Below, piece by piece: positions 1 to 64,000 of a stretch of 64,000 nucleotides of DNA (its first letter is position 1; each line of letters opens with the position of its first letter). The stretch comes from Salibacterium aidingense DSM 18341 (GTDB taxonomy: Bacteria; Bacillota; Bacilli; Bacillales; Marinococcaceae). The stretch lies in the NCBI RefSeq assembly GCF_000429685.1, contig NZ_KE386940.1, positions 260,113-324,112 on the forward strand, read 5' to 3'. The notes under the pieces are model-generated. The model did no database searches. It saw only the letters and a program-made list of their open reading frames with translations, and was not told where the DNA came from. The position numbers and the translations under genes were made by a program.

Positions 1-2
1 TT

Positions 3-254
3 CATCCGATTGCTACGGTGGGGGTTCTTATAGAAGTGCTGCCGCCCTTGTATCATGTAATGAATCCGATGAGTATAGGGATGGTGCTGATTACGGGAGC
101 TCTTGCCACAGGAGCAGTTGGGACATATGGCATTACGGTTACAATGACGGCCCAGAATACACGGCAGAACCCTTATAAAATCACGGGGCGGAATATGCCC
201 TTTGCGATTCTCTATGGAAGCGTCGGCACACTAATCGGTTATTTATTATTATAA
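3..254 (+). CDS. C-terminal end of a membrane protein, cut by the window edge
   Basis: The reading frame is open from base 3 to a TAA at 252-254, so only the last 83 codons are in the window; a GTG at 18 is probably internal. The peptide has two hydrophobic stretches, one near 'MSIGMVLITGALATGAVG' and one at the very end ('ILYGSVGTLIGYLLL'), separated by a polar loop containing Lys and Arg. This suggests the last two transmembrane helices of an integral membrane protein, perhaps a permease. I cannot assign a family from this fragment, and the upstream part is needed. Confidence 0.6.
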   Translation, partial: HPIATVGVLIEVLPPLYHVMNPMSIGMVLITGALATGAVGTYGITVTMTAQNTRQNPYKITGRNMPFAILYGSVGTLIGYLLL

Positions 255-380
255 GAAAGGTGCAAGCGTCCTGAATATGGAAGTTTGGCTGAGGACACCA
301 CATCCTGTGAACCTCCTAGCGCCTGGGCGCTGGAGCTGGATCTTGCAAACGCCAAAATTTATACAGTCCTATATGCTAAA

Positions 381-416
381 AAAGAAGAATAGCCCGGTGC
401 TGGGCTATTCTTCTTT
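381..416. terminator. Bidirectional terminator hairpin
   Basis: A perfect 15-bp inverted repeat (381-395 with 402-416) with a six-base loop, AT-rich at both feet, lies between the converging membrane-protein gene and the ytvI-like gene. The stop codon of the minus-strand gene (405-407) sits inside the stem. It can serve both transcripts. The rest of 255-380 holds no gene, only a small GC-rich hairpin (AGCGCC...GGCGCT). Confidence 0.8.
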
Positions 417-1565
417 AAATCCGTGTACGATAAACTGTTTCAGGTCATAGAAGACGCCAATGTCAATTAAAATAACAATCAGCACTAAGAGAACCGGTCC
501 GAATAGGAGGCCGACAGCCCCGAATAATTGAAGGCCGGCAAATAAGGAGACAAGAACGGCAATGGGGTTGAGGTTCATGCTTGAGGATAAAACTTTTGGT
601 TCGATCGTTTGGCGCACTACCATTGTAATACCGTACAATATCGCCAAACTGATGCTCAGGCCGATATTCCCTGTCAAAAGCAGGTATAAGGACCAGGGAA
701 GCAGAATGGTTCCGGTCCCAAGATAAGGAAGAAATTCAGCGATACCAACAATAATGGCCAGCGTAATTTTTCCATCCACCCGCAGCAGGGACAACCCGAT
801 AAAAACGATAATCCCAGTAATCATCATAAGAATAAGCTGGGCCCGGATATATCCAAATACCCGCCCCCACATGGCGTAGTAAAAGGCGCGGAATTTTTTA
901 TTGACTTGATCGGGGATATATTGCCGGCACCATTGGCTCATTTTTTCCCAATCTTTCCCTATAAAATAAATCGCGAGCAATATAAATAAGAAAGCAACAA
1001 GAAAGGTAGGAACCTGAAGAACAATCTGGGTAAGACCGTCTGCAATGCGCTGGGCAAATTGGCCGATGGCTGTGCCTATTTGGCTCCCTATTTCGGAAAT
1101 ACCGTCATTGAAGGAAAACCCTTCCCCTTCACTGAGGTTATCAGCTACCCCGCTTATTTCCCGCCAAATGGGGAGGAGGGTTTGATTTATAAACTGCTGA
1201 ATATGCGTGAAAGCTTGTTCCATCCAGCTTGGTGCATAGTCTGCAAAACGTTGAATTCCATCAATCACTAAAAATGTTAATCCGGTAATGATGCCGCCGA
1301 TAATGGATAATCCAATGATCAGGGCGGATAATGCCGCAATTCCTCTCGGAAATTTTGCCTTATGGTGAAGGAAGGCAGACAAGGGTTTCAGCATCCAGGC
1401 AAAGAGTGCAGCCAGCCAAAACGGATAGGTTAGCTTAAAGACAGTGATTACGATCCAAACGAGAGCTGTAATGGCAGCGACCACGATAAGTAATCTGGCA
1501 ATCATCCAGGCTGTTTCTTTTTTCACACGTACCCTCCTTGCCGTTCTTCTGTATTCTCTCTCCAT
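405..1565 (-). CDS. ytvI: AI-2E family permease, sporulation protein YtvI-like
   Basis: This 386-residue polytopic membrane protein has a basic N-terminus (about residues 1-18) and then paired hydrophobic segments: two near 20-60, one near 70-105, and a dense set over about 190-370. That is the usual AI-2E/PerM plan, with a long soluble loop between helices 3 and 4. Length and pattern match B. subtilis YtvI, a sporulation membrane protein whose transported substrate is not settled. The ATG at 1565 is preceded by AAAGGT. Downstream is the shared terminator at 381-416. The family call is firm; choosing YtvI over other AI-2E paralogues is an inference. Confidence 0.75.
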   Translation of the reverse strand: MEREYRRTARRVRVKKETAWMIARLLIVVAAITALVWIVITVFKLTYPFWLAALFAWMLKPLSAFLHHKAKFPRGIAALSALIIGLSIIGGIITGLTFLVIDGIQRFADYAPSWMEQAFTHIQQFINQTLLPIWREISGVADNLSEGEGFSFNDGISEIGSQIGTAIGQFAQRIADGLTQIVLQVPTFLVAFLFILLAIYFIGKDWEKMSQWCRQYIPDQVNKKFRAFYYAMWGRVFGYIRAQLILMMITGIIVFIGLSLLRVDGKITLAIIVGIAEFLPYLGTGTILLPWSLYLLLTGNIGLSISLAILYGITMVVRQTIEPKVLSSSMNLNPIAVLVSLFAGLQLFGAVGLLFGPVLLVLIVILIDIGVFYDLKQFIVHGFKEE

Positions 1566-1709
1566 TTTACCTTTAAGTAACGCTGTATTGCCAGTATTTA
1601 TAAATAAAGGATTTGTTTCTGCGGCAAAAATGGGTTTAATAACGACGGAAGTGGAAATAGAGGAGAGTAGAAGCTATATCATTCATTATTGGCAGAAAGA
1701 GGGTTGAAC

Positions 1710-2480
1710 ATGCAGGTGAAGGATAAGGTTTGGCTGATTACAGGAGCGGCTTCCGGAATGGGCGGAGCCTGCGCTAAAATGATTACTGAAAACGGCGGGA
1801 AGGTAATTATTGCTGATATTAATGTAAAAAAAGGGAGAAAGTTTGCCGAGCAGCTGGGAGATAATGCCATATTTATTAAAACAGATGTGACTTCTGAAGA
1901 GGACGCTGCGCACACCGTAGCAGACGCCATGGCTCATTTTGGGAAACTGGACGGCTTGATTAACTGCGCAGCCCTTGGCGTCGCAGAGAAAATTTTAAAT
2001 AAAAAAAGTACTCACTCGTTGGAACATTTCTCAAGAGTGGTCCAGATCAATTTAATAGGCACCTTTAATATGCTGAAGCAAGCTGCAGATCAACTTCGCA
2101 GCAATGAGCCAAATACCGATGGGGAATGCGGCGTTATTATAAATACGGCTTCCATTGCCGGTTTTGAAGGGCAGGTGGGACAGGCTGCTTACAGTGCCTC
2201 AAAAGCTGGGATTTCCGGTTTGACCCTCCCGGCTGCAAGAGAGCTTTCCCGATACGGAATCAGGGTGGTAACCATTGCTCCCGGGTTGTTTGAAACCCCA
2301 TTATATGAATCGCTTCCTGAAAGTGCAAAAGCGGAACTCGGGGAAATGACACCCTTTCCCCAGCGTCTCGGCCATCCCTCTGAATATGCAGCACTGGCAC
2401 GGCAGATTATTGAAAATCCGATGCTGAATGGAGAAACGATACGCCTCGACGGGGCCCTGAGACTGCCCCCTAATCTATAA
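1710..2480 (+). CDS. Short-chain dehydrogenase/reductase
   Basis: This is a classical SDR of 256 residues. It has the Rossmann cofactor motif (LITGAASGMGGACA, near residues 9-22), an acidic residue after beta-2 ('IIADIN') suggesting NAD preference, the NCAA-type motif, a catalytic Ser in 'NTASIAG', and the YSASKAG catalytic Tyr-Lys pair. The resemblance is to type II 3-hydroxyacyl-CoA dehydrogenases ('GLFETPLYESLPESAKAELGEMTPFPQRLG' style, shown here as a description only). I chose ATG 1710 because GAAAGAGGG lies six bases upstream; a TTG at 1689 would add seven residues without a good binding site. It stands alone, and its substrate is unknown. Confidence 0.85.
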   Translation: MQVKDKVWLITGAASGMGGACAKMITENGGKVIIADINVKKGRKFAEQLGDNAIFIKTDVTSEEDAAHTVADAMAHFGKLDGLINCAALGVAEKILNKKSTHSLEHFSRVVQINLIGTFNMLKQAADQLRSNEPNTDGECGVIINTASIAGFEGQVGQAAYSASKAGISGLTLPAARELSRYGIRVVTIAPGLFETPLYESLPESAKAELGEMTPFPQRLGHPSEYAALARQIIENPMLNGETIRLDGALRLPPNL

Positions 2481-3068
2481 TAAAGATATTATACACGGGA
2501 GGGAAACACCTTCTGCCGTGCAGACCTTGCAGCAGAAACCTCTAAAAAAGGACGGGGGGCTTGGGTGTTTTCCCCTGTTCGTAACCAGAAGAGAAGATGC
2601 TGCAGGGCTTGGATGCTCCGGTTAGTTTGGAGGATCAAACAACAGTTGTGGAGGACACGAACTAGTGGAGAGAACGAAGCTCTTAGTGTCCTCCAACTTA
2701 ACTTATGCCCCAATAACTAGGGCGAAAAGAAGAAAGAGTGATCTCCAAACGCTTTTGGCGGCCGCGAAAACCTGAAAAAAGGAGGCGAAGCGTCCTCCAT
2801 CCCTAAGTGGAAACTACTAGAACAAAATAATTCCGCGTTTCTGTCCTTCAGTTTCCAAGCGTCTTCCGCCAGAACGGCATATTGGGCTCTCAGCTTTTGA
2901 AAAATTCAACAGAAAATTCCGGACTGCTGCGAATGTGCTGTAACAGTAACCAAAGAAAGACGATCTTGACCGGGTTCCCACTATCCGTTTTTCTAATGGT
3001 GGAAAGCTCCTTCACGCTCTCTATTTACATATGTCAAGACAGTAGTAAAATAAAAGAGAGGAGGGACA
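2481..3068. other. Gene-free, strongly structured intergenic stretch
   Basis: No convincing gene is found in 588 bases; short open frames here lack ribosome sites and recognisable sequence. Two foldable units stand out. The first pairs GGGAAACACC (2501-2510) with GGGTGTTTTCCCC (2563-2575) and encloses a second hairpin, TTCTGC (2511-2516) with GCAGAA (2532-2537). The second pairs GTTGTGGAGGACAC (2644-2657) with GTGTCCTCCAAC (2685-2696). The last 60 bases hold the leader and ribosome site of the nicotinamidase gene. This may be a decayed mobile element or a structured RNA. Confidence 0.5.
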
Positions 3069-3623
3069 ATGATGAAAGCACTTATTATAATTGATTACAC
3101 GAATGATTTTGTGTCAGATAACGGGCCGTTGACCTGCGGAGAACCTGGACAAAAACTGGAAAATAAGATCGTGCAATGGATAGAAGAAGAAAGGGAGAAT
3201 GGCAGTGAGATTATTTTTGCCGTCGATTATCATAAACCGGATCATACCACGCATCCGGAACATGATTTATTTCCCTCGCACAACATCGAAGGGACACCGG
3301 GTAGGAAATTATATGGTAAGGTAAACGATGTATTTACCGGGATACGGTCGGAGACCAATGTCACGTGGATGGATAAAACAAGATACAGCGCATTTGCCGG
3401 CACCCCTTTGGATATTTTTTTGAGGGAGAAGGGGATAGGAGAGATTGTTTTGACCGGAGTTTGTACTGATATCTGTGTCCTGCATACAGCCGTAGACGCA
3501 TATAATAAAGGGTATCATCTGACAATCCCCCGGCAGGCTGTGGCAAGCTTTGATGCAGGAGGTCATGAGTGGGCCCTTTCCCATTTTAAAAACACATTGG
3601 GTGCAAACATTGTGGGACGTTAA
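3069..3623 (+). CDS. pncA: Nicotinamidase (isochorismatase-like cysteine hydrolase)
   Basis: This 184-residue enzyme closely resembles B. subtilis PncA (YueJ). It hydrolyses nicotinamide to nicotinate and ammonia in NAD salvage, in the cytoplasm. The catalytic triad is visible: Asp9 in 'IIIDYTNDF', Lys103 in 'DKTRYSAF', and Cys136 in 'GVCTDICVLH'. Candidate metal ligands are Asp53, His55 and His71. The start at 3069 has GGAGG upstream; a second ATG follows directly. It is monocistronic, and its last codons overlap the 3' end of the convergent DUF6884 gene by four bases. Confidence 0.92.
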   Translation: MMKALIIIDYTNDFVSDNGPLTCGEPGQKLENKIVQWIEEERENGSEIIFAVDYHKPDHTTHPEHDLFPSHNIEGTPGRKLYGKVNDVFTGIRSETNVTWMDKTRYSAFAGTPLDIFLREKGIGEIVLTGVCTDICVLHTAVDAYNKGYHLTIPRQAVASFDAGGHEWALSHFKNTLGANIVGR

Positions 3624-4057
3624 AGGTGATTCAGCCTTTGCAGCATTTCGCCAATCCCCCGGCATCCTTTTAAAGGAGTCTTCCATTCATAGTGATGAAG
3701 ATTGGGGATCACCCGTCTTATCACTGTCTCATGCTTTTTTCCTGTTAAAAGGATGATGGTTTTGATTTGATAGAATCCTTTTTCGTTCCACTGACGAGTA
3801 AGGCTGTCATCGCTGATAATCTGTTCTTTAGGAAAATGAAAGCCGGTATCATAATTTTCAGGAACGATATCGTTGGGGTGCAGGAAGCCATGTTTTGCTG
3901 AGAGAATGGTCCATCCATACCCATTTCTACGGGCATACTCCCGGCATTTTTTATGGAGCACCCCTTGATAGGCATCCTTTGCATAAACAGGCCCGCTCCC
4001 GGGAAAGACGTCCCAAATTTTCTTTTTTCCACACGGAATAATACAGAGATTCTTCAT
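3620..4057 (-). CDS. DUF6884 domain protein
   Basis: This 145-residue soluble protein begins with 'IIPCGKKKIWD', followed by 'GPVYAKDAYQGVLHKKCREYA' and 'WTILSAKHGFLHP'. Those are the marks of the DUF6884 (YaaA-like fold) group, for which I know no established activity. Relatives occur in phages and scattered bacterial loci. Conserved polar residues (Cys, Lys, His, Glu) suggest a nucleotide or DNA-related enzyme, but this is inference. It converges on pncA with a four-base overlap, and its start lies about 75 bases from the divergently transcribed manA, so the two share an upstream region. Confidence 0.75.
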   Translation of the reverse strand: MKNLCIIPCGKKKIWDVFPGSGPVYAKDAYQGVLHKKCREYARRNGYGWTILSAKHGFLHPNDIVPENYDTGFHFPKEQIISDDSLTRQWNEKGFYQIKTIILLTGKKHETVIRRVIPNLHHYEWKTPLKGCRGIGEMLQRLNHL

Positions 4058-4133
4058 TTAAGATCTGCCTCTTTTCTTTCTCTCTCTATGATATAATAGA
4101 AAATCGAAATAGAGAAAGTCTGGAGTGGTTGTT

Positions 4134-5093
4134 ATGTACAAGGAGCCTATTTTTCTGGAGCCTGTATTTAAAGAAAGAATCTGGGGCGGAACAGCCCTGA
4201 GAGAAGAATTCGGCTATTCGATTCCTTCGGAACACACGGGAGAATGCTGGGGTATTTCGGCCCATTCGAACGGCCCCGGCAAGGTAAAAAACGGACCGCT
4301 GGAGGGAAAGGATCTGCAGACGGTATGGAAAGAGAACCGTGAACTATTTGGAAATGAGACAGGGGAGGAGTTTCCTCTATTGGTGAAAATATTGGATGCA
4401 GCGGCGGATTTGTCCGTCCAGGTTCATCCCAATGATGAACAGGCACGCAAGCTTGAAACAGAAGAAGCGTACGGTAAAACAGAATGCTGGTATGTCGTGC
4501 GGGCAGACCCGGACGCCAAATTGATCCTCGGGCATCACGCTCTTTCCAAGAAGGAATTGGAGAAGAAAATGAAAAATTCAGAATGGAGCAGTCTGTTAAG
4601 AGAAGTTCCTGTTCAGGAGGGGGATTTTTTCTACGTCCCAAGCGGCACCATTCATGCTATCGGAAAAGGAGCTCTTATTCTGGAAACCCAGCAAAGTTCT
4701 GATACCACCTACCGGGTTTATGACTATGACCGTAAAGATCAGGAGGGGAACCAGCGGGAGCTTCATTTGGAAAAATCATTGGAAGCAGCCGTTACCCCCC
4801 ATGAAGAACCAGAAGGCTCCCGCCGGGTTTTAAAAAAGGATAACAACGGAATGATAGAACAACTGGTGTCTTCTCCTTTTTTTCAGGTATACCGCATGAA
4901 GGCAGCAGAACGACTGGATGTCGATATCACCGCCCCTTATGTTCTGGCAAGTGTTTTAAATGGAGCCGGAACGGTAGAGACGGAAGAAAAGACGGCGGCG
5001 ATTAAAAAAGGAGATCATTTCATCGTGCCGGCAACGGTCAAACAGTGGACCGTACAAGGAGAAGTTGAATTGATTATAAGCACCCGCCAATAG
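4134..5093 (+). CDS. manA: Mannose-6-phosphate isomerase, class I
   Basis: This 319-residue cupin-type zinc enzyme interconverts mannose 6-phosphate and fructose 6-phosphate. The signature 'SVQVHPNDEQA' supplies the Gln and His zinc ligands, 'GKTECWYV' the Glu, and 'YVPSGTIHAIG' the second His; a small C-terminal beta domain follows. Length fits the short Firmicutes form (B. subtilis ManA is similar). ATG 4134 is chosen with GGAG eight bases upstream; a GTG at 4125 is less likely. No sugar transporter is adjacent, so a role in sugar nucleotide supply is as likely as mannose use. Confidence 0.9.
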   Translation: MYKEPIFLEPVFKERIWGGTALREEFGYSIPSEHTGECWGISAHSNGPGKVKNGPLEGKDLQTVWKENRELFGNETGEEFPLLVKILDAAADLSVQVHPNDEQARKLETEEAYGKTECWYVVRADPDAKLILGHHALSKKELEKKMKNSEWSSLLREVPVQEGDFFYVPSGTIHAIGKGALILETQQSSDTTYRVYDYDRKDQEGNQRELHLEKSLEAAVTPHEEPEGSRRVLKKDNNGMIEQLVSSPFFQVYRMKAAERLDVDITAPYVLASVLNGAGTVETEEKTAAIKKGDHFIVPATVKQWTVQGEVELIISTRQ

Positions 5094-5099
5094 TTCTGC

Positions 5100-6035
5100 T
5101 TAGGAAAAACAGAGTTCATAGAAATTACAGAAGCTGCAGGCGCGTTGATCGGAGGTTTGGGGAAACTGCTCCAGCGGAAGGGGCTGATTTTCGGAGGGAA
5201 CTTCAAGATAATCCGTCATCCATTCCACACTTGTTCCGATCAGCTCCTGTACTTTTTCCAGTGTTACGGGATCGAGCTGATGCTCGGCTGCCTCTCCTTC
5301 CAGTAAGTATTCATTTCTGATGATAATATCATCTATGCTCTCCACTTCATAATTTTCGAGAAGATATAAGGCATACAGCGCGAGCTGGTATGGATCTTCC
5401 TCGGATTTTTTCCCTGTTTTCCAATCGGTGATAACCCATTTATTTCTGTCAAGGTCTTTATAAAGCAAGTCCAATACCACAAAAACTTTCAGCTGACCGA
5501 TCTGTAAAATCCTGAATTTTTCAGACTCCAGAAATTCAATCTGTTCGTTATACGCCATTTCCTGCATGGTCCGGCTGTTTAAAAAATGCTTCAAGGCCAG
5601 GTGCATCCGCTGGGTAATTTTTTCCACTTTGGACGCAGGGAGGCGGGGATTATTTCCATAGTATATTTCATGAAACATGGTTCTCTTTTTCGGCTGCTGC
5701 TTCCAGTGGTCAAAATGCCTGGTGGAATCAATAAATCCCTGGTTCAAGGAACGGCGTACCTGTTCCCGAAGGTTCTCTTCTCCGGGAATATAGCCGGTAT
5801 TTAAATAATTATCTATTACCTGTTCTATGATGTCGTGAACGACCGAACCAAAAAACATTTCCAGATTGGTAAGGTTTTTCAAACGGTAAGCCTGTTTACT
5901 TAACTCAGGAGCATCACGCAGCCAGCCGTTATGGGAGGTGTAATACTGATGGGCATATTGTCTGGCGCAGTGCATTAATGTTTTATGGCGGGAAAGAGAC
6001 CAGGAAAATTCAGGATAGGTTTTTATTTCAAACAT
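5100..6035 (-). CDS. PD-(D/E)XK nuclease family protein with Fe-S cysteines
   Basis: This 311-residue RecB/Cas4/AddB-like nuclease stands alone. Nuclease motifs are visible in order: GSVVH (His67), an Asp in 'VLDLL' (Asp189), 'DWKTGK' with Asp204 and Lys206, and the QLALY motif after it. One Cys near the N-terminus (Cys23) and three at the C-terminus (Cys300, Cys303, Cys309; CxxC then five residues then C) match the spacing logic of the [4Fe-4S] ring found in AddB and Cas4. The start at 6035 has AAGGTGAT upstream, replacing a longer frame. No Cas or Add partner is adjacent. Biochemical role is unknown, probably DNA end processing or repair. Confidence 0.8.
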   Translation of the reverse strand: MFEIKTYPEFSWSLSRHKTLMHCARQYAHQYYTSHNGWLRDAPELSKQAYRLKNLTNLEMFFGSVVHDIIEQVIDNYLNTGYIPGEENLREQVRRSLNQGFIDSTRHFDHWKQQPKKRTMFHEIYYGNNPRLPASKVEKITQRMHLALKHFLNSRTMQEMAYNEQIEFLESEKFRILQIGQLKVFVVLDLLYKDLDRNKWVITDWKTGKKSEEDPYQLALYALYLLENYEVESIDDIIIRNEYLLEGEAAEHQLDPVTLEKVQELIGTSVEWMTDYLEVPSENQPLPLEQFPQTSDQRACSFCNFYELCFS

Positions 6036-6064
6036 TGTATCACCTTCTTTCGGTGGTTCAAAAA

Positions 6065-6649
6065 CTATGTGACAACAACCGGGCGCCCGAAATAATAGCC
6101 TTGAAAAAGCGTACATCCCATGGAAGCAGACTGCTTGAATTCAACGGGAGTTTCCAATTTTTCAGCGAGCAGCTCAAAATTCAAGCCCCGGCGGGCCTCT
6201 ATTATTTTTTGAATATCAGCAGAAGTGCTCTGTCTCCAATCCACTTTCACAATATCTGCATGGGGAAGCAAGGCTGCATTTTCCCTCGATAATACAAAAT
6301 CATCCAATGCAATGCGGTAGCCTTTTTCTTTTAATTCTTTCACGATGTCCACCATTTCCGGAGAACCTTCAATGTCTTCCAAAATTTCTACTATCACTTT
6401 CTCTGCAGGCAGTAATAGAGGGACACGCTGAAGGAGGGAATTTCTTGTGAAATTAATAAAGGCACTATTATAATCTGTAATAATGTCAAGGCCAACGTCC
6501 AAAAAACTATTGAATGCCACATCGGAAGTAGCTTGATCCGGGTCATCCAACAGGAAATTCTGAAAAGGCGTTTTCCGGTACAACAGCTCGTATCCAAATA
6601 CTTTTCCGTTTGCTCTAACAATTGGTTGTCTTGCTACAGAAGTTGTCAT
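6065..6649 (-). CDS. EAL-type domain protein lacking HDOD
   Basis: This 194-residue protein matches the N-terminal half of YuxH-type EAL-HDOD proteins: 'VARQPIV', 'GYELLYR' in place of EAL, 'LDDF', 'LAEKLET', and a closing 'QGYYFGRP'. YuxH-like proteins carry a C-terminal HDOD domain, but here a stop follows the EAL part directly and no HDOD remnant is seen. The catalytic EAL is altered to ELL, so cyclic-di-GMP hydrolysis is doubtful and a binding or scaffold role more likely. The start at 6649 has GGAGG five bases upstream. It lies 29 bases from the nuclease gene in the same direction, so they are probably co-transcribed. Confidence 0.75.
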   Translation of the reverse strand: MTTSVARQPIVRANGKVFGYELLYRKTPFQNFLLDDPDQATSDVAFNSFLDVGLDIITDYNSAFINFTRNSLLQRVPLLLPAEKVIVEILEDIEGSPEMVDIVKELKEKGYRIALDDFVLSRENAALLPHADIVKVDWRQSTSADIQKIIEARRGLNFELLAEKLETPVEFKQSASMGCTLFQGYYFGRPVVVT

Positions 6650-6720
6650 TGTATCCTCCGGCACAAGAATGACATCATCCTTACTAGACTCATTATATCA
6701 AAATCATGGCAGGAAAAGAA

Positions 6721-6762
6721 AAACTATTGTCAAAAGAGAAGGCTTCCCTATGACAATAGTTT
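6721..6762 (-). terminator. Terminator after the peptide-transporter operon
   Basis: A perfect 12-bp inverted repeat, AAACTATTGTCA (6721-6732) with TGACAATAGTTT (6751-6762), is followed on the minus strand by a T-rich run. It ends the oppF-like transcript just after its stop at 6777. Confidence 0.85.
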
Positions 6763-6776
6763 GATTGCTGACGGTT

Positions 6777-7796
6777 CTAATAATTTGGTTGTTTTCTGCC
6801 GGATTCAATGTCTTCGATATAGTGGCATGCCGCTTGATGGGTACCGGTCATGGTTTCCGTTTTTCTTAATTTCGGAACTTCGTTTTTACATTTTTCTGTG
6901 GCAAACGGGCAGCGTGTATGAAACCGGCACCCGGAAGGAGGATCAATTGGAGAAGGAACATCTCCTTTTAACACAATCCGTTCTTGTTTACGGTCAGGGT
7001 CCGGTACTGGTATCGCAGACAATAAGGATTTTGTATAGGGATGCTTCGGATTGTCAAATATTTCTTGTTTTTCTCCAATCTCTACAATATTTCCTAAATA
7101 CATGACGGCAACGCGGTCCGAGATATGACGGACCACTCCTAAATCATGGGCAATAAACAAATAGGTGAGGTGATATTCCCGCTGCAGCTGTTTGAGCAGG
7201 TTCAATATCTGGGCCTGGATGGAAACATCCAGCGCAGAAACGGATTCATCGCAGATAATGAATTTGGGATCGACTGCCAGGGCCCGAGCAATCCCTACCC
7301 GCTGACGCTGTCCGCCGCTGAATTCATGCGGAAATCGATCCAACTGATGAGGACCCAGTCCGACGATATCCAATAGCTCCAGGATTTTATCCAATCTTTC
7401 CGATTTAGGCAGTACATGTTGAATAGCCATTGCTTCTTCAAGAACCTGCCGTACAGTCTGGCGGGGATTAATGGAAGCATAAGGGTCCTGAAAAATAATC
7501 TGCAGATCTTTTCGTTTTTCCCGCATCTGCCGTTTGTTTAACTGAAGAAGGTTTTCTCCGTCAAAGTTAATTTCTCCAGAAGTGGGATCATCCAGGCGCA
7601 GGACGGCCCGGCCGGTTGTAGATTTTCCACACCCGGATTCCCCGACAATACTGAGGGTCTCCCCTTCATTTACATGGAAGGTGATATCATCGACGGCTTT
7701 CACTTGATTGACAGTCCGGCCGAATACACCGCCTTTAATAGGAAAATATTGTTTCAGATTATTTACTTCGAGCAGTTTTGTAGTCATCGGCGACAT
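6777..7796 (-). CDS. Peptide ABC transporter ATPase (OppF/DppF type)
   Basis: This 339-residue ATPase has Walker A '[12 protein letters not shown]', the signature '[15 protein letters not shown]', Walker B 'FIICDES', and the C-terminal oligopeptide extension with its cysteine-containing '[17 protein letters not shown]' motif, which in this family can hold an Fe-S cluster. It is the second of two ATPases of the importer and overlaps the oppD-like gene by about 38 bases, a sign of translational coupling. Two nearby ATGs compete; GGAGG sits three bases from the first and twelve from the second, so the exact start is uncertain. Confidence 0.9.
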
Positions 7797-8793
7797 TCAC
7801 CTCCGGATTTCCATCCCATTTATCACTGTATATCCAGCACCTGACTTTATTGTTATCCTCTGTTTCTATCAGGTCAGGCAGTTCGTTAATACAAATCTCG
7901 CTGGCAAACGGACATCTGGGTGCAAAACGGCACCCCGCCGGCATTTCATCTGGTTTGGGAACATTTCCTTTAATGACGTTTAATTCTTCCTGGTCTTTAT
8001 CATGTCTAGGCAGGGATTGCATCAGTCCCACTGTATATGGATGCTTTGGAGCGTTGAACAACGTATACACATCAGCATATTCTACGATTTTACCAGCATA
8101 CATTACAGCTACATAGTCACAGGTTTCGGCAACTACTCCCAAATCATGAGTGATCAGAACAACGGACATGCCAAGTTCCTGCTGAAGGTTTTTCATTAGT
8201 TCCAGTATCTGCGCCTGAATGGTTACGTCTAACGCGGTAGTGGGCTCATCCGCAATTAACAGCTCGGGACTACAGGCCAGCGCAATCGCAATCATGACCC
8301 GCTGCCGCATGCCTCCAGACAGTTCATGAGGGTATTGCTTCACCCTCTCTTTAGGAGAAGGGATCCCAACAAGCTCGAGCATTTCCACCGCCTTCGCTCG
8401 TCCTTCTTTTTTGGAGAGTCCCTGATGGACCTGGAACACTTCTGATATTTGTTCTCCAATGGTGTAAACAGGGTTGAGCGAGGTCATTGGTTCCTGAAAG
8501 ATCATAGAAATCTGATTTCCGCGGATTTTCCGCATTTCCCGCTCGGACTTTTGCAGAAGGTCTTCTCCGTTCATGGCGATAGATCCGTGTTTGATTTGGC
8601 CGGGACTTTTTATCAGGCGCATAATCGACAAGGAGGTAATACTTTTTCCGGAACCGGATTCTCCGACAATCCCCACGGTTTTTCCTTTAGGGATAGTGAG
8701 GGATACCCCGTCTACCGCCTTTATTTCATTTCCTTCTACAAAAAAGGAAGTTCTCAAGTCAGAAATTTTAAGAGCATTGGCGTCATTGCTCAT
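7759..8793 (-). CDS. Peptide ABC transporter ATPase (OppD/DppD type)
   Basis: This 344-residue ATPase has Walker A '[12 protein letters not shown]', Q-loop '[12 protein letters not shown]', signature '[15 protein letters not shown]', Walker B '[13 protein letters not shown]', and the family's C-terminal '[17 protein letters not shown]' segment. It pairs with the OppF-like ATPase to power uptake through the two permeases encoded upstream. It starts with ATG at 8793 preceded by AAAGGCGG and lies 33 bases after the OppB-like gene, within one operon. Confidence 0.92.
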
Positions 8794-8826
8794 CTAACAT
8801 TCCGCCTTTCTTTCTAAACAATTCCA

Positions 8827-9747
8827 TCAATTTAAGTCAATCCGTTTATTCAGGAAGCGGTAGGAAATATCGACGAGTAAATTAACGAGAATGAATACTA
8901 CCGCCACAACTAATACAGAGCCTTGAACAGCCGGAAAATCACGGGCCTGTATCGACTCTACAATAAATCGTCCCAATCCGTTAATGGAAAACACAGTTTC
9001 TGTTAATACAGCTCCTGTCAACAGGGTTCCAAACTCAAGACCGATAACAGTCACGACAGGAATCATCGCATTTTTCAACGCATGTTTATAGATGACAATC
9101 CGTTCTTTGACCCCTTTGGCCCGGGCTGTGCGAATATAATCCTGACCGATAACCTCCAGCATGCTGGAGCGGGTCATGCGGGCGATAATCGCAGCGCCGG
9201 CGGTACCAAGTGCTATTACCGGTAATACAAGCTGTTCGGGAGATCCCCATCCGGAAACAGGAAAAATTTCAAGATCAATGGCAAAATACTGCATCAGCAT
9301 TAATCCCAGCCAGAAGTTCGGCATGGACAATCCGAATAACGCAATGATCATCATTACGGCATCTACCCATGTATAATGGCGGACGGCTGAAATAATACCG
9401 GCAATTAACCCAATAAATACACTGAGAATCATACTGTAAAACGAAAGTTCAAGCGTCACCCAGAACCGGGATGCCACTTCCGATGTTACTTCTTGACCGC
9501 TTCGAATAGAGGTGCCGAGGTCCCCCTGCAGAGCATTGATTATAAAGTTAAAATATTGCATGGGAAGAGGATCATTCAGCCCCAGTCTTTCCCGGATCTG
9601 TTGTATGGTTTGTTCACTTGCAGCCTCCCCGGCAATAACCTGGGCGGGGTCTCCGGGCACAAGATGCATCATTAAAAAGACTAATATTGTTACTCCTATT
9701 AAAACTGGAATCGTCTGCAGAATTCGTCGGACTGTAAATACAAACAA
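8827..9747 (-). CDS. Peptide ABC transporter permease (OppB/DppB type)
   Basis: This 306-residue membrane protein has six predicted helices. It begins with the typical 'RRILQTIPVLIGVTILVFLMMHLVPGDP' helix (quoted in part: VLIGVTILVFLMMHLVPGDP) and contains the EAA-type loop 'YIRTARAKGVKERIVIYKH'. It forms the membrane channel with the OppC-like subunit. The likely start is TTG at 9747, with AAAGGAGAG upstream; no ATG is suitably placed. It is 18 bases downstream of the OppC-like gene. Confidence 0.9.
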   Translation of the reverse strand: MFVFTVRRILQTIPVLIGVTILVFLMMHLVPGDPAQVIAGEAASEQTIQQIRERLGLNDPLPMQYFNFIINALQGDLGTSIRSGQEVTSEVASRFWVTLELSFYSMILSVFIGLIAGIISAVRHYTWVDAVMMIIALFGLSMPNFWLGLMLMQYFAIDLEIFPVSGWGSPEQLVLPVIALGTAGAAIIARMTRSSMLEVIGQDYIRTARAKGVKERIVIYKHALKNAMIPVVTVIGLEFGTLLTGAVLTETVFSINGLGRFIVESIQARDFPAVQGSVLVVAVVFILVNLLVDISYRFLNKRIDLN

Positions 9748-9765
9748 CAGATTCTCTCCTTTCGT

Positions 9766-10656
9766 TTATGATTTCATTTTTGGATCAAGGGCGTCACGCA
9801 GGCCGTCTCCAAAAATATTAAAAGCCAAAACGACGACAACGATAGCTATACCGGGGAAAAAAGCAACATGGCCTGCATCAAAAATATAATTTCGGCCGTC
9901 ACTCAGCATCGCTCCCCATTCCGGCATCGGCGGCTGTGCTCCCAGCCCCAGGAAGGAAAGTCCGGCAGCTGTCAGAATAGCGGTGGCTATCCGAAGGGTA
10001 GCCTGTACAATAATAGGAGAGAATACGTTTGGGAGCACATGACGGAAAATAATACGGAAATCACTTGCCCCAAGGGCCCGTACGGCATCAATATACTCCA
10101 GTTCTTTTACAGCCAGGGTGGAACCTCTGACAATTCTCGCAAAAGCTGGTACCGAAAATACACCAACTGCCAGAATGACATTGTTCAAACTGGGTCCTAA
10201 GATGGTGACTACCCCAAGTGCCAGAAGAATCCCGGGAAATGCAAGAAGAACGTCCATGCACCGCATTAACACGGTATCGATTTTTCCTCCGAAGTAACCG
10301 GAAACAATTCCAATGACAACCCCGGCAACCGCAGCAATAAAAACAGAGAAAAACCCAATATAGAGGGTGATAGACATTCCATGTATAACACGGCTGAATA
10401 TATCCCTCCCGAGATGATCCGTCCCAAACCAATGTTCGGCAGATGGACCTTCCAGCTTGTTTACAAGGTTTTGTTCTCCGGCACTGAAAGGAACAAGATG
10501 AGGACCGATGATAGAAACTAGTATAAAAAATAAAATGAGAAAACCGCCCAGCATTGCGGCTTTATTTTTTTTAAGCCTTTTTAAAATGTTCTTAACATTT
10601 TCAATGTGGGGATTGGAGGGTTTGGTTACTGGATAATTTACAGTTGTTTCTGGCAA
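9766..10656 (-). CDS. Peptide ABC transporter permease (OppC/DppC type)
   Basis: This 296-residue permease has a cytoplasmic N-terminus, a first helix near residues 35-55, the periplasmic-side 'HWFGTDHLGRDIFSRVIHG' motif that marks OppC/DppC proteins, and the EAA loop 'YIDAVRALGASDFRIIFRH'. The start appears to be TTG at 10656 with AAAGGAG upstream. It is the first gene of the minus-strand permease-ATPase operon, whose promoter must lie in the 10657-10979 gap shared with the divergent binding-protein gene. Confidence 0.9.
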   Translation of the reverse strand: MPETTVNYPVTKPSNPHIENVKNILKRLKKNKAAMLGGFLILFFILVSIIGPHLVPFSAGEQNLVNKLEGPSAEHWFGTDHLGRDIFSRVIHGMSITLYIGFFSVFIAAVAGVVIGIVSGYFGGKIDTVLMRCMDVLLAFPGILLALGVVTILGPSLNNVILAVGVFSVPAFARIVRGSTLAVKELEYIDAVRALGASDFRIIFRHVLPNVFSPIIVQATLRIATAILTAAGLSFLGLGAQPPMPEWGAMLSDGRNYIFDAGHVAFFPGIAIVVVVLAFNIFGDGLRDALDPKMKS

Positions 10657-10979
10657 AATTTATACTCCTTTCCAATATTTATTAAACGTTAAACATCCTA
10701 TCTATCAACATATTACAAAAATGAATTATATCACGATTGAGCGATATTACAATGATAAATATATTATAATGGAATAGTAGTAAAGGACTAGTGAATCGTT
10801 GTTCACCTCCTGTGTGATTGGAAAACCGACAATAACACAATGCTTGCTAACTCCCTTTAAAGCGGAAAAGAATCTTAAAAAATTTGACAAATATATTTCA
10901 GAAATTACTTGAATAATAATATTTCATAAGTTATATTAATAATTGTTTTCATGGAAAAAAAGTAAAAGGGGTTGTAGCA
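10657..10979. promoter_or_regulatory. Divergent promoter region of the peptide transporter
   Basis: This AT-rich 323-base gap separates the two arms of the transporter. On the plus strand, a TTGACA near 10884 is followed by several AT-rich candidate -10 sequences, and TTGAAT/TTATAT-like elements follow further on; on the opposite side TATAAT-like sequences occur near 10750-10770. I cannot fix one promoter per strand. No clear operator palindrome stands out. No gene is present. Confidence 0.45.
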
Positions 10980-12617
10980 ATGAAATTATCGCTGAATATT
11001 TTCAGAACATTCTTTCTTGCTGTTCTATTCAGCCTGGCGCTAACTGCGTGTGCCAGTGAACCGGATGAAAACAGTGAGGATGCAGCAGAAGATAGTGAAA
11101 ATTCAGACACGGCTGAAGAAGGAGAAGGTAATAATGGGGGAGGATCATCAGAAGATCTGGTTATTGCCACAGCATCTGATGCAACCGGCATGGATCCGCA
11201 TGGTTCCAATGACGTTCCTTCGAGTAACGTACAAACCAATATTTTTGAAACCCTGGTAACGCAGGACGAAAATATGGAAATCCAGCCCAACCTGGCAACA
11301 GAGTGGGAACAGATCGATGACACCACCTGGCAGTTCACGCTCCGTGAAGACGTCACCTTCCATGACGGAGCCGAGTTTAATGCGGAAGCCGTAAAAGCTA
11401 CATTTGACCGTATTCGTGATGAAGATGTTGGATCTCCGCGTGCTTTTCTTTATGAAATGGTGACAGAGGTCAACGTTGTTGATGATTATACGGTAGAATT
11501 TGTAACGGAATTTCCTTTTGCACCGCTGCCGGCCCACCTGGCACACAGCGGTGGAGGCATTATTAGCCCAGATGTCATTGAAGAAGACTATGCAATGATG
11601 GAAGAAGGGGAAGACCCGGGGTCTTATATCGATGAAAACCCGGCCGGAACCGGTATGTTTAAGCTGCAGGAATGGGATTCAGGTAATGAAGTTGTATTGG
11701 AGAAAAATGAAGACTACTGGGGAGAAACTCCGGATATCGAAACGGTTACGTTCCAGGTAACGCCGGAGGATCTGACACGGGTCGCAGAACTGGATACGGG
11801 TGCGGCCGATATTATTTTCCCTGTCAGTCCGAGTGATACCTCCCGTGTAGATAATATGGAAAATGCAAGCATGTATGTACAGGACAGCTTAAGTCTGGAA
11901 TATATCAGCTTTAATACACAGAAAGAGCCGTTTGATGATAAACGGGTGCGTCAGGCCATCTCCATGGCTGTCGATAAAGACCAGATTGTGGACGGTATCA
12001 TGGAAGGCGCTGCAACCAAAGCGGTGGCTCCGATTGGAGAAAACGTCTTTGGCTTCAGTGATGAAGTGGAAGGGCTGCCGTATGATCCGGAACAGGCTCA
12101 GGAGCTGCTGGCAGAAGCAGGTTATGAAGACGGCTTTTCGACAACATTATGGACCAATGACGACCGTGAACGCCAGGATATTGCAGAGGTTGTGCAGCAG
12201 CAGCTGCAGCAGATCGGTGTGGAAGTTGAGATTGAAGTACTTGAATGGGGCGCGTATCTGGACAGCACAGCAGAAGGAGAACATGATATGTTCATTCTTG
12301 GCTGGAGCACGGTAACAGGCGACGCCGACTACGGCATGTATCCACTGTTCCATTCTGACAATCATGGCGAACCGGGCAACCGCTCCTTTTATGAAAACGA
12401 AGAAGTAGATTCTCTGCTTGAAGAAGCACGCCGTGAAGGGGATGAAGAGAAGCGGGCCGCTCTCTATGAAGATGTCATGGAAATTCTCGTAGAAGATGCG
12501 CCGATGATTTATTCCCATCACGATGACTACCTCGTGGGAGTCAGCGATGACGTGGAAGGATTCTGGAAACACCCGAACGGTCTCTATCAGCTTCAAGATG
12601 TAAGTATTTCCGAATAA
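10980..12617 (+). CDS. Peptide ABC transporter substrate-binding lipoprotein
   Basis: This 545-residue exported lipoprotein binds peptides or similar solutes outside the cell for the ABC importer encoded divergently. The signal peptide ends in a lipobox 'LALTACAS' with the lipidated Cys near residue 22, followed by about 35 residues rich in Asp, Glu, Ser and Gly that tether the domain. The SBP family 5 body includes 'FHDGAEFNAEAVKATFDR' and 'YISFNTQKEPFDDKRVRQAISMAVDK'. The protein is very acidic, as expected of a halophile's surface protein. Annotated relatives are often called glutathione or dipeptide binding proteins; the true ligand is unknown. Confidence 0.92.
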   Translation: MKLSLNIFRTFFLAVLFSLALTACASEPDENSEDAAEDSENSDTAEEGEGNNGGGSSEDLVIATASDATGMDPHGSNDVPSSNVQTNIFETLVTQDENMEIQPNLATEWEQIDDTTWQFTLREDVTFHDGAEFNAEAVKATFDRIRDEDVGSPRAFLYEMVTEVNVVDDYTVEFVTEFPFAPLPAHLAHSGGGIISPDVIEEDYAMMEEGEDPGSYIDENPAGTGMFKLQEWDSGNEVVLEKNEDYWGETPDIETVTFQVTPEDLTRVAELDTGAADIIFPVSPSDTSRVDNMENASMYVQDSLSLEYISFNTQKEPFDDKRVRQAISMAVDKDQIVDGIMEGAATKAVAPIGENVFGFSDEVEGLPYDPEQAQELLAEAGYEDGFSTTLWTNDDRERQDIAEVVQQQLQQIGVEVEIEVLEWGAYLDSTAEGEHDMFILGWSTVTGDADYGMYPLFHSDNHGEPGNRSFYENEEVDSLLEEARREGDEEKRAALYEDVMEILVEDAPMIYSHHDDYLVGVSDDVEGFWKHPNGLYQLQDVSISE

Positions 12618-12638
12618 TAGACTTAACTGTATGGAAGA

Positions 12639-12668
12639 AGGGGCTGTGCCAAAAGGTACAGCCCCTTT
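12639..12668 (+). terminator. Terminator after the binding-protein gene
   Basis: AGGGGCTGT and ACAGCCCCT pair around a short 'GCCAAAAGGT' loop, followed by TTTCC. A close relative of this hairpin (AGGAGCTGT...ACAGCTCCT) ends the BCCT gene at 14625-14656. Both are followed within 40 bases by a copy of the large repeat. Confidence 0.8.
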
Positions 12669-12700
12669 CCTTTGATAAAGAAAATGGAACCGAGGCAGAA

Positions 12701-12950
12701 GCGGAAGGCGGCGACTCCGGGCCAGCAGGATGTTGGTCATGCAGGCGCTGCCACATGATGTGGCAGTTTTAGCCTGTTTCCTTTTCAAGCAGCAGTCGAA
12801 GATCCCATCAAACGGTGTTTGAGCCCGCAGGAAGCGGGTCAGATCGGCGTTGGCACAGGACGTGCCGAACTTAGCCGATCTTCCTCCATTGATGCAGCGG
12901 AGGCGTGCCCGCGGCAAGCGTCCGCCTGCAGCGGATGCCTCAGCATGTAA
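12701..12950 (+). repeat. Intergenic multi-hairpin repeat, copy A
   Basis: This 250-base element is shared with 14688-14975 (same strand) and in part with 61542-61694 (opposite strand). It holds at least two clear hairpins: CTGCCACA-TGA-TGTGGCAG inside an AGGC/GCCT clamp (about 12742-12773), and AGATCGGC/GCCGATCT enclosing GGCAC/GTGCC (about 12840-12881). The ends, GCGGAAGGCG...GACTCC and AAGCGTCCGCCTGCAGCGGATG, recall intergenic repeats that I remember as common in Bacillaceae genomes. No open frame of note is conserved among copies. Confidence 0.85.
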
Positions 12951-13094
12951 CGTTGAGTACTACTCTTTTCATATTCCCCTTCCTATTTACATATCCTACT
13001 GGAACATGTTAAGGTAACTCCTTGTGTGTCCTCGCAATAAAACGAGATGAGATGCAGGATAGAATAAGTACACATTGAAAAAGGGGAGAATACT

Positions 13095-14615
13095 ATCTCA
13101 GTACAACAACAAAATAAGTCAAACGTAGATTGGACGGTCTTAGGTATCAGCGGAGGTCTCCTGTCATTATTTGTGATCGTATCCTTTATTAATCTGGAGG
13201 CCGTTACATCTTTTGTGAATACAACATTCGGCTGGTCTGTCACATACTTTGGCGCCTTCTGGCAGCTGCTGATGCTGGCGACCTTTGCCGTTTCGATATG
13301 GCTCGCTTTATCTAAATACGGAAAGATAAAATTAGGAAATATGACAGCGCCGGAAATTAGTACGTTTAAATGGATATCCATGATTATGGCAACGCTGCTT
13401 GCCGGGGGAGGAGTATTCTGGGCAGCGGCGGAACCAATGTACCATTTCATGGACACGCCGCCCCTGTTTCAAAATGGAGGAAGCAGCAAAGAAGCTGCAC
13501 CTGCTCTGGCCCAGAGCTTTATGCACTGGGGATTTCTTGCCTGGGCGATCCTTGGGACATTAAGTGCTGTGGTTTTAATGTATGGTCATTACAATAAAGG
13601 GCTGCCTTTAAAACCAAAAACGCTGCTCTATCCCATGTTTGGAGAAAAAATAAACAATAATATCTTTGGCAGAATAATTGACGCGTTTTCCATTATTTCT
13701 GTGGCAGCAGGAACGATTGGGCCTATTGGCTTTTTAGGGCTGCAGGCCAGTTATGGTCTTCAGGCTGTCTTTGGGGTCCCGGATGTATTTGCAACCCAGC
13801 TGGCCATTATCATTGGAGTCGTTATTATTTCCACGATTTCCGCAGTAACAGGACTATATAAAGGTATTCAATGGCTAAGTAAATTTAATGTCCGGCTGGC
13901 ACTGGTTCTTATGGCAGTCTTATTAATCGTCGGGCCAGGAGGCTTTGTTATTGATCAGTATATCGTATCGTTTGGTACTTATCTGGATCAATTCCTATCC
14001 ATGGGCACCTATCGGGGCAATAACGACTGGCTTGGTCTCTGGACCGTATTTTTCTGGGGCTGGTTTATTGGATATGGACCGATGATGGCAATGCTGGTAA
14101 GCCGTATTTCCAGAGGACGGACGGTACGGGAAATAATGATCGCTGTCTCCATTATTGCTCCGGTTGTAACCACATTCTGGTTTACGGTGGTAGGCGGTTC
14201 CGGCATCTTTTTTGAAATTCAGAATCCAGGTTCTGTCTCTGATGCTTTGATGGATACCGGCATGCATGCAGCGATGATCGCGATCACCGAACAATTCCCA
14301 CTGGCCGGTGTTATTACTCCACTGTTTCTGCTGCTTACCATATTATTTGTGGTCACTACCACAGATTCCATGGCATTTACGATATCTATGGGAGTCACAG
14401 GGGAAGAAAATCCCCAGAGCAGTATTCGTGTATTCTGGGCAGTACTGATGGGGTGTGTTGCCGCGATTCTGCTCTACATTGGAGAGGGAAGTGTGGAAGC
14501 ATTGCAGAACTTCATTGTGGTCACAGCCGTACCAGTATCCCTTCTGCTTCTCCCCATGATATGGCTGGCCCCCCGGGTCGTCCGGAAAATGGCAGACGCA
14601 CAGAATATAAAATAA
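13095..14615 (+). CDS. BCCT family transporter, apparent AUC start
   Basis: This 506-residue, twelve-helix secondary transporter belongs to the betaine/choline/carnitine family, used for osmolyte or quaternary ammonium uptake. Recognisable are 'SKYGKIKLG' after helix 2, 'FWAAAEPMYHF', and 'SRISRGRTVRE'. The first canonical start (GTG 13173) would cut helix 1. Between an in-frame stop at 13065-13067 and that GTG there is no ATG, GTG or TTG, but ATC at 13095 lies six bases after GGGGAG and gives a normal N-terminus (SVQQQNK...). The usual Trp-rich binding box is changed to 'FWGWFIGYGP', and the GMGIG motif to 'LLAGGG', so the substrate may differ. It is monocistronic. Confidence 0.85.
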   Translation: MSVQQQNKSNVDWTVLGISGGLLSLFVIVSFINLEAVTSFVNTTFGWSVTYFGAFWQLLMLATFAVSIWLALSKYGKIKLGNMTAPEISTFKWISMIMATLLAGGGVFWAAAEPMYHFMDTPPLFQNGGSSKEAAPALAQSFMHWGFLAWAILGTLSAVVLMYGHYNKGLPLKPKTLLYPMFGEKINNNIFGRIIDAFSIISVAAGTIGPIGFLGLQASYGLQAVFGVPDVFATQLAIIIGVVIISTISAVTGLYKGIQWLSKFNVRLALVLMAVLLIVGPGGFVIDQYIVSFGTYLDQFLSMGTYRGNNDWLGLWTVFFWGWFIGYGPMMAMLVSRISRGRTVREIMIAVSIIAPVVTTFWFTVVGGSGIFFEIQNPGSVSDALMDTGMHAAMIAITEQFPLAGVITPLFLLLTILFVVTTTDSMAFTISMGVTGEENPQSSIRVFWAVLMGCVAAILLYIGEGSVEALQNFIVVTAVPVSLLLLPMIWLAPRVVRKMADAQNIK

Positions 14616-14624
14616 AAGAAAAGA

Positions 14625-14656
14625 AAGGAGCTGTCTCAAAAGGTACAGCTCCTTTT
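14625..14656 (+). terminator. Terminator after the BCCT gene
   Basis: AGGAGCTGT pairs with ACAGCTCCT around 'CTCAAAAGGT' and is followed by TTTTC. It lies ten bases after the BCCT stop codon. Confidence 0.85.
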
Positions 14657-14687
14657 CTATGTTCAAGAAAAACCACTTTGGGCAGGA

Positions 14688-14975
14688 GCGGAAGGCGACT
14701 CCGGGCCAACAGGAGGTTGGTCATGCAGGCGCTGCCACATGATGTGGCGGTTTTAGCCTGTTTCCTTTTCAAGCAGCAGCCGAAGATCCCATCAAACGGA
14801 GGCTCCCATGATAGGAGTCAGATCGGTGTTGGCACAGGACGTGCCGCACTTAGCCGATCTTCCTTCAGGGATGTAGCTGAGGTGCTGCCCGGCGGCAAAG
14901 AAGACACGGCGATCCGAAGGGAGCCGATGTCGCGCTTGTGCTCTGGAGTAAAAGCGTCCGCCTGCAGCGGATGCC
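14688..14975 (+). repeat. Intergenic multi-hairpin repeat, copy B
   Basis: This second copy aligns with 12701-12950 along most of its length, with about 60 extra or rearranged bases before the shared 'AAGCGTCCGCCTGCAGCGGATG' end. Differences fall within stems but keep pairing: CTGCCACA/TGTGGCGG has a G-U pair where copy A has A-U, and AGATCGGT/GCCGATCT has a U-G pair where copy A has C-G. That pattern suggests the folded form matters. Confidence 0.85.
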
Positions 14976-15009
14976 CATGTACTTACGAAAGCCCCTGCCT
15001 TCTTCGTAT

Positions 15010-15215
15010 ACAGAAGAGGCGGACATTTATTCCGTTATTTCTTCGATTTTCCCCATTTTGAAAGGATAATTGGACATTTGTTCCGTTATTTCCCCCTTTT
15101 AATGTAAAAGAAGCGGTCCAAAGTCCAGATAGCGGAATAAATGTCCGAAAAAGCCTCCCGAGCCCGCTCACTCTGCCATTTAACGGAATATATGTCCGCG
15201 AGGTGCCTCTTCTGT
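15010..15215. repeat. Nested palindromic, MITE-like element
   Basis: The 17-base unit GGACATTTATTCCGTTA occurs at 15021-15037 and, with one change, at 15072-15088. It returns inverted at 15130-15146 and 15181-15197. The outermost arms are extended by ACAGAAGAGGC (15010-15020) and its exact complement GCCTCTTCTGT (15205-15215). The whole stretch could fold into one long double hairpin. It encodes no gene. It resembles non-autonomous palindromic intergenic elements of Bacillaceae, but I cannot name its family. Confidence 0.75.
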
Positions 15216-15271
15216 AAAATCCCGATTGATAGCAGAGGCGGAAGACGACGGCTTCTGCCCCGAGCCGCTCT

Positions 15272-16279
15272 TTAAACCGAGGCTTCCTGCAGTTTGTGAA
15301 TAATATTCAGGGATTTACCTGTCCCCATTGCCACTGCTTCTAATGGATTGGGAGCGAGGTGGACCGGCACGATAATTCGTTCACTGAGCCATTCCTGCAA
15401 TCCAGTTAACAGGGACCCTCCCCCCGTCAGGATGATCCCCTGGTCCACAATATCTCCGCTTAATTCAGGAGGGCAGGTTTCAAGTGTTTCCCGGATCGTT
15501 TCCAGAATGTGGTCCAGAGATTCAGCGATGGCATGATGAATTTCACTGGAGTGCAGCACGATCGGCTTTGGAAGGCCGGAAACAAGATCACGTCCTCGAA
15601 TTTCCATTGATTTTTCCTCATGTTCCGGGGACGCATTTCCTATATTAATTTTAATCTCTTCAGCCGTTCGTTCCCCGATTAACAAGTTATAGGTTTTACG
15701 TACATATTGAATGATATCCTCATCCAGGTTATCGCCGCCCCGGCGTATGGATTGAGACGAAACTACTCCGCCGTAGGAAATAATCCCGACTTCGGAGGTG
15801 CCTCCGCCGATGTCGACGATAACGTTAGCTATGGGCTCGTCCACCGGGAGATCGGCACCAATCGCTGCGGCTACCGGCTCTTCTATTAAATGTACCGATT
15901 TAGCCCCGCAGCTCATGACGGCGTCACGGATGGCACGGCGTTCTACAGAAGTTGAGCCGCACGGAGTGCAGACAATAACTTTCGGCTTGCGCATGGAAAA
16001 ACCGGCTTCTTTGTTAATCCGTTTCATAATATGTTTCAACATAGTGGATGTTATATCATAATCAGCAATGACACCCAGTTTCAAAGGGCGCATCGCAACG
16101 ATCTGTCCGGGTGTTTTTCCAACCATTTCTTTGGCTTCCGAACCTACCGCCAGCACCTCGTTGCTGTCAGAATTAATAGCTACTACGGAGGGTTCATTTA
16201 ATACAATTCCTTTTTCTTTTGTATAAACAAGGATATTCGCTGTTCCCAGGTCGATTCCAATTTCTGCGTTTGTCAGCAT
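15272..16279 (-). CDS. mreBH: Actin-like rod-shape protein MreBH
   Basis: This 335-residue bacterial actin polymerises under the membrane and guides cell-wall synthesis. The nucleotide-binding motifs are present: '[12 protein letters not shown]' (phosphate 1), '[12 protein letters not shown]' (phosphate 2) and '[10 protein letters not shown]' (adenosine). Length equals B. subtilis MreBH, and as there it stands apart from mreBCD, so MreBH is preferred over Mbl or MreB. The start is ATG 16279, eight bases after AGAAGGG; a GTG three codons earlier has no spacing for a ribosome site. It lies downstream of lplJ across a structured gap. Confidence 0.85.
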
Positions 16280-16368
16280 GTCTTTCACCCTTCTTGAGGT
16301 TATTTTTCTCTCTTTCCCATTATAGAAGGAGAGAAAAACCTAGGGTAAGGGCCGAATAGATTAGAATA

Positions 16369-16459
16369 GGAAAAGAAGCAGAGCCGGTGAAGCTCTTATC
16401 GTAGGATGAAAGCCACTTCGATCTTTTGCCGTGGTCCCATCGCTTCAGCTCCACTCTGC
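16369..16459 (-). terminator. Long-range stem between lplJ and mreBH, probable terminator
   Basis: On the minus strand, GCAGAG...TGAAGC (16459-16442) pairs with GCTTCACCGGCTCTGC (16393-16378) and is followed by TTCTTTTCC. The roughly 50-base loop itself can pair (GATG...CATC, CCAC...GTGG). This is long for a simple terminator, so a cis-regulatory leader of mreBH is an alternative. Confidence 0.5.
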
Positions 16460-16469
16460 CTCTTTCCCG

Positions 16470-17465
16470 TTAATAGAGAAGAGACAAGAAATCCTCCTGC
16501 TCTATTGGGCCGAAATACTCTCGCAGATCAAAGGGAGCCAGTGTCGATTTTAAGGCATTGGTCTCATATTTTGTCCCTTCCAGGGTGCGTTCGATATCGG
16601 CTACTTCCGCTGTACCGAAAAAATCGCCGTAAATTTTGCATTTTTGAATGACGCCTTTTTTTACATTGAAACGTACGTCTATAAGACCTGCATCAAACTT
16701 CTTTGAACGGTGAATATCAAAAGCCGGTGATCTGCCGTAATTCCAGTTCCAATTGTTGTAACGCTCATCCGCGATACGGCGGACTTCTTCCCAATCCGCT
16801 TTGGTAAGGGAATAAGTCGGTATTTCCGGGGTGTTTTGAAAGATAAACCGGAGGAGCAGATTTTTAAAAGCATCCACGGTTAAAGGTTCTTCTAAATAGT
16901 CATTTATATTTCCTACTCTGCTTTTGATGGATTTAATCCCTTTGGATTTAATTTTTTCATCTTTTACATTTAAAGCAGAGACGATATTTTCTGTTTTGGA
17001 GTCAAGCATTAATGTCCCATGGCTGAACATTCTGCTCTTGGAGGAAAACTGCGCGTTTCCGGAAATTTTTTTGCCGCCGGCCTGCAGGTCATTCCTTCCA
17101 GACATTTCTGCCGGCACCCCCATGCTGTTTAAAGCATCAACCACGGGCTGGGTGAATTTTTTGAAGTTATGAAAACTATCCCCGTCATCTCTTGTCAAAA
17201 AGCTGAAGTTTAAATTACCGAGGTCATGATAGACAGCGCCCCCTCCGGACAGCCGTCTTACGACGTGAATCCCGTTGTTCTCTACATAATCAACATTGAT
17301 TTCCTCTATTGTATTTTGATTTTTACCGATAATGATGGAGGGCTCGTTCACATAAAACAGCAAATATGTGTCTTCTTTGTCCAGATCCATGTGATAGAGG
17401 GCAAATTCCTCCATAGCAAGATTCAGTCTCGGATCGGTAATCCCTTCATTGTCAATAAATTTCAT
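16470..17465 (-). CDS. lplJ: Lipoate-protein ligase A (LplJ)
   Basis: This 331-residue enzyme activates free lipoate with ATP and transfers it to the E2 and H proteins of 2-oxoacid dehydrogenases and the glycine cleavage system. Family marks include 'RRLSGGGAVYHDLGNLNFS' (lipoate-AMP site, 'RR.SGGGAV.HD'), 'GRNDLQAGGKKISGNAQ' with the catalytic Lys, and the C-terminal accessory domain. The longer frame upstream is ignored because ATG 17465 has AGGAGG upstream and the length then matches B. subtilis LplJ. No partner genes are adjacent. Confidence 0.93.
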   Translation of the reverse strand: MKFIDNEGITDPRLNLAMEEFALYHMDLDKEDTYLLFYVNEPSIIIGKNQNTIEEINVDYVENNGIHVVRRLSGGGAVYHDLGNLNFSFLTRDDGDSFHNFKKFTQPVVDALNSMGVPAEMSGRNDLQAGGKKISGNAQFSSKSRMFSHGTLMLDSKTENIVSALNVKDEKIKSKGIKSIKSRVGNINDYLEEPLTVDAFKNLLLRFIFQNTPEIPTYSLTKADWEEVRRIADERYNNWNWNYGRSPAFDIHRSKKFDAGLIDVRFNVKKGVIQKCKIYGDFFGTAEVADIERTLEGTKYETNALKSTLAPFDLREYFGPIEQEDFLSLLY

Positions 17466-17604
17466 TTTCTTTATCCTCCTGCAAACGAAATATAGGTTTA
17501 TTATTACATAAGGGAGAAAGCTTAGCCAATGTTTGGGCCCCTCTTTTTGTCCGCTCGAGAAAGTAACAGCGGCGCCCCGTTCTGTAAAGATTCTTTCGAA
17601 TGCA

Positions 17605-17633
17605 TTGACTTTTTTTGTGTTCCTCTCTAAAAT
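17605..17633 (+). promoter_or_regulatory. Sigma-A type promoter of the sulfate assimilation operon
   Basis: TTGACT (17605-17610) and TAAAAT (17628-17633) are separated by 17 bases, about 100 bases before cysH. The short leader shows no S-box (SAM riboswitch) features that I can recognise, unlike the B. subtilis cysH operon. Confidence 0.55.
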
Positions 17634-17732
17634 AACGATAAACAAGTAAACTTATAATGTCGATAAGCATACTATGGATTAATAAAAAAGAACTGCTGAT
17701 CCGAGCCTCACAATGAGATAGGGGGAGAAATT

Positions 17733-18437
17733 GTGCTCACATACGAAACACTGGGTCAAGAGGAGATAGAGGAAGCAAATCAAATATTAGAAGGAAAAAG
17801 TGCCCGTGATGTGATACGCTGGAGTTATGACAATTATGGAGATGATCTTGTTTATGCCTGCAGTTTTGGTGCAGAAGGCATTGTTCTTATTGATCTGATA
17901 AGTAAAGTGAAGCCGGATGCTACTATCGTGTTTCTTGATACGGATTTTCATTTCAGGGAAACCTACGAGCTGATAGATCGTGTGAAGGAGAAGTACCCAT
18001 CGCTGAATATCAAGATGCTCCGGCCAAAATGGACACCAGAGGAGCAGGCAGAGCAGGAAGGCGGGAGGCTCTGGGAAACCAATCCGGACCGCTGCTGCCA
18101 AATCCGGAAGCTGGAACCGCTGGAACAGGAGTTGAATAAATACCATGCATGGATGTCGGGGTTAAGAAGAGAACAGTCCCCCTCCAGGAAAAATACACAG
18201 TTTGTGAACAAGGATAACCGCTTCTCTTCTGTGAAGATCTGCCCGCTTATTCATTGGACCTGGGATGATGTGTGGATGTATATCGAAGCATTTAATCTGC
18301 CCTACAATGAATTGCATGATCAGAACTATCCAAGCATCGGCTGTATTCAGTGCACAGCTGCTGTTCTGGAGGGGGATGATTTAAGGAGCGGACGCTGGAG
18401 CGGCCAAGGCAAAACAGAATGCGGACTCCATAAATAA
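17733..18437 (+). CDS. cysH: Phosphoadenylyl/adenylyl-sulfate reductase
   Basis: This 234-residue thiol-dependent reductase converts APS or PAPS to sulfite. The PAPS-reductase fold is seen in 'ACSFGAEGIVLIDL', 'FLDTDFHF' and 'MSGLRREQSPSR'. The catalytic Cys is in the C-terminal 'ECGLH'. A CC pair ('DRCCQIRK') plus a CxxC ('GCIQC') give the [4Fe-4S] cluster of the APS-using type, as in B. subtilis CysH. The start is GTG 17733 with GGGGGAGA upstream. It is the first gene of the operon. Confidence 0.93.
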   Translation: MLTYETLGQEEIEEANQILEGKSARDVIRWSYDNYGDDLVYACSFGAEGIVLIDLISKVKPDATIVFLDTDFHFRETYELIDRVKEKYPSLNIKMLRPKWTPEEQAEQEGGRLWETNPDRCCQIRKLEPLEQELNKYHAWMSGLRREQSPSRKNTQFVNKDNRFSSVKICPLIHWTWDDVWMYIEAFNLPYNELHDQNYPSIGCIQCTAAVLEGDDLRSGRWSGQGKTECGLHK

Positions 18438-18464
18438 AGATTTATAGAAAGGAATGTTGTAAAC

Positions 18465-19607
18465 ATGACGGCTAGTATCCCTAATGGAGGTACATTAATT
18501 AACAGAAAAGATTTCACAAAAGACACGACAGGTATCGAAGCAGAGATCGAACTGGATGATATTGCCGTTTCGGATCTTGAATTAATCGCCAATGGTGCTT
18601 TCAGTCCGCTGACCGGTTTTTTGAATAAACGGGAATACGATTCTGTGGTGGAAACGATGCGTTTAACGGACGGCACCGTGTGGAGTATTCCGATTACACT
18701 GCCGGTCAATGAAAAGAAAGCGGAAGAACTTCAGTCCGTCCAAGAAGCCCGGCTCGTTTATCAGGGGACGGCCTACGGTGTGATTGAAGTGGAGGAGATC
18801 TTTACGCCAAATAAAGAAAATGAAGCGGAAAAAGTATACCGCACTACAGATTCCGAGCATGCCGGAGTGCATAACCTCTACACCCGTCCGGATCACTACG
18901 TGGCAGGGGGCATTACCCTTGTAAAAGAAATCCCCCACGAACAATTTAATGCTTACTACATTGAACCGTCCGAAACCCGGAAGGTTTTTGCTGATAAAGG
19001 ATGGGAGACTGTCGTCGGTTTTCAGACGAGAAATCCGGTGCACCGCGCCCACGAATACATTCAGAAGACGGCACTTGAAACCGTTGATGGATTATTCTTA
19101 AACCCGCTGGTTGGCGCAACGAAACCGGGCGATATTCCGGCTGATGTCCGAATGGAAAGTTATGAAGTGCTATTAAAAGATTATTACCCCGCGCAGCGTA
19201 CGTATTTAGCTGTATTTCCGGCAGCAATGAGATACGCCGGTCCAAGAGAAGCAGTATTTCATGCGATGGTCCGCAAAAATTATGGCTGCACCCATTTTAT
19301 TGTCGGCAGAGACCATGCTGGTGTGGGTGATTATTACGGGACGTACGATGCGCAGTATATTTTCCGTGAATTTACAGCAGAAGAGCTCGGCATCAAACCG
19401 CTGTTCTTTGAACACAGCTTTTACTGCACGAAGTGTGAAAATATGGCGTCCGCAAAAACATGTCCGCACGGAAAAGAAGATCATGTCATTCTATCCGGGA
19501 CAAAGGTGAGGGAAATGCTGAAAAACGGAGAAAAGCCTCCGCGTGAATTCAGCCGCCCCGAAGTTGTGGATGTGTTGATAAAAGGTATGCAGGAAACGGT
19601 ATCCTGA
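18465..19607 (+). CDS. sat: Sulfate adenylyltransferase
   Basis: This 380-residue homomeric ATP sulfurylase makes APS from sulfate and ATP. Signature motifs are '[14 protein letters not shown]' (the QxRN and HxxH active-site residues) and '[11 protein letters not shown]'; a zinc-binding set, '[16 protein letters not shown]', is present near the C-terminus. It has a good ribosome site and lies 27 bases after cysH. In B. subtilis a sulfate permease gene (cysP) lies between these two; here it is missing, so sulfate uptake must be encoded elsewhere. Confidence 0.95.
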
Positions 19608-19630
19608 TCGAACAAGGAGGAGCAGAAAAA

Positions 19631-20236
19631 ATGGCATCTACGGAAACAAAAAATATAGTATGGCATGACGCTTCCGTCCACCGGGAGGAAAGAAATAACA
19701 AAAATGGACATGAGAGTTTTGTACTTTGGTTCACCGGACTGTCCGGTTCCGGGAAATCTACTCTTGCTAATGCAGTATCAAGAAAATTATTTGAAGACAA
19801 TAAACAGACATATGTACTGGATGGGGACAATGTACGACACGGCCTGAACAAGGATCTTGGGTTTTCCCCGGAAGCAAGAAAGGAAAATATCCGCCGCATC
19901 GGCGAAGTGGCGAAGCTGTTCGTGGACAGCGGACAGATTGTCAGTACAGCGTTCATTTCCCCATATAAAGAAGACAGACAGCAGGTAAGGGATCTGCTGG
20001 GAGAAAATGAATTTATCGAAATTCATGTAGATTGCAGCCTGGAGACTTGTGAAGAACGGGATCCAAAAGGGTTATACCAAAAAGCGAGAACTGGCGAGAT
20101 TCCCTCATTTACAGGGATTAGTTCTCCGTATGAAGAACCGGAAAAACCAGAAGTATTAATTAACACAGAAGATTATTCGATCGAAGAAGCGGTGGATATT
20201 ATCGTTGAAAAGCTGAAGGAAAAGGGCCTGGTTTAA
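19631..20236 (+). CDS. cysC: Adenylyl-sulfate kinase
   Basis: This 201-residue kinase phosphorylates APS to PAPS. It has the P-loop 'GLSGSGKST', '[17 protein letters not shown]' binding APS, and '[13 protein letters not shown]'. The length is typical. It is third in the operon, 23 bases after sat, with an AGGAGG site. Because CysH here has the cluster of APS reductases, CysC may supply PAPS for other uses or for a dual-specificity CysH. Confidence 0.95.
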
Positions 20237-20278
20237 TTAAAAACACAGCAGGAACGACAGCGTCGGGAGGAGAAATAG

Positions 20279-21721
20279 ATGGAACCAGGGAAAGTATATC
20301 TTATAGGTGCAGGTCCCGGCGACCCTGGACTTCTCACCGTAAAAGGAAAAAAACACCTGCAGGAAGCGGATGTCATATTGTACGACCGCCTGGTCCATCC
20401 TTTGTTACTCGAATACGTCAAGGAGGACGCAGAGCGTATTTATTGCGGAAAGCTTCCTGACCGGCACTATCTTAGGCAGGAAGCCATTCAGCAGCTGATG
20501 ATTGAGAAGGCAGAAGCAGGACTTCGGGTTGTCAGATTAAAAGGAGGAGACCCGGGAATGTTCGGCAGAGCCGGGGAAGAGGCGGAAGCCCTTAAAGCTG
20601 CCGGCATTCCTTATGAACTGGTGCCGGGCATTACTGCCGGCATGGCAGCTCCTCTATATGCAGGAATACCGGTTACCCACCGTGATTATTCCGGGAGTTT
20701 TGCTGCTGTGACCGGGCATACAAAAACAGCCGATGGCAGTCCGGCGGTGGATTGGAAAGCATTGGCTGAAGGTATCGATACCATTGCTTTTTATATGGGA
20801 GTAAAAAATCTCGGCACGATAGCAGAACAACTGATCCGGCATGGCAGGCCTGCGGATACACCTGCTGCCATTATAGAGTGGGGCACTACCGGAAAACAGC
20901 GGGTGGTGGAGGCTCCTCTTGACGCGATTAAGGCCAGGGCCGATCTGGAAAATATCCAAAATCCTGCGATTACGCTTGTAGGCGAGACCGCTCTGCTGCA
21001 CCAAAAGCTGAACTGGGTCGACCAAAAACCTTTATTTGGACAATTTATTTGGGTCGTTAAAACTTCACCGGGCGGAGGAGAGACTGCTGAACATCTAAGG
21101 GCCGGAGGTGCAGAAGTAATAGAAGCGCCGGCGTACAGCATCGATACAGGGGAATCGAAACCTTTGCCTGATGTAAAGCAATATCCCGGGATTTATTTTA
21201 CCTGTGCGGAAAGTATCCCGGTATTTTTTGAAAAATTGAGGCAGGCAGACATAGATGTCCGTCACCTCCCGGAAAAAATAATGGGCAGAACTGACCGAGC
21301 TGTAAAAGCATTAAAAAAGCATGGTATTTTGGCTGAAAAAGGGGTTCCGGAAGCAGTGGAAGACTTTCTGCTTGTCTGCCCGGATCATGAAAGCCCGCCT
21401 TCCCTGGTATATGCTGATTCTTGGACCAGTCATAAACTTCGCAGCAGTGATAATACGAGGAAAACGTTATCCAGGCTTATTCAGGAGCACCTGATCAATA
21501 CCATTGTGTTCCCTTCCTCCAAAGCCGTTGACATCTTCTGGAAGGAATTGGACATCCTTGGGATTTCTCCTGTAGAATGGGGAGCTGATAAATCAATTGT
21601 GTGTTATGGTCCTCACACGGAAAAAGCGGCAGAAGCAGCTGGACTTACTGTAGAAAAAACCTTAAGTAAACCGGATGCAGAAACATTGGTTGAAAGTTTT
21701 TCTGGAACGACGCAGGTATAA
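20279..21721 (+). CDS. Uroporphyrinogen-III methyltransferase fused to a HemD-like domain
   Basis: This 480-residue protein carries, at residues about 1-245, a full SUMT domain: 'LIGAGPGDPGLLTVKG', 'YDRLVHP', 'RLKGGDPGMFGR', 'VPGITAGMAAPLYAGIPVTHR'. It makes precorrin-2 for siroheme. Residues about 250-480 resemble uroporphyrinogen-III synthase, with 'FPSSKAVDIFWKEL' and 'CYGPHTEKAAEAAGL' as the HemD-like end. The B. subtilis counterpart YlnD has no such extension. Whether the second domain is active is unknown; it is a weak match. The gene is fourth in the operon. Confidence 0.85.
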   Translation: MEPGKVYLIGAGPGDPGLLTVKGKKHLQEADVILYDRLVHPLLLEYVKEDAERIYCGKLPDRHYLRQEAIQQLMIEKAEAGLRVVRLKGGDPGMFGRAGEEAEALKAAGIPYELVPGITAGMAAPLYAGIPVTHRDYSGSFAAVTGHTKTADGSPAVDWKALAEGIDTIAFYMGVKNLGTIAEQLIRHGRPADTPAAIIEWGTTGKQRVVEAPLDAIKARADLENIQNPAITLVGETALLHQKLNWVDQKPLFGQFIWVVKTSPGGGETAEHLRAGGAEVIEAPAYSIDTGESKPLPDVKQYPGIYFTCAESIPVFFEKLRQADIDVRHLPEKIMGRTDRAVKALKKHGILAEKGVPEAVEDFLLVCPDHESPPSLVYADSWTSHKLRSSDNTRKTLSRLIQEHLINTIVFPSSKAVDIFWKELDILGISPVEWGADKSIVCYGPHTEKAAEAAGLTVEKTLSKPDAETLVESFSGTTQV

Positions 21722-21754
21722 TGAGAACACCCTTTTTTCGAAAGGATGGAGAAG

Positions 21755-22528
21755 ATGAAACAGGGAGTACTCTATGTTGGGCATGGGACAAGAGTCCCGG
21801 AAGGAAGCCGGCAGTTAAAAGCGTTTGTGGAAGAAGCAAAAAAAGAGATTCCCTGTCCCATTCAGGAAACGTGCTTTCTGGAGCTGTCTGAACCTAATAT
21901 CCTGGAAGGGGCAAAAAGATGTGTCGAACAGGGAGCCGATACGATTGCTGTAGTGCCGGTTCTGCTACTCTCCGCTGGTCACATTAAAGAAGATATACCA
22001 GAAGAGCTCAGCAAGGTACAGACGTTGTATCCTCATCTTACCATTCAATATGGCGCTCCATTCGGACATCATCCCCAAATGATCAGGGTATTGATCGAAC
22101 GGTTGGAAGCCAGGGGCTGGCGTAAGGGAGAAGATGCAGAAATCCTGCTTGTTGGCAGAGGGAGCAGTGATGAAGCTGCCATCAGGGATTTTCATACGAT
22201 TGCTCAGGACCTTCACCGGGAAACGGGCGTGGAACGGGTAAAAACAGCATTTCTTGCTGCAGCAGAACCTTCCTTTGATGAAGGCCTGCGTGATATCGCC
22301 CGAAGCAGGGCCGGGCATGTTTACATCGTTCCGTATCTGCTCTTCACCGGGCTGTTGATGCAGGAAATGCAGGAAAAGATAGAAAAAGTCAGTCAATCCA
22401 GCTTCGCAGCTCTCCATTTATGCGATTATCTCGGTTATGATAAACAATTGATGAAGGTACTTCAACAAAAAACGGAAGAGACGCTGGAAGAGCTTCCCTT
22501 TTTTGAGAGGAGCGGGAAAAATGTTTAA
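21755..22528 (+). CDS. sirB: Sirohydrochlorin ferrochelatase SirB
   Basis: This 257-residue CbiX-type chelatase inserts iron into sirohydrochlorin. It has two related halves; the first begins 'VLYVGHGTRVPEGS' with the metal-binding His, and the second includes 'LLVGRGSSDEAA'. It corresponds to YlnE of the B. subtilis operon. ATG 21755 is preferred over 21746 because its N-terminus matches relatives and GGAG precedes it. It is 33 bases after the SUMT fusion and overlaps sirC by eight bases. Confidence 0.9.
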   Translation: MKQGVLYVGHGTRVPEGSRQLKAFVEEAKKEIPCPIQETCFLELSEPNILEGAKRCVEQGADTIAVVPVLLLSAGHIKEDIPEELSKVQTLYPHLTIQYGAPFGHHPQMIRVLIERLEARGWRKGEDAEILLVGRGSSDEAAIRDFHTIAQDLHRETGVERVKTAFLAAAEPSFDEGLRDIARSRAGHVYIVPYLLFTGLLMQEMQEKIEKVSQSSFAALHLCDYLGYDKQLMKVLQQKTEETLEELPFFERSGKNV

Positions 22529-22982
22529 TTTCCCGCTTTTTTTGGATCTTAAAGATAAGCCGGTGGTGGTGATTGGAGGCGGAAAGGTTGCCTGCCGAAA
22601 AATTAAGAAATTAGTATTGGCTTATGCTGATATCGTAGTGGTGGCCCCGAAGATACATGAAGATTTAAAATATTTGTATGACAACGGAGAGATTCACTGG
22701 ATTAAAGATGTCTGCCGGTCTGATTATTTATCAACAGCGTTTTTGATTGTTTCCGCTTCGGGAGATCAATCAGCCCAGCATATTATCCGCGATTCCGTTC
22801 ATCCTCATCAGCTTGTAAATGGGGCAGATGATCCTGATCTTGGAAACGTCGCTTTCCCTGCTGCTTTTGAGGAAGATCAGTACCATATAGCTGTGTCCAC
22901 GAAAGGACATTCCCCGGGAGCGGCTAAAAGGATGAAACAACAGCTGCAGGATTGGATAAAAAGAAACAAAACACAAAAATAA
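22521..22982 (+). CDS. sirC: Precorrin-2 dehydrogenase SirC
   Basis: This 153-residue NAD-dependent enzyme oxidises precorrin-2 to sirohydrochlorin. The N-terminal Rossmann motif 'VVVIGGGKVACRKI' and the later 'GNVAFPAAFEEDQYHIAVSTKGHSPGAAK' (quoted in part: FPAAFEEDQYHIAVSTKG) are typical of the CysG N-terminal and YlnF family. It starts within the end of sirB, implying coupled translation. It completes the siroheme branch of the operon. Confidence 0.9.
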   Translation: MFNFPLFLDLKDKPVVVIGGGKVACRKIKKLVLAYADIVVVAPKIHEDLKYLYDNGEIHWIKDVCRSDYLSTAFLIVSASGDQSAQHIIRDSVHPHQLVNGADDPDLGNVAFPAAFEEDQYHIAVSTKGHSPGAAKRMKQQLQDWIKRNKTQK

Positions 22983-23057
22983 GGATTGCATCCGAGAAAT
23001 ATGACCCTTATACTTTATTTTGGCAGAGAGCTAAAATAATAAAGGGGTCTTTTTATT

Positions 23058-24365
23058 ATGATTACCGTCCTTATTTCAGTTTTTGTTATGATTTTATTAA
23101 GTCTTTTTAGAGTAAACGTGGTATTAGCGATTCTTTTTGCAGGAATAACAGCAGGCCTGATGGCAGGACTGAATTTCAGTGATTCTTTAGAGATGGTCAT
23201 TGAAGGGATGGGGGGACAGGCGGAAACCGCCCTCAGTTATATTCTGCTGGGTGTATTTGCTGTAATGATTGGTTATTCAGGCATTACCGGTGTACTTGTT
23301 TCTTTTCTGCTGCGTGTTCTGCGGGGGAAAAGGGGTTTTTTAGTGATGACTATTGCCGCAGCGGCCTGTCTCTCACAGAATCTTATTCCAGTTCACATCG
23401 CTTTTATCCCAATTTTAATACCGCCGATGTTAAAGCTGTTTGACGAAATGAAGATCGACCGAAGGGCTGTCGCCTCCGCATTGACGTTTGGTTTAAAGGC
23501 TCCGTATGTAATGATTCCCGCTGGGTTTGGATTTTTGTTTCATAAAGCCATTTCTGAAGAGATGACGGCCAGCGGAATGGATATGCCTATACAGGAGATC
23601 TGGAAGGCCATGTTTATTCCCGGGACAGGGATGATAGCAGGATTGCTGATTGCAGTTTTTATTACGTACCGGAAAGCAAGAGAACCGATCAATAAGCCGG
23701 ATAAGACTGTAGATCCAGCTGGTTCGGAAGAGACCGACACTGCTCGGTTTGGAATGAAACAATTTTTGACTGTCGCAGCAATAACAGCTGCCTTAGTCGT
23801 ACAGATTGCGATGGATTCTCTTATTTATGGGGCACTCATCGGTATTATACTAATGTTTGCTTTTCAAGTGGTTCCTTTTCGACATGGGGATGATATGGTC
23901 AATGATGGCGTCAAACTCATGGGAATGATAGCCTTTGTTATGCTGATGTCTTCCGGTTTTGCTAATGTTCTTAAAGAAACCGGGGCGGTGGAGGAGTTAG
24001 TGAACAGCGCAACAGGAATATCCAGCGAAGCTAATGTCATTACGTCAGCGGTGATGCTTCTCGTGGGTCTGATTGTTACGATGGGAATTGGAACCTCCTT
24101 TGGAACAGTGCCTATATTAGCCGCCCTGTTTGTGCCGTTTTGTTTAACTGTTGGTTATTCTCCGCTTGCTACCACTGCTTTAATAGGAACAGCAGGGGCG
24201 ATGGGGGACGCGGGGTCCCCGGCTTCTGACAGTACACTTGGCCCGACGTCGGGATTAAATGCAGATGGAAGGCATCATCATATTTGGGATACATGTGTTC
24301 CTACATTCCTTCATTACAATATTCCCCTGTTTCTTTTCGGTTTAATAGCCGCAGCTGTGTTATAA
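23058..24365 (+). CDS. Na+/H+ antiporter family protein (YuiF-like)
   Basis: This 435-residue protein has about eleven hydrophobic segments and lacks a signal peptide. It matches the family annotated as Na+/H+ antiporter or amino acid permease (B. subtilis YuiF-like), with 'GTSFGTVPILAALFVPF' and the conserved 'GDAGSPASDSTLGPTSGLNADG' (quoted in part: AGSPASDSTLGPTSGLNADG). It begins 75 bases after sirC with an AAAGGGG site, and I see no terminator between them, so read-through from the sulfate operon is possible. Substrate is not proven for this family. Confidence 0.8.
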   Translation: MITVLISVFVMILLSLFRVNVVLAILFAGITAGLMAGLNFSDSLEMVIEGMGGQAETALSYILLGVFAVMIGYSGITGVLVSFLLRVLRGKRGFLVMTIAAAACLSQNLIPVHIAFIPILIPPMLKLFDEMKIDRRAVASALTFGLKAPYVMIPAGFGFLFHKAISEEMTASGMDMPIQEIWKAMFIPGTGMIAGLLIAVFITYRKAREPINKPDKTVDPAGSEETDTARFGMKQFLTVAAITAALVVQIAMDSLIYGALIGIILMFAFQVVPFRHGDDMVNDGVKLMGMIAFVMLMSSGFANVLKETGAVEELVNSATGISSEANVITSAVMLLVGLIVTMGIGTSFGTVPILAALFVPFCLTVGYSPLATTALIGTAGAMGDAGSPASDSTLGPTSGLNADGRHHHIWDTCVPTFLHYNIPLFLFGLIAAAVL

Positions 24366-24521
24366 AAAACGGGAAGCTGTAGAGGAGGATAATTCTTGAG
24401 GGCGGGCGGCATGGCCGTCCGCTTCCGCTATATACTAAGGAAATAGTGGAAAACGCCCCTGTTATGTAGGTATAAAAAAGGGTATAGTAACACCTAATCA
24501 TTGATAAGGAAGGAAGGTACT

Positions 24522-25817
24522 ATGACGGCCGCAAAAGTCTATGATGTCATCGGCGCAGGCATCGGCCCGTTTAATCTAGGACTGGCCGCGCTGCTTGACC
24601 CGGTTGCTGATGTAAAAAGTTTATTCTTCGAACAGCGCCCTTCATTTGAATGGCATCCCGGTATGCTGCTTGAAGGAACCGTATTAAATTCCACTTTTTT
24701 GGCCGACCTGGTTACATTTGCGGATCCTACAAGCAATTATACACTGCTTCATTATTTACATAAGAAAAACAGACTGTACCAGTTTTATTTTTATGAAGAC
24801 TTACACATCCCGCGCAGGGAATATAACGAATATGCCAAATGGGTGGCTGCTCAGCTGTCTTCTTGCCATTTTGGTTACCGCGTGGAAAACGTAACAGAAA
24901 GAGATGAATGCTATGCGGTGTTTATCCGTAACATCGAAACGGGAGAAGCCTCTACCTATTTCGCCCGGCACGTGGTAGTGGGCACGGGAAGTATTCCAAT
25001 GTTCCCGCCCCCGATTGAAAAGAAAATAGACGAAAATATTTATCACAGCAGTTCCTATGTGATGAGAAAAGGAGAACTGAAAGATACGGATAATATTACC
25101 GTTGTGGGATCCGGGCAGAGCGCTGCTGAAATATTCTATGATCTTCTTCAGGATCAAAAACATTACAAATATAGATTATCCTGGCTTACCCGTTCTCCGG
25201 AATTCTTTCAGTCAGAAGCCGCAAAGCTTGGCAGGGAAGTATTTTCTCCGGATTATGTTTCTTATTTCCGAACGCTGGATTTTGAGACAAGACTTCAGGC
25301 TCTTCCTGATCTTGATAAAAGCAGAAAAGGAATCGAACAAAGTACATTAATGAAAATCTATGAACTTCTCTATCACCGCTCGATCGAAAGAGTCGATCCT
25401 AATGTTATATTACAGCCGATGACAGAAGTGACGGATATAGAGCAAAGTCCAACAGGTTATAAGCTTTTCTGCCGTCAATGGCAGAAAAACGAAGAATTCA
25501 TGCACCATTCTGATAAAGTGATATTTGCGACCGGCTATAAGCCAAATGTGCCGGATTGGCTGAATGCGTTTGGAGACAAAATAGAGTGGGAAGATCACAA
25601 GAGATTCAAAGTGGATGATGCGTACCGTCTCGTTTTCAAGGATAACCGCAGTCATCATTTGTATATGTTGACTAATTTGGATCATTCCCACGGAACAGCT
25701 GCCACGAACCTGGCTCTTTCGGTGATGAGAAATCAGACGATCATTAACGACATATGCGGCCGGGAGGTCTACCCCCTGGCAGCGGATACTATTTTTCAAC
25801 GTTTTTATCGTAAATAA
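24522..25817 (+). CDS. Lysine/ornithine N-monooxygenase family flavoprotein
   Basis: This 431-residue IucD/SidA-type enzyme N-hydroxylates the side-chain amine of lysine or ornithine, usually for hydroxamate siderophores. It has an FAD motif ('GAGIGPFNLGLAALL'), an NADPH motif ('VVGSGQSAAEIF'), the 'ATGYKPN' motif, and a substrate/FAD end 'HSHGTAATNLALS'. The start is ATG 24522 with AAGGAAGG upstream. No siderophore synthetase, acyltransferase or exporter is adjacent, so its role is open. It may be co-transcribed with the small membrane protein that follows. Confidence 0.85.
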   Translation: MTAAKVYDVIGAGIGPFNLGLAALLDPVADVKSLFFEQRPSFEWHPGMLLEGTVLNSTFLADLVTFADPTSNYTLLHYLHKKNRLYQFYFYEDLHIPRREYNEYAKWVAAQLSSCHFGYRVENVTERDECYAVFIRNIETGEASTYFARHVVVGTGSIPMFPPPIEKKIDENIYHSSSYVMRKGELKDTDNITVVGSGQSAAEIFYDLLQDQKHYKYRLSWLTRSPEFFQSEAAKLGREVFSPDYVSYFRTLDFETRLQALPDLDKSRKGIEQSTLMKIYELLYHRSIERVDPNVILQPMTEVTDIEQSPTGYKLFCRQWQKNEEFMHHSDKVIFATGYKPNVPDWLNAFGDKIEWEDHKRFKVDDAYRLVFKDNRSHHLYMLTNLDHSHGTAATNLALSVMRNQTIINDICGREVYPLAADTIFQRFYRK

Positions 25818-25843
25818 CTATCCTTTGGAAAAGGGGAACCGTT

Positions 25844-26233
25844 ATGTCTGTTCTGTCTTTTCTTTTTATCATTTTCATCCCGGCGGCTGTTTCCTTTATC
25901 ACGATGACCGTGGTGCTCTGTATGCAGTGGATGCTTGAAAAAGAGGTGAATGACAAGCAGCCTTCCTCTATATTTCACTTATTTAATGTTCTATTTATTA
26001 TGATGATGTTTGGAACAAGTTCGATCGTGTTTCATGGCTTTCTTCTGGAAGGGGTGAACGAAAAAGGGTGGGGGACGGTTTCACTGTACGCTTATGTTTA
26101 TCCGCTTCCGATTATTCTTTTTGGGTATGTGGCTGCTTCCAGGTTCTTTCGTTCTTATGTGCAGCCGTACCGAGTATTGAAAAAGAGTAACGTCGTTTAT
26201 ATAAACCGAAAATCAAAATCCCAAAGAAGGTGA
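25844..26233 (+). CDS. Small membrane protein of unknown function
   Basis: This 129-residue protein has three clear hydrophobic segments (about 3-28, 45-65 and 78-98) and a basic C-terminal tail. I do not recognise a family. It lies 26 bases after the N-monooxygenase and four bases before rnhA, so the three probably form one transcript. Confidence 0.6.
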   Translation: MSVLSFLFIIFIPAAVSFITMTVVLCMQWMLEKEVNDKQPSSIFHLFNVLFIMMMFGTSSIVFHGFLLEGVNEKGWGTVSLYAYVYPLPIILFGYVAASRFFRSYVQPYRVLKKSNVVYINRKSKSQRR

Positions 26234-26237
26234 AAAT

Positions 26238-26843
26238 GTGCCGGCAAAGAAGAAATATTATGTCGTCTGGAAGGGAAGACGCCCCGGCATTTATGAGAGC
26301 TGGGCAGAATGTGAGAAACAAGTGAAAGGATACGCAGGTGCTTCCTTTAAATCGTTTAAATCGAAAGAAGAAGCCCGTCAGGCCTTTGAAAGCGGGAAAA
26401 CTTCTGCTTCCGAGTTTTCTTCCAAAAAAAAGACGGCCTACATAGAAGATAGTGTTTCTGTGGATGTGGGTTCTCATGGTAACCCGGGATTTGTCGAATA
26501 TAAGGGCGTCTATACAAAAAATGGAGAGATCCTCTTTTCTCATCCGGGTATTGCCATGGGGACAAATAATTTGGGGGAGTTTCTGGCCATCGTGCATGCT
26601 CTTCAATATTTACAGGCTAGAAACAGTGATATGCCGGTGTACTCTGACTCCGATACAGCAATGCTGTGGGTAAAAAAGAAAAAAGCAAACTCCAGCCTCA
26701 AACGAACACCGGAAACCGAAGAAATATGGCAGCTGGTGGAGAAAGCAGAAGAGTGGCTGAGGCATAACAACTGGTCGAACCCGCTGCTAAAGTGGAATAC
26801 AAAAGCGTGGGGAGAAATCAAAGCTGATTATGGAAGGAAATAA
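26238..26843 (+). CDS. rnhA: Ribonuclease H1 with viroplasmin-type hybrid-binding domain
   Basis: The 201-residue protein starts with the RNA-DNA hybrid-binding domain (residues about 5-50, 'YYVVWKGRRPGIYESWAECE') and continues with an RNase HI domain. The catalytic acidic residues are visible: Asp in 'SVDVGSHGNPG', Glu in 'NNLGEFLAI', Asp in 'YSDSDTAMLW', and Asp near the end ('KADYGRK'). It removes RNA from RNA-DNA hybrids. The start is GTG 26238; an overlapping ATG is out of frame. Confidence 0.88.
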   Translation: MPAKKKYYVVWKGRRPGIYESWAECEKQVKGYAGASFKSFKSKEEARQAFESGKTSASEFSSKKKTAYIEDSVSVDVGSHGNPGFVEYKGVYTKNGEILFSHPGIAMGTNNLGEFLAIVHALQYLQARNSDMPVYSDSDTAMLWVKKKKANSSLKRTPETEEIWQLVEKAEEWLRHNNWSNPLLKWNTKAWGEIKADYGRK

Positions 26844-26923
26844 CATCTTTCATGTTTAGGAGAACTCCGGACTGGGTATAACACTCATGTGTACAGGATA
26901 AGAAGCAATAAGGAGGTTCTGGC

Positions 26924-27436
26924 ATGAGTAAGAAGGTTGCAGTAGTAATGACCAACATGTTTGAAGACTCGGAATATACCAGCCCCAAAGAAGCGTTTGA
27001 GAAAGAAGGGCACACCCTTACGGTTATAGAAAAAGAAAAAGGAAAAACAGTGGAAGGGAAAAACAAGGAAGCTTCGGAGACCGTGGATGCCTCTATTGAT
27101 GATGTGAGCCCTGCTGATTTTGATGCCTTGTTCGTTCCGGGAGGCTTTTCCCCGGATATGCTTCGTGCGGATGAACGGTTTGTGACATTTGCCAAACATT
27201 TCATGGATGAGAATAAACCTGTTTTTGCAATATGCCATGGTCCGCAGCTGTTAATCACAGCAAAAGCGTTGGAAGACCGTAATGTGACAGGATTCACTTC
27301 GATTCAGACAGATCTGGAGTACGCTAAAGCAAACGTATACGATCAGGAAGTGGTGGTGTGTCACAATCTTGTAACAAGCAGAACGCCGGATGACCTCCCG
27401 GCTTTCAATCGGGAAGCGTTAAAACAGCTGCAATAA
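26924..27436 (+). CDS. DJ-1/PfpI family protein
   Basis: This 170-residue class I glutamine-amidotransferase-like protein has the nucleophile elbow 'FAICHGPQLL' (Cys-His), an upstream Glu in 'NMFEDSEY', and 'LFVPGGFSPDMLR'. Relatives (YraA, YfkM, PfpI, YhbO) act in stress response, with deglycase or protease activity debated. It has an AAGGAGG site and is monocistronic with a terminator after it. Confidence 0.88.
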   Translation: MSKKVAVVMTNMFEDSEYTSPKEAFEKEGHTLTVIEKEKGKTVEGKNKEASETVDASIDDVSPADFDALFVPGGFSPDMLRADERFVTFAKHFMDENKPVFAICHGPQLLITAKALEDRNVTGFTSIQTDLEYAKANVYDQEVVVCHNLVTSRTPDDLPAFNREALKQLQ

Positions 27437-27452
27437 AGGAGATATATTGGAG

Positions 27453-27486
27453 GGGCTGCCTTTTTTGGACAGCCTTTCTTTTTTTT
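27453..27486 (+). terminator. Terminator after the PfpI gene
   Basis: GGGCTG pairs with CAGCC around a T-rich loop, followed by a long run of T (TTTCTTTTTTTTCC). The next 350 bases (27487-27837) hold no gene that I can support, only the msrA leader at their end. Confidence 0.75.
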
Positions 27487-27837
27487 CCTGCCCCATTCAG
27501 GGAAGTATAAGACATTACCTGGTGCAATATGTCTATTATAAACATATGGAAGACACAGGAGAGGAAAAGAGAAGATAAAATGTCTAATACTAAAATATAT
27601 AGGACAAAACACAAAAAGGAAGCCTGCAAAATGGCTCTTATTTTCGTTTAGGAAACATTTTCAAATTGATCCTGTCTCCAACACGCTGATTGTCAAACGA
27701 AAGCAACGTGCTGTAGTACTTCCTGAATTAACCAGTATCAAAAGAAAACCGGCCCTATAAGCTGAGCATATCCGGCGCATCATAAATAGGGAAAATGATA
27801 CAATGAATTCAGCTGCTTTACCGGAAGGAGTGGAAAA

Positions 27838-28371
27838 ATGAGTACAGAAACAAGAGTTGCTACGTTCGCAGGAGGATGTTTCTGGTGTATGGTCGGCCCA
27901 TTTCAAGAACTGGAAGGAGTAAAATCCGTGGTATCCGGCTATACCGGAGGACATACAAAAAACCCAACGTATGAAGAAGTTTGTTCAGATACGACCGGGC
28001 ATGTGGAAGCAATTCAGGTCGAGTATGATCCGAAGACCGTGCCGTATGACCAATTGCTGCAGGTGTTTTGGAAACAGATTGACCCCACCGATGCCGGCGG
28101 TCAATTTAACGACCGCGGAGAATCCTATCAGACCGCTGTCTTCTATCATGATGACGAACAAAAACAGAGGGCAGTACACGCCAGGGCAGAATTGGATAAG
28201 GACGGCCCATTTTCAGAACCAATCGTAACGCCGGTTCTTCCTGCTGCCACATTCTACCCGGCGGAAGAGTATCACCAGGATTACCATAAAAAAAATAAAT
28301 TCCACTACCAATTATATAAAAAAGGCTCAGGACGCGAAGGATTTATACAAACGTATTGGGGGGATCAATAA
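27838..28371 (+). CDS. msrA: Peptide methionine-S-sulfoxide reductase MsrA
   Basis: This 177-residue enzyme repairs the S form of oxidised methionine. The catalytic Cys is in '[13 protein letters not shown]'; '[22 protein letters not shown]' (in part: [16 protein letters not shown]) and '[11 protein letters not shown]' complete the active site. It has a strong ribosome site. Its stop overlaps the ATG of msrB by one base, so both halves of methionine repair are made together. Confidence 0.95.
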
Positions 28372-28805
28372 TGGCCGAAAACAAGGAAGAATTGAAAAAA
28401 AGACTAACGCCGATTCAGTTTGAAGTGACACAGAAAAACGGAACAGAACGCCCCTTTCAAAATGAATACTGGGATTTGATGGAGGAAGGCTTATATATAG
28501 ATATTGTATCCGGGGAACCCCTTTTCTCGTCAAAGGAAAAATTTGAATCAAACTGCGGATGGCCGAGTTTCACAAAACCATTGAAAGAAGAAAAAGTAAC
28601 AGAACATCTCGATACCACGATGGGAATGCGGCGTACAGAAGTTCGGAGTAAAAACGCGGATTCTCATCTCGGCCACGTGTTTCCTGATGGTCCGCCTCCA
28701 GAAGGCATGCGCTACTGTATTAATTCTGCAGCCCTGAAATTTATCCCAAAGGATAAGCTGGAGGAAGAAGGTTACGGAGAGTTTCGGTCGCTTTTTGAAG
28801 ATTAA
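28371..28805 (+). CDS. msrB: Peptide methionine-R-sulfoxide reductase MsrB, zinc-free form
   Basis: This 144-residue enzyme reduces the R form of methionine sulfoxide. The catalytic Cys lies in '[11 protein letters not shown]', the conserved 'CGWPSF' is present, and 'SHLGHVF' precedes it. The two CxxC pairs that bind zinc in many MsrB proteins are replaced ('[10 protein letters not shown]'), so this is the zinc-free type. ATG 28371 overlaps the msrA stop codon (TAATG), with GGGGGGATC as ribosome site. Confidence 0.95.
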
Positions 28806-28919
28806 CGTCTTTCAAATCTATGTTTATTTTTTATAGGGTAAGGGTAAAACTGTAAGTGAAAAGCAGATGTCAACGATTAAAAATGCGACAATTATTGCAG
28901 CGCAAAGGAGGCAAGGACG

Positions 28920-29354
28920 ATGGATAATAAAACAAAAGAGCTCATTGATGGACTAAATGAAGATCTCGCAAATGAATACGCCGCCATTATTATGTATAAC
29001 AACTATGCTGCTGTGGTGTCCGGGATGTACCGTCAGGTGTTAAAGCCTTTTTTTGAAGGAGAAGTGACGGACGAACAAAGGCACGCCCTTTATCTTGCGG
29101 AAAAAATAAAAACACTGGGTGGAGAACCCACCACGAAACCAGCGGATGTGAAGCAGACAGATGATGTAAAAACGATGCTTGAAGCTGCCAGAGATTCAGA
29201 AGAAGAAACAATATCGCGCTATAAAACACGGGCGAAGCAGGCAGATGATCTCGGCCTGATTGAACTGCAGATTAAGCTCGAAGATTTTATTGCGGATGAA
29301 ACAGGACACATGGAGGAATTACAGCGGCTGCTTTCTGATCCTAGAATGCAATAA
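28920..29354 (+). CDS. Ferritin-like (bacterioferritin-type) diiron protein
   Basis: This 144-residue four-helix protein has metal-ligand candidates placed as in bacterioferritin-like proteins: Glu in 'LANEYAA', Glu and His in 'GEVTDEQRHA', Glu in 'SEEETISRY', and 'DETGHMEEL'. It may store iron or act as a diiron oxidase or peroxide scavenger, which suits its position next to msrAB. It has an AAAGGAGG ribosome site and is followed by a terminator (29371-29395). Confidence 0.78.
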   Translation: MDNKTKELIDGLNEDLANEYAAIIMYNNYAAVVSGMYRQVLKPFFEGEVTDEQRHALYLAEKIKTLGGEPTTKPADVKQTDDVKTMLEAARDSEEETISRYKTRAKQADDLGLIELQIKLEDFIADETGHMEELQRLLSDPRMQ

Positions 29355-29370
29355 AAGGCGGGTTCCAAAA

Positions 29371-29395
29371 GGCTGTCCCCAAAAGGGCAGTCTTT
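29371..29395 (+). terminator. Terminator after the ferritin-like gene
   Basis: GGCTGTCCC pairs with GGGCAGTC (one G-U) around AAAA, followed by TTTTC. Confidence 0.75.
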
Positions 29396-29422
29396 TCTTA
29401 TAAAGAGTGAAAGGAAAGAAAC

Positions 29423-30304
29423 ATGGAAGATTCATTTAACATTGCAAACTATCGAAAGACGTATCAACTGCCGGAAGAAAAAGTGATACATACAGCAGAA
29501 TTTATTCCTTACAAAGGGTTTCACTTGTTTTTCCAAATGTTCAAACAACCGAATGAAGCAGAGTTGGTTTTATTTCTCCACGGCTTTTTTGATCATGCCG
29601 GCACCCACAGTGAGTGGATCCACTATTTAACGGATCAGGGATATCATGTAGCCGCTTTTGATCTCCCCGGGCACGGAAAATCAGGAGGCCCTTCCATAAA
29701 AAGGGAGTCGTTTCAGGAGTATAAGGAGGCTCTTTCCACCGTTCTTACTCACTTGAAAAAGACAGAAAGGGCGATCATCCATGGAATTGGACATAGCACC
29801 GGCGGGGCAGTACTTGCAGATTATTTATTATCTTACGACGACACAGTATTGCAAAAAGTAGCCCTTGTGTCTCCACTGATCCGTTCCAACCAGTGGTGGC
29901 TCTCCAAAATGGCGGCACCGATTATAGCGGTTTTTCAAAAAGAACTGCCGCGGACGTTCCGGGTTCACACCGGGGAGGCTTCTTTTATGGAAAGCATTAA
30001 ACAGGATCCCTTGGAAGGGAGAACAATACCGGTTTCATGGATTTATGCTATGTTTCAATGGGAAAAAGAATTAATGGAAAAAACGCCTTCTTTCAAACCG
30101 GTACAGATATTACAGGGGACCGAAGATCAAACGCTGGAATGGAAACATAATATGGAGGCTTATCATACCTTATTTCCTTATTCCAACAGGATTTTAATCG
30201 ATAACGGCCGACATCATCTCTTAAATGAACGAAAAGCACAGCGGGAAATGATTTATCGGCTTATCGTCAATTTTTTAAAAAATAAAGAAAACACAGCCCT
30301 GTAA
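29423..30304 (+). CDS. Alpha/beta hydrolase (lysophospholipase-like)
   Basis: This 293-residue cytoplasmic serine hydrolase has the oxyanion-hole strand 'LFLHGFFDHAGTHSEW', 'AFDLPGHGKSGG', the nucleophile elbow 'GIGHSTGGAV' with catalytic Ser, an Asp in 'QGTEDQTLEW', and a catalytic His in 'DNGRHHLLNE'. This is the monoacylglycerol-lipase/lysophospholipase layout. The physiological substrate is unknown. It ends at the bidirectional terminator at 30288-30317. Confidence 0.88.
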   Translation: MEDSFNIANYRKTYQLPEEKVIHTAEFIPYKGFHLFFQMFKQPNEAELVLFLHGFFDHAGTHSEWIHYLTDQGYHVAAFDLPGHGKSGGPSIKRESFQEYKEALSTVLTHLKKTERAIIHGIGHSTGGAVLADYLLSYDDTVLQKVALVSPLIRSNQWWLSKMAAPIIAVFQKELPRTFRVHTGEASFMESIKQDPLEGRTIPVSWIYAMFQWEKELMEKTPSFKPVQILQGTEDQTLEWKHNMEAYHTLFPYSNRILIDNGRHHLLNERKAQREMIYRLIVNFLKNKENTAL

Positions 30305-30317
30305 GAGGCTGTGTTTT
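30288..30317. terminator. Bidirectional terminator
   Basis: AAAACACAGCC (30288-30298) pairs perfectly with GGCTGTGTTTT (30307-30317). It overlaps the end of the hydrolase gene and lies two bases beyond the stop of the minus-strand small gene, so it serves both. Confidence 0.85.
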
Positions 30318-30318
30318 C

Positions 30319-30489
30319 CTAGTTATTCGCTGCACGGGGCTTTGTTTTCTGTTCTTCCACGTACACTTCTTTCGCTTTTTTCTCATCCAGCTTTTTTTCT
30401 ATCTCGTTTATAGCGGATGGATCACTTAAAAGCTCCTGTTTATTCTCGGCAATCAAATCTTCCATCGTCGAGCGCATAGGTTTCCTCAT
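30319..30489 (-). CDS. FbpB-family small basic protein
   Basis: A 56-codon gene that is easy to miss. It begins 'MRKPMRSTMEDLIAENKQEL', continues as a charged helix, and ends in 'KPRAANN'. That matches the Fur-regulated small protein family of B. subtilis FbpB, thought to help the small RNA FsrA silence iron-rich enzymes when iron is scarce. The ATG at 30489 has AAAGGATGG upstream. I see no convincing Fur box in the 277-base divergent gap (30490-30766), so regulation is uncertain. Confidence 0.75.
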   Translation of the reverse strand: MRKPMRSTMEDLIAENKQELLSDPSAINEIEKKLDEKKAKEVYVEEQKTKPRAANN

Positions 30490-30766
30490 ACTCCACCATC
30501 CTTTTTTGTATTCTCATCTCTCCATTTACCATTATAACGAATTTGTAAACATATTGAATGACAAAAATGTTACTATTTTTTGAATACTTTTAATTTGCAT
30601 AATTTAAATAGAAAGGAAAATTTGAATTCTTTCTTATACCGTTTATAATGGGAAGAAGACTGGTGAAGATTCGGCATTAAAATTCGAGGAATATTTCGCT
30701 TCCATTGGTGGTAATGAAATACTAAACGTTAGAATGCCAGAGCTATACGGAAAGGGGAATGAGATC

Positions 30767-31195
30767 ATGCAAGAGACACAACATCAAAAATCTTGTCGGG
30801 GAGTAAAAATTGGATTAATGGCAGGCGGAGCCGTGGCAGCTGCCGGATTGGCTGTGAACCGCCGAAGCAGGAATGCGATTGTTAATGGAACCAAGCGGAC
30901 AGCTTCTGCAATAAATGAAGCCAGTTCCTTTTTGACGGAAAATCGAGAAGAAATTATTACCAAGGTAAAATCAGCTTCTACCGAATTCTCACATTTGCTG
31001 CAGTCGGCTTCAAGCGATATTCAGGATATTTCCGAGCGTGCCAGCCATCTAAAGCAGACAACCTTATCTGCGAAATCAACAGCCGAACGAACAGCCAGAG
31101 ACATTAAAAGGTTACAACAGGAACAAACGGAGAAAAAGCAGTTAGAACAAGCGGATAACGTAGAAAAACTTCCCAACCGGGACCATTCCTTATAA
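30767..31195 (+). CDS. YtxH-like small protein with helical tail
   Basis: This 142-residue protein has a short hydrophobic segment near the N-terminus ('GLMAGGAVAAAGLAV') followed by 'NRRSRNAI' and a long, charged, heptad-like helix. The plan is that of YtxH/general-stress proteins anchored at the membrane, although the match is only by layout. ATG 30767 is chosen because AAAGGGG lies upstream; an ATG at 30734 lacks a site. A general-stress promoter was looked for and not found. Confidence 0.6.
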   Translation: MQETQHQKSCRGVKIGLMAGGAVAAAGLAVNRRSRNAIVNGTKRTASAINEASSFLTENREEIITKVKSASTEFSHLLQSASSDIQDISERASHLKQTTLSAKSTAERTARDIKRLQQEQTEKKQLEQADNVEKLPNRDHSL

Positions 31196-31222
31196 GTAAA
31201 AAAACCAGCCCTTTTTCTAAAG

Positions 31223-31254
31223 TGTACCCTTTGTAAAGGATATTTTAAGAAAAG
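31223..31254. mobile_element. Left terminal repeat of an IS3-type element
   Basis: TGTACCCTTTGTAAAGG and the following AT-rich bases are an imperfect inverted match to the sequence ending at 38013 (in reverse, TGTACCCTATAGAGTG...). The first eight bases are identical and about two thirds of the next 24 agree, including the ...TTTTAARAAAAG end. It lies just beyond the transposase C-terminal fragment, as expected for the 3' end of an IS. Confidence 0.6.
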
Positions 31255-31255
31255 A

Positions 31256-31381
31256 TTAGGCAGCGCTCAAAAGATGATTCCTGTATAAAGCAGGATTCAT
31301 CTTTTTTAGATTCCATTGTCCTTTTTCATGATTGTAGTATGTCATATAATTCATTACTTCTCGTTTGTCTTTACCCGATGT
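31256..31381 (-). pseudogene. C-terminal remnant of an IS3-family transposase (OrfB)
   Basis: The last 41 codons of a minus-strand open frame end in 'YMTYYNHEKGQWNLKKMNP' and 'YRNHLLSAA', the standard C-terminus of IS150/IS3-type OrfB transposases. Upstream, the frame loses similarity, and the DDE catalytic core is absent. It forms the left edge of the tct island; the matching N-terminal OrfA remnant lies at its right edge in the same orientation. Confidence 0.75.
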
Positions 31382-31629
31382 TTTACAAGAGGACGGTGGG
31401 AGACGCGGGCCTTGCGGCAGGAAGATCAGTAGGGAGCGCCGGATTATCCGAGTGACAGGGGGCTGTATGAGCGAAGAGGTTAACGCTGAGCTCATTCCGG
31501 GCGGCTGATCGATACCATTGGCGTCAAGAAGCTGGTATCGAAGGGCTATTTTATGAACTTCTATAAAAAGAAACATATCAGCGGACTCTGAATAATTTAA
31601 TGAAAACACAGAAAATTACTAAAAAATTA
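31382..31629. other. Gap between the IS remnant and the tct promoter
   Basis: No gene is supported here. The open frame on the minus strand continues but resembles nothing I know. Base composition shifts from GC-rich near 31390-31550 to AT-rich at 31600, marking the edge of the island. Confidence 0.4.
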
Positions 31630-31667
31630 TTGATAGATTAATACATATGATGTATATTCTAAACATC
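31630..31667 (+). promoter_or_regulatory. tct operon promoter with a putative GntR operator
   Basis: TTGATA (31630-31635) and TATATT (31653-31658) are 17 bases apart. An inverted repeat GATGT-N9-ACATC (31649-31667) overlaps the -10. The stretch 31643-31675 is nearly the same as 34981-35013, in front of the GntR gene, pointing to one regulator acting on both. Confidence 0.65.
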
Positions 31668-31804
31668 AACACAATTTTGGTGAATTGAAAGAAAAAGAGT
31701 GTTGAAGTGACTCGATATAATACTTTGAAAGGAGGGAAGTAATACAAAATTAAATTATTGAAGGGCATCGAAAATATTGTTCAAAATTACGAAGGAGGAT
31801 TAAG

Positions 31805-32875
31805 ATGCTAGAGGTTAAATTTTTGAAAAAAGGATCTGCAGCCTTGTTTTTGTTGGCACTTATATTTGTTATAGCTGCCTGTGGAAATCAACCTAGTAGT
31901 GAAGAAACTGGAGATACTGGCGGAGAAAATACTAGTAATGAAGAAGCTGGTGAGGCTGAAGGCAGTAATGATGGATCGGATTATCCAACTGAACAGATTG
32001 AAGTTTTAATAGGGTTTGATCCAGGTGGAGGAAGTGATCAGTTAGCTCAGGTGACACAACCTCACCTCAAAAATCATCTCGATGGTTCCTTTGTTAATGA
32101 ATACAAACCAGGCGCTTCGGGAGGAGTGGCTTGGACGGAATTAGCCAACAATATAGAAAGTGATGGATACACAATTTCTATTACAAATTCACCGCAGGTT
32201 TTAACGAATTATATGGTCAATCCAGAACTTCAATATAGTCTTTCTGATTTTGATCCTATTGCAAATGTTGTGACAGATCCAGCGATAATTGTGGTATCGG
32301 GTGATAGTGAATTTTCTAGTTACGAGGATTTCGCTAATTATTTAGAAGAAAACCCTGAAGGGCTTAATGTATCACACTCAGGTGTAGGAGGAGATGATTT
32401 CTTCTCGCTGCTTAGATGGAGCAGAGCAAGTAACCTGGATGTTGAGATGATTCCTTTTGATGGGGATGGACCATCCTGGCAAGCAGCTGCTGGAGGAGAC
32501 GTTGATGCCAGCTTCAACAATCTTGGTGTTGTTTATTCACAAATTCAAGAAGGTAATTTGAAAGCGCTTGCCGTAGCGAGTGATGAGAGAAGTGATATGT
32601 TACCGGATGTCCCGACTTTAAAAGAACTTGATGTAGATGTGGTGGCAGGATCTTCGCGTGGGTATTCTGCACCAAAAGGTATACCTGAAGAGGCAAAGAA
32701 AGAATTATATGACGCATTTGAACAGCTGCGTGAAGACGAGGAATTTAAGACTGCGCTAGAAGAAGCAGGACTGCCTATGAACATAATGACAGGAGAAGAA
32801 TATGCTGAATTTTTAGAACAAGAAGAAGAATCATCTTCAGAAATTTGGGAAGAAGTAAAAGGTGAATACGAGTAG
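31805..32875 (+). CDS. tctC: Tripartite tricarboxylate transporter, binding lipoprotein TctC
   Basis: This 356-residue exported protein captures an organic acid for the TctAB permease. It has a signal peptide with lipobox 'VIAACG' (Cys near residue 26), an acidic Ser/Glu/Gly-rich linker to about residue 60, then the TctC/Bug fold: 'IEVLIGFDPGGGSD', 'VVSGDSEF', 'MLPDVPTLKEL'. Bug-type proteins bind carboxylates through two water molecules; the ligand cannot be told from sequence. The ribosome site is AAGGAGG. Codon use is more AT-rich than in the flanking genes. Confidence 0.92.
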   Translation: MLEVKFLKKGSAALFLLALIFVIAACGNQPSSEETGDTGGENTSNEEAGEAEGSNDGSDYPTEQIEVLIGFDPGGGSDQLAQVTQPHLKNHLDGSFVNEYKPGASGGVAWTELANNIESDGYTISITNSPQVLTNYMVNPELQYSLSDFDPIANVVTDPAIIVVSGDSEFSSYEDFANYLEENPEGLNVSHSGVGGDDFFSLLRWSRASNLDVEMIPFDGDGPSWQAAAGGDVDASFNNLGVVYSQIQEGNLKALAVASDERSDMLPDVPTLKELDVDVVAGSSRGYSAPKGIPEEAKKELYDAFEQLREDEEFKTALEEAGLPMNIMTGEEYAEFLEQEEESSSEIWEEVKGEYE

Positions 32876-32950
32876 CTTTATATAAACCTAAGTGGGAAGA
32901 GGGTAATCTTCTTCCCTTTATCAATTAAACTCAGAAAGAGGTTTTGCGGA

Positions 32951-33388
32951 ATGTCAATTTTGATAAAACATACTTTGGTAAGTGGTTTAATTTTAACTTT
33001 AACTATTATGTTCTATATTGAATCACTAAAGTTTCCAGAATCAGCTGCCAGGTTACCTCAGATTACGATTGTGATCATAGCCTTACTGGCAATTGCTATG
33101 TTTATTGAAGCATATAAAAAACGCAACGATCAGGAGAAGGAAGAGGAAGAGAAAATAAATATTCAGCGGTTACTCGTTTTCGGAACATCAATTGCCGCTT
33201 ACATATTTCTAATAAACATTATTGGCTATTTGATTATTACTCCAATTTTTTGTTTCCTAATATTAATGTATTTTAAAGCTACAAATCTAATATTAGCTAT
33301 TATTCTTTCTTTAGGATTTACAGCTTTTATTCATGGAGTATTTATTATGTTTTTAAATATACCTGTCCCAATGGGAATTCTTTCATAG
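32951..33388 (+). CDS. tctB: Tripartite tricarboxylate transporter, small permease TctB
   Basis: This 145-residue protein has four predicted helices in two pairs, with a charged, Glu-rich loop in the middle ('RNDQEKEEEEK'). Size, topology and its place between tctC and tctA identify it, since TctB proteins vary widely in sequence. It partners TctA in the membrane. The ribosome site is AGAGG. Confidence 0.88.
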   Translation: MSILIKHTLVSGLILTLTIMFYIESLKFPESAARLPQITIVIIALLAIAMFIEAYKKRNDQEKEEEEKINIQRLLVFGTSIAAYIFLINIIGYLIITPIFCFLILMYFKATNLILAIILSLGFTAFIHGVFIMFLNIPVPMGILS

Positions 33389-33402
33389 AGAGGGGGATAT
33401 AA

Positions 33403-34911
33403 ATGAATGAACTTATGGTCGGTTTAACTAACGTTTTATCTCTTTCGACTTTACTAGCTTTAGCTGGAGGTATGATTTTAGGATTATTTGTCGGTTCAAT
33501 GCCGGGTTTGTCAGCATCCATGGCGGTTGCTATTCTTCTTCCTGTTACTTTTGAGATGGATCCGGCGACTGGTATCTCTATGTTGGCATCTTTGTACATG
33601 GGGGGACAGTATGGCGGGTCGATCCTGGCTATTTTAGTTCGAACACCTGGTACGCCTGCAGCGGCCGCAACTGTGCTGGATGGATATAAAATGACAGAAA
33701 GGGGCCAGGCTGGAAAAGCTTTGGGTACTTCTCTTGTATCATCCCTCATTGGCGGGGTAATAAGTGGTATTGTTCTTTTGACGGTTGCACCAGTGTTAGG
33801 GCAGCTGGCTCTTTCTATCGGAGCGGTGGAGTTATTTGCAATTGCTGTATTAGGACTAACAATTATCGCTTCTCTATCTGCCGGTTCCGTAATAAAAGGT
33901 CTTTTGTCAGGTTCGATTGGCTTGTTAATCTCCTTTGTCGGCATGGATCCGATTACAGGAACTCCACGGTTTGCCTTTGGCAATATGTATTTATTTGATG
34001 GAATATCTTTCGTTATTGCTCTGATCGGACTATTTTCGATCCCACAAGCGTTAAAATTGGTGGAGAGAAATAAGGAGATCGTTAAAGCAAGTGAATTTAA
34101 GGATAAAATGTTGCCGACCTGGAAAGAATTTAAGTCAATAAAGAATACAATAGCTGGGTCAAGTGTAATTGGAGTTTTGACTGGGCTGATTCCGGGGGCA
34201 GGCGGAGATACTGCCAGTTGGTTCAGCTACAATGAAACGAAGAGGTTTTCAAAACATAAAGAAAAGTTTGGTACAGGTTATTTGAAAGGTTTAGCCTCTC
34301 CAGAGGCGGCAAATAATGCTGTAGTCGGAGGGGCGCTCATTCCTACAATCACTTTAGGGATTCCTGGAAGTTCAACGACAGCTGTGCTGCTCGGGGGGCT
34401 GATGATTCATGGGATTATGCCTGGACCGACATTAATGACTGAGCATGCTGATGTAACATATACTTTACTATGGGCGGTGTTATTTTCCAGCGTATTCTTA
34501 TTTGTTTTGGGTCTTTTGTACACGAAGATTGCGGTAAGTGTAACAAAGATACCAGGAAAAGTGTTAGCGCCTGTGATTGTACTGTTGTGTGTGATTGGTA
34601 CTTTCGCAGTTAATAACAGTATGTTTGATGTCTACGTTATGTTTATATTTGGTATCGCCGGATATTTTATTGATAAATTAAATATACCGGTTGCCCCCTT
34701 AATAGTGGGAATGATTCTTGGAGCAATGTTAGATACAAGTTTAAATCAAGCGTTAAAGATAGGAGATGGAAGCTGGTTGATCTTTCTTAAAAATCCTGTT
34801 TCCGCAGTATTATTAATTATCGCTTTGATTTCAATCTTGCAATCAACACCAATATTTAGTAAATTCATGCGTTTATTCATTAGAAATAACAACCAATCTT
34901 TGAATCAGTAA
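33403..34911 (+). CDS. tctA: Tripartite tricarboxylate transporter, large permease TctA
   Basis: This 502-residue protein of about twelve helices forms the transport path. Conserved stretches include 'GSMPGLSASMAVAILLP', 'GGQYGGSILAIL', 'TGLIPGAGGDTASWFSYNETKR' (in part: LIPGAGGDTASWFSYNE) and 'IPGSSTTAVLLGGLMIHG'. The family uses the sodium or proton gradient. It follows tctB by 14 bases with a GAGAGGGGG site. After it comes a perfect 14-bp palindrome, GTAGACTAGTCTAC (34921-34934), without a T-run. Confidence 0.93.
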   Translation: MNELMVGLTNVLSLSTLLALAGGMILGLFVGSMPGLSASMAVAILLPVTFEMDPATGISMLASLYMGGQYGGSILAILVRTPGTPAAAATVLDGYKMTERGQAGKALGTSLVSSLIGGVISGIVLLTVAPVLGQLALSIGAVELFAIAVLGLTIIASLSAGSVIKGLLSGSIGLLISFVGMDPITGTPRFAFGNMYLFDGISFVIALIGLFSIPQALKLVERNKEIVKASEFKDKMLPTWKEFKSIKNTIAGSSVIGVLTGLIPGAGGDTASWFSYNETKRFSKHKEKFGTGYLKGLASPEAANNAVVGGALIPTITLGIPGSSTTAVLLGGLMIHGIMPGPTLMTEHADVTYTLLWAVLFSSVFLFVLGLLYTKIAVSVTKIPGKVLAPVIVLLCVIGTFAVNNSMFDVYVMFIFGIAGYFIDKLNIPVAPLIVGMILGAMLDTSLNQALKIGDGSWLIFLKNPVSAVLLIIALISILQSTPIFSKFMRLFIRNNNQSLNQ

Positions 34912-34968
34912 TTCAGGTAGGTAGACTAGTCTACGGGGCATCGGTCAGCCCGGTTATTAGCTAAGTGT

Positions 34969-35005
34969 TTGACATAAAATTCATATGATGTATAATTCAA
35001 ACAAC
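34969..35005 (+). promoter_or_regulatory. Promoter and putative operator of the GntR gene
   Basis: TTGACA (34969-34974) and TATAAT (34991-34996) are 16 bases apart. GATGT-N9-ACAAC (34987-35005) is a slightly imperfect version of the inverted repeat at the tct promoter, in the same position relative to the -10. This suggests autoregulation. Confidence 0.65.
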
Positions 35006-35026
35006 AACACATTTATGGTGGTGACT

Positions 35027-35707
35027 ATGTCTAAAATTCAATATCAAAAGCTTCTAAATGAAATAACAAGAAAAATTGAAGATAAAGAATGGACAGAGGG
35101 ATCTAAGATGCCCACAATAACAAAATTAGCTTCCCAATATAATATAGGTAATTCTACAGTCCGTGAGGTTTTTCGGACTTTAGAAACAAAAGGGTACGTC
35201 AGTATACAACAAGGGAGAGGTACATTTGTGAGTTATGATGGAACGTTACAATTTACAAACATTAGTCGTTCCTCATTCATAAAACTGCATAAATTAACAG
35301 AATTTCGCTCGATAATAGAACCTTCGTTTGCTGCTATGGCAGCAAAGCAGGCTTATATGGAAGAGATTGATAAGATTGTAGAATCAGCGAGAATAATGGC
35401 TGAATTGGCGGAGAATAACGAGATAACGAACGAGGAAGATTTACGCTTTCATAGGTTGATTGTTCAAGCAACGCATAATGAATATTCTATTAAAGTGTAT
35501 GAAAATTTACAGGAAGAGTTAAGACAAATGCGTGCTTTAACGAAAAAACCAGGAATGATTGAAAAAGCTGTCCACTATCATCAGATGATTTCTCAATCAA
35601 TTGCTAATCGTGATCCTTATAGTGCAGAAATGTACATGAAATCGCATATGGAGACTAATAGTGAGTTAGCAATTTATCAGCTAACCGATAACCCAAGTGA
35701 TTATTAA
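35027..35707 (+). CDS. GntR family regulator (FadR/FCD type)
   Basis: This 226-residue repressor-type protein has an N-terminal winged helix (residues about 6-70, 'LASQYNIGNSTVREVFRTLETKGYVSIQQGRGTFV', quoted in part: NIGNSTVREVFRTLETKG) and a C-terminal FCD helical domain with 'DLRFHRLIVQATHN' and 'HYHQMISQSIANRD', whose Asp and His residues often bind a metal that helps hold a carboxylate effector. It probably senses the acid imported by TctABC. ATG 35027 has GGTGGTGA upstream; upstream ATGs overlap the promoter. Confidence 0.88.
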   Translation: MSKIQYQKLLNEITRKIEDKEWTEGSKMPTITKLASQYNIGNSTVREVFRTLETKGYVSIQQGRGTFVSYDGTLQFTNISRSSFIKLHKLTEFRSIIEPSFAAMAAKQAYMEEIDKIVESARIMAELAENNEITNEEDLRFHRLIVQATHNEYSIKVYENLQEELRQMRALTKKPGMIEKAVHYHQMISQSIANRDPYSAEMYMKSHMETNSELAIYQLTDNPSDY

Positions 35708-35812
35708 ACATTAACCTTAGAAAAGATTTTTTGCTTTGGAACCTAAGGATTGTATGTGTTTTGGTTGGAAATTCGTTTAAAGAGTCTTTAAGGAAAATGA
35801 GGAGGAATCAAA

Positions 35813-36463
35813 GTGAAAATAGGTGTTATTCATGCAACATGTAATGCTGTACCATCGCTTAATAATGCTTTTAAGGAATTGGCTCCGGATGCAACTGTTG
35901 TAAATCTCGTAAATGAAAATCTGCAGCACTATTCCAACGAAATTGGTGGAATTGATGACAGAACACATCGGGACTATGCCAATCTTGCATTCATGGCACA
36001 GGGAGCGGGTGTAGATGCAATTATTGTTGCATGCACGGTTCTAACTCCGATTCTTGATGTGGTGAAACCGTTTATAACTGTTCCTATCATGGCGGTTGAC
36101 CGGCCTATGCTGGAAAATGCGGCAGGAAATTATGACAAAATAGGCGTGGTTGTAACAAATGAGCCATCCGGCCCGTTAACACGTTCTCAATTGGAGAACA
36201 TTGCAAAAGATAACGGTAAAGAAATTAAAATGGAGACAAAATCTATTCCGGAAGCCATGGCGGAGTTGAAAGCGGGAAATGAAGCTGAACATAACCGTCT
36301 TAACGCTCTTGCGGCGCAGGAATTGAAAGACAGCGGGTGTGAGGTGATTGTTTTTTCTCAGATAACACAGACAACCGCAGAAAAGGAAACAGGGATACTT
36401 GGGATTCCGACCTTGACAAGTCCAAAAGAAGCTGTAAAAGCAGTAATAAAACTAGTTAAATAG
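35813..36463 (+). CDS. Asp/Glu racemase superfamily protein, second Cys replaced
   Basis: This 216-residue protein has the two-domain racemase fold with 'IIVACTVLTP' (Cys74) in the first catalytic position. The second catalytic position, usually Cys, reads 'IVFSQIT' (Ser182). Superfamily members with one catalytic Cys, such as arylmalonate decarboxylase, are not two-base racemases, so this could be a decarboxylase, isomerase or lyase. Relatives are also called hydantoin racemases. The start is GTG with GAGGAGG upstream. It lies in the island between gntR and the dehydrogenase. Confidence 0.75.
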   Translation: MKIGVIHATCNAVPSLNNAFKELAPDATVVNLVNENLQHYSNEIGGIDDRTHRDYANLAFMAQGAGVDAIIVACTVLTPILDVVKPFITVPIMAVDRPMLENAAGNYDKIGVVVTNEPSGPLTRSQLENIAKDNGKEIKMETKSIPEAMAELKAGNEAEHNRLNALAAQELKDSGCEVIVFSQITQTTAEKETGILGIPTLTSPKEAVKAVIKLVK

Positions 36464-36605
36464 CCATCCATACAATATATGGTATAAACATAATTTATTG
36501 CATTGAAAGGTCGTCAGTAGGTTGGTCAGGGAAAAATAGTATCTAGTGTCATGGATGATGGAAATGAAACAGACACACTTAAAACAATAAACGGAGGAGA
36601 TAAGT

Positions 36606-37526
36606 ATGAAGGTAAGTTTTATCGGCTTAGGCGTAATGGGTATGGGCATGGCGTTAAACCTTTCTAAAGGGAAACAGGGAGGGAAATTCGATTATCTTGT
36701 CTGTGATATAAATCCTAGGTCCCTGGATCCGTTCAAAGAAAAAGGGCTTCAGACCACAACCAATACTGAAGATACATCAGACAGTGATTATATTTTTCTC
36801 TGCTTGCAGAATTCCGACATTGTAAAAAAAGTGCTGTTGGGTGAAAATGGATTGCTCAGCAAGATGAAACCGGGACAGACAATTGTGGACTGCAGCACAA
36901 TCAGTTATTTAGCAGTAAGAGAAATCTATGAAAATTGTGACGAAGCAGGAATTGAATACCTTGACTGCCCGATTTCTGGACAGCATGCAAAGAGCATGGA
37001 AGGAACTCTTAGTATCATGTGCGGAGGTAAAGAGGAAGTATTCAATGATGTAAAATCGATGCTGGAAATGATGGGAACTCAGATTCTATACATGGGAGAA
37101 GCAGGAGCTGGTCAATTGACGAAAATGATTAATAACTGTGCAATGAATATTTGCATTGCCAGCTTTAGTGAGTTAATGCCAGTTGGTGTAAAGCTCGGCT
37201 TGGAGCCGGAAAAATTAGGAGACATTTTGATGACAGCTACTGGTGCCAGTAACGCCTCTAAGACATTAATTCCTAAGCTTTTAAAAGGAGAGTTTGAACA
37301 CGGATTTTCATTAGATAAAGCATACAAGGATATGGAGAGCATGATTGAAGTATTGTCAAAATATGAAATTCCCCTGCCAACATTCAATGGAACAATGCAG
37401 ACCTATCAACTGGCATTACAGGAAGGGCATCGCGATAAGTATAAACAAGCGATGGTTTGTTTCTATGAAGACATGTTGGGTGTTAAGGTTCGGGAAAAAG
37501 AGCTGCAATTGAACGAAGACCAGTAA
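36606..37526 (+). CDS. 3-hydroxyisobutyrate-dehydrogenase-like oxidoreductase
   Basis: This 306-residue beta-hydroxyacid dehydrogenase has the Rossmann motif 'FIGLGVMGMGMALNL', the substrate motif 'DCPISGQHAKSMEGTLSIM' (in the place of DAPVSGG), and the catalytic Lys in 'GQLTKMINN'. The family includes 3-hydroxyisobutyrate dehydrogenase and tartronate semialdehyde reductase (GarR). The change of the SGG motif to SGQ suggests an unusual substrate. It is the last island gene; its ribosome site is GGAGGAG. Confidence 0.85.
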   Translation: MKVSFIGLGVMGMGMALNLSKGKQGGKFDYLVCDINPRSLDPFKEKGLQTTTNTEDTSDSDYIFLCLQNSDIVKKVLLGENGLLSKMKPGQTIVDCSTISYLAVREIYENCDEAGIEYLDCPISGQHAKSMEGTLSIMCGGKEEVFNDVKSMLEMMGTQILYMGEAGAGQLTKMINNCAMNICIASFSELMPVGVKLGLEPEKLGDILMTATGASNASKTLIPKLLKGEFEHGFSLDKAYKDMESMIEVLSKYEIPLPTFNGTMQTYQLALQEGHRDKYKQAMVCFYEDMLGVKVREKELQLNEDQ

Positions 37527-37756
37527 TTACGAAATATAACTTGATATTTAAGTTGCAACTTAATCTTTACTCCTTTTTTTACTATCTAAATAATAACAGG
37601 ACGGAAGATATTAAATAACTTCTGTCATTATGAAATAAGCAAACAGGTCTGCAGGTGACCAATAAAATATGAAAATAAAATGTCTAGAGAGAGGGCGGTT
37701 AATAATGTCATGAAAAAGAGAAATTAATAAACACTGGGCTGTCAACCGATTAAGAA

Positions 37757-37782
37757 AGGATGAAATTTCTTCATCTTTTTTT
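37757..37782 (+). terminator. Possible terminator of the island
   Basis: AAGGATGAA and TTCATCTT flank a short loop and are followed by seven T. It lies 230 bases after the dehydrogenase gene; 37527-37756 has no gene that I can support. Confidence 0.5.
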
Positions 37783-37784
37783 AT

Positions 37785-37916
37785 GCGCGCATCTGTTCCA
37801 GCTCCCGCTTTGTAGGCTGTAACCGGAGAAGCGCTAACCCTTAGAGATACTGCTTTCACATAGGGATTTTGCCTGCAGCTTCTGATATCATCCTCGCTGA
37901 ATAATCGTTTACTCAT
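37785..37916 (-). pseudogene. N-terminal remnant of an IS3-family transposase (OrfA)
   Basis: The minus-strand ATG at 37916 opens 'MSKRLFSEDDIRSCRQNPYVKAVS', shown here in two parts for reference (MSKRLFSEDDIR, NPYVKAVS). This is the usual beginning of the helix-turn-helix OrfA protein of Bacillaceae IS3 elements. After about 25 residues the similarity ends, so the gene is truncated and decayed. Its orientation matches the OrfB C-terminal remnant at 31256-31381, six kilobases away. Confidence 0.6.
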
Positions 37917-37981
37917 GGCCTCTCTTCTCCGTTCTACCTGAATTTGCCTGTCATTATACAGAAAAGTACCCTCTAGGATAG

Positions 37982-38013
37982 ACTTTTTTAAAGTGTTCAC
38001 TCTATAGGGTACA
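37982..38013. mobile_element. Right terminal repeat of an IS3-type element
   Basis: Read inward from 38013 on the minus strand, TGTACCCTATAGAGTG... mirrors the sequence at 31223-31254. It sits about 70 bases upstream of the OrfA start, as expected for the 5' end of an IS. I see no clear target duplication when the bases flanking both ends are compared (AAG at left, GTT at right). Confidence 0.6.
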
Positions 38014-38142
38014 GTTTATCAATGGGTGGTTTTTTTAGGGCTTTTGCATGGCAGTTTAAATTTCTAGTTTATCTTAAAGAAGTAAAGGTAATATTAACGA
38101 TAAGAACGACAGTTACGTTAATCAGCAAGGAGGCTGGATAGC

Positions 38143-38943
38143 ATGACATTGGCTGAAGAATTACAGAATTTTAAACATCAACAAGATGAAACAGGAATTT
38201 TAACAATTTATTTAAATACAGATTTTGGAGAAGGAAGCCAGCATAGCGGCGAATGGAAAATCCGTCTGAAAAACGGCCTGAAAAAATTAAAAGAGTATGT
38301 AGAGACAAGCGGAACAAAAGAAGAACAGAAAGCGTATAAAAAGCTGGCCGATAAAGCAAATCAACATATTTACGATCAACAGATGAATCTGCAAAAAAGC
38401 TTTATTTTCATGGCCTCCGCCGATGGTGAGTTTTTAGTGGAAAAAATCCTTCAGGTTCCCGTAGAAACGGAATTTCACTGGGAATCCTATCCTGTATTGA
38501 ACCAGCTGGAACAAATGCAGGAATCCTATCCAGCTGTAGGGCTCTTAATGGTACAAAAGAGCGATGTGGTTCTCATTGATGCGGCATTGGGAGAAATCCG
38601 GGACGAAAAGCATTTCAGCTGGGAAATAGAATCAGAAGACTGGAAGCAGTATAAGGGAAATGCTTCCTCGGATCGAATTCCTTCGGGTTCTACCCAGGTG
38701 GATGAAGTCCAGCAGCGTTTCGAAGAAAACAGGCACCGCTGGTATAAAAACCTTGCCCCTGTAATCGATAAAGAAGCAAAAAAAAGAAATCTGGGAGGCA
38801 TCTATTTAGTAGGGAATAAAGAGTCGGTCCGGGACGTCGAAGAGCAGCTGCATACGACCATCATCGACATTATTCCTAAAAATTTGATATCCAAACCCTC
38901 TCACGAAGTGTTAAATACAGTATATGGGGAAGAGGTTCGTTAA
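38143..38943 (+). CDS. VLRF1-type bacterial aeRF1-like protein
   Basis: This 266-residue protein belongs to the bacterial relatives of archaeal/eukaryotic release factor 1 (baeRF, VLRF1 group), recognised by 'GILTIYLNTD', 'WKIRLKNGLKKL', 'RWYKNLAPVIDKEAKKR' and 'IYLVGNKESVRDVEEQL'. The family is linked to ribosome rescue or peptidyl-tRNA cleavage, but the role of this member is not established. It has a strong AAGGAGG site and is monocistronic with terminator 38942-38971. Confidence 0.75.
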   Translation: MTLAEELQNFKHQQDETGILTIYLNTDFGEGSQHSGEWKIRLKNGLKKLKEYVETSGTKEEQKAYKKLADKANQHIYDQQMNLQKSFIFMASADGEFLVEKILQVPVETEFHWESYPVLNQLEQMQESYPAVGLLMVQKSDVVLIDAALGEIRDEKHFSWEIESEDWKQYKGNASSDRIPSGSTQVDEVQQRFEENRHRWYKNLAPVIDKEAKKRNLGGIYLVGNKESVRDVEEQLHTTIIDIIPKNLISKPSHEVLNTVYGEEVR

Positions 38944-38971
38944 AAAACCGGGCAGGGCGCCCGGTTTTTTT
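38942..38971 (+). terminator. Terminator after the VLRF1 gene
   Basis: AAAAAACCGGGC (38942-38953) pairs with GCCCGGTTTTTT (38959-38970). The 400 bases that follow (38972-39372) hold no gene I can support; a minus-strand open frame there resembles nothing known. Confidence 0.9.
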
Positions 38972-39372
38972 ACGCTTAGAACGTTCACATCATGTAGAAA
39001 ATAAAGAAAGAAAAAGGTTCACGCTGTTGCCCCTTCCAATTTACATGTCAGCAGCCGCTAACTAAGAGGTCTATGTGTTTATAGTTCTCCAAATCAGCTA
39101 TTGAAACCTTTAGCAGGAAGAAAAGCTGAAGTAGTTTCCTCCAATATGCTCCTGGTGGACATGAATAGAAAAAAGGAGAAACTTGCTGTCCTTCCACCTT
39201 TCCATGAATCCCATCAGCCCAAAATTCGATGGTACTGGCATCCAGTCAATCAAAATTGAGGCAAAATTGAAGTAAATCAGAAAGGGATTTGTTACGCTTG
39301 AAAAGACATGCATGGGAAAGAAATGATACACTCAATATTTGAGGTACACGAAAGAAACAGAGGTGGATAGTG

Positions 39373-39759
39373 ATGGAATTTGTCATGCAGGAACATGGAT
39401 TTTCTACGGAAACAGAATTTGGATCCCTTCAAATATGCGGAGAAGAAGAATATGGATACCGCCCTTATCAACTGCTCGTATCTTCCATCGCAGTGTGCAG
39501 CGGGGGGGTTTTACGGAAAATCATGGAGAAGCGGCGGCAGACCGTTCATGATATTCGTATTCAAGCCGAGGTAACAAGAAGCGGAAAAGGAGCAAATGAA
39601 GTTCAGAAGATTCACCTTCATTTCCTGGTAGCCGCTGATCATATTAATGAATCAAAGATGGAAAAAAATATGGAATGGACCCGTAAAAACTGCTCCATGG
39701 TGCAGTCGGTTAAAGATAGTATTGAGGTTAAGGAGACATTTGAAATAAAGCACCAATAA
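39373..39759 (+). CDS. OsmC family protein
   Basis: This 128-residue OsmC/Ohr-fold protein carries two conserved Cys, one in 'SSIAVCSGGVLRKIMEKRRQ' and one in 'KNCSMVQSV', the pair that reduces organic peroxides in this superfamily. It is the short OsmC type and not the Ohr type. ATG 39373 is chosen; AGAGGTGG lies six bases upstream. It is followed after 60 bases by the MATE gene. Confidence 0.85.
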   Translation: MEFVMQEHGFSTETEFGSLQICGEEEYGYRPYQLLVSSIAVCSGGVLRKIMEKRRQTVHDIRIQAEVTRSGKGANEVQKIHLHFLVAADHINESKMEKNMEWTRKNCSMVQSVKDSIEVKETFEIKHQ

Positions 39760-39819
39760 ATTCTGGTATCAGACAGGCTGGAGAAAAAGGAACCGGCTTT
39801 GAACAGGAGAGCGAGGACG

Positions 39820-41181
39820 ATGGCAGCAGATAACAAACAGTTTGATTTTACAGAAGGCAGCATCATGCGAAAAATGATTTTATTTGCTTCCCCTATTTTT
39901 ATAGGAAATCTTCTGCAAAGCTCCTACCAGATCATTGACAGTTTATGGGTCGGTAATTTGATGGGGGCGGGAGCTCTGGGGGCAGTATCGATTTCCTCAA
40001 CAATTATTTTCACTATTTTATCGTTTATTATCGGTATTAACAGTGCAACGTTGACGGTGTTATCCCAGCGGAAAGGGGCAGCCGATGAAGAAGGCCTGAA
40101 GCAGTCCTTGAATGCGTTTGTGTTTGTTCTCGGTATTTTGTCCATTTTTTTAGGAGTTGCTGGATTTCTGCTGGCTCCTTATATTTTAACCTGGATGGGG
40201 ACGCCGGAGAGTATCCATTCCATGGCTGTGAATTACCTGCGAATTAATTTTACAGGAATTGTTTTTCTATTTGGATATAATTTTATTGGAACGGTGCTTC
40301 GGGCTGTTGGAGACAGTAAGACACCATTACGTTTCATTTTGGTGGCTGTTTTATTAAATGTCGTGCTTGATCCATTATTCATTGCTGGATTCGGCCTTGG
40401 CATGGAAGGAGCTGCTGTTGCTACTGTATTAGCCCAGGGAAGTGCCTTTTTATTTGGCATTATTTATTCCATTATGAAAAGGGGCCTCCCTTTCACGATG
40501 CCGACCCCTCCTCCTATGAAGGAGTTCCGGCGGATTTTTAAATTAGGACTGCCTTCCGGCATCTCGATGATGGCTATTTCAGGCGGGGTGCTTGCTATTA
40601 TGACTGTGGTAACCTCATTTGGTGAAACGGTCGTTTCCGGCTATGGAGCGGCGCAGAGAATAGACAGTTTGATTATGATTCCCTCGACGACTCTAGGATC
40701 TGCTATTACGAGCATGTCCGGTCAGAACATCGGGGCACACCGATGGGATAGAGTAAATGATATTGCAAAAAGCGGACTAATTCTTATATTCAGCGTAGCG
40801 TTAACCATCAGTACTATTGTCTTTGTCAGTGCCGACCTATTGATGGGGATGTTTGTGGACGACGAAGAAACAATAGCTTTTGGAGCAGAGTATTTACGGA
40901 TAGTTGCCTTCTTTTATCCGTTTCTAGGCATTAATTTTGTGTTAAACGGTATTGTCCGTTCTTCCGGCGCCGTTCTGCAGGTGCTGGTCCTGAATATTAT
41001 CTCTTTCTGGGCGCTGCGGTTCCCGCTGGCCTGGCTGTTCTCCTCTATTTTCGGCGAAACAGGAATTGGTATTGGAGTAGGGTGCAGCTTTATATTAAGT
41101 TCTGTGGCAGCAGCCCTCTACTTTAAACTGGGAAATTGGCGGAAGATTGACATTTTCAGTAATGAAAAGGAGAGAGGATAG
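39820..41181 (+). CDS. MATE family efflux transporter
   Basis: This 453-residue, twelve-helix antiporter has two six-helix halves: the first starts at 'MRKMILFASPIFIGNLLQSSYQIIDSLWVGNLMGAGALGAVS' (in part: LFASPIFIGNLLQSSYQIID), and the second at 'FRRIFKLGLPSGISMM'. It exports cationic drugs or metabolites using Na+ or H+. The likely start is ATG 39820; a TTG at 39799 would add seven residues. It is followed at six bases by the SE1561 gene, so they are probably co-transcribed. Confidence 0.92.
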   Translation: MAADNKQFDFTEGSIMRKMILFASPIFIGNLLQSSYQIIDSLWVGNLMGAGALGAVSISSTIIFTILSFIIGINSATLTVLSQRKGAADEEGLKQSLNAFVFVLGILSIFLGVAGFLLAPYILTWMGTPESIHSMAVNYLRINFTGIVFLFGYNFIGTVLRAVGDSKTPLRFILVAVLLNVVLDPLFIAGFGLGMEGAAVATVLAQGSAFLFGIIYSIMKRGLPFTMPTPPPMKEFRRIFKLGLPSGISMMAISGGVLAIMTVVTSFGETVVSGYGAAQRIDSLIMIPSTTLGSAITSMSGQNIGAHRWDRVNDIAKSGLILIFSVALTISTIVFVSADLLMGMFVDDEETIAFGAEYLRIVAFFYPFLGINFVLNGIVRSSGAVLQVLVLNIISFWALRFPLAWLFSSIFGETGIGIGVGCSFILSSVAAALYFKLGNWRKIDIFSNEKERG

Positions 41182-41186
41182 AAAAA

Positions 41187-41375
41187 ATGGGGACACCAGT
41201 GCACGATAAAAAAAGACAGCTTGACTATCTCCAACAACGCATGAGCCTTCTGCAGGAAATGCTGGCCCGGATGGAAGTGGAAGAGGATCTTGATAAAACC
41301 GATATCGATCGAATTGAAACAATGATGGACAACACCATTACAAAAATAAAACAATTTAAACAAGATTGGAATTGA
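41187..41375 (+). CDS. SE1561 family small protein
   Basis: The 62-residue acidic helical protein matches the conserved SE1561 family of Firmicutes by size and by 'DKKRQLDYLQQRMSLLQEML' and 'DIDRIETMMD'. It may form a coiled coil. Its function is unknown. It lies between the MATE transporter and the phosphatase, overlapping neither if the phosphatase starts at 41393. Confidence 0.78.
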   Translation: MGTPVHDKKRQLDYLQQRMSLLQEMLARMEVEEDLDKTDIDRIETMMDNTITKIKQFKQDWN

Positions 41376-41392
41376 AGGGAAGAAAACCAGGC

Positions 41393-41995
41393 ATGGCAAT
41401 ATATTTAATAAGACATGGGGAATCGGAAGGAAACAGGACTGCGAAAGTGCAGGGATGTGAGGATTTTGAATTGTCAACGAAAGGAAAACGCCAGGTCTTG
41501 CGGTTAGGGGAGCATTTCGCTGATCTCCCTATTGATCATTTTTACAGCAGTGATTTAACCCGGGCCAGAGAAACCGCAGCGGCCATTGAAAAGTATCAGC
41601 ACTTGAAAGCTATCCCTTCCAAGGATTTCCGGGAAATTTATCTAGGACCGCTTGAAGGAAAAACGAGGGACCAGATTTATGAATTGTATCCTCACGTACG
41701 GCATAAAACAATTCTCCGCTCCGGTCTGGAAGGAACCGAAACGGATGAAGAGATTACAATCAGATGTGAAAAGCTTTACCATCTTGTGAGAAGTATCAAA
41801 GAAGACGAAACAGCAGCAATTGTATCGCACGGTGGATTCCTTTCGATTTTTCTAATGTATCTGCTTGCCGGAGAAAACTGGAACGCTCTGCACCGACCGT
41901 TTCGAATCGATAATACAGGAGTCAGTAAAATAAGCTGGAAAGATGATAAACTCCTCATTCATTACATTAACCAATATCATCATCTAAAAAAATGA
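41393..41995 (+). CDS. Histidine phosphatase family protein
   Basis: This 200-residue phosphoglycerate-mutase-like enzyme has the phospho-His motif 'YLIRHGESEGN', the second Arg ('SSDLTRARETA'), a Glu in 'REIYLGPLEGK' and a second His in 'IVSHGGFLSIFL'. It probably dephosphorylates a small metabolite. The ATG at 41393 is preferred; GAAGGGAAG is about ten bases upstream. The substrate cannot be read from the sequence. Confidence 0.88.
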   Translation: MAIYLIRHGESEGNRTAKVQGCEDFELSTKGKRQVLRLGEHFADLPIDHFYSSDLTRARETAAAIEKYQHLKAIPSKDFREIYLGPLEGKTRDQIYELYPHVRHKTILRSGLEGTETDEEITIRCEKLYHLVRSIKEDETAAIVSHGGFLSIFLMYLLAGENWNALHRPFRIDNTGVSKISWKDDKLLIHYINQYHHLKK

Positions 41996-42008
41996 GTAAC
42001 ATAAAAAA

Positions 42009-42032
42009 GCGCTGGGCTTGGTAACCCAGCGC
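42009..42032. terminator. Bidirectional terminator
   Basis: GCGCTGGG (42009-42016) pairs with CCCAGCGC (42025-42032); a T-run on the minus strand (A-run at 42003-42008) shows that it ends the abgT transcript, and it may also end the phosphatase transcript. Confidence 0.85.
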
Positions 42033-42036
42033 CGGC

Positions 42037-43569
42037 TTATTGATCATAATGAATCGGTGAACCAGGTCCAAGCTCAATGCCCAACAGCATCCAGACAACC
42101 AACAGGATCGTCCAGACGATTAAAAAACCGATCGAATACGGGAGCATGACAGAAATTAAGGAGCCAATCCCTATTTTTTTGTCGTACTTCTGGGCAAAAG
42201 CGATAATAATCGCAAAATAAGTCATCAACGGGGTGATAATATTGGTCGCAGAATCTGCCACTCTGTAAGCCATCTGTGTTAGTTCCGGAGAGTATCCCTG
42301 CCCCATCAACATAGGCACAAATACTGGCGCAATTATGGCCCATTTGGCTGACGCACTGCCGATAAACAAATTAATCAACCCAGTCAGCAGTATAAAACAA
42401 ATGATTAAAGGTATTCCGTTAAAGTTAATCCTTTCCAGAAATTCTGCACCGGCTGCCCCTAATATTCTTCCTATATTGGTTTCTTCAAAGTACGCAACAA
42501 ACTGACCAGCAGTAAAAGCCAGAACCACAAACATTCCCATGGAAGCCATGGTTTCCGAGAGTTGATTGGCGACATCTTTATCATTTTTGATCGATTTTGT
42601 CACGATGCCGTATACCAATCCCGGGACGAAGAACATAATAAGGATAGTGACCACTAATGAACTCATAAAAGGAGATTGGACGATGTCCCCGTCTTCGCCT
42701 CGCAGCGGAGCGTTTCCCGGAACGATGAGCAGGGAAAGCAGGATTGCCGTAATTAAGACCGATATACCTGCCCATTTCATTCCTTTTTTTTCGTATGCCG
42801 TGATTTCAGTCAATTCTTCCCGGTATTCCCCGGTATAGCTTCCAAGCCGCGGCTCCACTATTTTATCACTGATAAACATACCAACAATTGTTAATATAAA
42901 GGTTGATACGATAATAAAATAATAATTCATGGCATTATTCATGCCCTCAGCATAAGACGAGTCTATCGTGGAAGCTGCCTCCATTGTTAATTCACCGAGC
43001 ATCGGATCGGTTGCGGATAACAGCAGGTTGGCACTGAACCCGGCGGAAACTCCGGCAAAGGCAGCTGCAAGCCCCGCCAGGGGATGGCGTCCAAGGGCGG
43101 CGAATAGCATGGCTCCCAGTGGAGGCAGGACCACATATCCGGCATCCGAGGCTACGCTCGACATAATGCCGGCAAAAACGAGTCCAGCCGTGAGAAGTTT
43201 GGTTGGTACGGACAGGACGAAACTCCGTAATAATACGCTGATCAGACCGGTCCGTTCTGCCATGCCGATACCAATCATTGTAGCAAGCACAACACCGAGT
43301 GGTGCAAAGTTGATAAAGTTATCCACCATGCTGGTGAATAAATATTCCACACCGCTGCCGGAAAGCAGGTTCTTAACGGTCAGCGTCCCTTCCTCTGCAG
43401 AAGGATCTTCCACCTGAATATTCATCGCGGAAAGAAGGGCCGAAGCTGCAATGACAAGAACAGCTAAAATTGCAAATAAGGTGATCGGATGCGGCAGCTT
43501 GTTGCCAATGCGTTCTACTACATCGAGAGAACGCTGAAGAAATCCTTTTTTGTGAAGTTGATCGTTCAT
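42037..43569 (-). CDS. AbgT family transporter
   Basis: This 510-residue membrane protein has nine or more helices and two re-entrant regions. Typical motifs are 'RIGNKLPHPITLFAILAVLVI' at the N-terminus (in part: RIGNKLPHPITLFAIL), 'NFAPLGVVLATMIGIGMAERTGL', 'GSASAKWAIIAPVFVPMLM' and 'DSATNIITPLMTYF'. Members import p-aminobenzoyl-glutamate or export antimetabolites such as sulfonamides. It is monocistronic. The upstream gap 43570-43719 holds its promoter and that of pdaA. Confidence 0.9.
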   Translation of the reverse strand: MNDQLHKKGFLQRSLDVVERIGNKLPHPITLFAILAVLVIAASALLSAMNIQVEDPSAEEGTLTVKNLLSGSGVEYLFTSMVDNFINFAPLGVVLATMIGIGMAERTGLISVLLRSFVLSVPTKLLTAGLVFAGIMSSVASDAGYVVLPPLGAMLFAALGRHPLAGLAAAFAGVSAGFSANLLLSATDPMLGELTMEAASTIDSSYAEGMNNAMNYYFIIVSTFILTIVGMFISDKIVEPRLGSYTGEYREELTEITAYEKKGMKWAGISVLITAILLSLLIVPGNAPLRGEDGDIVQSPFMSSLVVTILIMFFVPGLVYGIVTKSIKNDKDVANQLSETMASMGMFVVLAFTAGQFVAYFEETNIGRILGAAGAEFLERINFNGIPLIICFILLTGLINLFIGSASAKWAIIAPVFVPMLMGQGYSPELTQMAYRVADSATNIITPLMTYFAIIIAFAQKYDKKIGIGSLISVMLPYSIGFLIVWTILLVVWMLLGIELGPGSPIHYDQ

Positions 43570-43719
43570 GTATAAATTCCTTTCTAATAGTATATCAGTA
43601 TATCATTATAAATTCCGTTACATAAATTGAAAATCCACAATTTTTACTAAATCTGGGGCTGGGAAGCAAGAATAATTTTCAAAAAACAGCAGATGATAAA
43701 GAAAAAACGGGGGATAGTG

Positions 43720-44505
43720 ATGCGGAGGCTGCTGGCTGCCATAATACCTATTTTTGTCTTTTTTTATGGAATAGAAATGATTCATGGAGAAGAAGTATTT
43801 AAATGGAATTTTAAGCCGGCGGAAAACAACGAGCCGGCTGATGCAGAGCCGAAATACAAGGAATTACTCGAGAAATATGATGGATTTTATATTGGGGATC
43901 CGAAACAGAAAAATCTGTACCTTACCTTTGATAATGGATATGAAAACGGATATACTGAAGATATATTGGACGTTTTAAAAGAAAAAGAAGTCCCTGCGGC
44001 CTTTTTTGTGACAGGCCATTATCTGGAGTCCGCTTCTAATATGGTCAAACGTATGGAACAGGAAGGACACATTGTCGGTAACCATTCCTGGAACCATCCA
44101 AGCCTGCCAACGCTGAATGATAAAAGAATGGAATCCGAACTGGGACGTGTTAAAGAAAAATATCAGGACCTGACTGGAAATGAAAATATGCGCTATTTGC
44201 GGCCGCCGCAAGGTACGTTCAGTGAAAGCTCTCTCGCTAAAACGAGAGACATGGGCTACATTAACGTATTCTGGTCGTTTGCTTATGTAGACTGGGAAAC
44301 GGATCGTCAGCACGGCACCGATTATGCCTACAACAGTATCATGAATAGAGTACATCCCGGGGCGGTGCTGCTTCTTCATTCCGTCTCTGAAGATAATGCG
44401 AAAGCTCTGGGAAAAGTAATCGATGAATGCAGAGAGCAGGGATACACCTTTAAAAGCCTGGATAATTTAGTGCTCTCTACCGAAACAGTAAAGGAAAATC
44501 AATAA
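43720..44505 (+). CDS. pdaA: Delta-lactam-forming polysaccharide deacetylase PdaA
   Basis: This 261-residue exported enzyme removes the acetyl group from muramic acid in spore cortex peptidoglycan, leading to muramic delta-lactam and allowing germination. It has an N-terminal hydrophobic signal (about residues 3-22) and the NodB domain with 'LYLTFDNGYENGYT' (catalytic Asp), 'GNHSWNHPSL' (metal His pair), 'LRPPQGTFSES' and a late 'LLLHSVSEDN'. Length matches B. subtilis PdaA. ATG 43720 has GGGGGATAG upstream. Confidence 0.92.
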   Translation: MRRLLAAIIPIFVFFYGIEMIHGEEVFKWNFKPAENNEPADAEPKYKELLEKYDGFYIGDPKQKNLYLTFDNGYENGYTEDILDVLKEKEVPAAFFVTGHYLESASNMVKRMEQEGHIVGNHSWNHPSLPTLNDKRMESELGRVKEKYQDLTGNENMRYLRPPQGTFSESSLAKTRDMGYINVFWSFAYVDWETDRQHGTDYAYNSIMNRVHPGAVLLLHSVSEDNAKALGKVIDECREQGYTFKSLDNLVLSTETVKENQ

Positions 44506-44541
44506 AAGGACGCGGTCCCTGGTACAGGAACCGCGTCCTTT
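44505..44541. terminator. Bidirectional terminator between pdaA and the GAF gene
   Basis: AAAGGACGCGGTTC-type arms (44505-44518 and 44527-44541) pair with one mismatch and carry A- and T-runs at their feet. It serves two converging genes. Confidence 0.85.
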
Positions 44542-44544
44542 GTA

Positions 44545-44898
44545 TTAGTCTGCGAGTTCTCCAATTTCAGATGCTACTGTTTCTAACGTCGGGACATCGT
44601 TTACATCAAATACAATCCATTGTTTACTTTTTACGACCAGAACGCCGGTTTCCTCTCCCTTTCTATTGTGAATCGGAAACGATAACTGGCTCTGCATCGT
44701 GGGATGATCAGAATCTGTGCAGGCAAATTCATGTAACACCGTATGTTCTCCTTCATGAAAGTAAATCCCAGCCCAATTGATATAATCCACCTCACGGCAT
44801 AAGGAGTGTACCGCATGAGAGATGGAAGATGAAAGGGTATGTTTCTGATAAACGGTTCCCAAAATACGGATCGATGCTAAATCTGTAGCAATAGACAC
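44545..44898 (-). CDS. Small GAF-domain protein
   Basis: This 117-residue protein is close to one GAF domain. The stretch 'YINWAGIYFHEGEHTVL' recalls free methionine-R-sulfoxide reductases, but the cysteines required by that enzyme are not all in place, so a sensing or binding role is as likely. It converges on pdaA and is divergent from the glycosylase gene across 146 bases. Confidence 0.7.
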   Translation of the reverse strand: MSIATDLASIRILGTVYQKHTLSSSISHAVHSLCREVDYINWAGIYFHEGEHTVLHEFACTDSDHPTMQSQLSFPIHNRKGEETGVLVVKSKQWIVFDVNDVPTLETVASEIGELAD

Positions 44899-45044
44899 TA
44901 GTATGATTCCTCCTTTACCTTTAACCAGAATAATTTTATTTTACCAAATAGCTCATTCGTTCCGGACTAGTAAGTTTAGGAAATCAATTCCCTCATGGTA
45001 TAATTAATGAGATGACACAGAAAAGCGGAAATGGGGGCTGATTT

Positions 45045-45911
45045 ATGTGGCAGAAGGTGCTTACTCTTTCCCCGGAATATAATTATCCGGTGATGCTCAA
45101 ACGGTTGACAGCAGATCCGATCCATTACATAAATACGGAGACGTCAGAAGTGAAAATCCCGGTTAGCGATGGAGATAAAAAAGAGGGGATCCTTCTCCGT
45201 TTTTACGACTCGGCAGACGGGGTGGAACTAGAGATATCCGGCAGGTACGTTTCGGAACAAAACGCCCTGCAGACAGCGGCGAATATATTTTTATGGGACC
45301 GGCCGCTTGAAAACATCAGACAGCATTTTCTATCTACCGACCTGAAGCCATTATTCGAGGAATTTGCCGGAACACCGCTCGTAGGTGAATTTGAAACGTA
45401 CGGCAGTTTGATGAAAACAATTATCCATCAACAGTTGAATATGTCGTTTGCCTATACCCTCTCTTCTCGTTTTGTCCATACCTTTGGAGAACGGGTCGGT
45501 GATGTCTGGTTTTACCCGAAACCGGAGTATACGGCGGAACTTGCTCCCGAGAAACTTCAGGAACTCCAGTTCAGCCGGAGGAAAGCAGAGTATGTCATTG
45601 ATACTTCCAAACAAATTGTAGAAAAAAGGCTGGATCTTGCAGACTTGAAGGAAAAGACAAATGAAGAAATTATAAAAACATTAACAGCAATCCGGGGTAT
45701 CGGGCCCTGGACGGCGGAGTGTTTCCTATTGTTCGGTCTGGGCAGGGAAAACCTTCTTCCAGCCGGAGATATCGGTATTCAAAACGGCTTGAAAAAATTG
45801 TGGAACCGGGATGCGAAGCCTTCCGTTGAAGAGGTTAGAGAAATGGGACAGCAGTGGAGTCCCTATGCAAGCTATGCAGCATTATACATATGGCTGAGTA
45901 CAGAATTTTAG
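45045..45911 (+). CDS. DNA-3-methyladenine glycosylase II (AlkA-like)
   Basis: This 288-residue base-excision enzyme has an N-terminal beta domain (residues 1-110) and a helix-hairpin-helix-GPD domain with 'LTAIRGIGPWTAECFLLFGLG' (in part: IRGIGPWTAECFLLFG) and the catalytic Asp in 'LPAGDIGIQNGLKKL'. It corresponds to YfjP of B. subtilis. It removes alkylated purines. GGGGG lies upstream of the ATG. Confidence 0.88.
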   Translation: MWQKVLTLSPEYNYPVMLKRLTADPIHYINTETSEVKIPVSDGDKKEGILLRFYDSADGVELEISGRYVSEQNALQTAANIFLWDRPLENIRQHFLSTDLKPLFEEFAGTPLVGEFETYGSLMKTIIHQQLNMSFAYTLSSRFVHTFGERVGDVWFYPKPEYTAELAPEKLQELQFSRRKAEYVIDTSKQIVEKRLDLADLKEKTNEEIIKTLTAIRGIGPWTAECFLLFGLGRENLLPAGDIGIQNGLKKLWNRDAKPSVEEVREMGQQWSPYASYAALYIWLSTEF

Positions 45912-45983
45912 ACATGCTACATAACGGGGATGGCGTCGTAAGAAAAAGTAAACTTAGATAATAATGGAAAGGAGAAATCGTAA

Positions 45984-46190
45984 ATGGAAGAGACAGGCTG
46001 TATGAAATGCGGACATATGGAAGCGGGGACAAAAGAAATCGCTGCTTCCGGAACAGGATTCAGCAAAATATTTGATGTTCAGCACAATCATTTCACCGTC
46101 GTTTACTGCAAGAATTGCGGCTATGCAGAATTATACAATACGGAAGTGTCCGGAACGTCCAGTGTAATTGATTTTTTTCTTGGAGGCTGA
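45984..46190 (+). CDS. Zinc-ribbon small protein
   Basis: This 68-residue protein has two CxxC pairs ('CMKCGH' and 'YCKNCGYAEL') spaced as in a zinc ribbon of the predicted nucleic-acid-binding group; the end is 'SSVIDFFLGG'. Its function is unknown. It has an AAAGGAG site and is 40 bases before adeR. Confidence 0.8.
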   Translation: MEETGCMKCGHMEAGTKEIAASGTGFSKIFDVQHNHFTVVYCKNCGYAELYNTEVSGTSSVIDFFLGG

Positions 46191-46230
46191 TCTTTAGGTC
46201 CACGGCAAAATGGAGAGAGGAGGGAAGGGA

Positions 46231-47463
46231 TTGAGCCAAGAAGCGTCCCGGCTGTTTGAACGCAGTTTTAGCAGTTTAGAAGAATTCGCTGACTTTATCA
46301 GTGAAAAACTGCAGGCTCCGGTAACCATTGAGGACAGTAACCACAGGCTCCTCGCCTACAGCACCCATGAAGAACATACTGATTCTGCGAGGGTATCTAC
46401 GATTATCGGAAGGCGTGTGCCCGAGCAGGTCATTAACAAATTGTGGCGGGAAGGTATTATTCCTTCTCTTCACAAACAGAATACGTCGGTGAAAATCCCC
46501 GAAATCGCTGAAATAGGACTGGGAAGCAGAATGGCGGTTGCTATCAAAAAGAAGCAGGAGATATTAGGATATATCTGGGTGCTTGAAGGAGAACGGGCTC
46601 TTAGGGAGGACGATGCAGCAGTACTGGAAGTCGCATCGGAAAAAGCAGCCACTCAGCTGCAGCAGGTTCAGACCAGGAACAAAGAAGAAGAACGCGGCCG
46701 GCAGGAATATTTCTGGAGATTACTGACAGGTGATGTTCAGAAGGAAGAAGACATTGAAAGGCAGATGAGGGAATGGTTTCCTGTCAGCCCTCGTACGGCT
46801 GCTGTCATCGTTCTGGAAGCGGAAGAGCCTATCAGTGAATCCATGTACAAAAAAATAACGTATTTAGTTACGACCTCCCAGAAGGTAAAATGCTACTTTC
46901 AAACAAGAGTCCAGCAATTGATTGTAATGCTGGCTGAACCGGTATATCCTCCTGATCGGGAGGGGATACGATGGTTTCTGGAGGATTTTATCGTACTGCT
47001 GAAAGAACGGTTCCAGATTGAACAGATGGAAGCAGGGACAGGAAGGCTGTATTCCTCCTTGGCCAGTATAAAAAACAGTTATGAGGAAGCGATGGAGGTC
47101 ATCCATGTCAATAAAAAACTTCCAGCAGAAAGAAAGCCGTTTGTGTTTTATCACGAATTGGGTTTTTACCGATACGCGGAAGCATTGATCGAACAGAAAA
47201 ACAAACAAAACATGCTGCATCCGGAACTGGAAGCATTAAAACAATATGATTTCCGCCACAATACCGAATTGTTCCAGAGTCTGGCTGTATTTCTCCGCCA
47301 TGATGGAAATATGAAAAAGGCATCGGAGTCCCTCCATATTCATGTCAATACTATGGCCTACCGCATTAAACGGGTGGAAGAAATTATAAAGAAAGATTTA
47401 AAAGATGCATACGAGAAGTTATCCTTGTTACTGGAAATCAGCCTGGATGAAATGAATAAATAG
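46231..47463 (+). CDS. adeR: PucR-type activator of alanine dehydrogenase
   Basis: This 410-residue regulator carries an N-terminal sensor (residues about 1-150, including a GAF-like region) and a C-terminal PucR helix-turn-helix ('FLRHDGNMKKASESLHIHVNTMAYRIKRVEEI', in part: GNMKKASESLHIHVNTMAYR). B. subtilis AdeR has this design and activates ald; here the gene lies directly upstream of ald, strongly supporting the call. The likely start is TTG 46231, seven bases after AGGAGG; the ATG at 46210 lacks a site. Confidence 0.85.
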   Translation: MSQEASRLFERSFSSLEEFADFISEKLQAPVTIEDSNHRLLAYSTHEEHTDSARVSTIIGRRVPEQVINKLWREGIIPSLHKQNTSVKIPEIAEIGLGSRMAVAIKKKQEILGYIWVLEGERALREDDAAVLEVASEKAATQLQQVQTRNKEEERGRQEYFWRLLTGDVQKEEDIERQMREWFPVSPRTAAVIVLEAEEPISESMYKKITYLVTTSQKVKCYFQTRVQQLIVMLAEPVYPPDREGIRWFLEDFIVLLKERFQIEQMEAGTGRLYSSLASIKNSYEEAMEVIHVNKKLPAERKPFVFYHELGFYRYAEALIEQKNKQNMLHPELEALKQYDFRHNTELFQSLAVFLRHDGNMKKASESLHIHVNTMAYRIKRVEEIIKKDLKDAYEKLSLLLEISLDEMNK

Positions 47464-47502
47464 AAAGCACCATTTGTGAAATTTCACAAATCGGTGCTTT
47501 TT
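47464..47502 (+). terminator. Terminator between adeR and ald
   Basis: AAAGCACC...TTTGTGAAATTTCACAAA...GGTGCTTTTT is a near-perfect two-part stem with a terminal T-run. It separates adeR from ald, so ald has its own promoter in the following 80 bases. Confidence 0.88.
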
Positions 47503-47583
47503 CATTTTGGAAGCCTCACGATGCGTACTCCTGACTTTTTCGTCTATAATAAAAGAAAGAAATTTAAACGGAGGTGAAGCGTC

Positions 47584-48705
47584 TTGATTATTGGTATCCC
47601 GAAAGAGATTAAAAATAATGAAAACCGTGTAGCTATGACCCCGGCCGGTGTTCATTCCTTTGTGGAAGCTGGTCATCAGGTCCTCGTAGAAGCGTCTGCT
47701 GGTGAAGGCAGCGGGTTCACGGATAGAGAATATGAAGAAGCCGGTGCCGTATTACAAGAAAAGGCGGAGAAAGTATGGAATGAGGCGGAGCTTGTGATGA
47801 AAGTCAAGGAGCCGCAGGAGTCAGAGTATCGATTTTTTAGAAAAGATCTTCTCCTTTTCACCTATTTACATTTGGCGGCAGAGCCCCAGCTTGTGAAGGC
47901 ACTCGTTGAGTCAAAAATGACCTCTGCAGCCTATGAGACGGTGGAGGTCAACGGGACACTTCCGCTATTAACTCCGATGAGCGAGGTCGCGGGAAGAATG
48001 TCCGCCCAGATCGGAGCTCAGTTTTTGGAAAAATCAAAGGGTGGAAAGGGTATTTTATTATCAGGTGTCCCTGGGGTGAAACGAGGAAAAGTAACAGTTA
48101 TTGGAGGCGGAGTTGTAGGGACCAATGCCGCCGTGATTGCCCATGGTCTGGGTGCAGACGTAACGATAGTCGACTTAAACCCGCAGCGGCTGCGTGAAAT
48201 TGATGATTTGTATCATGGAAGCATACGTACCATGATGTCAAATCCAATGAATATTGCAGAAGAGGTAAAACATTCCGACCTCGTCATTGGAGCTGTTCTC
48301 ATTCCGGGAGCAAGGGCGCCAAAACTGGTAACCGAAGAGATGATTCAATCCATGTCACCGGGCTCTGTCGTAGTAGATGTAGCAATTGATCAGGGAGGCA
48401 TCATTGAAACGGCAGACACGATCACTACACATGATAATCCAACCTACACGAAACATGAGGTCCTGCACTATGCGGTTGCCAACATGCCAGGGGCGGTTCC
48501 TCGGACTTCTACCATTGCGCTTACGAATGTTACGCTTCCTTATGCACTGCAGATTGCCGAAAAAGGAATCAAACAGGCCGTTACAGATAACAGTGCTTTG
48601 GAAAAAGGAATCAATACGTCAAACGGAAAAATAACCTATGAGGCGGTAGCAAGGGATTTAGGCTATGATAATTATCAAGTAGCAGAAGCCCTCCATAAAG
48701 CATAA
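47584..48705 (+). CDS. ald: Alanine dehydrogenase
   Basis: This 373-residue enzyme interconverts alanine with pyruvate and ammonia using NAD, and is needed for alanine use and sporulation. Marks include '[17 protein letters not shown]', the catalytic Lys in 'VMKVKEPQ', '[10 protein letters not shown]' (His), the Rossmann motif '[12 protein letters not shown]', and '[16 protein letters not shown]'. The likely start is TTG 47584, six bases after GGAGGTGA. It is controlled by AdeR, encoded just upstream. Confidence 0.95.
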
Positions 48706-48720
48706 ACGTGTTAAAGAAAA

Positions 48721-48797
48721 AAAGACTGAGAAAAATTCATCTCTAGACAATACATTCCCGAACGATTTCTTCTATCAATTCGTTCGGGAATTTTTAC
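48721..48797 (+). repeat. CCGAACGATT terminator-like repeat, copy 1
   Basis: ATTCCCGAACGA pairs with TTCGTTCGGGAAT around a short loop, followed by TTTTT. It is preceded by AAGACTGAGAAAAA, a weak version of the GGCTTGGGACAAAA lead seen in the other two copies (55061-55139 and 61702-62062). It terminates ald. Confidence 0.7.
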
Positions 48798-48971
48798 GTT
48801 TTTGCACACTGTATTAACATATTCCGCTGGATAGCTGCTTTCTGTTCTTCTTATTCCTATTATATTTAATCGATTGTAAGTAAATTAGCTTATTTTTAAG
48901 TGTTATTGTTGATAAAATACTGCTTAATGACTTATAATAAAAGAGAGAAAAGATGGAAAGGGTGCGCGGGA

Positions 48972-49736
48972 ATGTATCAGGAAGAAAGAATGGGTGCCAT
49001 ATTACAGCACGTAAAAAAACACCAGCGCATGAGCATACAACAGATGTGTGATCAATTTGGTATTTCCCGTGATACGGCAAGAAGAGATGTCGTAAAACTG
49101 ACAGAACAGGGAGCAGTTATGCGCACCCACGGAGGAGTTATGCTCCCGGCAGTAAAGGAAGTGCTGAAAGGGTATTCCGAGCGTTTGGAGCGTGCCTCAG
49201 ATGAAAAACGTGAAATCGCCAAAATTGCGGCAGCTCAAATCAAACAGGGAGAAACGATCATGCTTGATGCCTCGACCACGGTTCAATTTACTGCGGAACA
49301 GATCACTACGTCTTCTTTAACTGTCATCACCAACTCGATTGTGAATGCAGAACGCTTACAAGATCAAATCAAGACTGATATTTATCTGTTGGGCGGGAGA
49401 TTGAATCCGGAACACCGTTTTCTGTACGGACCGGGGACCCTTGAAAAAATCAGCGGTTATTATGCCGATCGGGCGTTCATTGGGGTGATCGGTGTTTGTG
49501 AAGACGGCTTCTATTATGCGCATGAAGAAGATGCCGCGGTGAAGAAGCGGATGGCTGAACGAGCAGGATATGTTTATGTGCTCGCGGACCATACAAAGTT
49601 TTATAAAAAGCACTTTTACAAAGGGATGGAGTTGGAAGAAGCAGATGCGGTGATTACAGACACCCGCCCTTCCCAAGAAGTGGAAACCTTCCTTCAGGAG
49701 CATGGCATAAAACTTATCACTTCCGACTCGGAATGA
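48972..49736 (+). CDS. DeoR/GlpR family regulator, no adjacent target
   Basis: This 254-residue regulator has an N-terminal helix-turn-helix ('MSIQQMCDQFGISRDTARRDVVKL', in part: QQMCDQFGISRDTARRD) and a C-terminal sugar-phosphate sensor of the isomerase-like fold, with 'MLDASTTVQFTAEQI', 'NSIVNAE', and 'LADHTKFYK'. Such proteins usually repress a neighbouring sugar kinase or PTS operon, but none is in reach here. ATG 48972 is chosen with AAAGGG upstream. Confidence 0.88.
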   Translation: MYQEERMGAILQHVKKHQRMSIQQMCDQFGISRDTARRDVVKLTEQGAVMRTHGGVMLPAVKEVLKGYSERLERASDEKREIAKIAAAQIKQGETIMLDASTTVQFTAEQITTSSLTVITNSIVNAERLQDQIKTDIYLLGGRLNPEHRFLYGPGTLEKISGYYADRAFIGVIGVCEDGFYYAHEEDAAVKKRMAERAGYVYVLADHTKFYKKHFYKGMELEEADAVITDTRPSQEVETFLQEHGIKLITSDSE

Positions 49737-49785
49737 CACTGGTATCGGCGTAACCTTTCCAAAAGAAGGGCGTTACGATATATAT

Positions 49786-49820
49786 AAAGAGGCTTGTCCC
49801 TTCAAGGATAAGCTTCTTTT
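49786..49820 (+). terminator. Terminator after the DeoR-type gene
   Basis: AAGAGGCTTGTCC pairs with GGATAAGCTTCTT, followed by TTCTTA. The rest of 49737-50020 has no gene that I can support. Confidence 0.75.
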
Positions 49821-50020
49821 CTTATAGAACAGCACACATTCATAAAAAAGGAAACATCTTTGTCCCGATGAATATTGGTATTCGAACATAGACCGGAAGC
49901 CATGGTAAAATAAAAAGGGCTATGCGCCTTGCCATCTTTTTTCTACATAAATAAGATGACAGTAATACCAATGCAATAACAGCCGTACAAAACTGGAATG
50001 GTGAGGAGTTGGCAGGACCG

Positions 50021-50260
50021 ATGTCATATCATATTTACAAGGGAGTAATTACGCATCCCGATCATAAACTTCCTTTGCTGATATATTATGATGCGAATGA
50101 AGAAACGTTTTGTTTCTCAACGGTCGATTTTCAAAAAAACAGACCGTCTATATGCGAATTTCAGTATCCGGCAAGATCGATAAAAGACGTAAGGAATTTC
50201 TTGAAGAAAATTGGAATCGATGCAGATAAAGTAGAGTTTAAAAACCAATTTCTTCATTAA
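50021..50260 (+). CDS. Small hypothetical protein
   Basis: This 79-residue soluble protein contains 'YHIYKGVITHPDHKLPLLIYYD' (in part: GVITHPDHKLPLLIYYD) and 'FLKKIGIDADKVEFKNQF'. I do not recognise its family. ATG 50021 is likely; a TTG at 50009 would add four residues. Its end overlaps the minus-strand membrane protein by four bases. Confidence 0.55.
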   Translation: MSYHIYKGVITHPDHKLPLLIYYDANEETFCFSTVDFQKNRPSICEFQYPARSIKDVRNFLKKIGIDADKVEFKNQFLH

Positions 50261-50457
50261 GAGTTACGAATAAATAAGTATACGATCAACCCAATGAGCG
50301 GAAAAAATAAAGTGCCGATCAGCACGATCAGGGCATATTCTTTGCTGTTTCCTTTACGGATCGAATCACGATATGCCCAAATACTTGTTATAATGTTCAG
50401 TAAAAATAAGCCAAGCAGAAAAAAAAGAAAAAGACCTAAGATACCTAACGCTTCCAT
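50257..50457 (-). CDS. Small membrane protein with PLDc_N-like region
   Basis: This 66-residue protein has two hydrophobic helices separated by 'WAYRDSIRKGNSKEYA' and ends 'FFPLIGLIVYLFIRNS'. The pattern is that of PLDc_N-type two-helix proteins, common as small membrane subunits. ATG 50457 is chosen because GGAAGG lies nine bases upstream. Its function is unknown. Confidence 0.65.
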   Translation of the reverse strand: MEALGILGLFLFFLLGLFLLNIITSIWAYRDSIRKGNSKEYALIVLIGTLFFPLIGLIVYLFIRNS

Positions 50458-50540
50458 GACAGCCATCCTTCCTACGTAAAATCTTTGACGCTCTGTTTAT
50501 AACCTACGTAATGAAATAAAAAACGTTTCAATAATTATGT

Positions 50541-50575
50541 AAAAAACCTTCAGCTTGGGGAGCTGAAGGTTTTTT
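50541..50575. terminator. Strong hairpin terminator
   Basis: AAAAAACCTTCAGCT (50541-50555) pairs perfectly with AGCTGAAGGTTTTTT (50561-50575). It lies upstream of the start of the minus-strand membrane gene and beyond the end of the ectoine operon. Confidence 0.88.
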
Positions 50576-50645
50576 CATGAGCTGTCCCGAACAGGACCCG
50601 TGACTAACCGGCTGCTGTTCCGGCAGTAAAGCAAATACCTCAAAT

Positions 50646-50692
50646 AAAAAAGGAGGCGGGGAGGCAGTTCCATTTTCCCCCACCTCCGTTTT
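50646..50692 (-). terminator. Terminator of the ectoine operon
   Basis: On the minus strand GGAGGTGGGG pairs with CCCCGCCTCC and is followed by TTTTTTAT. It lies 11 bases past the ectC stop. Confidence 0.85.
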
Positions 50693-50702
50693 ATTCTATC
50701 TA

Positions 50703-51089
50703 TTAATCGTCGTCGACCGGATATACTCCATTTTCATCATGAGTTTCCCGGCCGCTTAATGGCGGATTAAAGACACAGATCATTCTCATATCCTTGGTGG
50801 CACGAAGCATGTGTTCATCGTGCTTGTCCAAAGCATAAAGCGTGTCGGCAGTGATAGGATGGATTTTATTATCACTAAGTGTCTCTACCTCGCCTTCGCC
50901 TTCAATGCAATATACAGTTTCCAGATGATTCTGGTACCAAATATGTGTTTCGGTCCCTGCACGTATAATGGTGTCATGGACGGAATACCCCATTTTATCC
51001 TGCTTAAGAATCAAACGGCGGCTCACCCAATTTCCGTCATCTACGTCTTGATCGGTTCCAATAATGTCCTCTAGTTTTACTACTTTCAT
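50703..51089 (-). CDS. ectC: Ectoine synthase
   Basis: This 128-residue cupin enzyme closes N-gamma-acetyl-diaminobutyrate to ectoine, the last step of the pathway. Typical are '[17 protein letters not shown]' at the N-terminus, '[20 protein letters not shown]' (Glu and His metal ligands) and '[17 protein letters not shown]'. It has an AAGGAGG site. A terminator-like hairpin lies between ectB and ectC. Confidence 0.97.
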
Positions 51090-51145
51090 GATTTAAGCCT
51101 CCTTGTATAGTACAAGCCGTTGAAATGGTTCTTCAGCGGCATAAA

Positions 51146-51185
51146 ATAAAGGCCTGATCGCCAGTTCTTAAGACCAGGCCTTTAT
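51146..51185 (-). terminator. Hairpin between ectB and ectC
   Basis: A perfect 11-bp inverted repeat (ATAAAGGCCTG, 51146-51156, with CAGGCCTTTAT, 51175-51185) is followed on the minus strand by a T-rich tract (TTTATTTTAT). It may be a leaky terminator or a processing/stability element that sets the amount of ectC message. Confidence 0.75.
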
Positions 51186-51199
51186 CCAGTTAACATGAA

Positions 51200-52483
51200 T
51201 TAAGATGTGACTAGATTTTTTTCTTCAGCAGCTTCTTCAATTGCTTTTTCAAGAATGGCAAGTCCTCTCTCTAACCCTTCTTCATCGATAGTGATTGGAG
51301 GGAAGAGCTTGAATACTTCATCATCAGCACCGGCGGTTTCCATAATCAACCCGTGTTCGAAGCATTTTTCCGTTACCTTATCGGCCAGGCCGTCCACATT
51401 ACTTGCAATGCCCTGCATAAAGCCGCGGCCGCGGTGGCTACCTTTTAGTTTTGGATATTTCTCGATCATATTATTCAGGAAGTTGTAAATCCGCTCTGAT
51501 TTTTCCTGGACACTTTTTGTAAGAGTTTCGTCTTTCCAGTAGTTTAATGCTTCCATCCCGGTTACGAAAGCCATATTATTACCGCGGAATGTGCCATTGT
51601 GTTCCCCGGGCGCAAATTTATCGTAATCCGGATGAATCAGCGTCAGAGCCAGTGGAAGCCCGTAGCCGCCGATAGACTTGGACAGACATACTATATCAGG
51701 CTTAATGCCAGCTGGTTCAAAGCTGAAGAAGGTACCGGTTCGTCCAACCCCCGCTTGTACATCATCAATAATCAGAAGGATGCCGCGTTCCCGGCAGATT
51801 TTTTCAATCTTTTGCAGCCATTCCATCCGAGCTGCATTTAAACCGCCTTCTCCCTGTACGGTTTCCAGAATGAAAGCTGCCGGCAGTTCAACGCCGCTTC
51901 CGTTGTCATCTAAAATACGTTCGATAAACGAAATTTCATGCTCTGTGTTTTCCAAATAGTTGTCAAATGGCATTGTATAGGAATGGCTGAGCGGAATACC
52001 CGCGCCATTACGCTTAAATGCATTTCCTGTTACAGACAGGGCCCCAATTGTCATACCGTGGAAACCGTGAGTAAAGCTGATAATATTTGTACGTCCTGTC
52101 ACTTTGCGGGCAAGCTTCAGAGCGCTTTCTACAGAGTTTGTACCGGTAGGTCCGGGAAACATGACTTTATATTTCAAATTACGCGGTTCCAGAATGACTT
52201 CATTGAATTTTTCCAGGAATTCTCCTTTAGTTTTGGAAGCCATATCGAGAGAATGGGTAATACCGTCTTCCTGGATATATTCGAGAAGTTTTTTCTTCAT
52301 GTTTTCGTCGTTATGCCCATAGTTCAGGGCTCCTGCACCGGAAAAGAAGTCAATATATTCTTTCCCGTCCATGTCCCAGAGTTTATAGCCCTTTGCCTGA
52401 TGAAATACGGTGGGGAATCCGCGGACATAACTGCGGACTTCCGATTCGTACTTTTCAAAAACGCCTAAATCGTTATGATTCAT
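51200..52483 (-). CDS. ectB: Diaminobutyrate-2-oxoglutarate transaminase
   Basis: This 427-residue class III PLP aminotransferase makes 2,4-diaminobutyrate from aspartate semialdehyde and glutamate. It has '[14 protein letters not shown]', '[20 protein letters not shown]' and the PLP Lys in '[12 protein letters not shown]', all typical of EctB. A ribosome site (GGAGG) lies 13 bases from the ATG, rather far. It is the middle gene of the operon. Confidence 0.97.
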
Positions 52484-52524
52484 TGTAATGATAGATCCTC
52501 CTTCGTGATCTTTATGCCAAATTA

Positions 52525-53043
52525 TTATTGGTGGTTAATCGGGCCGATACGGAAGGTGAGCTCTGCTTCATGCTCATCTCCAGGGAATAGGTCTTCTGCG
52601 AAACATTCGGAAACCTCACAGTTTGTATCATAAGTTCTGGCTGCTTTTTTAAATAGAGCCTGAGAAGCTTCATTGGAAGGTGTGACAGTAGCTTCCAAAT
52701 ATTTCACATCTTTCTCGGCTACCCTTTCTACCAGTTGGTTAATTAAACGGGAAGCCAGCCCTTTGCCCCGCTGGGAAGGATCTACGCCTACCTGCCATAC
52801 AAAAACAGTGTCCTGCTTTTCAGGCGGGATGAACCCGGTGACAAAGCCAACAAGCTCGCCTTTTTCTTTAGCCACAACACAAGTTTCTGCAAAAAACTCA
52901 CACATCATGATGTATTTGTAAGACGAATTTAAATCGAGAGTGGAATTTTTTACAAGCTCCCACATATCCGCGCCGTCTTCCACCTGCGGTTTTTCAAATG
53001 TTAAAGCATCCATCGTTCCCACATTACTATTTTTCGTCTCCAT
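52525..53043 (-). CDS. ectA: Diaminobutyrate acetyltransferase
   Basis: This 172-residue GNAT enzyme acetylates the gamma-amino group of diaminobutyrate. Marks are '[20 protein letters not shown]', '[20 protein letters not shown]' (acetyl-CoA loop) and '[16 protein letters not shown]'. ATG 53043 has AAGGTGAT upstream. It heads the ectABC operon, which makes ectoine under salt stress. Confidence 0.97.
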
Positions 53044-53219
53044 CTTCTTATCACCTTCGTTTTGATTAATAAGAACTTTAATAACTTATTCCTCCTGTGT
53101 GTGAAGCTTAAACTATTCCTTTCCTGTCCATTTTCAAAAAGAGAACCTGACCACGGGTCATGCCAATTGAAATTTTAATTGTAACAGGAAATCATTGTTA
53201 TCTCCTCTTTCCTTTCTTA

Positions 53220-53248
53220 ATCATAGGAGGTACAGATAAAAAATTCAA
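53220..53248 (-). promoter_or_regulatory. Promoter of the ectABC operon
   Basis: On the minus strand TTGAAT (53248-53243) and TATGAT (53225-53220) are 17 bases apart, a good sigma-A promoter about 180 bases before ectA. The leader contains a well-placed GAGGAG site with a six-codon frame (ATG ATT TCC TGT TAC AAT TAA) near 53194, and a second AGGAGG with no start codon behind it. Confidence 0.6.
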
Positions 53249-53646
53249 ATACGGTTGAATAGGATTAATTGTGCTTAATTAGCGTTAATAAGGATTGCAT
53301 CCGATAACAATAGTCTCGCTTACAGAATGCTGGCGTATAATGAGTTATACACCATATTTGAGGAAGTTCGACAAGGCGGGGGGCTGTGTTGAATGTCTTT
53401 CCCACCCGTTGCCCCCGGGGTTTTGAGGAAAATTATTTTTTCTTCAATATTATTCATGTTTGCTCGATTTCTATGCATGAAAACAATAAGTGCCGGAATA
53501 GGTGTTTTGATTCTTGTTTTATAGGTAATTAGTATCTTAGATGTTTCAGAAAAATTCGGGGTATTGGCTCACTCGGCCGGCAAATACCGAAGTGTTTCGA
53601 CACTCCCCTGCCATTTTTTCTATTTATTATTCAAAGGAGGCTCTTT
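53249..53646. other. Gap between ectA and the glutamate dehydrogenase gene
   Basis: This stretch has no gene. A hairpin near 53555-53591 (TTCGGGGTATTGGC with GGCCGGCAAATACCGAA, imperfect) lies about 55 bases before the gdh start and is followed after 20 bases by a run of T, which could act as an attenuator. Otherwise nothing is recognised. Confidence 0.4.
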
Positions 53647-55053
53647 ATGGACCGTTCACAGACGAAAGTTTTAATTGAAGAAGTAATCAAGGACCTGAAG
53701 CAGAACAATGAATTTCTTGAAATGGATAATCTGGAGGAAAGAAACAAAACACTGGAATCAGCGGGAGAAATTTTGAAAACAACCGATAAGATTATAAAAA
53801 GTTATGTCCGTGTTTCCCGGGATGTAGGAAACATAGAGCGGATCCCGGCATACCGTGTTCAGCATAATAACATCAGCGGATTTTACAAAGGGGGAATTCG
53901 TTTCAGTGAAGACGTAGATGAATCAGAGGTGGAAAACCTTGCGATTTTAATGACCCTCAAAAACGCATTGCACGGCCTGCCGTTTGGAGGAGCGAAAGGT
54001 GGGGTGGAGATTAATCCGCGCGATTATACGGACAGGGAATTAAATTTAATCAGTAAGAAATATGTCCAGCGTTTCGCTTTGAATCTGGGACCGACCCAGG
54101 ACATTCCGGCTCCAGATCTCGGCACCAATGAACGTATTATTGACTGGATGGTCGGAGAATATAAAACAATTCATCCCGGACAAGCCTATAGCGGATCGTT
54201 TACTGGTAAAAGCGTGGAAAACAATGGAGCGAAGGGAAGAAGAGAGGCAACAGGTATTGGAACATTTCTAAGTTATTTTTACTTATTAAATGAATGGTTT
54301 CCCGAAAAGAGAAAGGACTCGGAAATAAGAAATGAAGCTCGGAGTAGTCAGTGGGAAACCCTGGAAAAGCTACATACAAAATTTAATGAAGCAGACCCTG
54401 TAGATGTAGCTGTTCAAGGTTTTGGTAATGTAGGAGGCGTTGCTGCCCTTGAAGCTTATAATAATGCTGCTGCGAAACATAGAGTGGCTGCGGTCTCTGA
54501 TCAATTTGTCACTCTTATGAACCCGGAAGGTTTAAATGTGGAAAAACTTCTATACTACACCCGTAAACACAATAGACTTCCAGATACAAGGGAACAGCTG
54601 CGAGAATATAAAATCGAGGCCGAGGTGAAAGACCCAAAAGATATTATAAGCATGGATGTGGACGTTATGGTTTTTGCGGCGGTGGAAGATCAGGTTACAA
54701 AAGAAAATATGAAAGATATTCAAGCCGATGTATTGGTCGAAGGAGCCAATGCCCCGGTTTCTGTGGAAGCAGATCTGTATCTGCAGGAACAAGGCAAAAT
54801 TATCATTCCGGACATTCTTGCTAACGCGGGAGGGGTACATGTGTCGTATCTGGAGTGGAAGCAAAGCCGCGTGACAGAAATGTATTCGAAAGAGGAAATC
54901 CTGGAGGAAATGGGATCGCAGATGAGATCTACGTTAAAACAGGTATTTGGAGAATATTTTCTTTCGAGTGAACATACCATGAGATTTACCTGCTATTCGA
55001 TCGCCCTCAGACGATTAACATCTCTTCTTTATAAACACGGAAAGCTGTTTTAA
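53647..55053 (+). CDS. Glutamate dehydrogenase with an inserted segment
   Basis: This 468-residue member of the Glu/Leu/Phe/Val dehydrogenase family converts glutamate and 2-oxoglutarate. It has 'FYKGGIRFSEDV', the catalytic Lys in 'PFGGAKGGV' (about residue 117), the Asp in 'PAPDLGT' and the cofactor motif 'VQGFGNVGG'. Most Firmicutes GdhA/RocG proteins have about 424-428 residues. The extra length is largely a charged insert at about residues 215-250, just before the Rossmann strand. It has an AAAGGAGG site and probably its own promoter. Confidence 0.9.
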   Translation: MDRSQTKVLIEEVIKDLKQNNEFLEMDNLEERNKTLESAGEILKTTDKIIKSYVRVSRDVGNIERIPAYRVQHNNISGFYKGGIRFSEDVDESEVENLAILMTLKNALHGLPFGGAKGGVEINPRDYTDRELNLISKKYVQRFALNLGPTQDIPAPDLGTNERIIDWMVGEYKTIHPGQAYSGSFTGKSVENNGAKGRREATGIGTFLSYFYLLNEWFPEKRKDSEIRNEARSSQWETLEKLHTKFNEADPVDVAVQGFGNVGGVAALEAYNNAAAKHRVAAVSDQFVTLMNPEGLNVEKLLYYTRKHNRLPDTREQLREYKIEAEVKDPKDIISMDVDVMVFAAVEDQVTKENMKDIQADVLVEGANAPVSVEADLYLQEQGKIIIPDILANAGGVHVSYLEWKQSRVTEMYSKEEILEEMGSQMRSTLKQVFGEYFLSSEHTMRFTCYSIALRRLTSLLYKHGKLF

Positions 55054-55060
55054 AAGGAAA

Positions 55061-55139
55061 AAGGAGGGGCTTGGGATAAAAACCTTCCCAAGATAAAAAA
55101 TTTCCGAATGATTTTGTGAATCGTTCGGAAATTTTTGTG
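55061..55139 (+). repeat. CCGAACGATT terminator-like repeat, copy 2
   Basis: AGGAGGGGCTTGGGATAAAA leads into TTTCCGAATGATT paired with AATCGTTCGGAAA and a T-run. The T-G pair in place of C-G keeps the stem, as in a folded element. It ends the gdh transcript. The following 170 bases include fragments (GCGGGCACGG) that recall other repeats, but no gene. Confidence 0.65.
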
Positions 55140-55313
55140 CGTCTTTCTATCGCTTTGTCAAAATACTTCGCTTTCACTCACAGGGCGCAAGGGCGACATC
55201 TACTCCCCTCCCTTTGGTCGATATCGCAGTGTCTTCTTTGCCGCGGGCACGGCTCGAAAATTTGGATAATACGGAATAGGCGGCAGCCTGTGGTGGGGAT
55301 TTTCTGAAAAAAC

Positions 55314-56225
55314 CTACCTTCGTGAAGAGATAATATTCTGCAGCGCTCCTTCCAGTTCAGGATAAGAAAAGTGATATCCCCATTCCAGCGGTTTTTGTGG
55401 AAGAACTTTCTGCCCCTCCAGAATTAAAATGCTCATTTCCCCCAATGCTGTTCTCAGCACAGAAGCGGGTACCGGCGCCCAATGAGGCCGGTTCATCGTA
55501 CGGCCGAGTTTTTTCCCGAAATCCTCCATCCTTTCGGGATGCGGTGCTGTTACATTCATGGGGCCCTCGACTGCATCTGTTTGCATCGCAAAGGTGATCA
55601 ACTGGATAACATCTTTTAAATGAACCCAGGAATACCATTGGTTCCCTGATCCTATAGGACCTCCGGCAAACAGTTTGTAAGGAAGCATCATTTTGGGAAG
55701 AGCCCCCTCTTTATCATCCAATATCAGCCCAAACCTTGCAAAGACGGTACGTACTCCAAGAGCAGCTGCATTAGCTGCTTCTCCTTCCCATTGCCTGCAT
55801 ACGTCCTGAAGAAAATTATAATTGTAGGGACGGCTGTTTTCCGTGAATTCAACATCTCTTGAAGTGCCGTAAAACCCCACAGCTGAGGCGTTCACAAGCA
55901 CCTTTGGCTTGTCTTCCAGCTCATCGATAATTCGGTTTACTTCTTTTGTGGATTCTATGCGGCTTTTGAGAATTTTTTGTTTCTGCCGGCTGGTCCAGCG
56001 GTCGTTTATGGAAGCACCGGCTAGGTTAATGACCGCGTCCAGGGAAGGAAGCTCTTTTTCGGGACGGCTGTCGTCTTGCAGCCATTCCACGAAGGTGATG
56101 TTTTCTTTATTCTGTTTGTTTCCACTGTTTCTTGTTAAAATATAGACGTGATGATAGAGGCTGGTTAAATATCCAGTCAAGGCGGAACCAACAAAACCCG
56201 TACCGCCTGTTACAGCAATATTCAA
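55314..56225 (-). CDS. yfhF: TIGR01777 family epimerase-like protein (YfhF)
   Basis: This 303-residue NAD(P)-binding protein of the atypical SDR/epimerase fold has the N-terminal 'IAVTGGTGFVGSALTGYL', 'NLAGASI', 'VNASAVGFYG' and the C-terminal DUF1731 segment ('VPASVLRTALGEMS'). Length equals B. subtilis YfhF. The start is probably TTG 56225; the longer open frame lacks a ribosome site. Its activity is unknown. It is divergent from recX. Confidence 0.88.
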   Translation of the reverse strand: MNIAVTGGTGFVGSALTGYLTSLYHHVYILTRNSGNKQNKENITFVEWLQDDSRPEKELPSLDAVINLAGASINDRWTSRQKQKILKSRIESTKEVNRIIDELEDKPKVLVNASAVGFYGTSRDVEFTENSRPYNYNFLQDVCRQWEGEAANAAALGVRTVFARFGLILDDKEGALPKMMLPYKLFAGGPIGSGNQWYSWVHLKDVIQLITFAMQTDAVEGPMNVTAPHPERMEDFGKKLGRTMNRPHWAPVPASVLRTALGEMSILILEGQKVLPQKPLEWGYHFSYPELEGALQNIISSRR

Positions 56226-56333
56226 CAGGACACGCTCCTTTCCTGATATAATGATCACACTATTCTTACTCATACCCCTGGGAAACAAGGACTCAAACGG
56301 GATTTATATAACGGGTAAAGCGAGGAAAGAAAT

Positions 56334-57173
56334 ATGAAAATTGCAAAGCTCACGACGCAGAAAAAAAGACAGGACCGCTTCAATATATATGCTGAAAAGG
56401 AAGGGAAGGAAGAATATGCTTTCAGCGTAGATGAGCACGTGCTCGTGGAATGGCAGCTGCGTAAGGGTATGACCTTATCCGAACAAGAAGTGGAAGAGAT
56501 TCAAGCGGCAGACCAACGAAGAAAGGTCTGGAATGATTCTCTTCATTATTTAACCCATTCCATGCGGACGGAATATCAGGTCAGGCAGTATCTGAAGAAA
56601 CGCGGTTACGAACCGCAGGTGGTTGAAACAACCATTAGCCGGCTGAAGGAATACCGTTTTCTTCAGGATGAGGAATACGCCGGGGCTTTCGTCCGGACGA
56701 AAATAAACACATCCGATAAGGGTCCGGCCGTAATCAGGGAAGATCTTCATCAAAAAGGAGTCGCTGCTGACTTGGCAGAACAGGCTCTGGAGCAGTATAC
56801 GCCGGAGCTGCAGCTGGAAACAGCCAGGTTCTTTTTATTGAAAAAAGGCAGCCCCAAAAATAATGAATCGGCCACGGCCATGCAAAACCGACTTCTAAAC
56901 GCATTAAGAAGGAAAGGTTTTTCTGCAGAGATTGCTAAACAAGCGTGGGAAATGGAGCAAATAGAAAGGACCGAAGAAGAAGAAATGGATGCTGTTTTTA
57001 AGCAGGGGGAGAAAGCACTCCGGAAATGGAAAACAAAATACGAAGGATATACCCTGCGTATGAAAATTAAAGAAACCTTATACAGAAAAGGGTTTCCGCT
57101 CTCCTGCATTGACCGCTATTTAGAGCAGGGGCTGGAAGAGTCGGAGGAGGAAAATAATGAAGAAAAAATATAG
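56334..57173 (+). CDS. recX: RecX, regulator of RecA
   Basis: This 279-residue protein binds RecA filaments and limits or modulates their activity. Three-helix RecX repeats are visible, such as 'LTHSMRTEYQVRQYLKKRGY' and 'YRFLQDEEYAGAFVR', and a basic C-terminal part. It is slightly longer than the B. subtilis protein (about 264). It starts the recX-yfhH-yfhJ unit; its stop lies inside yfhH (17-base overlap). Confidence 0.9.
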   Translation: MKIAKLTTQKKRQDRFNIYAEKEGKEEYAFSVDEHVLVEWQLRKGMTLSEQEVEEIQAADQRRKVWNDSLHYLTHSMRTEYQVRQYLKKRGYEPQVVETTISRLKEYRFLQDEEYAGAFVRTKINTSDKGPAVIREDLHQKGVAADLAEQALEQYTPELQLETARFFLLKKGSPKNNESATAMQNRLLNALRRKGFSAEIAKQAWEMEQIERTEEEEMDAVFKQGEKALRKWKTKYEGYTLRMKIKETLYRKGFPLSCIDRYLEQGLEESEEENNEEKI

Positions 57174-57480
57174 TCAAATGACTGAGCAAGAGCTGTGGGA
57201 AGAGTTAGCAGACGTGAACGAAAAATCCAAAAAAGCGGAGCAGCTCGGCAATCCCAGCGAGTTTGCCGTCTATGAACAAAAAAGAATTATGGCAGAAGCT
57301 TATCTGCTGAATCCGGATGATTTTATGTCTGGACAGCGGTATTCGCTGAAACAGGAAGCTGGAACGTTTTTTGTGAAGTATTATAACGGTGTATTTGCCT
57401 GGGGATACAGAGAGCAGTCGGACAAGCTGGAAGCTCTGCCAATCTCCCTGCTCGGAAGTATTACACAATCGTCGATATAG
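57157..57480 (+). CDS. yfhH: YfhH family protein (DUF1811)
   Basis: This 107-residue protein has an N-terminal helical part ('YSQMTEQELWEELADVNEKS') and a C-terminal beta part ('AGTFFVKYYNGVFAWGYR'). It corresponds by place and pattern to YfhH, whose function is not known. It overlaps recX by 17 bases, with GGAGG before its ATG. Confidence 0.88.
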   Translation: MKKKYSQMTEQELWEELADVNEKSKKAEQLGNPSEFAVYEQKRIMAEAYLLNPDDFMSGQRYSLKQEAGTFFVKYYNGVFAWGYREQSDKLEALPISLLGSITQSSI

Positions 57481-57497
57481 AAAGGAAGAAATAAGAG

Positions 57498-57761
57498 ATG
57501 GAAGTTATCTTTCAAAGGCTTGCGGACCAGCTGCTGAAACGGAACACAGACCTTACTCCGGCACAAGCCCGGAGCTGGGTGGAATACCTCTGGGAAGATT
57601 TTGAAGCAGCACGGGCAAAAGCAGGAAGAGAGTACAAAGGTGCAGAAGTCACAGAAGCGGTGGTAAAGAAGTGGCTGGAGCAGTATGGACCGCATTTGCA
57701 CCGCTATCAACCAACAAATAAAAAGTTTGAACACTTGGACACAGATCAGCAGAAGAACTAA
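57498..57761 (+). CDS. yfhJ: YfhJ family protein (WVELL-type)
   Basis: This 87-residue acidic protein contains 'ARSWVEYLWEDFEAARAKAG', the WVELL family mark, and 'VVKKWLEQYGPHLHRY'. It lies 17 bases after yfhH, as in B. subtilis apart from yfhI. Function unknown. Confidence 0.85.
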   Translation: MEVIFQRLADQLLKRNTDLTPAQARSWVEYLWEDFEAARAKAGREYKGAEVTEAVVKKWLEQYGPHLHRYQPTNKKFEHLDTDQQKN

Positions 57762-57779
57762 TAAAGGAAAAGCTGACAG

Positions 57780-58763
57780 TCACAGCTTTTCCCCCTGTTT
57801 CAACTTTTTCTCCAGTGTTTCATCACTGTATATCCATCCTGTATAGGAAGTATAAATGGTGAAATCAGGATCCATTCTCACCACAGCCACAAATGGATAA
57901 TAGCCTTTACTGCGGTATCTGAGATCAATAAACTTTACTTCCCAGCCGTTTTCTATTTCCGTAACAACCCATCTGTAGGTTGGGGAAAATGATAAGAAGG
58001 CTGCAAGATTTTTATCCTGCCTTGCCTTATTAATAATCTCATGATCGGGAATGGGTTCAAACGGGTAACTTTCCAGATAACGAAGTCTCCCGTTTCGCAC
58101 TTCTGTAACATGCATCCGTTCCGGAGTTCGAATGACCAGATGCCATTTATTCCAGTTAAATGTTGGTGAAATAAAAAGATGAGTGGCTCCGGGATGAAAT
58201 TGTTCTGCCTGCTGCAAAACTTTATTTCTTGCCAGACAGCGCCACATATAATAAACCGCCAGCACGGCGTATAGAAGCAAAAATGTTACTCCGGGCGGGG
58301 AACCATACCGCCACAATATAAAGGCGATTATATGGGAAAAAAAGATCAGCGGGTCAAAAATATTGATCACCCCCAGAGCCAGCCACCTTTTATTAAAGGG
58401 GGACAGAGCCTGGGTCCCATACGCATTAAAAATATCTACAAAAACATGGAGAAGTACGGCAAGAAATGTCCACAGCCATAAATGAAGAAACGAAACTTCC
58501 GGAGAGAAGGCATACGCAGTCCCAGCCAGAACGAGTGGCCACAGAAGCACTGCTGGAATTGAATGGGTCGGGCCTCTATGGTAACGGATATATACAGCGT
58601 TATTTTTCAGTTTTAATATCGTATCAAAATCAGGTGCCTGTGATCCGATGATGACAGCCACCATAACAGTCTGCATAGAGGCGGAATTGTCGGCAACGAT
58701 GGGGTCAAGAGTGGCGAGGCCGCCTAAACCGACTCCCATAACGACGTGTGTTGCTGTATCCAT
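57780..58763 (-). CDS. yfhP: Membrane metal-dependent hydrolase (YfhP-like)
   Basis: This 327-residue protein starts 'MDTATHVVMGVGLGGLA', the mark of the LexA-regulated/YdjM-like membrane hydrolase family. It has four hydrophobic helices and 'RYHRGPTHSIPA' and 'LHVFVDIFNAYG' with the metal His/Asp residues. B. subtilis YfhP has been described as a regulator of the neighbouring genes. It ends against yfhJ and has GGAGG before its ATG. Confidence 0.85.
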   Translation of the reverse strand: MDTATHVVMGVGLGGLATLDPIVADNSASMQTVMVAVIIGSQAPDFDTILKLKNNAVYIRYHRGPTHSIPAVLLWPLVLAGTAYAFSPEVSFLHLWLWTFLAVLLHVFVDIFNAYGTQALSPFNKRWLALGVINIFDPLIFFSHIIAFILWRYGSPPGVTFLLLYAVLAVYYMWRCLARNKVLQQAEQFHPGATHLFISPTFNWNKWHLVIRTPERMHVTEVRNGRLRYLESYPFEPIPDHEIINKARQDKNLAAFLSFSPTYRWVVTEIENGWEVKFIDLRYRSKGYYPFVAVVRMDPDFTIYTSYTGWIYSDETLEKKLKQGEKL

Positions 58764-58903
58764 TGGCGAGTCCTCCTTCGTACAGCCGCCTGGCTGATAT
58801 TGCTAGCCGATCTCCCGCTTCTGCAAGGTATGTAAAATAGATGATGTCCGTTAGTTTAGTTATACCCGATTATAAAAGCGGTAAAAAGGGGAACAAAACA
58901 GAG

Positions 58904-59227
58904 ATGAATAAAAATATTTACATATTCATGGAGTATAAAATTAAAACAGAAAAAAGGAAGCTGTATCAACAACTAATGAAAGAAACCGCGGCAGCCCTTT
59001 CGGATTATCAAGTTGAATCCTTTCAATGGTTTCAGGCTGTAGATCAAAAGGGGCTGTACGTTGAAATGTTTCATGTCCCTGCTCTATCCTACTATCATAC
59101 CTTAAAAAAGGAACGGCGTTCAAAGGACCATCCTATTTTCGGAAAATTAGAAGAGTGTGTAGAAGGCGGATTGGAAAAAATTAACTGCTGGGCTTTTTAT
59201 GCTAAGCATGAACAACTGGAAGAATAG
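58904..59227 (+). CDS. Hypothetical protein upstream of mutY
   Basis: This 107-residue protein contains 'IFMEYKIKTEKRKLYQQLM' and ends 'INCWAFYAKHEQLEE'. The compact alpha/beta pattern with several aromatic residues suggests a ferredoxin-like fold, but I cannot name a family. ATG 58904 is a guess, since no strong ribosome site is seen. It is followed at 16 bases by mutY and is probably co-transcribed. Confidence 0.6.
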   Translation: MNKNIYIFMEYKIKTEKRKLYQQLMKETAAALSDYQVESFQWFQAVDQKGLYVEMFHVPALSYYHTLKKERRSKDHPIFGKLEECVEGGLEKINCWAFYAKHEQLEE

Positions 59228-59243
59228 TGAGGGAGGGACTTGT

Positions 59244-60332
59244 ATGTATGAAGAAATGGATAATGAACATATCAGAGAATTTCAACGACAGCTGATAGAG
59301 TGGTATAACCATAATAAACGGGAACTGCCGTGGAGAAAGAACCAGGATCCGTACCGGGTCTGGGTTTCCGAAATCATGCTCCAGCAGACAAAGGTCGACA
59401 CGGTCATCCCCTATTATAATCAGTTTATGGAGTGGTTTCCTGATCCCGAAACGCTCGCCTATGCAGAGGAAGAAAAAGTAATGAAAGCCTGGGAGGGCCT
59501 GGGCTATTATTCAAGAGTACGAAATCTGCAGACGGCTGTGAAAGAAGTGGTGGAAGAATATGGAGGCGAGGTGCCGAGAGAAAGGGAACATTTTTCTTCT
59601 TTAAAAGGCGTCGGGCCTTATACAGCAGGGGCTGTCCTTAGTATTGCCTATGAAAAACCGGAACCCGCTGTGGACGGAAACGTGATGAGAGTATTTTCGA
59701 GAATTTTTAACATATCGGATGATATCGGCAAAGCAAAAACCCGCAAACGTTTTGAATCTATCATCGCTTCCTTCTTAGAAGGCATACGGCCCTCCGAATT
59801 TAATCAGGCTGTCATGGAATTAGGAGCCCTTGTCTGTACGCCTAAATCACCCGGGTGTTTGTTATGTCCCGTCCAGGAATTTTGCGAAGCACGCAGACAA
59901 GGGACAGCAGAAGAGCTTCCCGTAAAAGAAAAAAAGAAGCCTCCAAAGGCTAAAGATATGGCCGCCGTGGTGCTTAAAAATCAGCGCGGGGAAACGTTAA
60001 TTCATCAGCGGGGAGATACGGGGCTCCTGGCAAGACTGTGGGAATTTCCAAATACAGAGGTCCCGCCAAAAGAGAAGCGGGAGGAAGTGTTGAAACATCA
60101 CCTGGCGGAAGAATACGGCCTGGACATTGAAATTGGACAGCCGCTGCAGAGCGTGCAACACGTATTTTCTCATCTTATTTGGAATATTACGGTGTATGAA
60201 GCGTGGATTCATAACACAGGAAGGGAAGCAGAAAACAGCCGGTGGGTAACGATGAAAGAAGCGGAAGAATATGCTTTCCCGGTGTCTCATCAAAAAATAC
60301 TAGATGCTCAACAGGAACAGGAGGTTCGGTAA
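59244..60332 (+). CDS. mutY: A/G-specific adenine glycosylase MutY
   Basis: This 362-residue enzyme removes adenine mispaired with 8-oxoguanine. It has the catalytic Glu in 'VSEIMLQQTKV', a helix-hairpin-helix 'LKGVGPYTAGAVLSIAY', the catalytic Asp in 'PAVDGNVMRV', the [4Fe-4S] set 'CTPKSPGCLLCPVQEFC', and a NUDIX-like C-terminal domain from about residue 230. The start is ATG 59244 with GGGAGG upstream. Its TAA overlaps the ATG of the next gene. Confidence 0.95.
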   Translation: MYEEMDNEHIREFQRQLIEWYNHNKRELPWRKNQDPYRVWVSEIMLQQTKVDTVIPYYNQFMEWFPDPETLAYAEEEKVMKAWEGLGYYSRVRNLQTAVKEVVEEYGGEVPREREHFSSLKGVGPYTAGAVLSIAYEKPEPAVDGNVMRVFSRIFNISDDIGKAKTRKRFESIIASFLEGIRPSEFNQAVMELGALVCTPKSPGCLLCPVQEFCEARRQGTAEELPVKEKKKPPKAKDMAAVVLKNQRGETLIHQRGDTGLLARLWEFPNTEVPPKEKREEVLKHHLAEEYGLDIEIGQPLQSVQHVFSHLIWNITVYEAWIHNTGREAENSRWVTMKEAEEYAFPVSHQKILDAQQEQEVR

Positions 60333-61090
60333 TGGACTTAGGATTGAAAGGAAAAAAAGTACTTGTTACAGGAGGCTCCAAAGGAATAGGGAAGGGAATA
60401 GCGAAGGCATTTCTGGAAGAGGGCGCAGAAGTTGCAATAACGGCACGATCCAAGGAGGGACTGAACAAAGCCGAACAGGAACTGACTCACGTACACACGA
60501 TCCAGGCCGATCTTATGAAGGAGCCGGAAAGAGAACGGACATTTCAACAGGTCCAGGAAGTATTAGGGGGCATCGATATTTTAATTAATAATGTCGGCGG
60601 GAGCAGCGGAGGAAAAATTGAAGAAACAAGCATGGACTCTTTTGAAGAAGCAATGGCGTTGAATTATTTTTCAGCGGTGCACTTCAGCAAATTAGTTTTG
60701 CCGGGGATGAAAGAGAAAGGACATGGAAGCATTGTGAACATTTCTTCAATTTTCGGCCGTGAATCCGGCGGCAAAGCAACATATAATAATGCCAAAGCAG
60801 CAATGATTAGTTTCACGAAAGCATTGGCGGATGAAACCATTGCCGACGGGGTACGGGTAAATTCCGTCGCCCCCGGTGCCATCCTCCATCCGACGGGGAA
60901 TTGGCAGAAACGATTGGAAGAAAACCCGGAAAAAATCAATCAGTTCGTGAAGGACGAGATTCCGGCAGGCCGTTTTGGCACGGTGGAGGAGATCGCAGAT
61001 GTTGTTGTTTTTCTTGCTTCTAAGCGGGCGGCCTGGGTTTCAGGAGCAAGCTTGAATGTGGACGGCGGCCAATCGAACATGAACATGTAA
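60332..61090 (+). CDS. Short-chain dehydrogenase, coupled to mutY
   Basis: This 252-residue classical SDR has 'VTGGSKGIGKGIAKAF', 'NNVGG', catalytic Ser in 'NISSIFG', the 'YNNAKAA' Tyr-Lys pair, and 'VNSVAPGAI'. NAD(P) specificity is not clear. Its ATG shares a base with the mutY stop (TAATG), with GGAGG upstream. B. subtilis has no such SDR here, so it may be an insertion in the conserved order. Substrate unknown; a 3-oxoacyl reductase is possible. Confidence 0.88.
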   Translation: MDLGLKGKKVLVTGGSKGIGKGIAKAFLEEGAEVAITARSKEGLNKAEQELTHVHTIQADLMKEPERERTFQQVQEVLGGIDILINNVGGSSGGKIEETSMDSFEEAMALNYFSAVHFSKLVLPGMKEKGHGSIVNISSIFGRESGGKATYNNAKAAMISFTKALADETIADGVRVNSVAPGAILHPTGNWQKRLEENPEKINQFVKDEIPAGRFGTVEEIADVVVFLASKRAAWVSGASLNVDGGQSNMNM

Positions 61091-61097
61091 CCATCTC

Positions 61098-61460
61098 CTA
61101 GTGGGGAGGCCGTTTCATATTTCTTTTTTCCTCCTTGTTTACAATACCGGCTTCTTCCATCTGCTGCTTTGTTTTGGGAGTCCCTAAATCGTAGATCATC
61201 TGCAGCACAGCGTCCATGCCTTTCTGGAATTCATGACGGTCCGTTTCTTCAATCGATTCATCAAAGTGGCGGAAGGTGAATAGATTGCTGGCCTCCAAAT
61301 CGTGATCCTGGGTCTCATCCAGCAGGAAATCCAGTTTTTCCAGTTCTTCTTTTGTTGCTTCAATTTCATACTGAATGAGGGTGCTGTCCGGGATTTCAAC
61401 GGAACTTATATCATCCATGCTGATTGGATTCAAATTGACGTAATACGTTTGTTTTTCCAT
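61098..61460 (-). CDS. Hypothetical protein, paralogue of 62067-62387
   Basis: This 120-residue acidic protein begins 'MEKQTYYVNLNPISMDDIS' and continues '...SVEIPDSTLIQYEIEATKEELEKLDFLLDE', with 'MIYDLGTPKTKQQM' near the end. The same plan, TYYV-[...]-QYEI.AT.[...]-IY.LG.P.T, recurs in 62067-62387. The start is ATG 61460. No family name or function is known to me. Confidence 0.7.
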   Translation of the reverse strand: MEKQTYYVNLNPISMDDISSVEIPDSTLIQYEIEATKEELEKLDFLLDETQDHDLEASNLFTFRHFDESIEETDRHEFQKGMDAVLQMIYDLGTPKTKQQMEEAGIVNKEEKRNMKRPPH

Positions 61461-61541
61461 CCTGTTGAACCTCATTTCCTGACGTTTATTTTTTATTTTG
61501 TGTCGTAACGCCAGCATTATGCAGGAGCTGTATCAAAGTGC

Positions 61542-61694
61542 GTTACATGCTGAGGCATCCGCTGCAGGCGGACGCTTGCCGCGGGCAGCGCCTCAGCTGC
61601 ATCAATGGAGGAAGATCGGCTAAGTTCGGCACGTCCTGTGCCAACACCGATCTGGCCCGCTTCCTGCGGTCCCAAACATCGTTTGATGGGATCT
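61542..61694 (-). repeat. Intergenic multi-hairpin repeat, copy C (partial, inverted)
   Basis: Read on the minus strand, this stretch matches the second half of copy A (12801-12950): GATCCCATCAAACG, the AGATCGG/CCGATCTT stem around GGCAC/GTGCC, and the CCGCGGCAAGCGTCCGCC and TGCAGCGGATG end. The first hairpin is missing. Its broken end abuts the next repeat at 61702. Confidence 0.8.
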
Positions 61695-61701
61695 TAAAGG
61701 A

Positions 61702-62062
61702 GTCTGGGACAAAACTAAATGATTTCTCCCGAAAGACGAATTATTGATAGTAACGCAGTCCATGCAAACGGCTATGTCTCCTAAACGCTGCAGTTCTTTA
61801 TCATAGCGGAGGCCGGCCACGGAGACTCCTATGGGACGAAGACGAGCTGAAGATCCACTTGGTAAAGCGATTCTTTTTACGAAGTTAGCTGAAGTCGTCC
61901 CCATGGAAAGCGCAGTGGCCGCCCGCAGTGATCGTACAGCGGTATACTTCGTTTTAAGAGGGCAGATGCCGCATGAAAAAATCCGAACGATGCCAAATTC
62001 TAATGGAAAATGTAAGATAATCGTTCGGATTTTTATCTGACCTCTATGATTTTGTCCCAGCC
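61702..62062. repeat. Composite repeat block with CCGAACGATT terminator, copy 3
   Basis: The block is bounded by CTGGGACAAAA (61704-61714) and TTTTGTCCCAG (62050-62060), an inverted pair. The middle (about 61815-61945) resembles repeats that I recall from Bacillaceae, with GAGACTCCTATGGGACGAAG and GTCCCCATGGAAAGCG in mirror places. Close to its end AATCCGAACGAT (61980-61991) pairs with ATCGTTCGGATT (62020-62031), followed by TTTT. No gene is seen. Confidence 0.6.
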
Positions 62063-62066
62063 TCCT

Positions 62067-62387
62067 TCATTTCTTATAAAGCCCATATTGCTTGAAAAAA
62101 TCCTGTGTTTCCGGAGAACCAAGCTCATATATTTTTTGATACAGCTTTTTCATTTCCGTTTTCATCTCATTTTTAGCTTCTTCTGCTTTCGTTTCGTCGT
62201 GCACCCTTTCCAGAATCCCGGCTCCGCTGATATCTTCATTCTGAACTTCGTTAATTAATTTTTCCAATTCATGTCTTTCATTCGGCGTGGCCTGAATTTC
62301 ATATTGAATCGTATTTTCACTTGTTTTAACGTCGGAGATTCCTATCATCGGCTGTTCCAGTTCTACATAATATGTTCTGCGTTCCAA
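62067..62387 (-). CDS. Hypothetical protein, paralogue of 61098-61460
   Basis: This 106-residue protein begins 'MERRTYYVELEQPMIGISD' and includes 'ENTIQYEIQATPNERHELEKL' and 'KLYQKIYELGSPETQDFFKQYG'. It shares its layout with 61098-61460. Both are minus-strand and separated by repeats, which suggests an old duplication. It may be a small multimeric helix-rich protein; function unknown. Confidence 0.7.
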   Translation of the reverse strand: MERRTYYVELEQPMIGISDVKTSENTIQYEIQATPNERHELEKLINEVQNEDISGAGILERVHDETKAEEAKNEMKTEMKKLYQKIYELGSPETQDFFKQYGLYKK

Positions 62388-62447
62388 GGTATCTCTCCTT
62401 TGTAGAAGGTTTTAGGAACGCTATACCCTTATTATGCGTGATTTACA

Positions 62448-62624
62448 CTAATGGCGGGTAGAAGATCTCGCTTCAATTTCTTTTAGGATTTCTTTATAAA
62501 TCACGCCTCCTTCGGCAGTTAAATAAGGGAGAAGCTGTTGAAAACTTTCATGAAAACGGGTAAGTTCCTCATTGCTCCAATCCGACTTGGACATCATGCT
62601 TAACTCGGAAAAATCACGGTACAT
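62448..62624 (-). CDS. Small conserved-looking protein
   Basis: A 58-codon minus-strand gene begins 'MYRDFSELSMMSKSDWSNEE' and includes 'LLPYLTAEGGVIYKEILKEIE'. The ATG at 62624 has AAGGTGAT five bases upstream, an excellent site. It lies between mutY and fabL, where B. subtilis also has a small gene, but I cannot confirm the match. Function unknown. Confidence 0.65.
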   Translation of the reverse strand: MYRDFSELSMMSKSDWSNEELTRFHESFQQLLPYLTAEGGVIYKEILKEIEARSSTRH

Positions 62625-62682
62625 GTCATCACCTTTTTCCTTATTTTTTTGTGGGACAACCTATTCTTATACGTTATAATAA

Positions 62683-63456
<774 letters not shown>

Positions 63457-63527
63457 AAATTTCTTCACCTCTCTACGGATAAATTCTTCTGCTCCCGGGC
63501 AGATTAATCGATGTGGAGGTGATAAGC

Positions 63528-63710
63528 ATGGATAAACAACAACAAAACGCTTCACAAACTAATGCGAAAAAGGTTCGTAAGCAAAATGCAGCTTCTGCTC
63601 AAAACCAGAGCCAGCAGACTGAATTTGCAAGCGAAACGGACGCTCAAGAAGTAAGAAAACAAAACCAACAGTCTCAACAGAAAAAAGGCCAAAATCAACA
63701 ACAGCAGTAA
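63528..63710 (+). CDS. sspE: Gamma-type small acid-soluble spore protein SspE
   Basis: This 60-residue Gln/Asn-rich protein is an amino-acid store of the dormant spore. It has 'TEFASETDAQEVRKQNQQ', holding the GPR protease site (EFASET), and two related halves ('NAKKVRKQN...' and 'DAQEVRKQN...'). ATG 63528 has GGAGGTGAT upstream. Expression by the forespore sigma factor is likely from the family. Confidence 0.92.
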   Translation: MDKQQQNASQTNAKKVRKQNAASAQNQSQQTEFASETDAQEVRKQNQQSQQKKGQNQQQQ

Positions 63711-63723
63711 TTATTCTTGACGA

Positions 63724-63766
63724 AAAAGAGCTCTTTGGAAGGGATATCTTCCAGAGAGCTCTTTTA
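63724..63766. terminator. Terminator after sspE
   Basis: AAAAGAGCTCT...TGGAAG pairs with CTTCCA...AGAGCTCTTTT. It lies between sspE and the convergent small gene. Confidence 0.88.
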
Positions 63767-63778
63767 TTTGGAAAAAGA

Positions 63779-63946
63779 TTATTGCGGAATCATGGGAAAT
63801 ACGTATTGAACCAAAAACCATAAAAATCCAAAAAATATCAGGACATAAGCGAAGTATTTAATAAAGGTCGCAGCCACGTTGGACTTATCTTCTTTTTTCT
63901 CAATATGGCGTTCTTCGTATTCATGATCAGGTGTTTTTCTTGGCAT
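63779..63946 (-). CDS. Small membrane protein
   Basis: A 55-codon minus-strand gene starts 'MPRKTPDHEYEERHIEKKED', with a charged N-terminus, and ends in one hydrophobic helix ('YFAYVLIFFGFLWFLVQYVF'). ATG 63946 is chosen because AGGAGG lies eight bases upstream; an in-frame ATG at 63952 is too close. It resembles tail-anchored single-helix proteins. Family not recognised. Confidence 0.7.
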   Translation of the reverse strand: MPRKTPDHEYEERHIEKKEDKSNVAATFIKYFAYVLIFFGFLWFLVQYVFPMIPQ

Positions 63947-64000
63947 AACCATCTCCTCCTTTTTTCTGTTATACTAAAACTTTCCCTCGTTAAATAACCA

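Follow-up and report, generated by a model that had tools for sequence, protein, structure and literature searches.

A BCCT-family transporter gene with a probable AUC/AUU start codon conserved in six species of three bacterial genera

The window analysed here, a stretch of 64,000 nucleotides from Salibacterium aidingense DSM 18341 (contig NZ_KE386940.1, positions 260,113 to 324,112), carries a gene of the BCCT transporter family, for which initiation at an AUC codon has been proposed. The gene and the elements around its start are as follows.

13095..14615, forward strand: BCCT-family transporter gene, 506 codons plus stop from the proposed ATC; match to PF02028 at 507.7 bits
13095..13097, forward strand: putative AUC start codon, matched by ATC or ATT in the orthologues of five other species
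13083..13088, forward strand: Shine-Dalgarno (SD) motif GGGGAG, 6 nt before the ATC; AAAGGAG in the relatives
13065..13067, forward strand: in-frame TAA stop, 10 codons 5' of the proposed start
13173..13175, forward strand: GTG, the first canonical in-frame codon; it falls within helix 1 and lacks conservation in the relatives

The whole frame in the window comprises 515 codons, and the match to the BCCT model PF02028, which begins at frame residue 24, is full-length (model positions 1-483 of 485, with a score far above the cut-off of 27 bits). Proteins of this family import salt-protective compounds (osmolytes), and helices 1 and 2 form no part of their ten-helix transport core. The best-matching solved structures are those of a trimethylamine transporter, of choline transporters and of further BCCT proteins, BetP among them. 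Because all five matches to NCBIfam BCCT subfamilies (TIGR00842, NF047988, NF007399, NF002887 and NF007412) fall below their curated cut-offs, no substrate was assigned. The genome of the window contains 11 BCCT matches, and there are 37 other BCCT places in four genomes of the genus; a canonical codon (ATG, GTG or TTG) is available near the N-terminus in all 28 of those that were read, including nine of the ten in the window genome, and two of these 28 copies are closer, with 57-58% identity.

Downstream of the TAA at 13065-13067, the frame reads GTA CAC ATT GAA AAA GGG GAG AAT ACT ATC TCA, and re-reading of the sequence bore out the original observation that no ATG, GTG or TTG occurs between this stop and the GTG at 13173. 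The position given earlier for the SD motif likewise agrees with the sequence: GGGGAG stands six bases before ATC 13095, the spacer AATACT occupying positions 13089-13094, and the spacing becomes 8 nt if the pairing is taken as AAAGGGG. The GTG at 13173 is frame residue 36, and a protein started there would lack the N-terminal 12 positions covered by the Pfam match, in line with the truncation of helix 1 that had been foreseen for such a start.

Comparison with orthologues, proposed at the outset as a check, yielded the same arrangement in five other species, with ATC or ATT (together ATY) as the candidate start and with ATG in none of the close relatives, a result in favour of the proposed AUC start. 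The six ATY species comprise that of the window genome (G000), three congeners (G001, G002 and G003), Alteribacillus persepolensis and a member of a third genus (G028); the codon is ATC in G003 and ATT in G002, G001, A. persepolensis and G028. Identity to the window protein is 88, 82 and 82% for the three congeners, 80% for A. persepolensis DSM 21632, whose orthologue is identical in sequence in the genome G006, and 72% for G028, and ranges from 70 to 95% among the six species. Counted from ATY, the orthologues are 500-517 codons long, with open frames. In each of the five relatives, AAAGGAG is followed after 8-9 bases by ATY, without a nearby upstream ATG, GTG or TTG, such that a strong SD with ATY at the proper distance is found in six of six species; the predicted energy of the SD/anti-SD duplex is -8.0 in the window and falls between -8.1 and -8.7 in the relatives. 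With codons numbered from the aspartate of the DW motif as 0, ATY aligns at codon -11 in every one of the six species except G028, whose ATT lies three codons further upstream, with ATA at the aligned codon.

The pattern of substitutions separates coding from noncoding sequence in this region. Across the 15 species pairs, codons 0 to +45 have mismatch frequencies of 0.21, 0.11 and 0.53 at codon positions 1, 2 and 3, the codon pairs being identical in 269 cases, synonymous in 269 and nonsynonymous in 152; on this evidence, helix 1 is under protein-level selection. For codons -20 to -12, the corresponding values are 0.47, 0.56 and 0.55, without a coding pattern, and in-frame stops occur there in G003 and A. 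persepolensis. The N-terminal tail between these regions (codons -10 to -1) shows no conservation at the protein level (of 150 codon comparisons, 28 are identical, 12 synonymous and 110 nonsynonymous), and for this reason the exact start codon was deduced from the SD spacing and from its invariance. In G003 and G002, the first ATG, GTG or TTG after the upstream stop stands only at codon +46 or +47, which we take to lie in helix 2 by the usual BCCT topology. Since codons 0 to +45 evolve as protein and hold no canonical codon in these two species, entry into the frame would most simply take place between about -14 and 0, an interval in which ATY is the sole near-cognate codon common to the six species at the proper distance from the SD; further near-cognates are ATT at -1 (G003 and A. 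persepolensis), ATT at -12 (A. persepolensis) and the ATA at -11 of G028.

In five of the six species, the 40 codons that precede the DW motif contain no ATG, GTG or TTG. In the sixth, G001, an in-frame TTG is found at codon -39 (its ATT is at -11); this TTG begins at position 6599 of locus L150 on the minus strand, 7 nt past the end of a predicted -10 hexamer at 6606, and thus lies at the presumed transcription start. G002, the sister of G001, has an in-frame stop at codon -26. Judged by the aligned frames, there is no usable canonical start in two of the species and none that is well placed in the rest, and we consider it very probable that translation of the BCCT gene initiates at ATY, that is, at ATC 13095 in the window.

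In the wider family, the start region could be placed by alignment for 132 loci, of which 116 distinct frames remained after removal of 16 repeated sequences. Within the 40 codons that precede DW, the canonical codon closest to the motif is ATG in 72 of these frames, GTG in 23 and TTG in 16 (G001 being among the TTG rows), and five frames have none; with start labels assigned by rule, a canonical codon is available in the other 110 of the 116 distinct relatives, and in the more distant ones ATG, GTG or TTG is found at about the place of ATY. In a protein tree of the 116 rows, built by a quick method with a midpoint root and with long branches flagged elsewhere, the six ATY rows fall on one side of a single branch (SH-aLRT 90), requiring one label change. 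Most simply, the ATY start would have arisen once, in an ancestor of the six species from three genera, and would have been kept since. We also screened 464 kb of the genome, made up of the window and 400 kb of sampled stretches, for genes without a canonical start. Of 314 ORFs kept by codon score, 35 were flagged, among which the BCCT gene ranks 29th by score; on informal inspection, it is the only flagged ORF of the 464-kb screen that combines ATC after a strong SD with the lack of a plausible canonical start. A null distribution drawn from 259 stop-to-stop ORFs, in each of which the first canonical codon was located, was uninformative, as many of the long ORFs looked like shadow frames.

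The textbook case of an AUU-start gene is infC, which encodes the initiation factor IF3. In the same six genomes, the infC region has ATT-ATT after GGAGGTGG, and this doublet, which is followed by an in-frame ATG (ATT ATT CGT AAC GAT ATG), would by analogy be the infC start in all six. The BCCT start of A. persepolensis is itself a tandem ATT ATT (L151 6016-6021), the same doublet as in its infC start region. The two genes are thus alike in that a strong SD precedes ATT, as in the relatives of the BCCT gene in the window, and they differ in that the BCCT product is a membrane transporter, so that no feedback on IF3 is self-evident. Binns and Masters reportedly found in 2002 that expression of pcnB in Escherichia coli is limited by its AUU start; the product in that case is a poly(A) polymerase of a gamma-proteobacterium.

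Several better characterized systems can be set beside the BCCT gene. The non-canonical AUU or AUC start of infC (ATC in Streptomyces) is described as being discriminated against by IF3, with autoregulation of the gene, and the stress-related Streptomyces gene sigR, with an extended ribosome-binding site, has a GTC start repressed by IF3 and conserved in 34 species (GTC in 32, GTT in two); a rise in SigR translation under oxidative stress could not be demonstrated (PMC5472188). The conserved codon in two forms, GTC or GTT, resembles the ATC or ATT of the BCCT gene, although the codon is another one and the repression by IF3, demonstrated for sigR, is for the BCCT gene something that we infer. 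In staphylococci, Ribo-Ret and reporters identified conserved starts with strong extended SDs in cvfC1 (AUU) and ccpN (AUA); the non-canonical starts tested in S. aureus are stated to give about 10% of the AUG reporter in RPMI, and in rich medium ccpN AUA rose to 30% while cvfC1 AUU was unchanged (PMC13009471). These genes share with the BCCT gene the conserved non-canonical start, the strong SD and the affiliation with Firmicutes, but they encode a small protein and a repressor rather than a transporter. Fixed, experimentally mapped non-canonical starts are also described for Listeria rnhC (ATC) and infC (ATT), along with the reporter order ATG > ATA > ATT (PMC13068326); the likeness lies in an ATC or ATT start that has become fixed within a species, and the differences in the genes concerned and in conservation having been considered within one species. 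Finally, in vitro, more IF3 is reported to lower the full-length fraction for AUU read by a CAU anticodon (PMC10158994).

By the mechanism that we propose, the strong SD would direct the ribosome to AUC 13095, where the initiator tRNA would read AUC, so that the protein would begin with methionine (MSVQQQ...). Initiation at AUC or AUU, poor but helped by the strong SD, would hold synthesis of the transporter well below the level reached with AUG and would render it dependent on the stringency of IF3, as for infC. On balance, we lean towards the view that the ATY start limits expression of the BCCT gene and is IF3-sensitive. The BCCT start may also have some link to the osmotic or growth state. 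More tentatively, and this we regard as rather doubtful, the transporter might belong to an IF3-governed set of genes, because infC and the BCCT gene both have ATY starts in the same cells; any change in IF3 activity brought about by growth or salt would then alter osmolyte uptake through translation.

The most durable alternative accepts the AUC/AUU start as real and denies it a regulatory role: a weak start might be tolerated because little of the protein is needed, be compensated by the SD, or be kept by chance. We hold this to be possible though not likely. The SD is strong in six of six species, and no leader structure, regulator or IF3 response points to control; RNAalifold on the six leaders, given inputs of unequal 3' length, returned no conserved pairs, and single-sequence folds of the leaders gave no SD occlusion common to the species. 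Yet the start keeps A, T and then C or T throughout, and none of the six species has ATG, which is one third-base change away, despite saturated synonymous sites. Such saturation among about five lineages is deduced from fourfold-site identity, which lies at 0.23-0.38 in 14 of the 15 species pairs, the exception being G001/G002 at 0.65. For some five independent lineages, the retention of ATY hints at selection in favour of a weak start or, failing that, at the absence of selection for a strong one. Moreover, the published conserved non-canonical starts lowered expression (PMC5472188; PMC13009471).

An alternative to initiation at ATY itself is an upstream canonical start, in another frame or before the stop, from which a frameshift or readthrough of the stop would bring ribosomes into the BCCT frame. 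Short upstream ORFs do exist in the window (ATG 13047, ATG 13052 and TTG 13075), and ATGA overlaps lie 5' of the SD in G003 and A. persepolensis. By inspection, however, no upstream ORF has a frame and position common to all six species, and G002 and G001 have no ATG before the SD; the in-frame stops vary in kind (TAA, TGA) and in their distance upstream of ATY (7 to 33 codons), whereas the spacing between SD and ATY is maintained. We consider this route improbable.

Still less probable is a start at a downstream canonical codon, GTG 13173 in the window, which would leave a protein without most of helix 1. This GTG is the first in-frame canonical codon (codon +15), TTG is the first one at +10 in A. 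persepolensis and at +11 in G028, and the position of BCCT helices 1 and 2 outside the transport core, noted above, might make such a loss bearable; a start inside helix 1 is formally possible in these three species, the only ones in which the helix contains a canonical codon. In G001, the first downstream canonical codon, GTG at +29, falls just after helix 1, and in G003 and G002 it is the one at +46 or +47, although the codons before it evolve as protein. The downstream codons thus stand at a different place in each species, and it is ATY that the strong SD precedes. Neither GTG 13173 nor CTG 13161 (codon +11), the two sites named earlier as alternatives, is conserved as a start in the relatives, which disfavours both: the former aligns with GTT, GTC, GTC, GTT and GCC, and the latter with TTA, TTA, TTA and CTT, and with TTG in G028. 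A sequencing error, recent mutation or pseudogene, by which a single-base change of ATG could yield a lone ATC, was rejected as hardly credible, being contradicted by the same codon class in separate assemblies of six species and by open orthologue frames under strong purifying selection.

Conserved non-canonical starts are already known as a kind, and the BCCT gene appears to be a new member; among the matches listed from the open-licence literature, none describes a BCCT gene that starts at a non-canonical codon. Start codons other than ATG, GTG or TTG that persist across species are known from few bacterial genes (for example, infC, sigR, cvfC1 and ccpN), and a clade-wide AUC/AUU transporter would add a membrane protein to these examples. 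Gene finders limited to the three canonical codons would shorten the transporter or misplace its start. The ATY clade and its ATG relatives lend themselves to a natural comparison, which could address the reasons for retaining a weak start and a possible control of solute uptake by IF3 activity; if true, the reading in which IF3 shifts osmolyte uptake would make the start codon itself a further level of osmoregulation.

The surroundings of the gene contain the following additional features.

12986..13015, forward strand: possible promoter TTTACA-18-TAAGGT, weak and noted by eye, with a poor -10; not called by the scan
12722-12787, 12824-12890, 14706-14771 and 14803-14869, minus strand: pairs of Bacillaceae-1 RNA (RF01690) on either side of the BCCT gene

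A sigma-70 scan called no promoter in the window leader and one each in G001 and G002, against an average of 0.7 in shuffled sequences. The leaders of G001 and G002 carry TTTACA-18-TATATT, and a degenerate pattern derived from them matched these two BCCT leaders only. In the four genomes of the genus, the upstream neighbour is presumably an oligopeptide-type binding protein gene, and the downstream neighbours, in these genomes and in A. persepolensis, are genes that we take to be mreB-like and lplA-like, all names being assigned from motifs. None of the neighbour-gene motifs searched for was found at the G028 locus. The ATY start thus travels with the gene and not with one neighbourhood. The upstream side in A. 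persepolensis (L151 1626-5589) has, by eye, the look of a trehalose-type operon, with a GntR-type regulator, a glycosyl hydrolase and a PTS permease. An Rfam search of window positions 12500-15200 (E up to 1) gave four matches, all to Bacillaceae-1, which with 62 matches in the genome, 57 of them over the cut-off, is therefore an abundant intergenic repeat.
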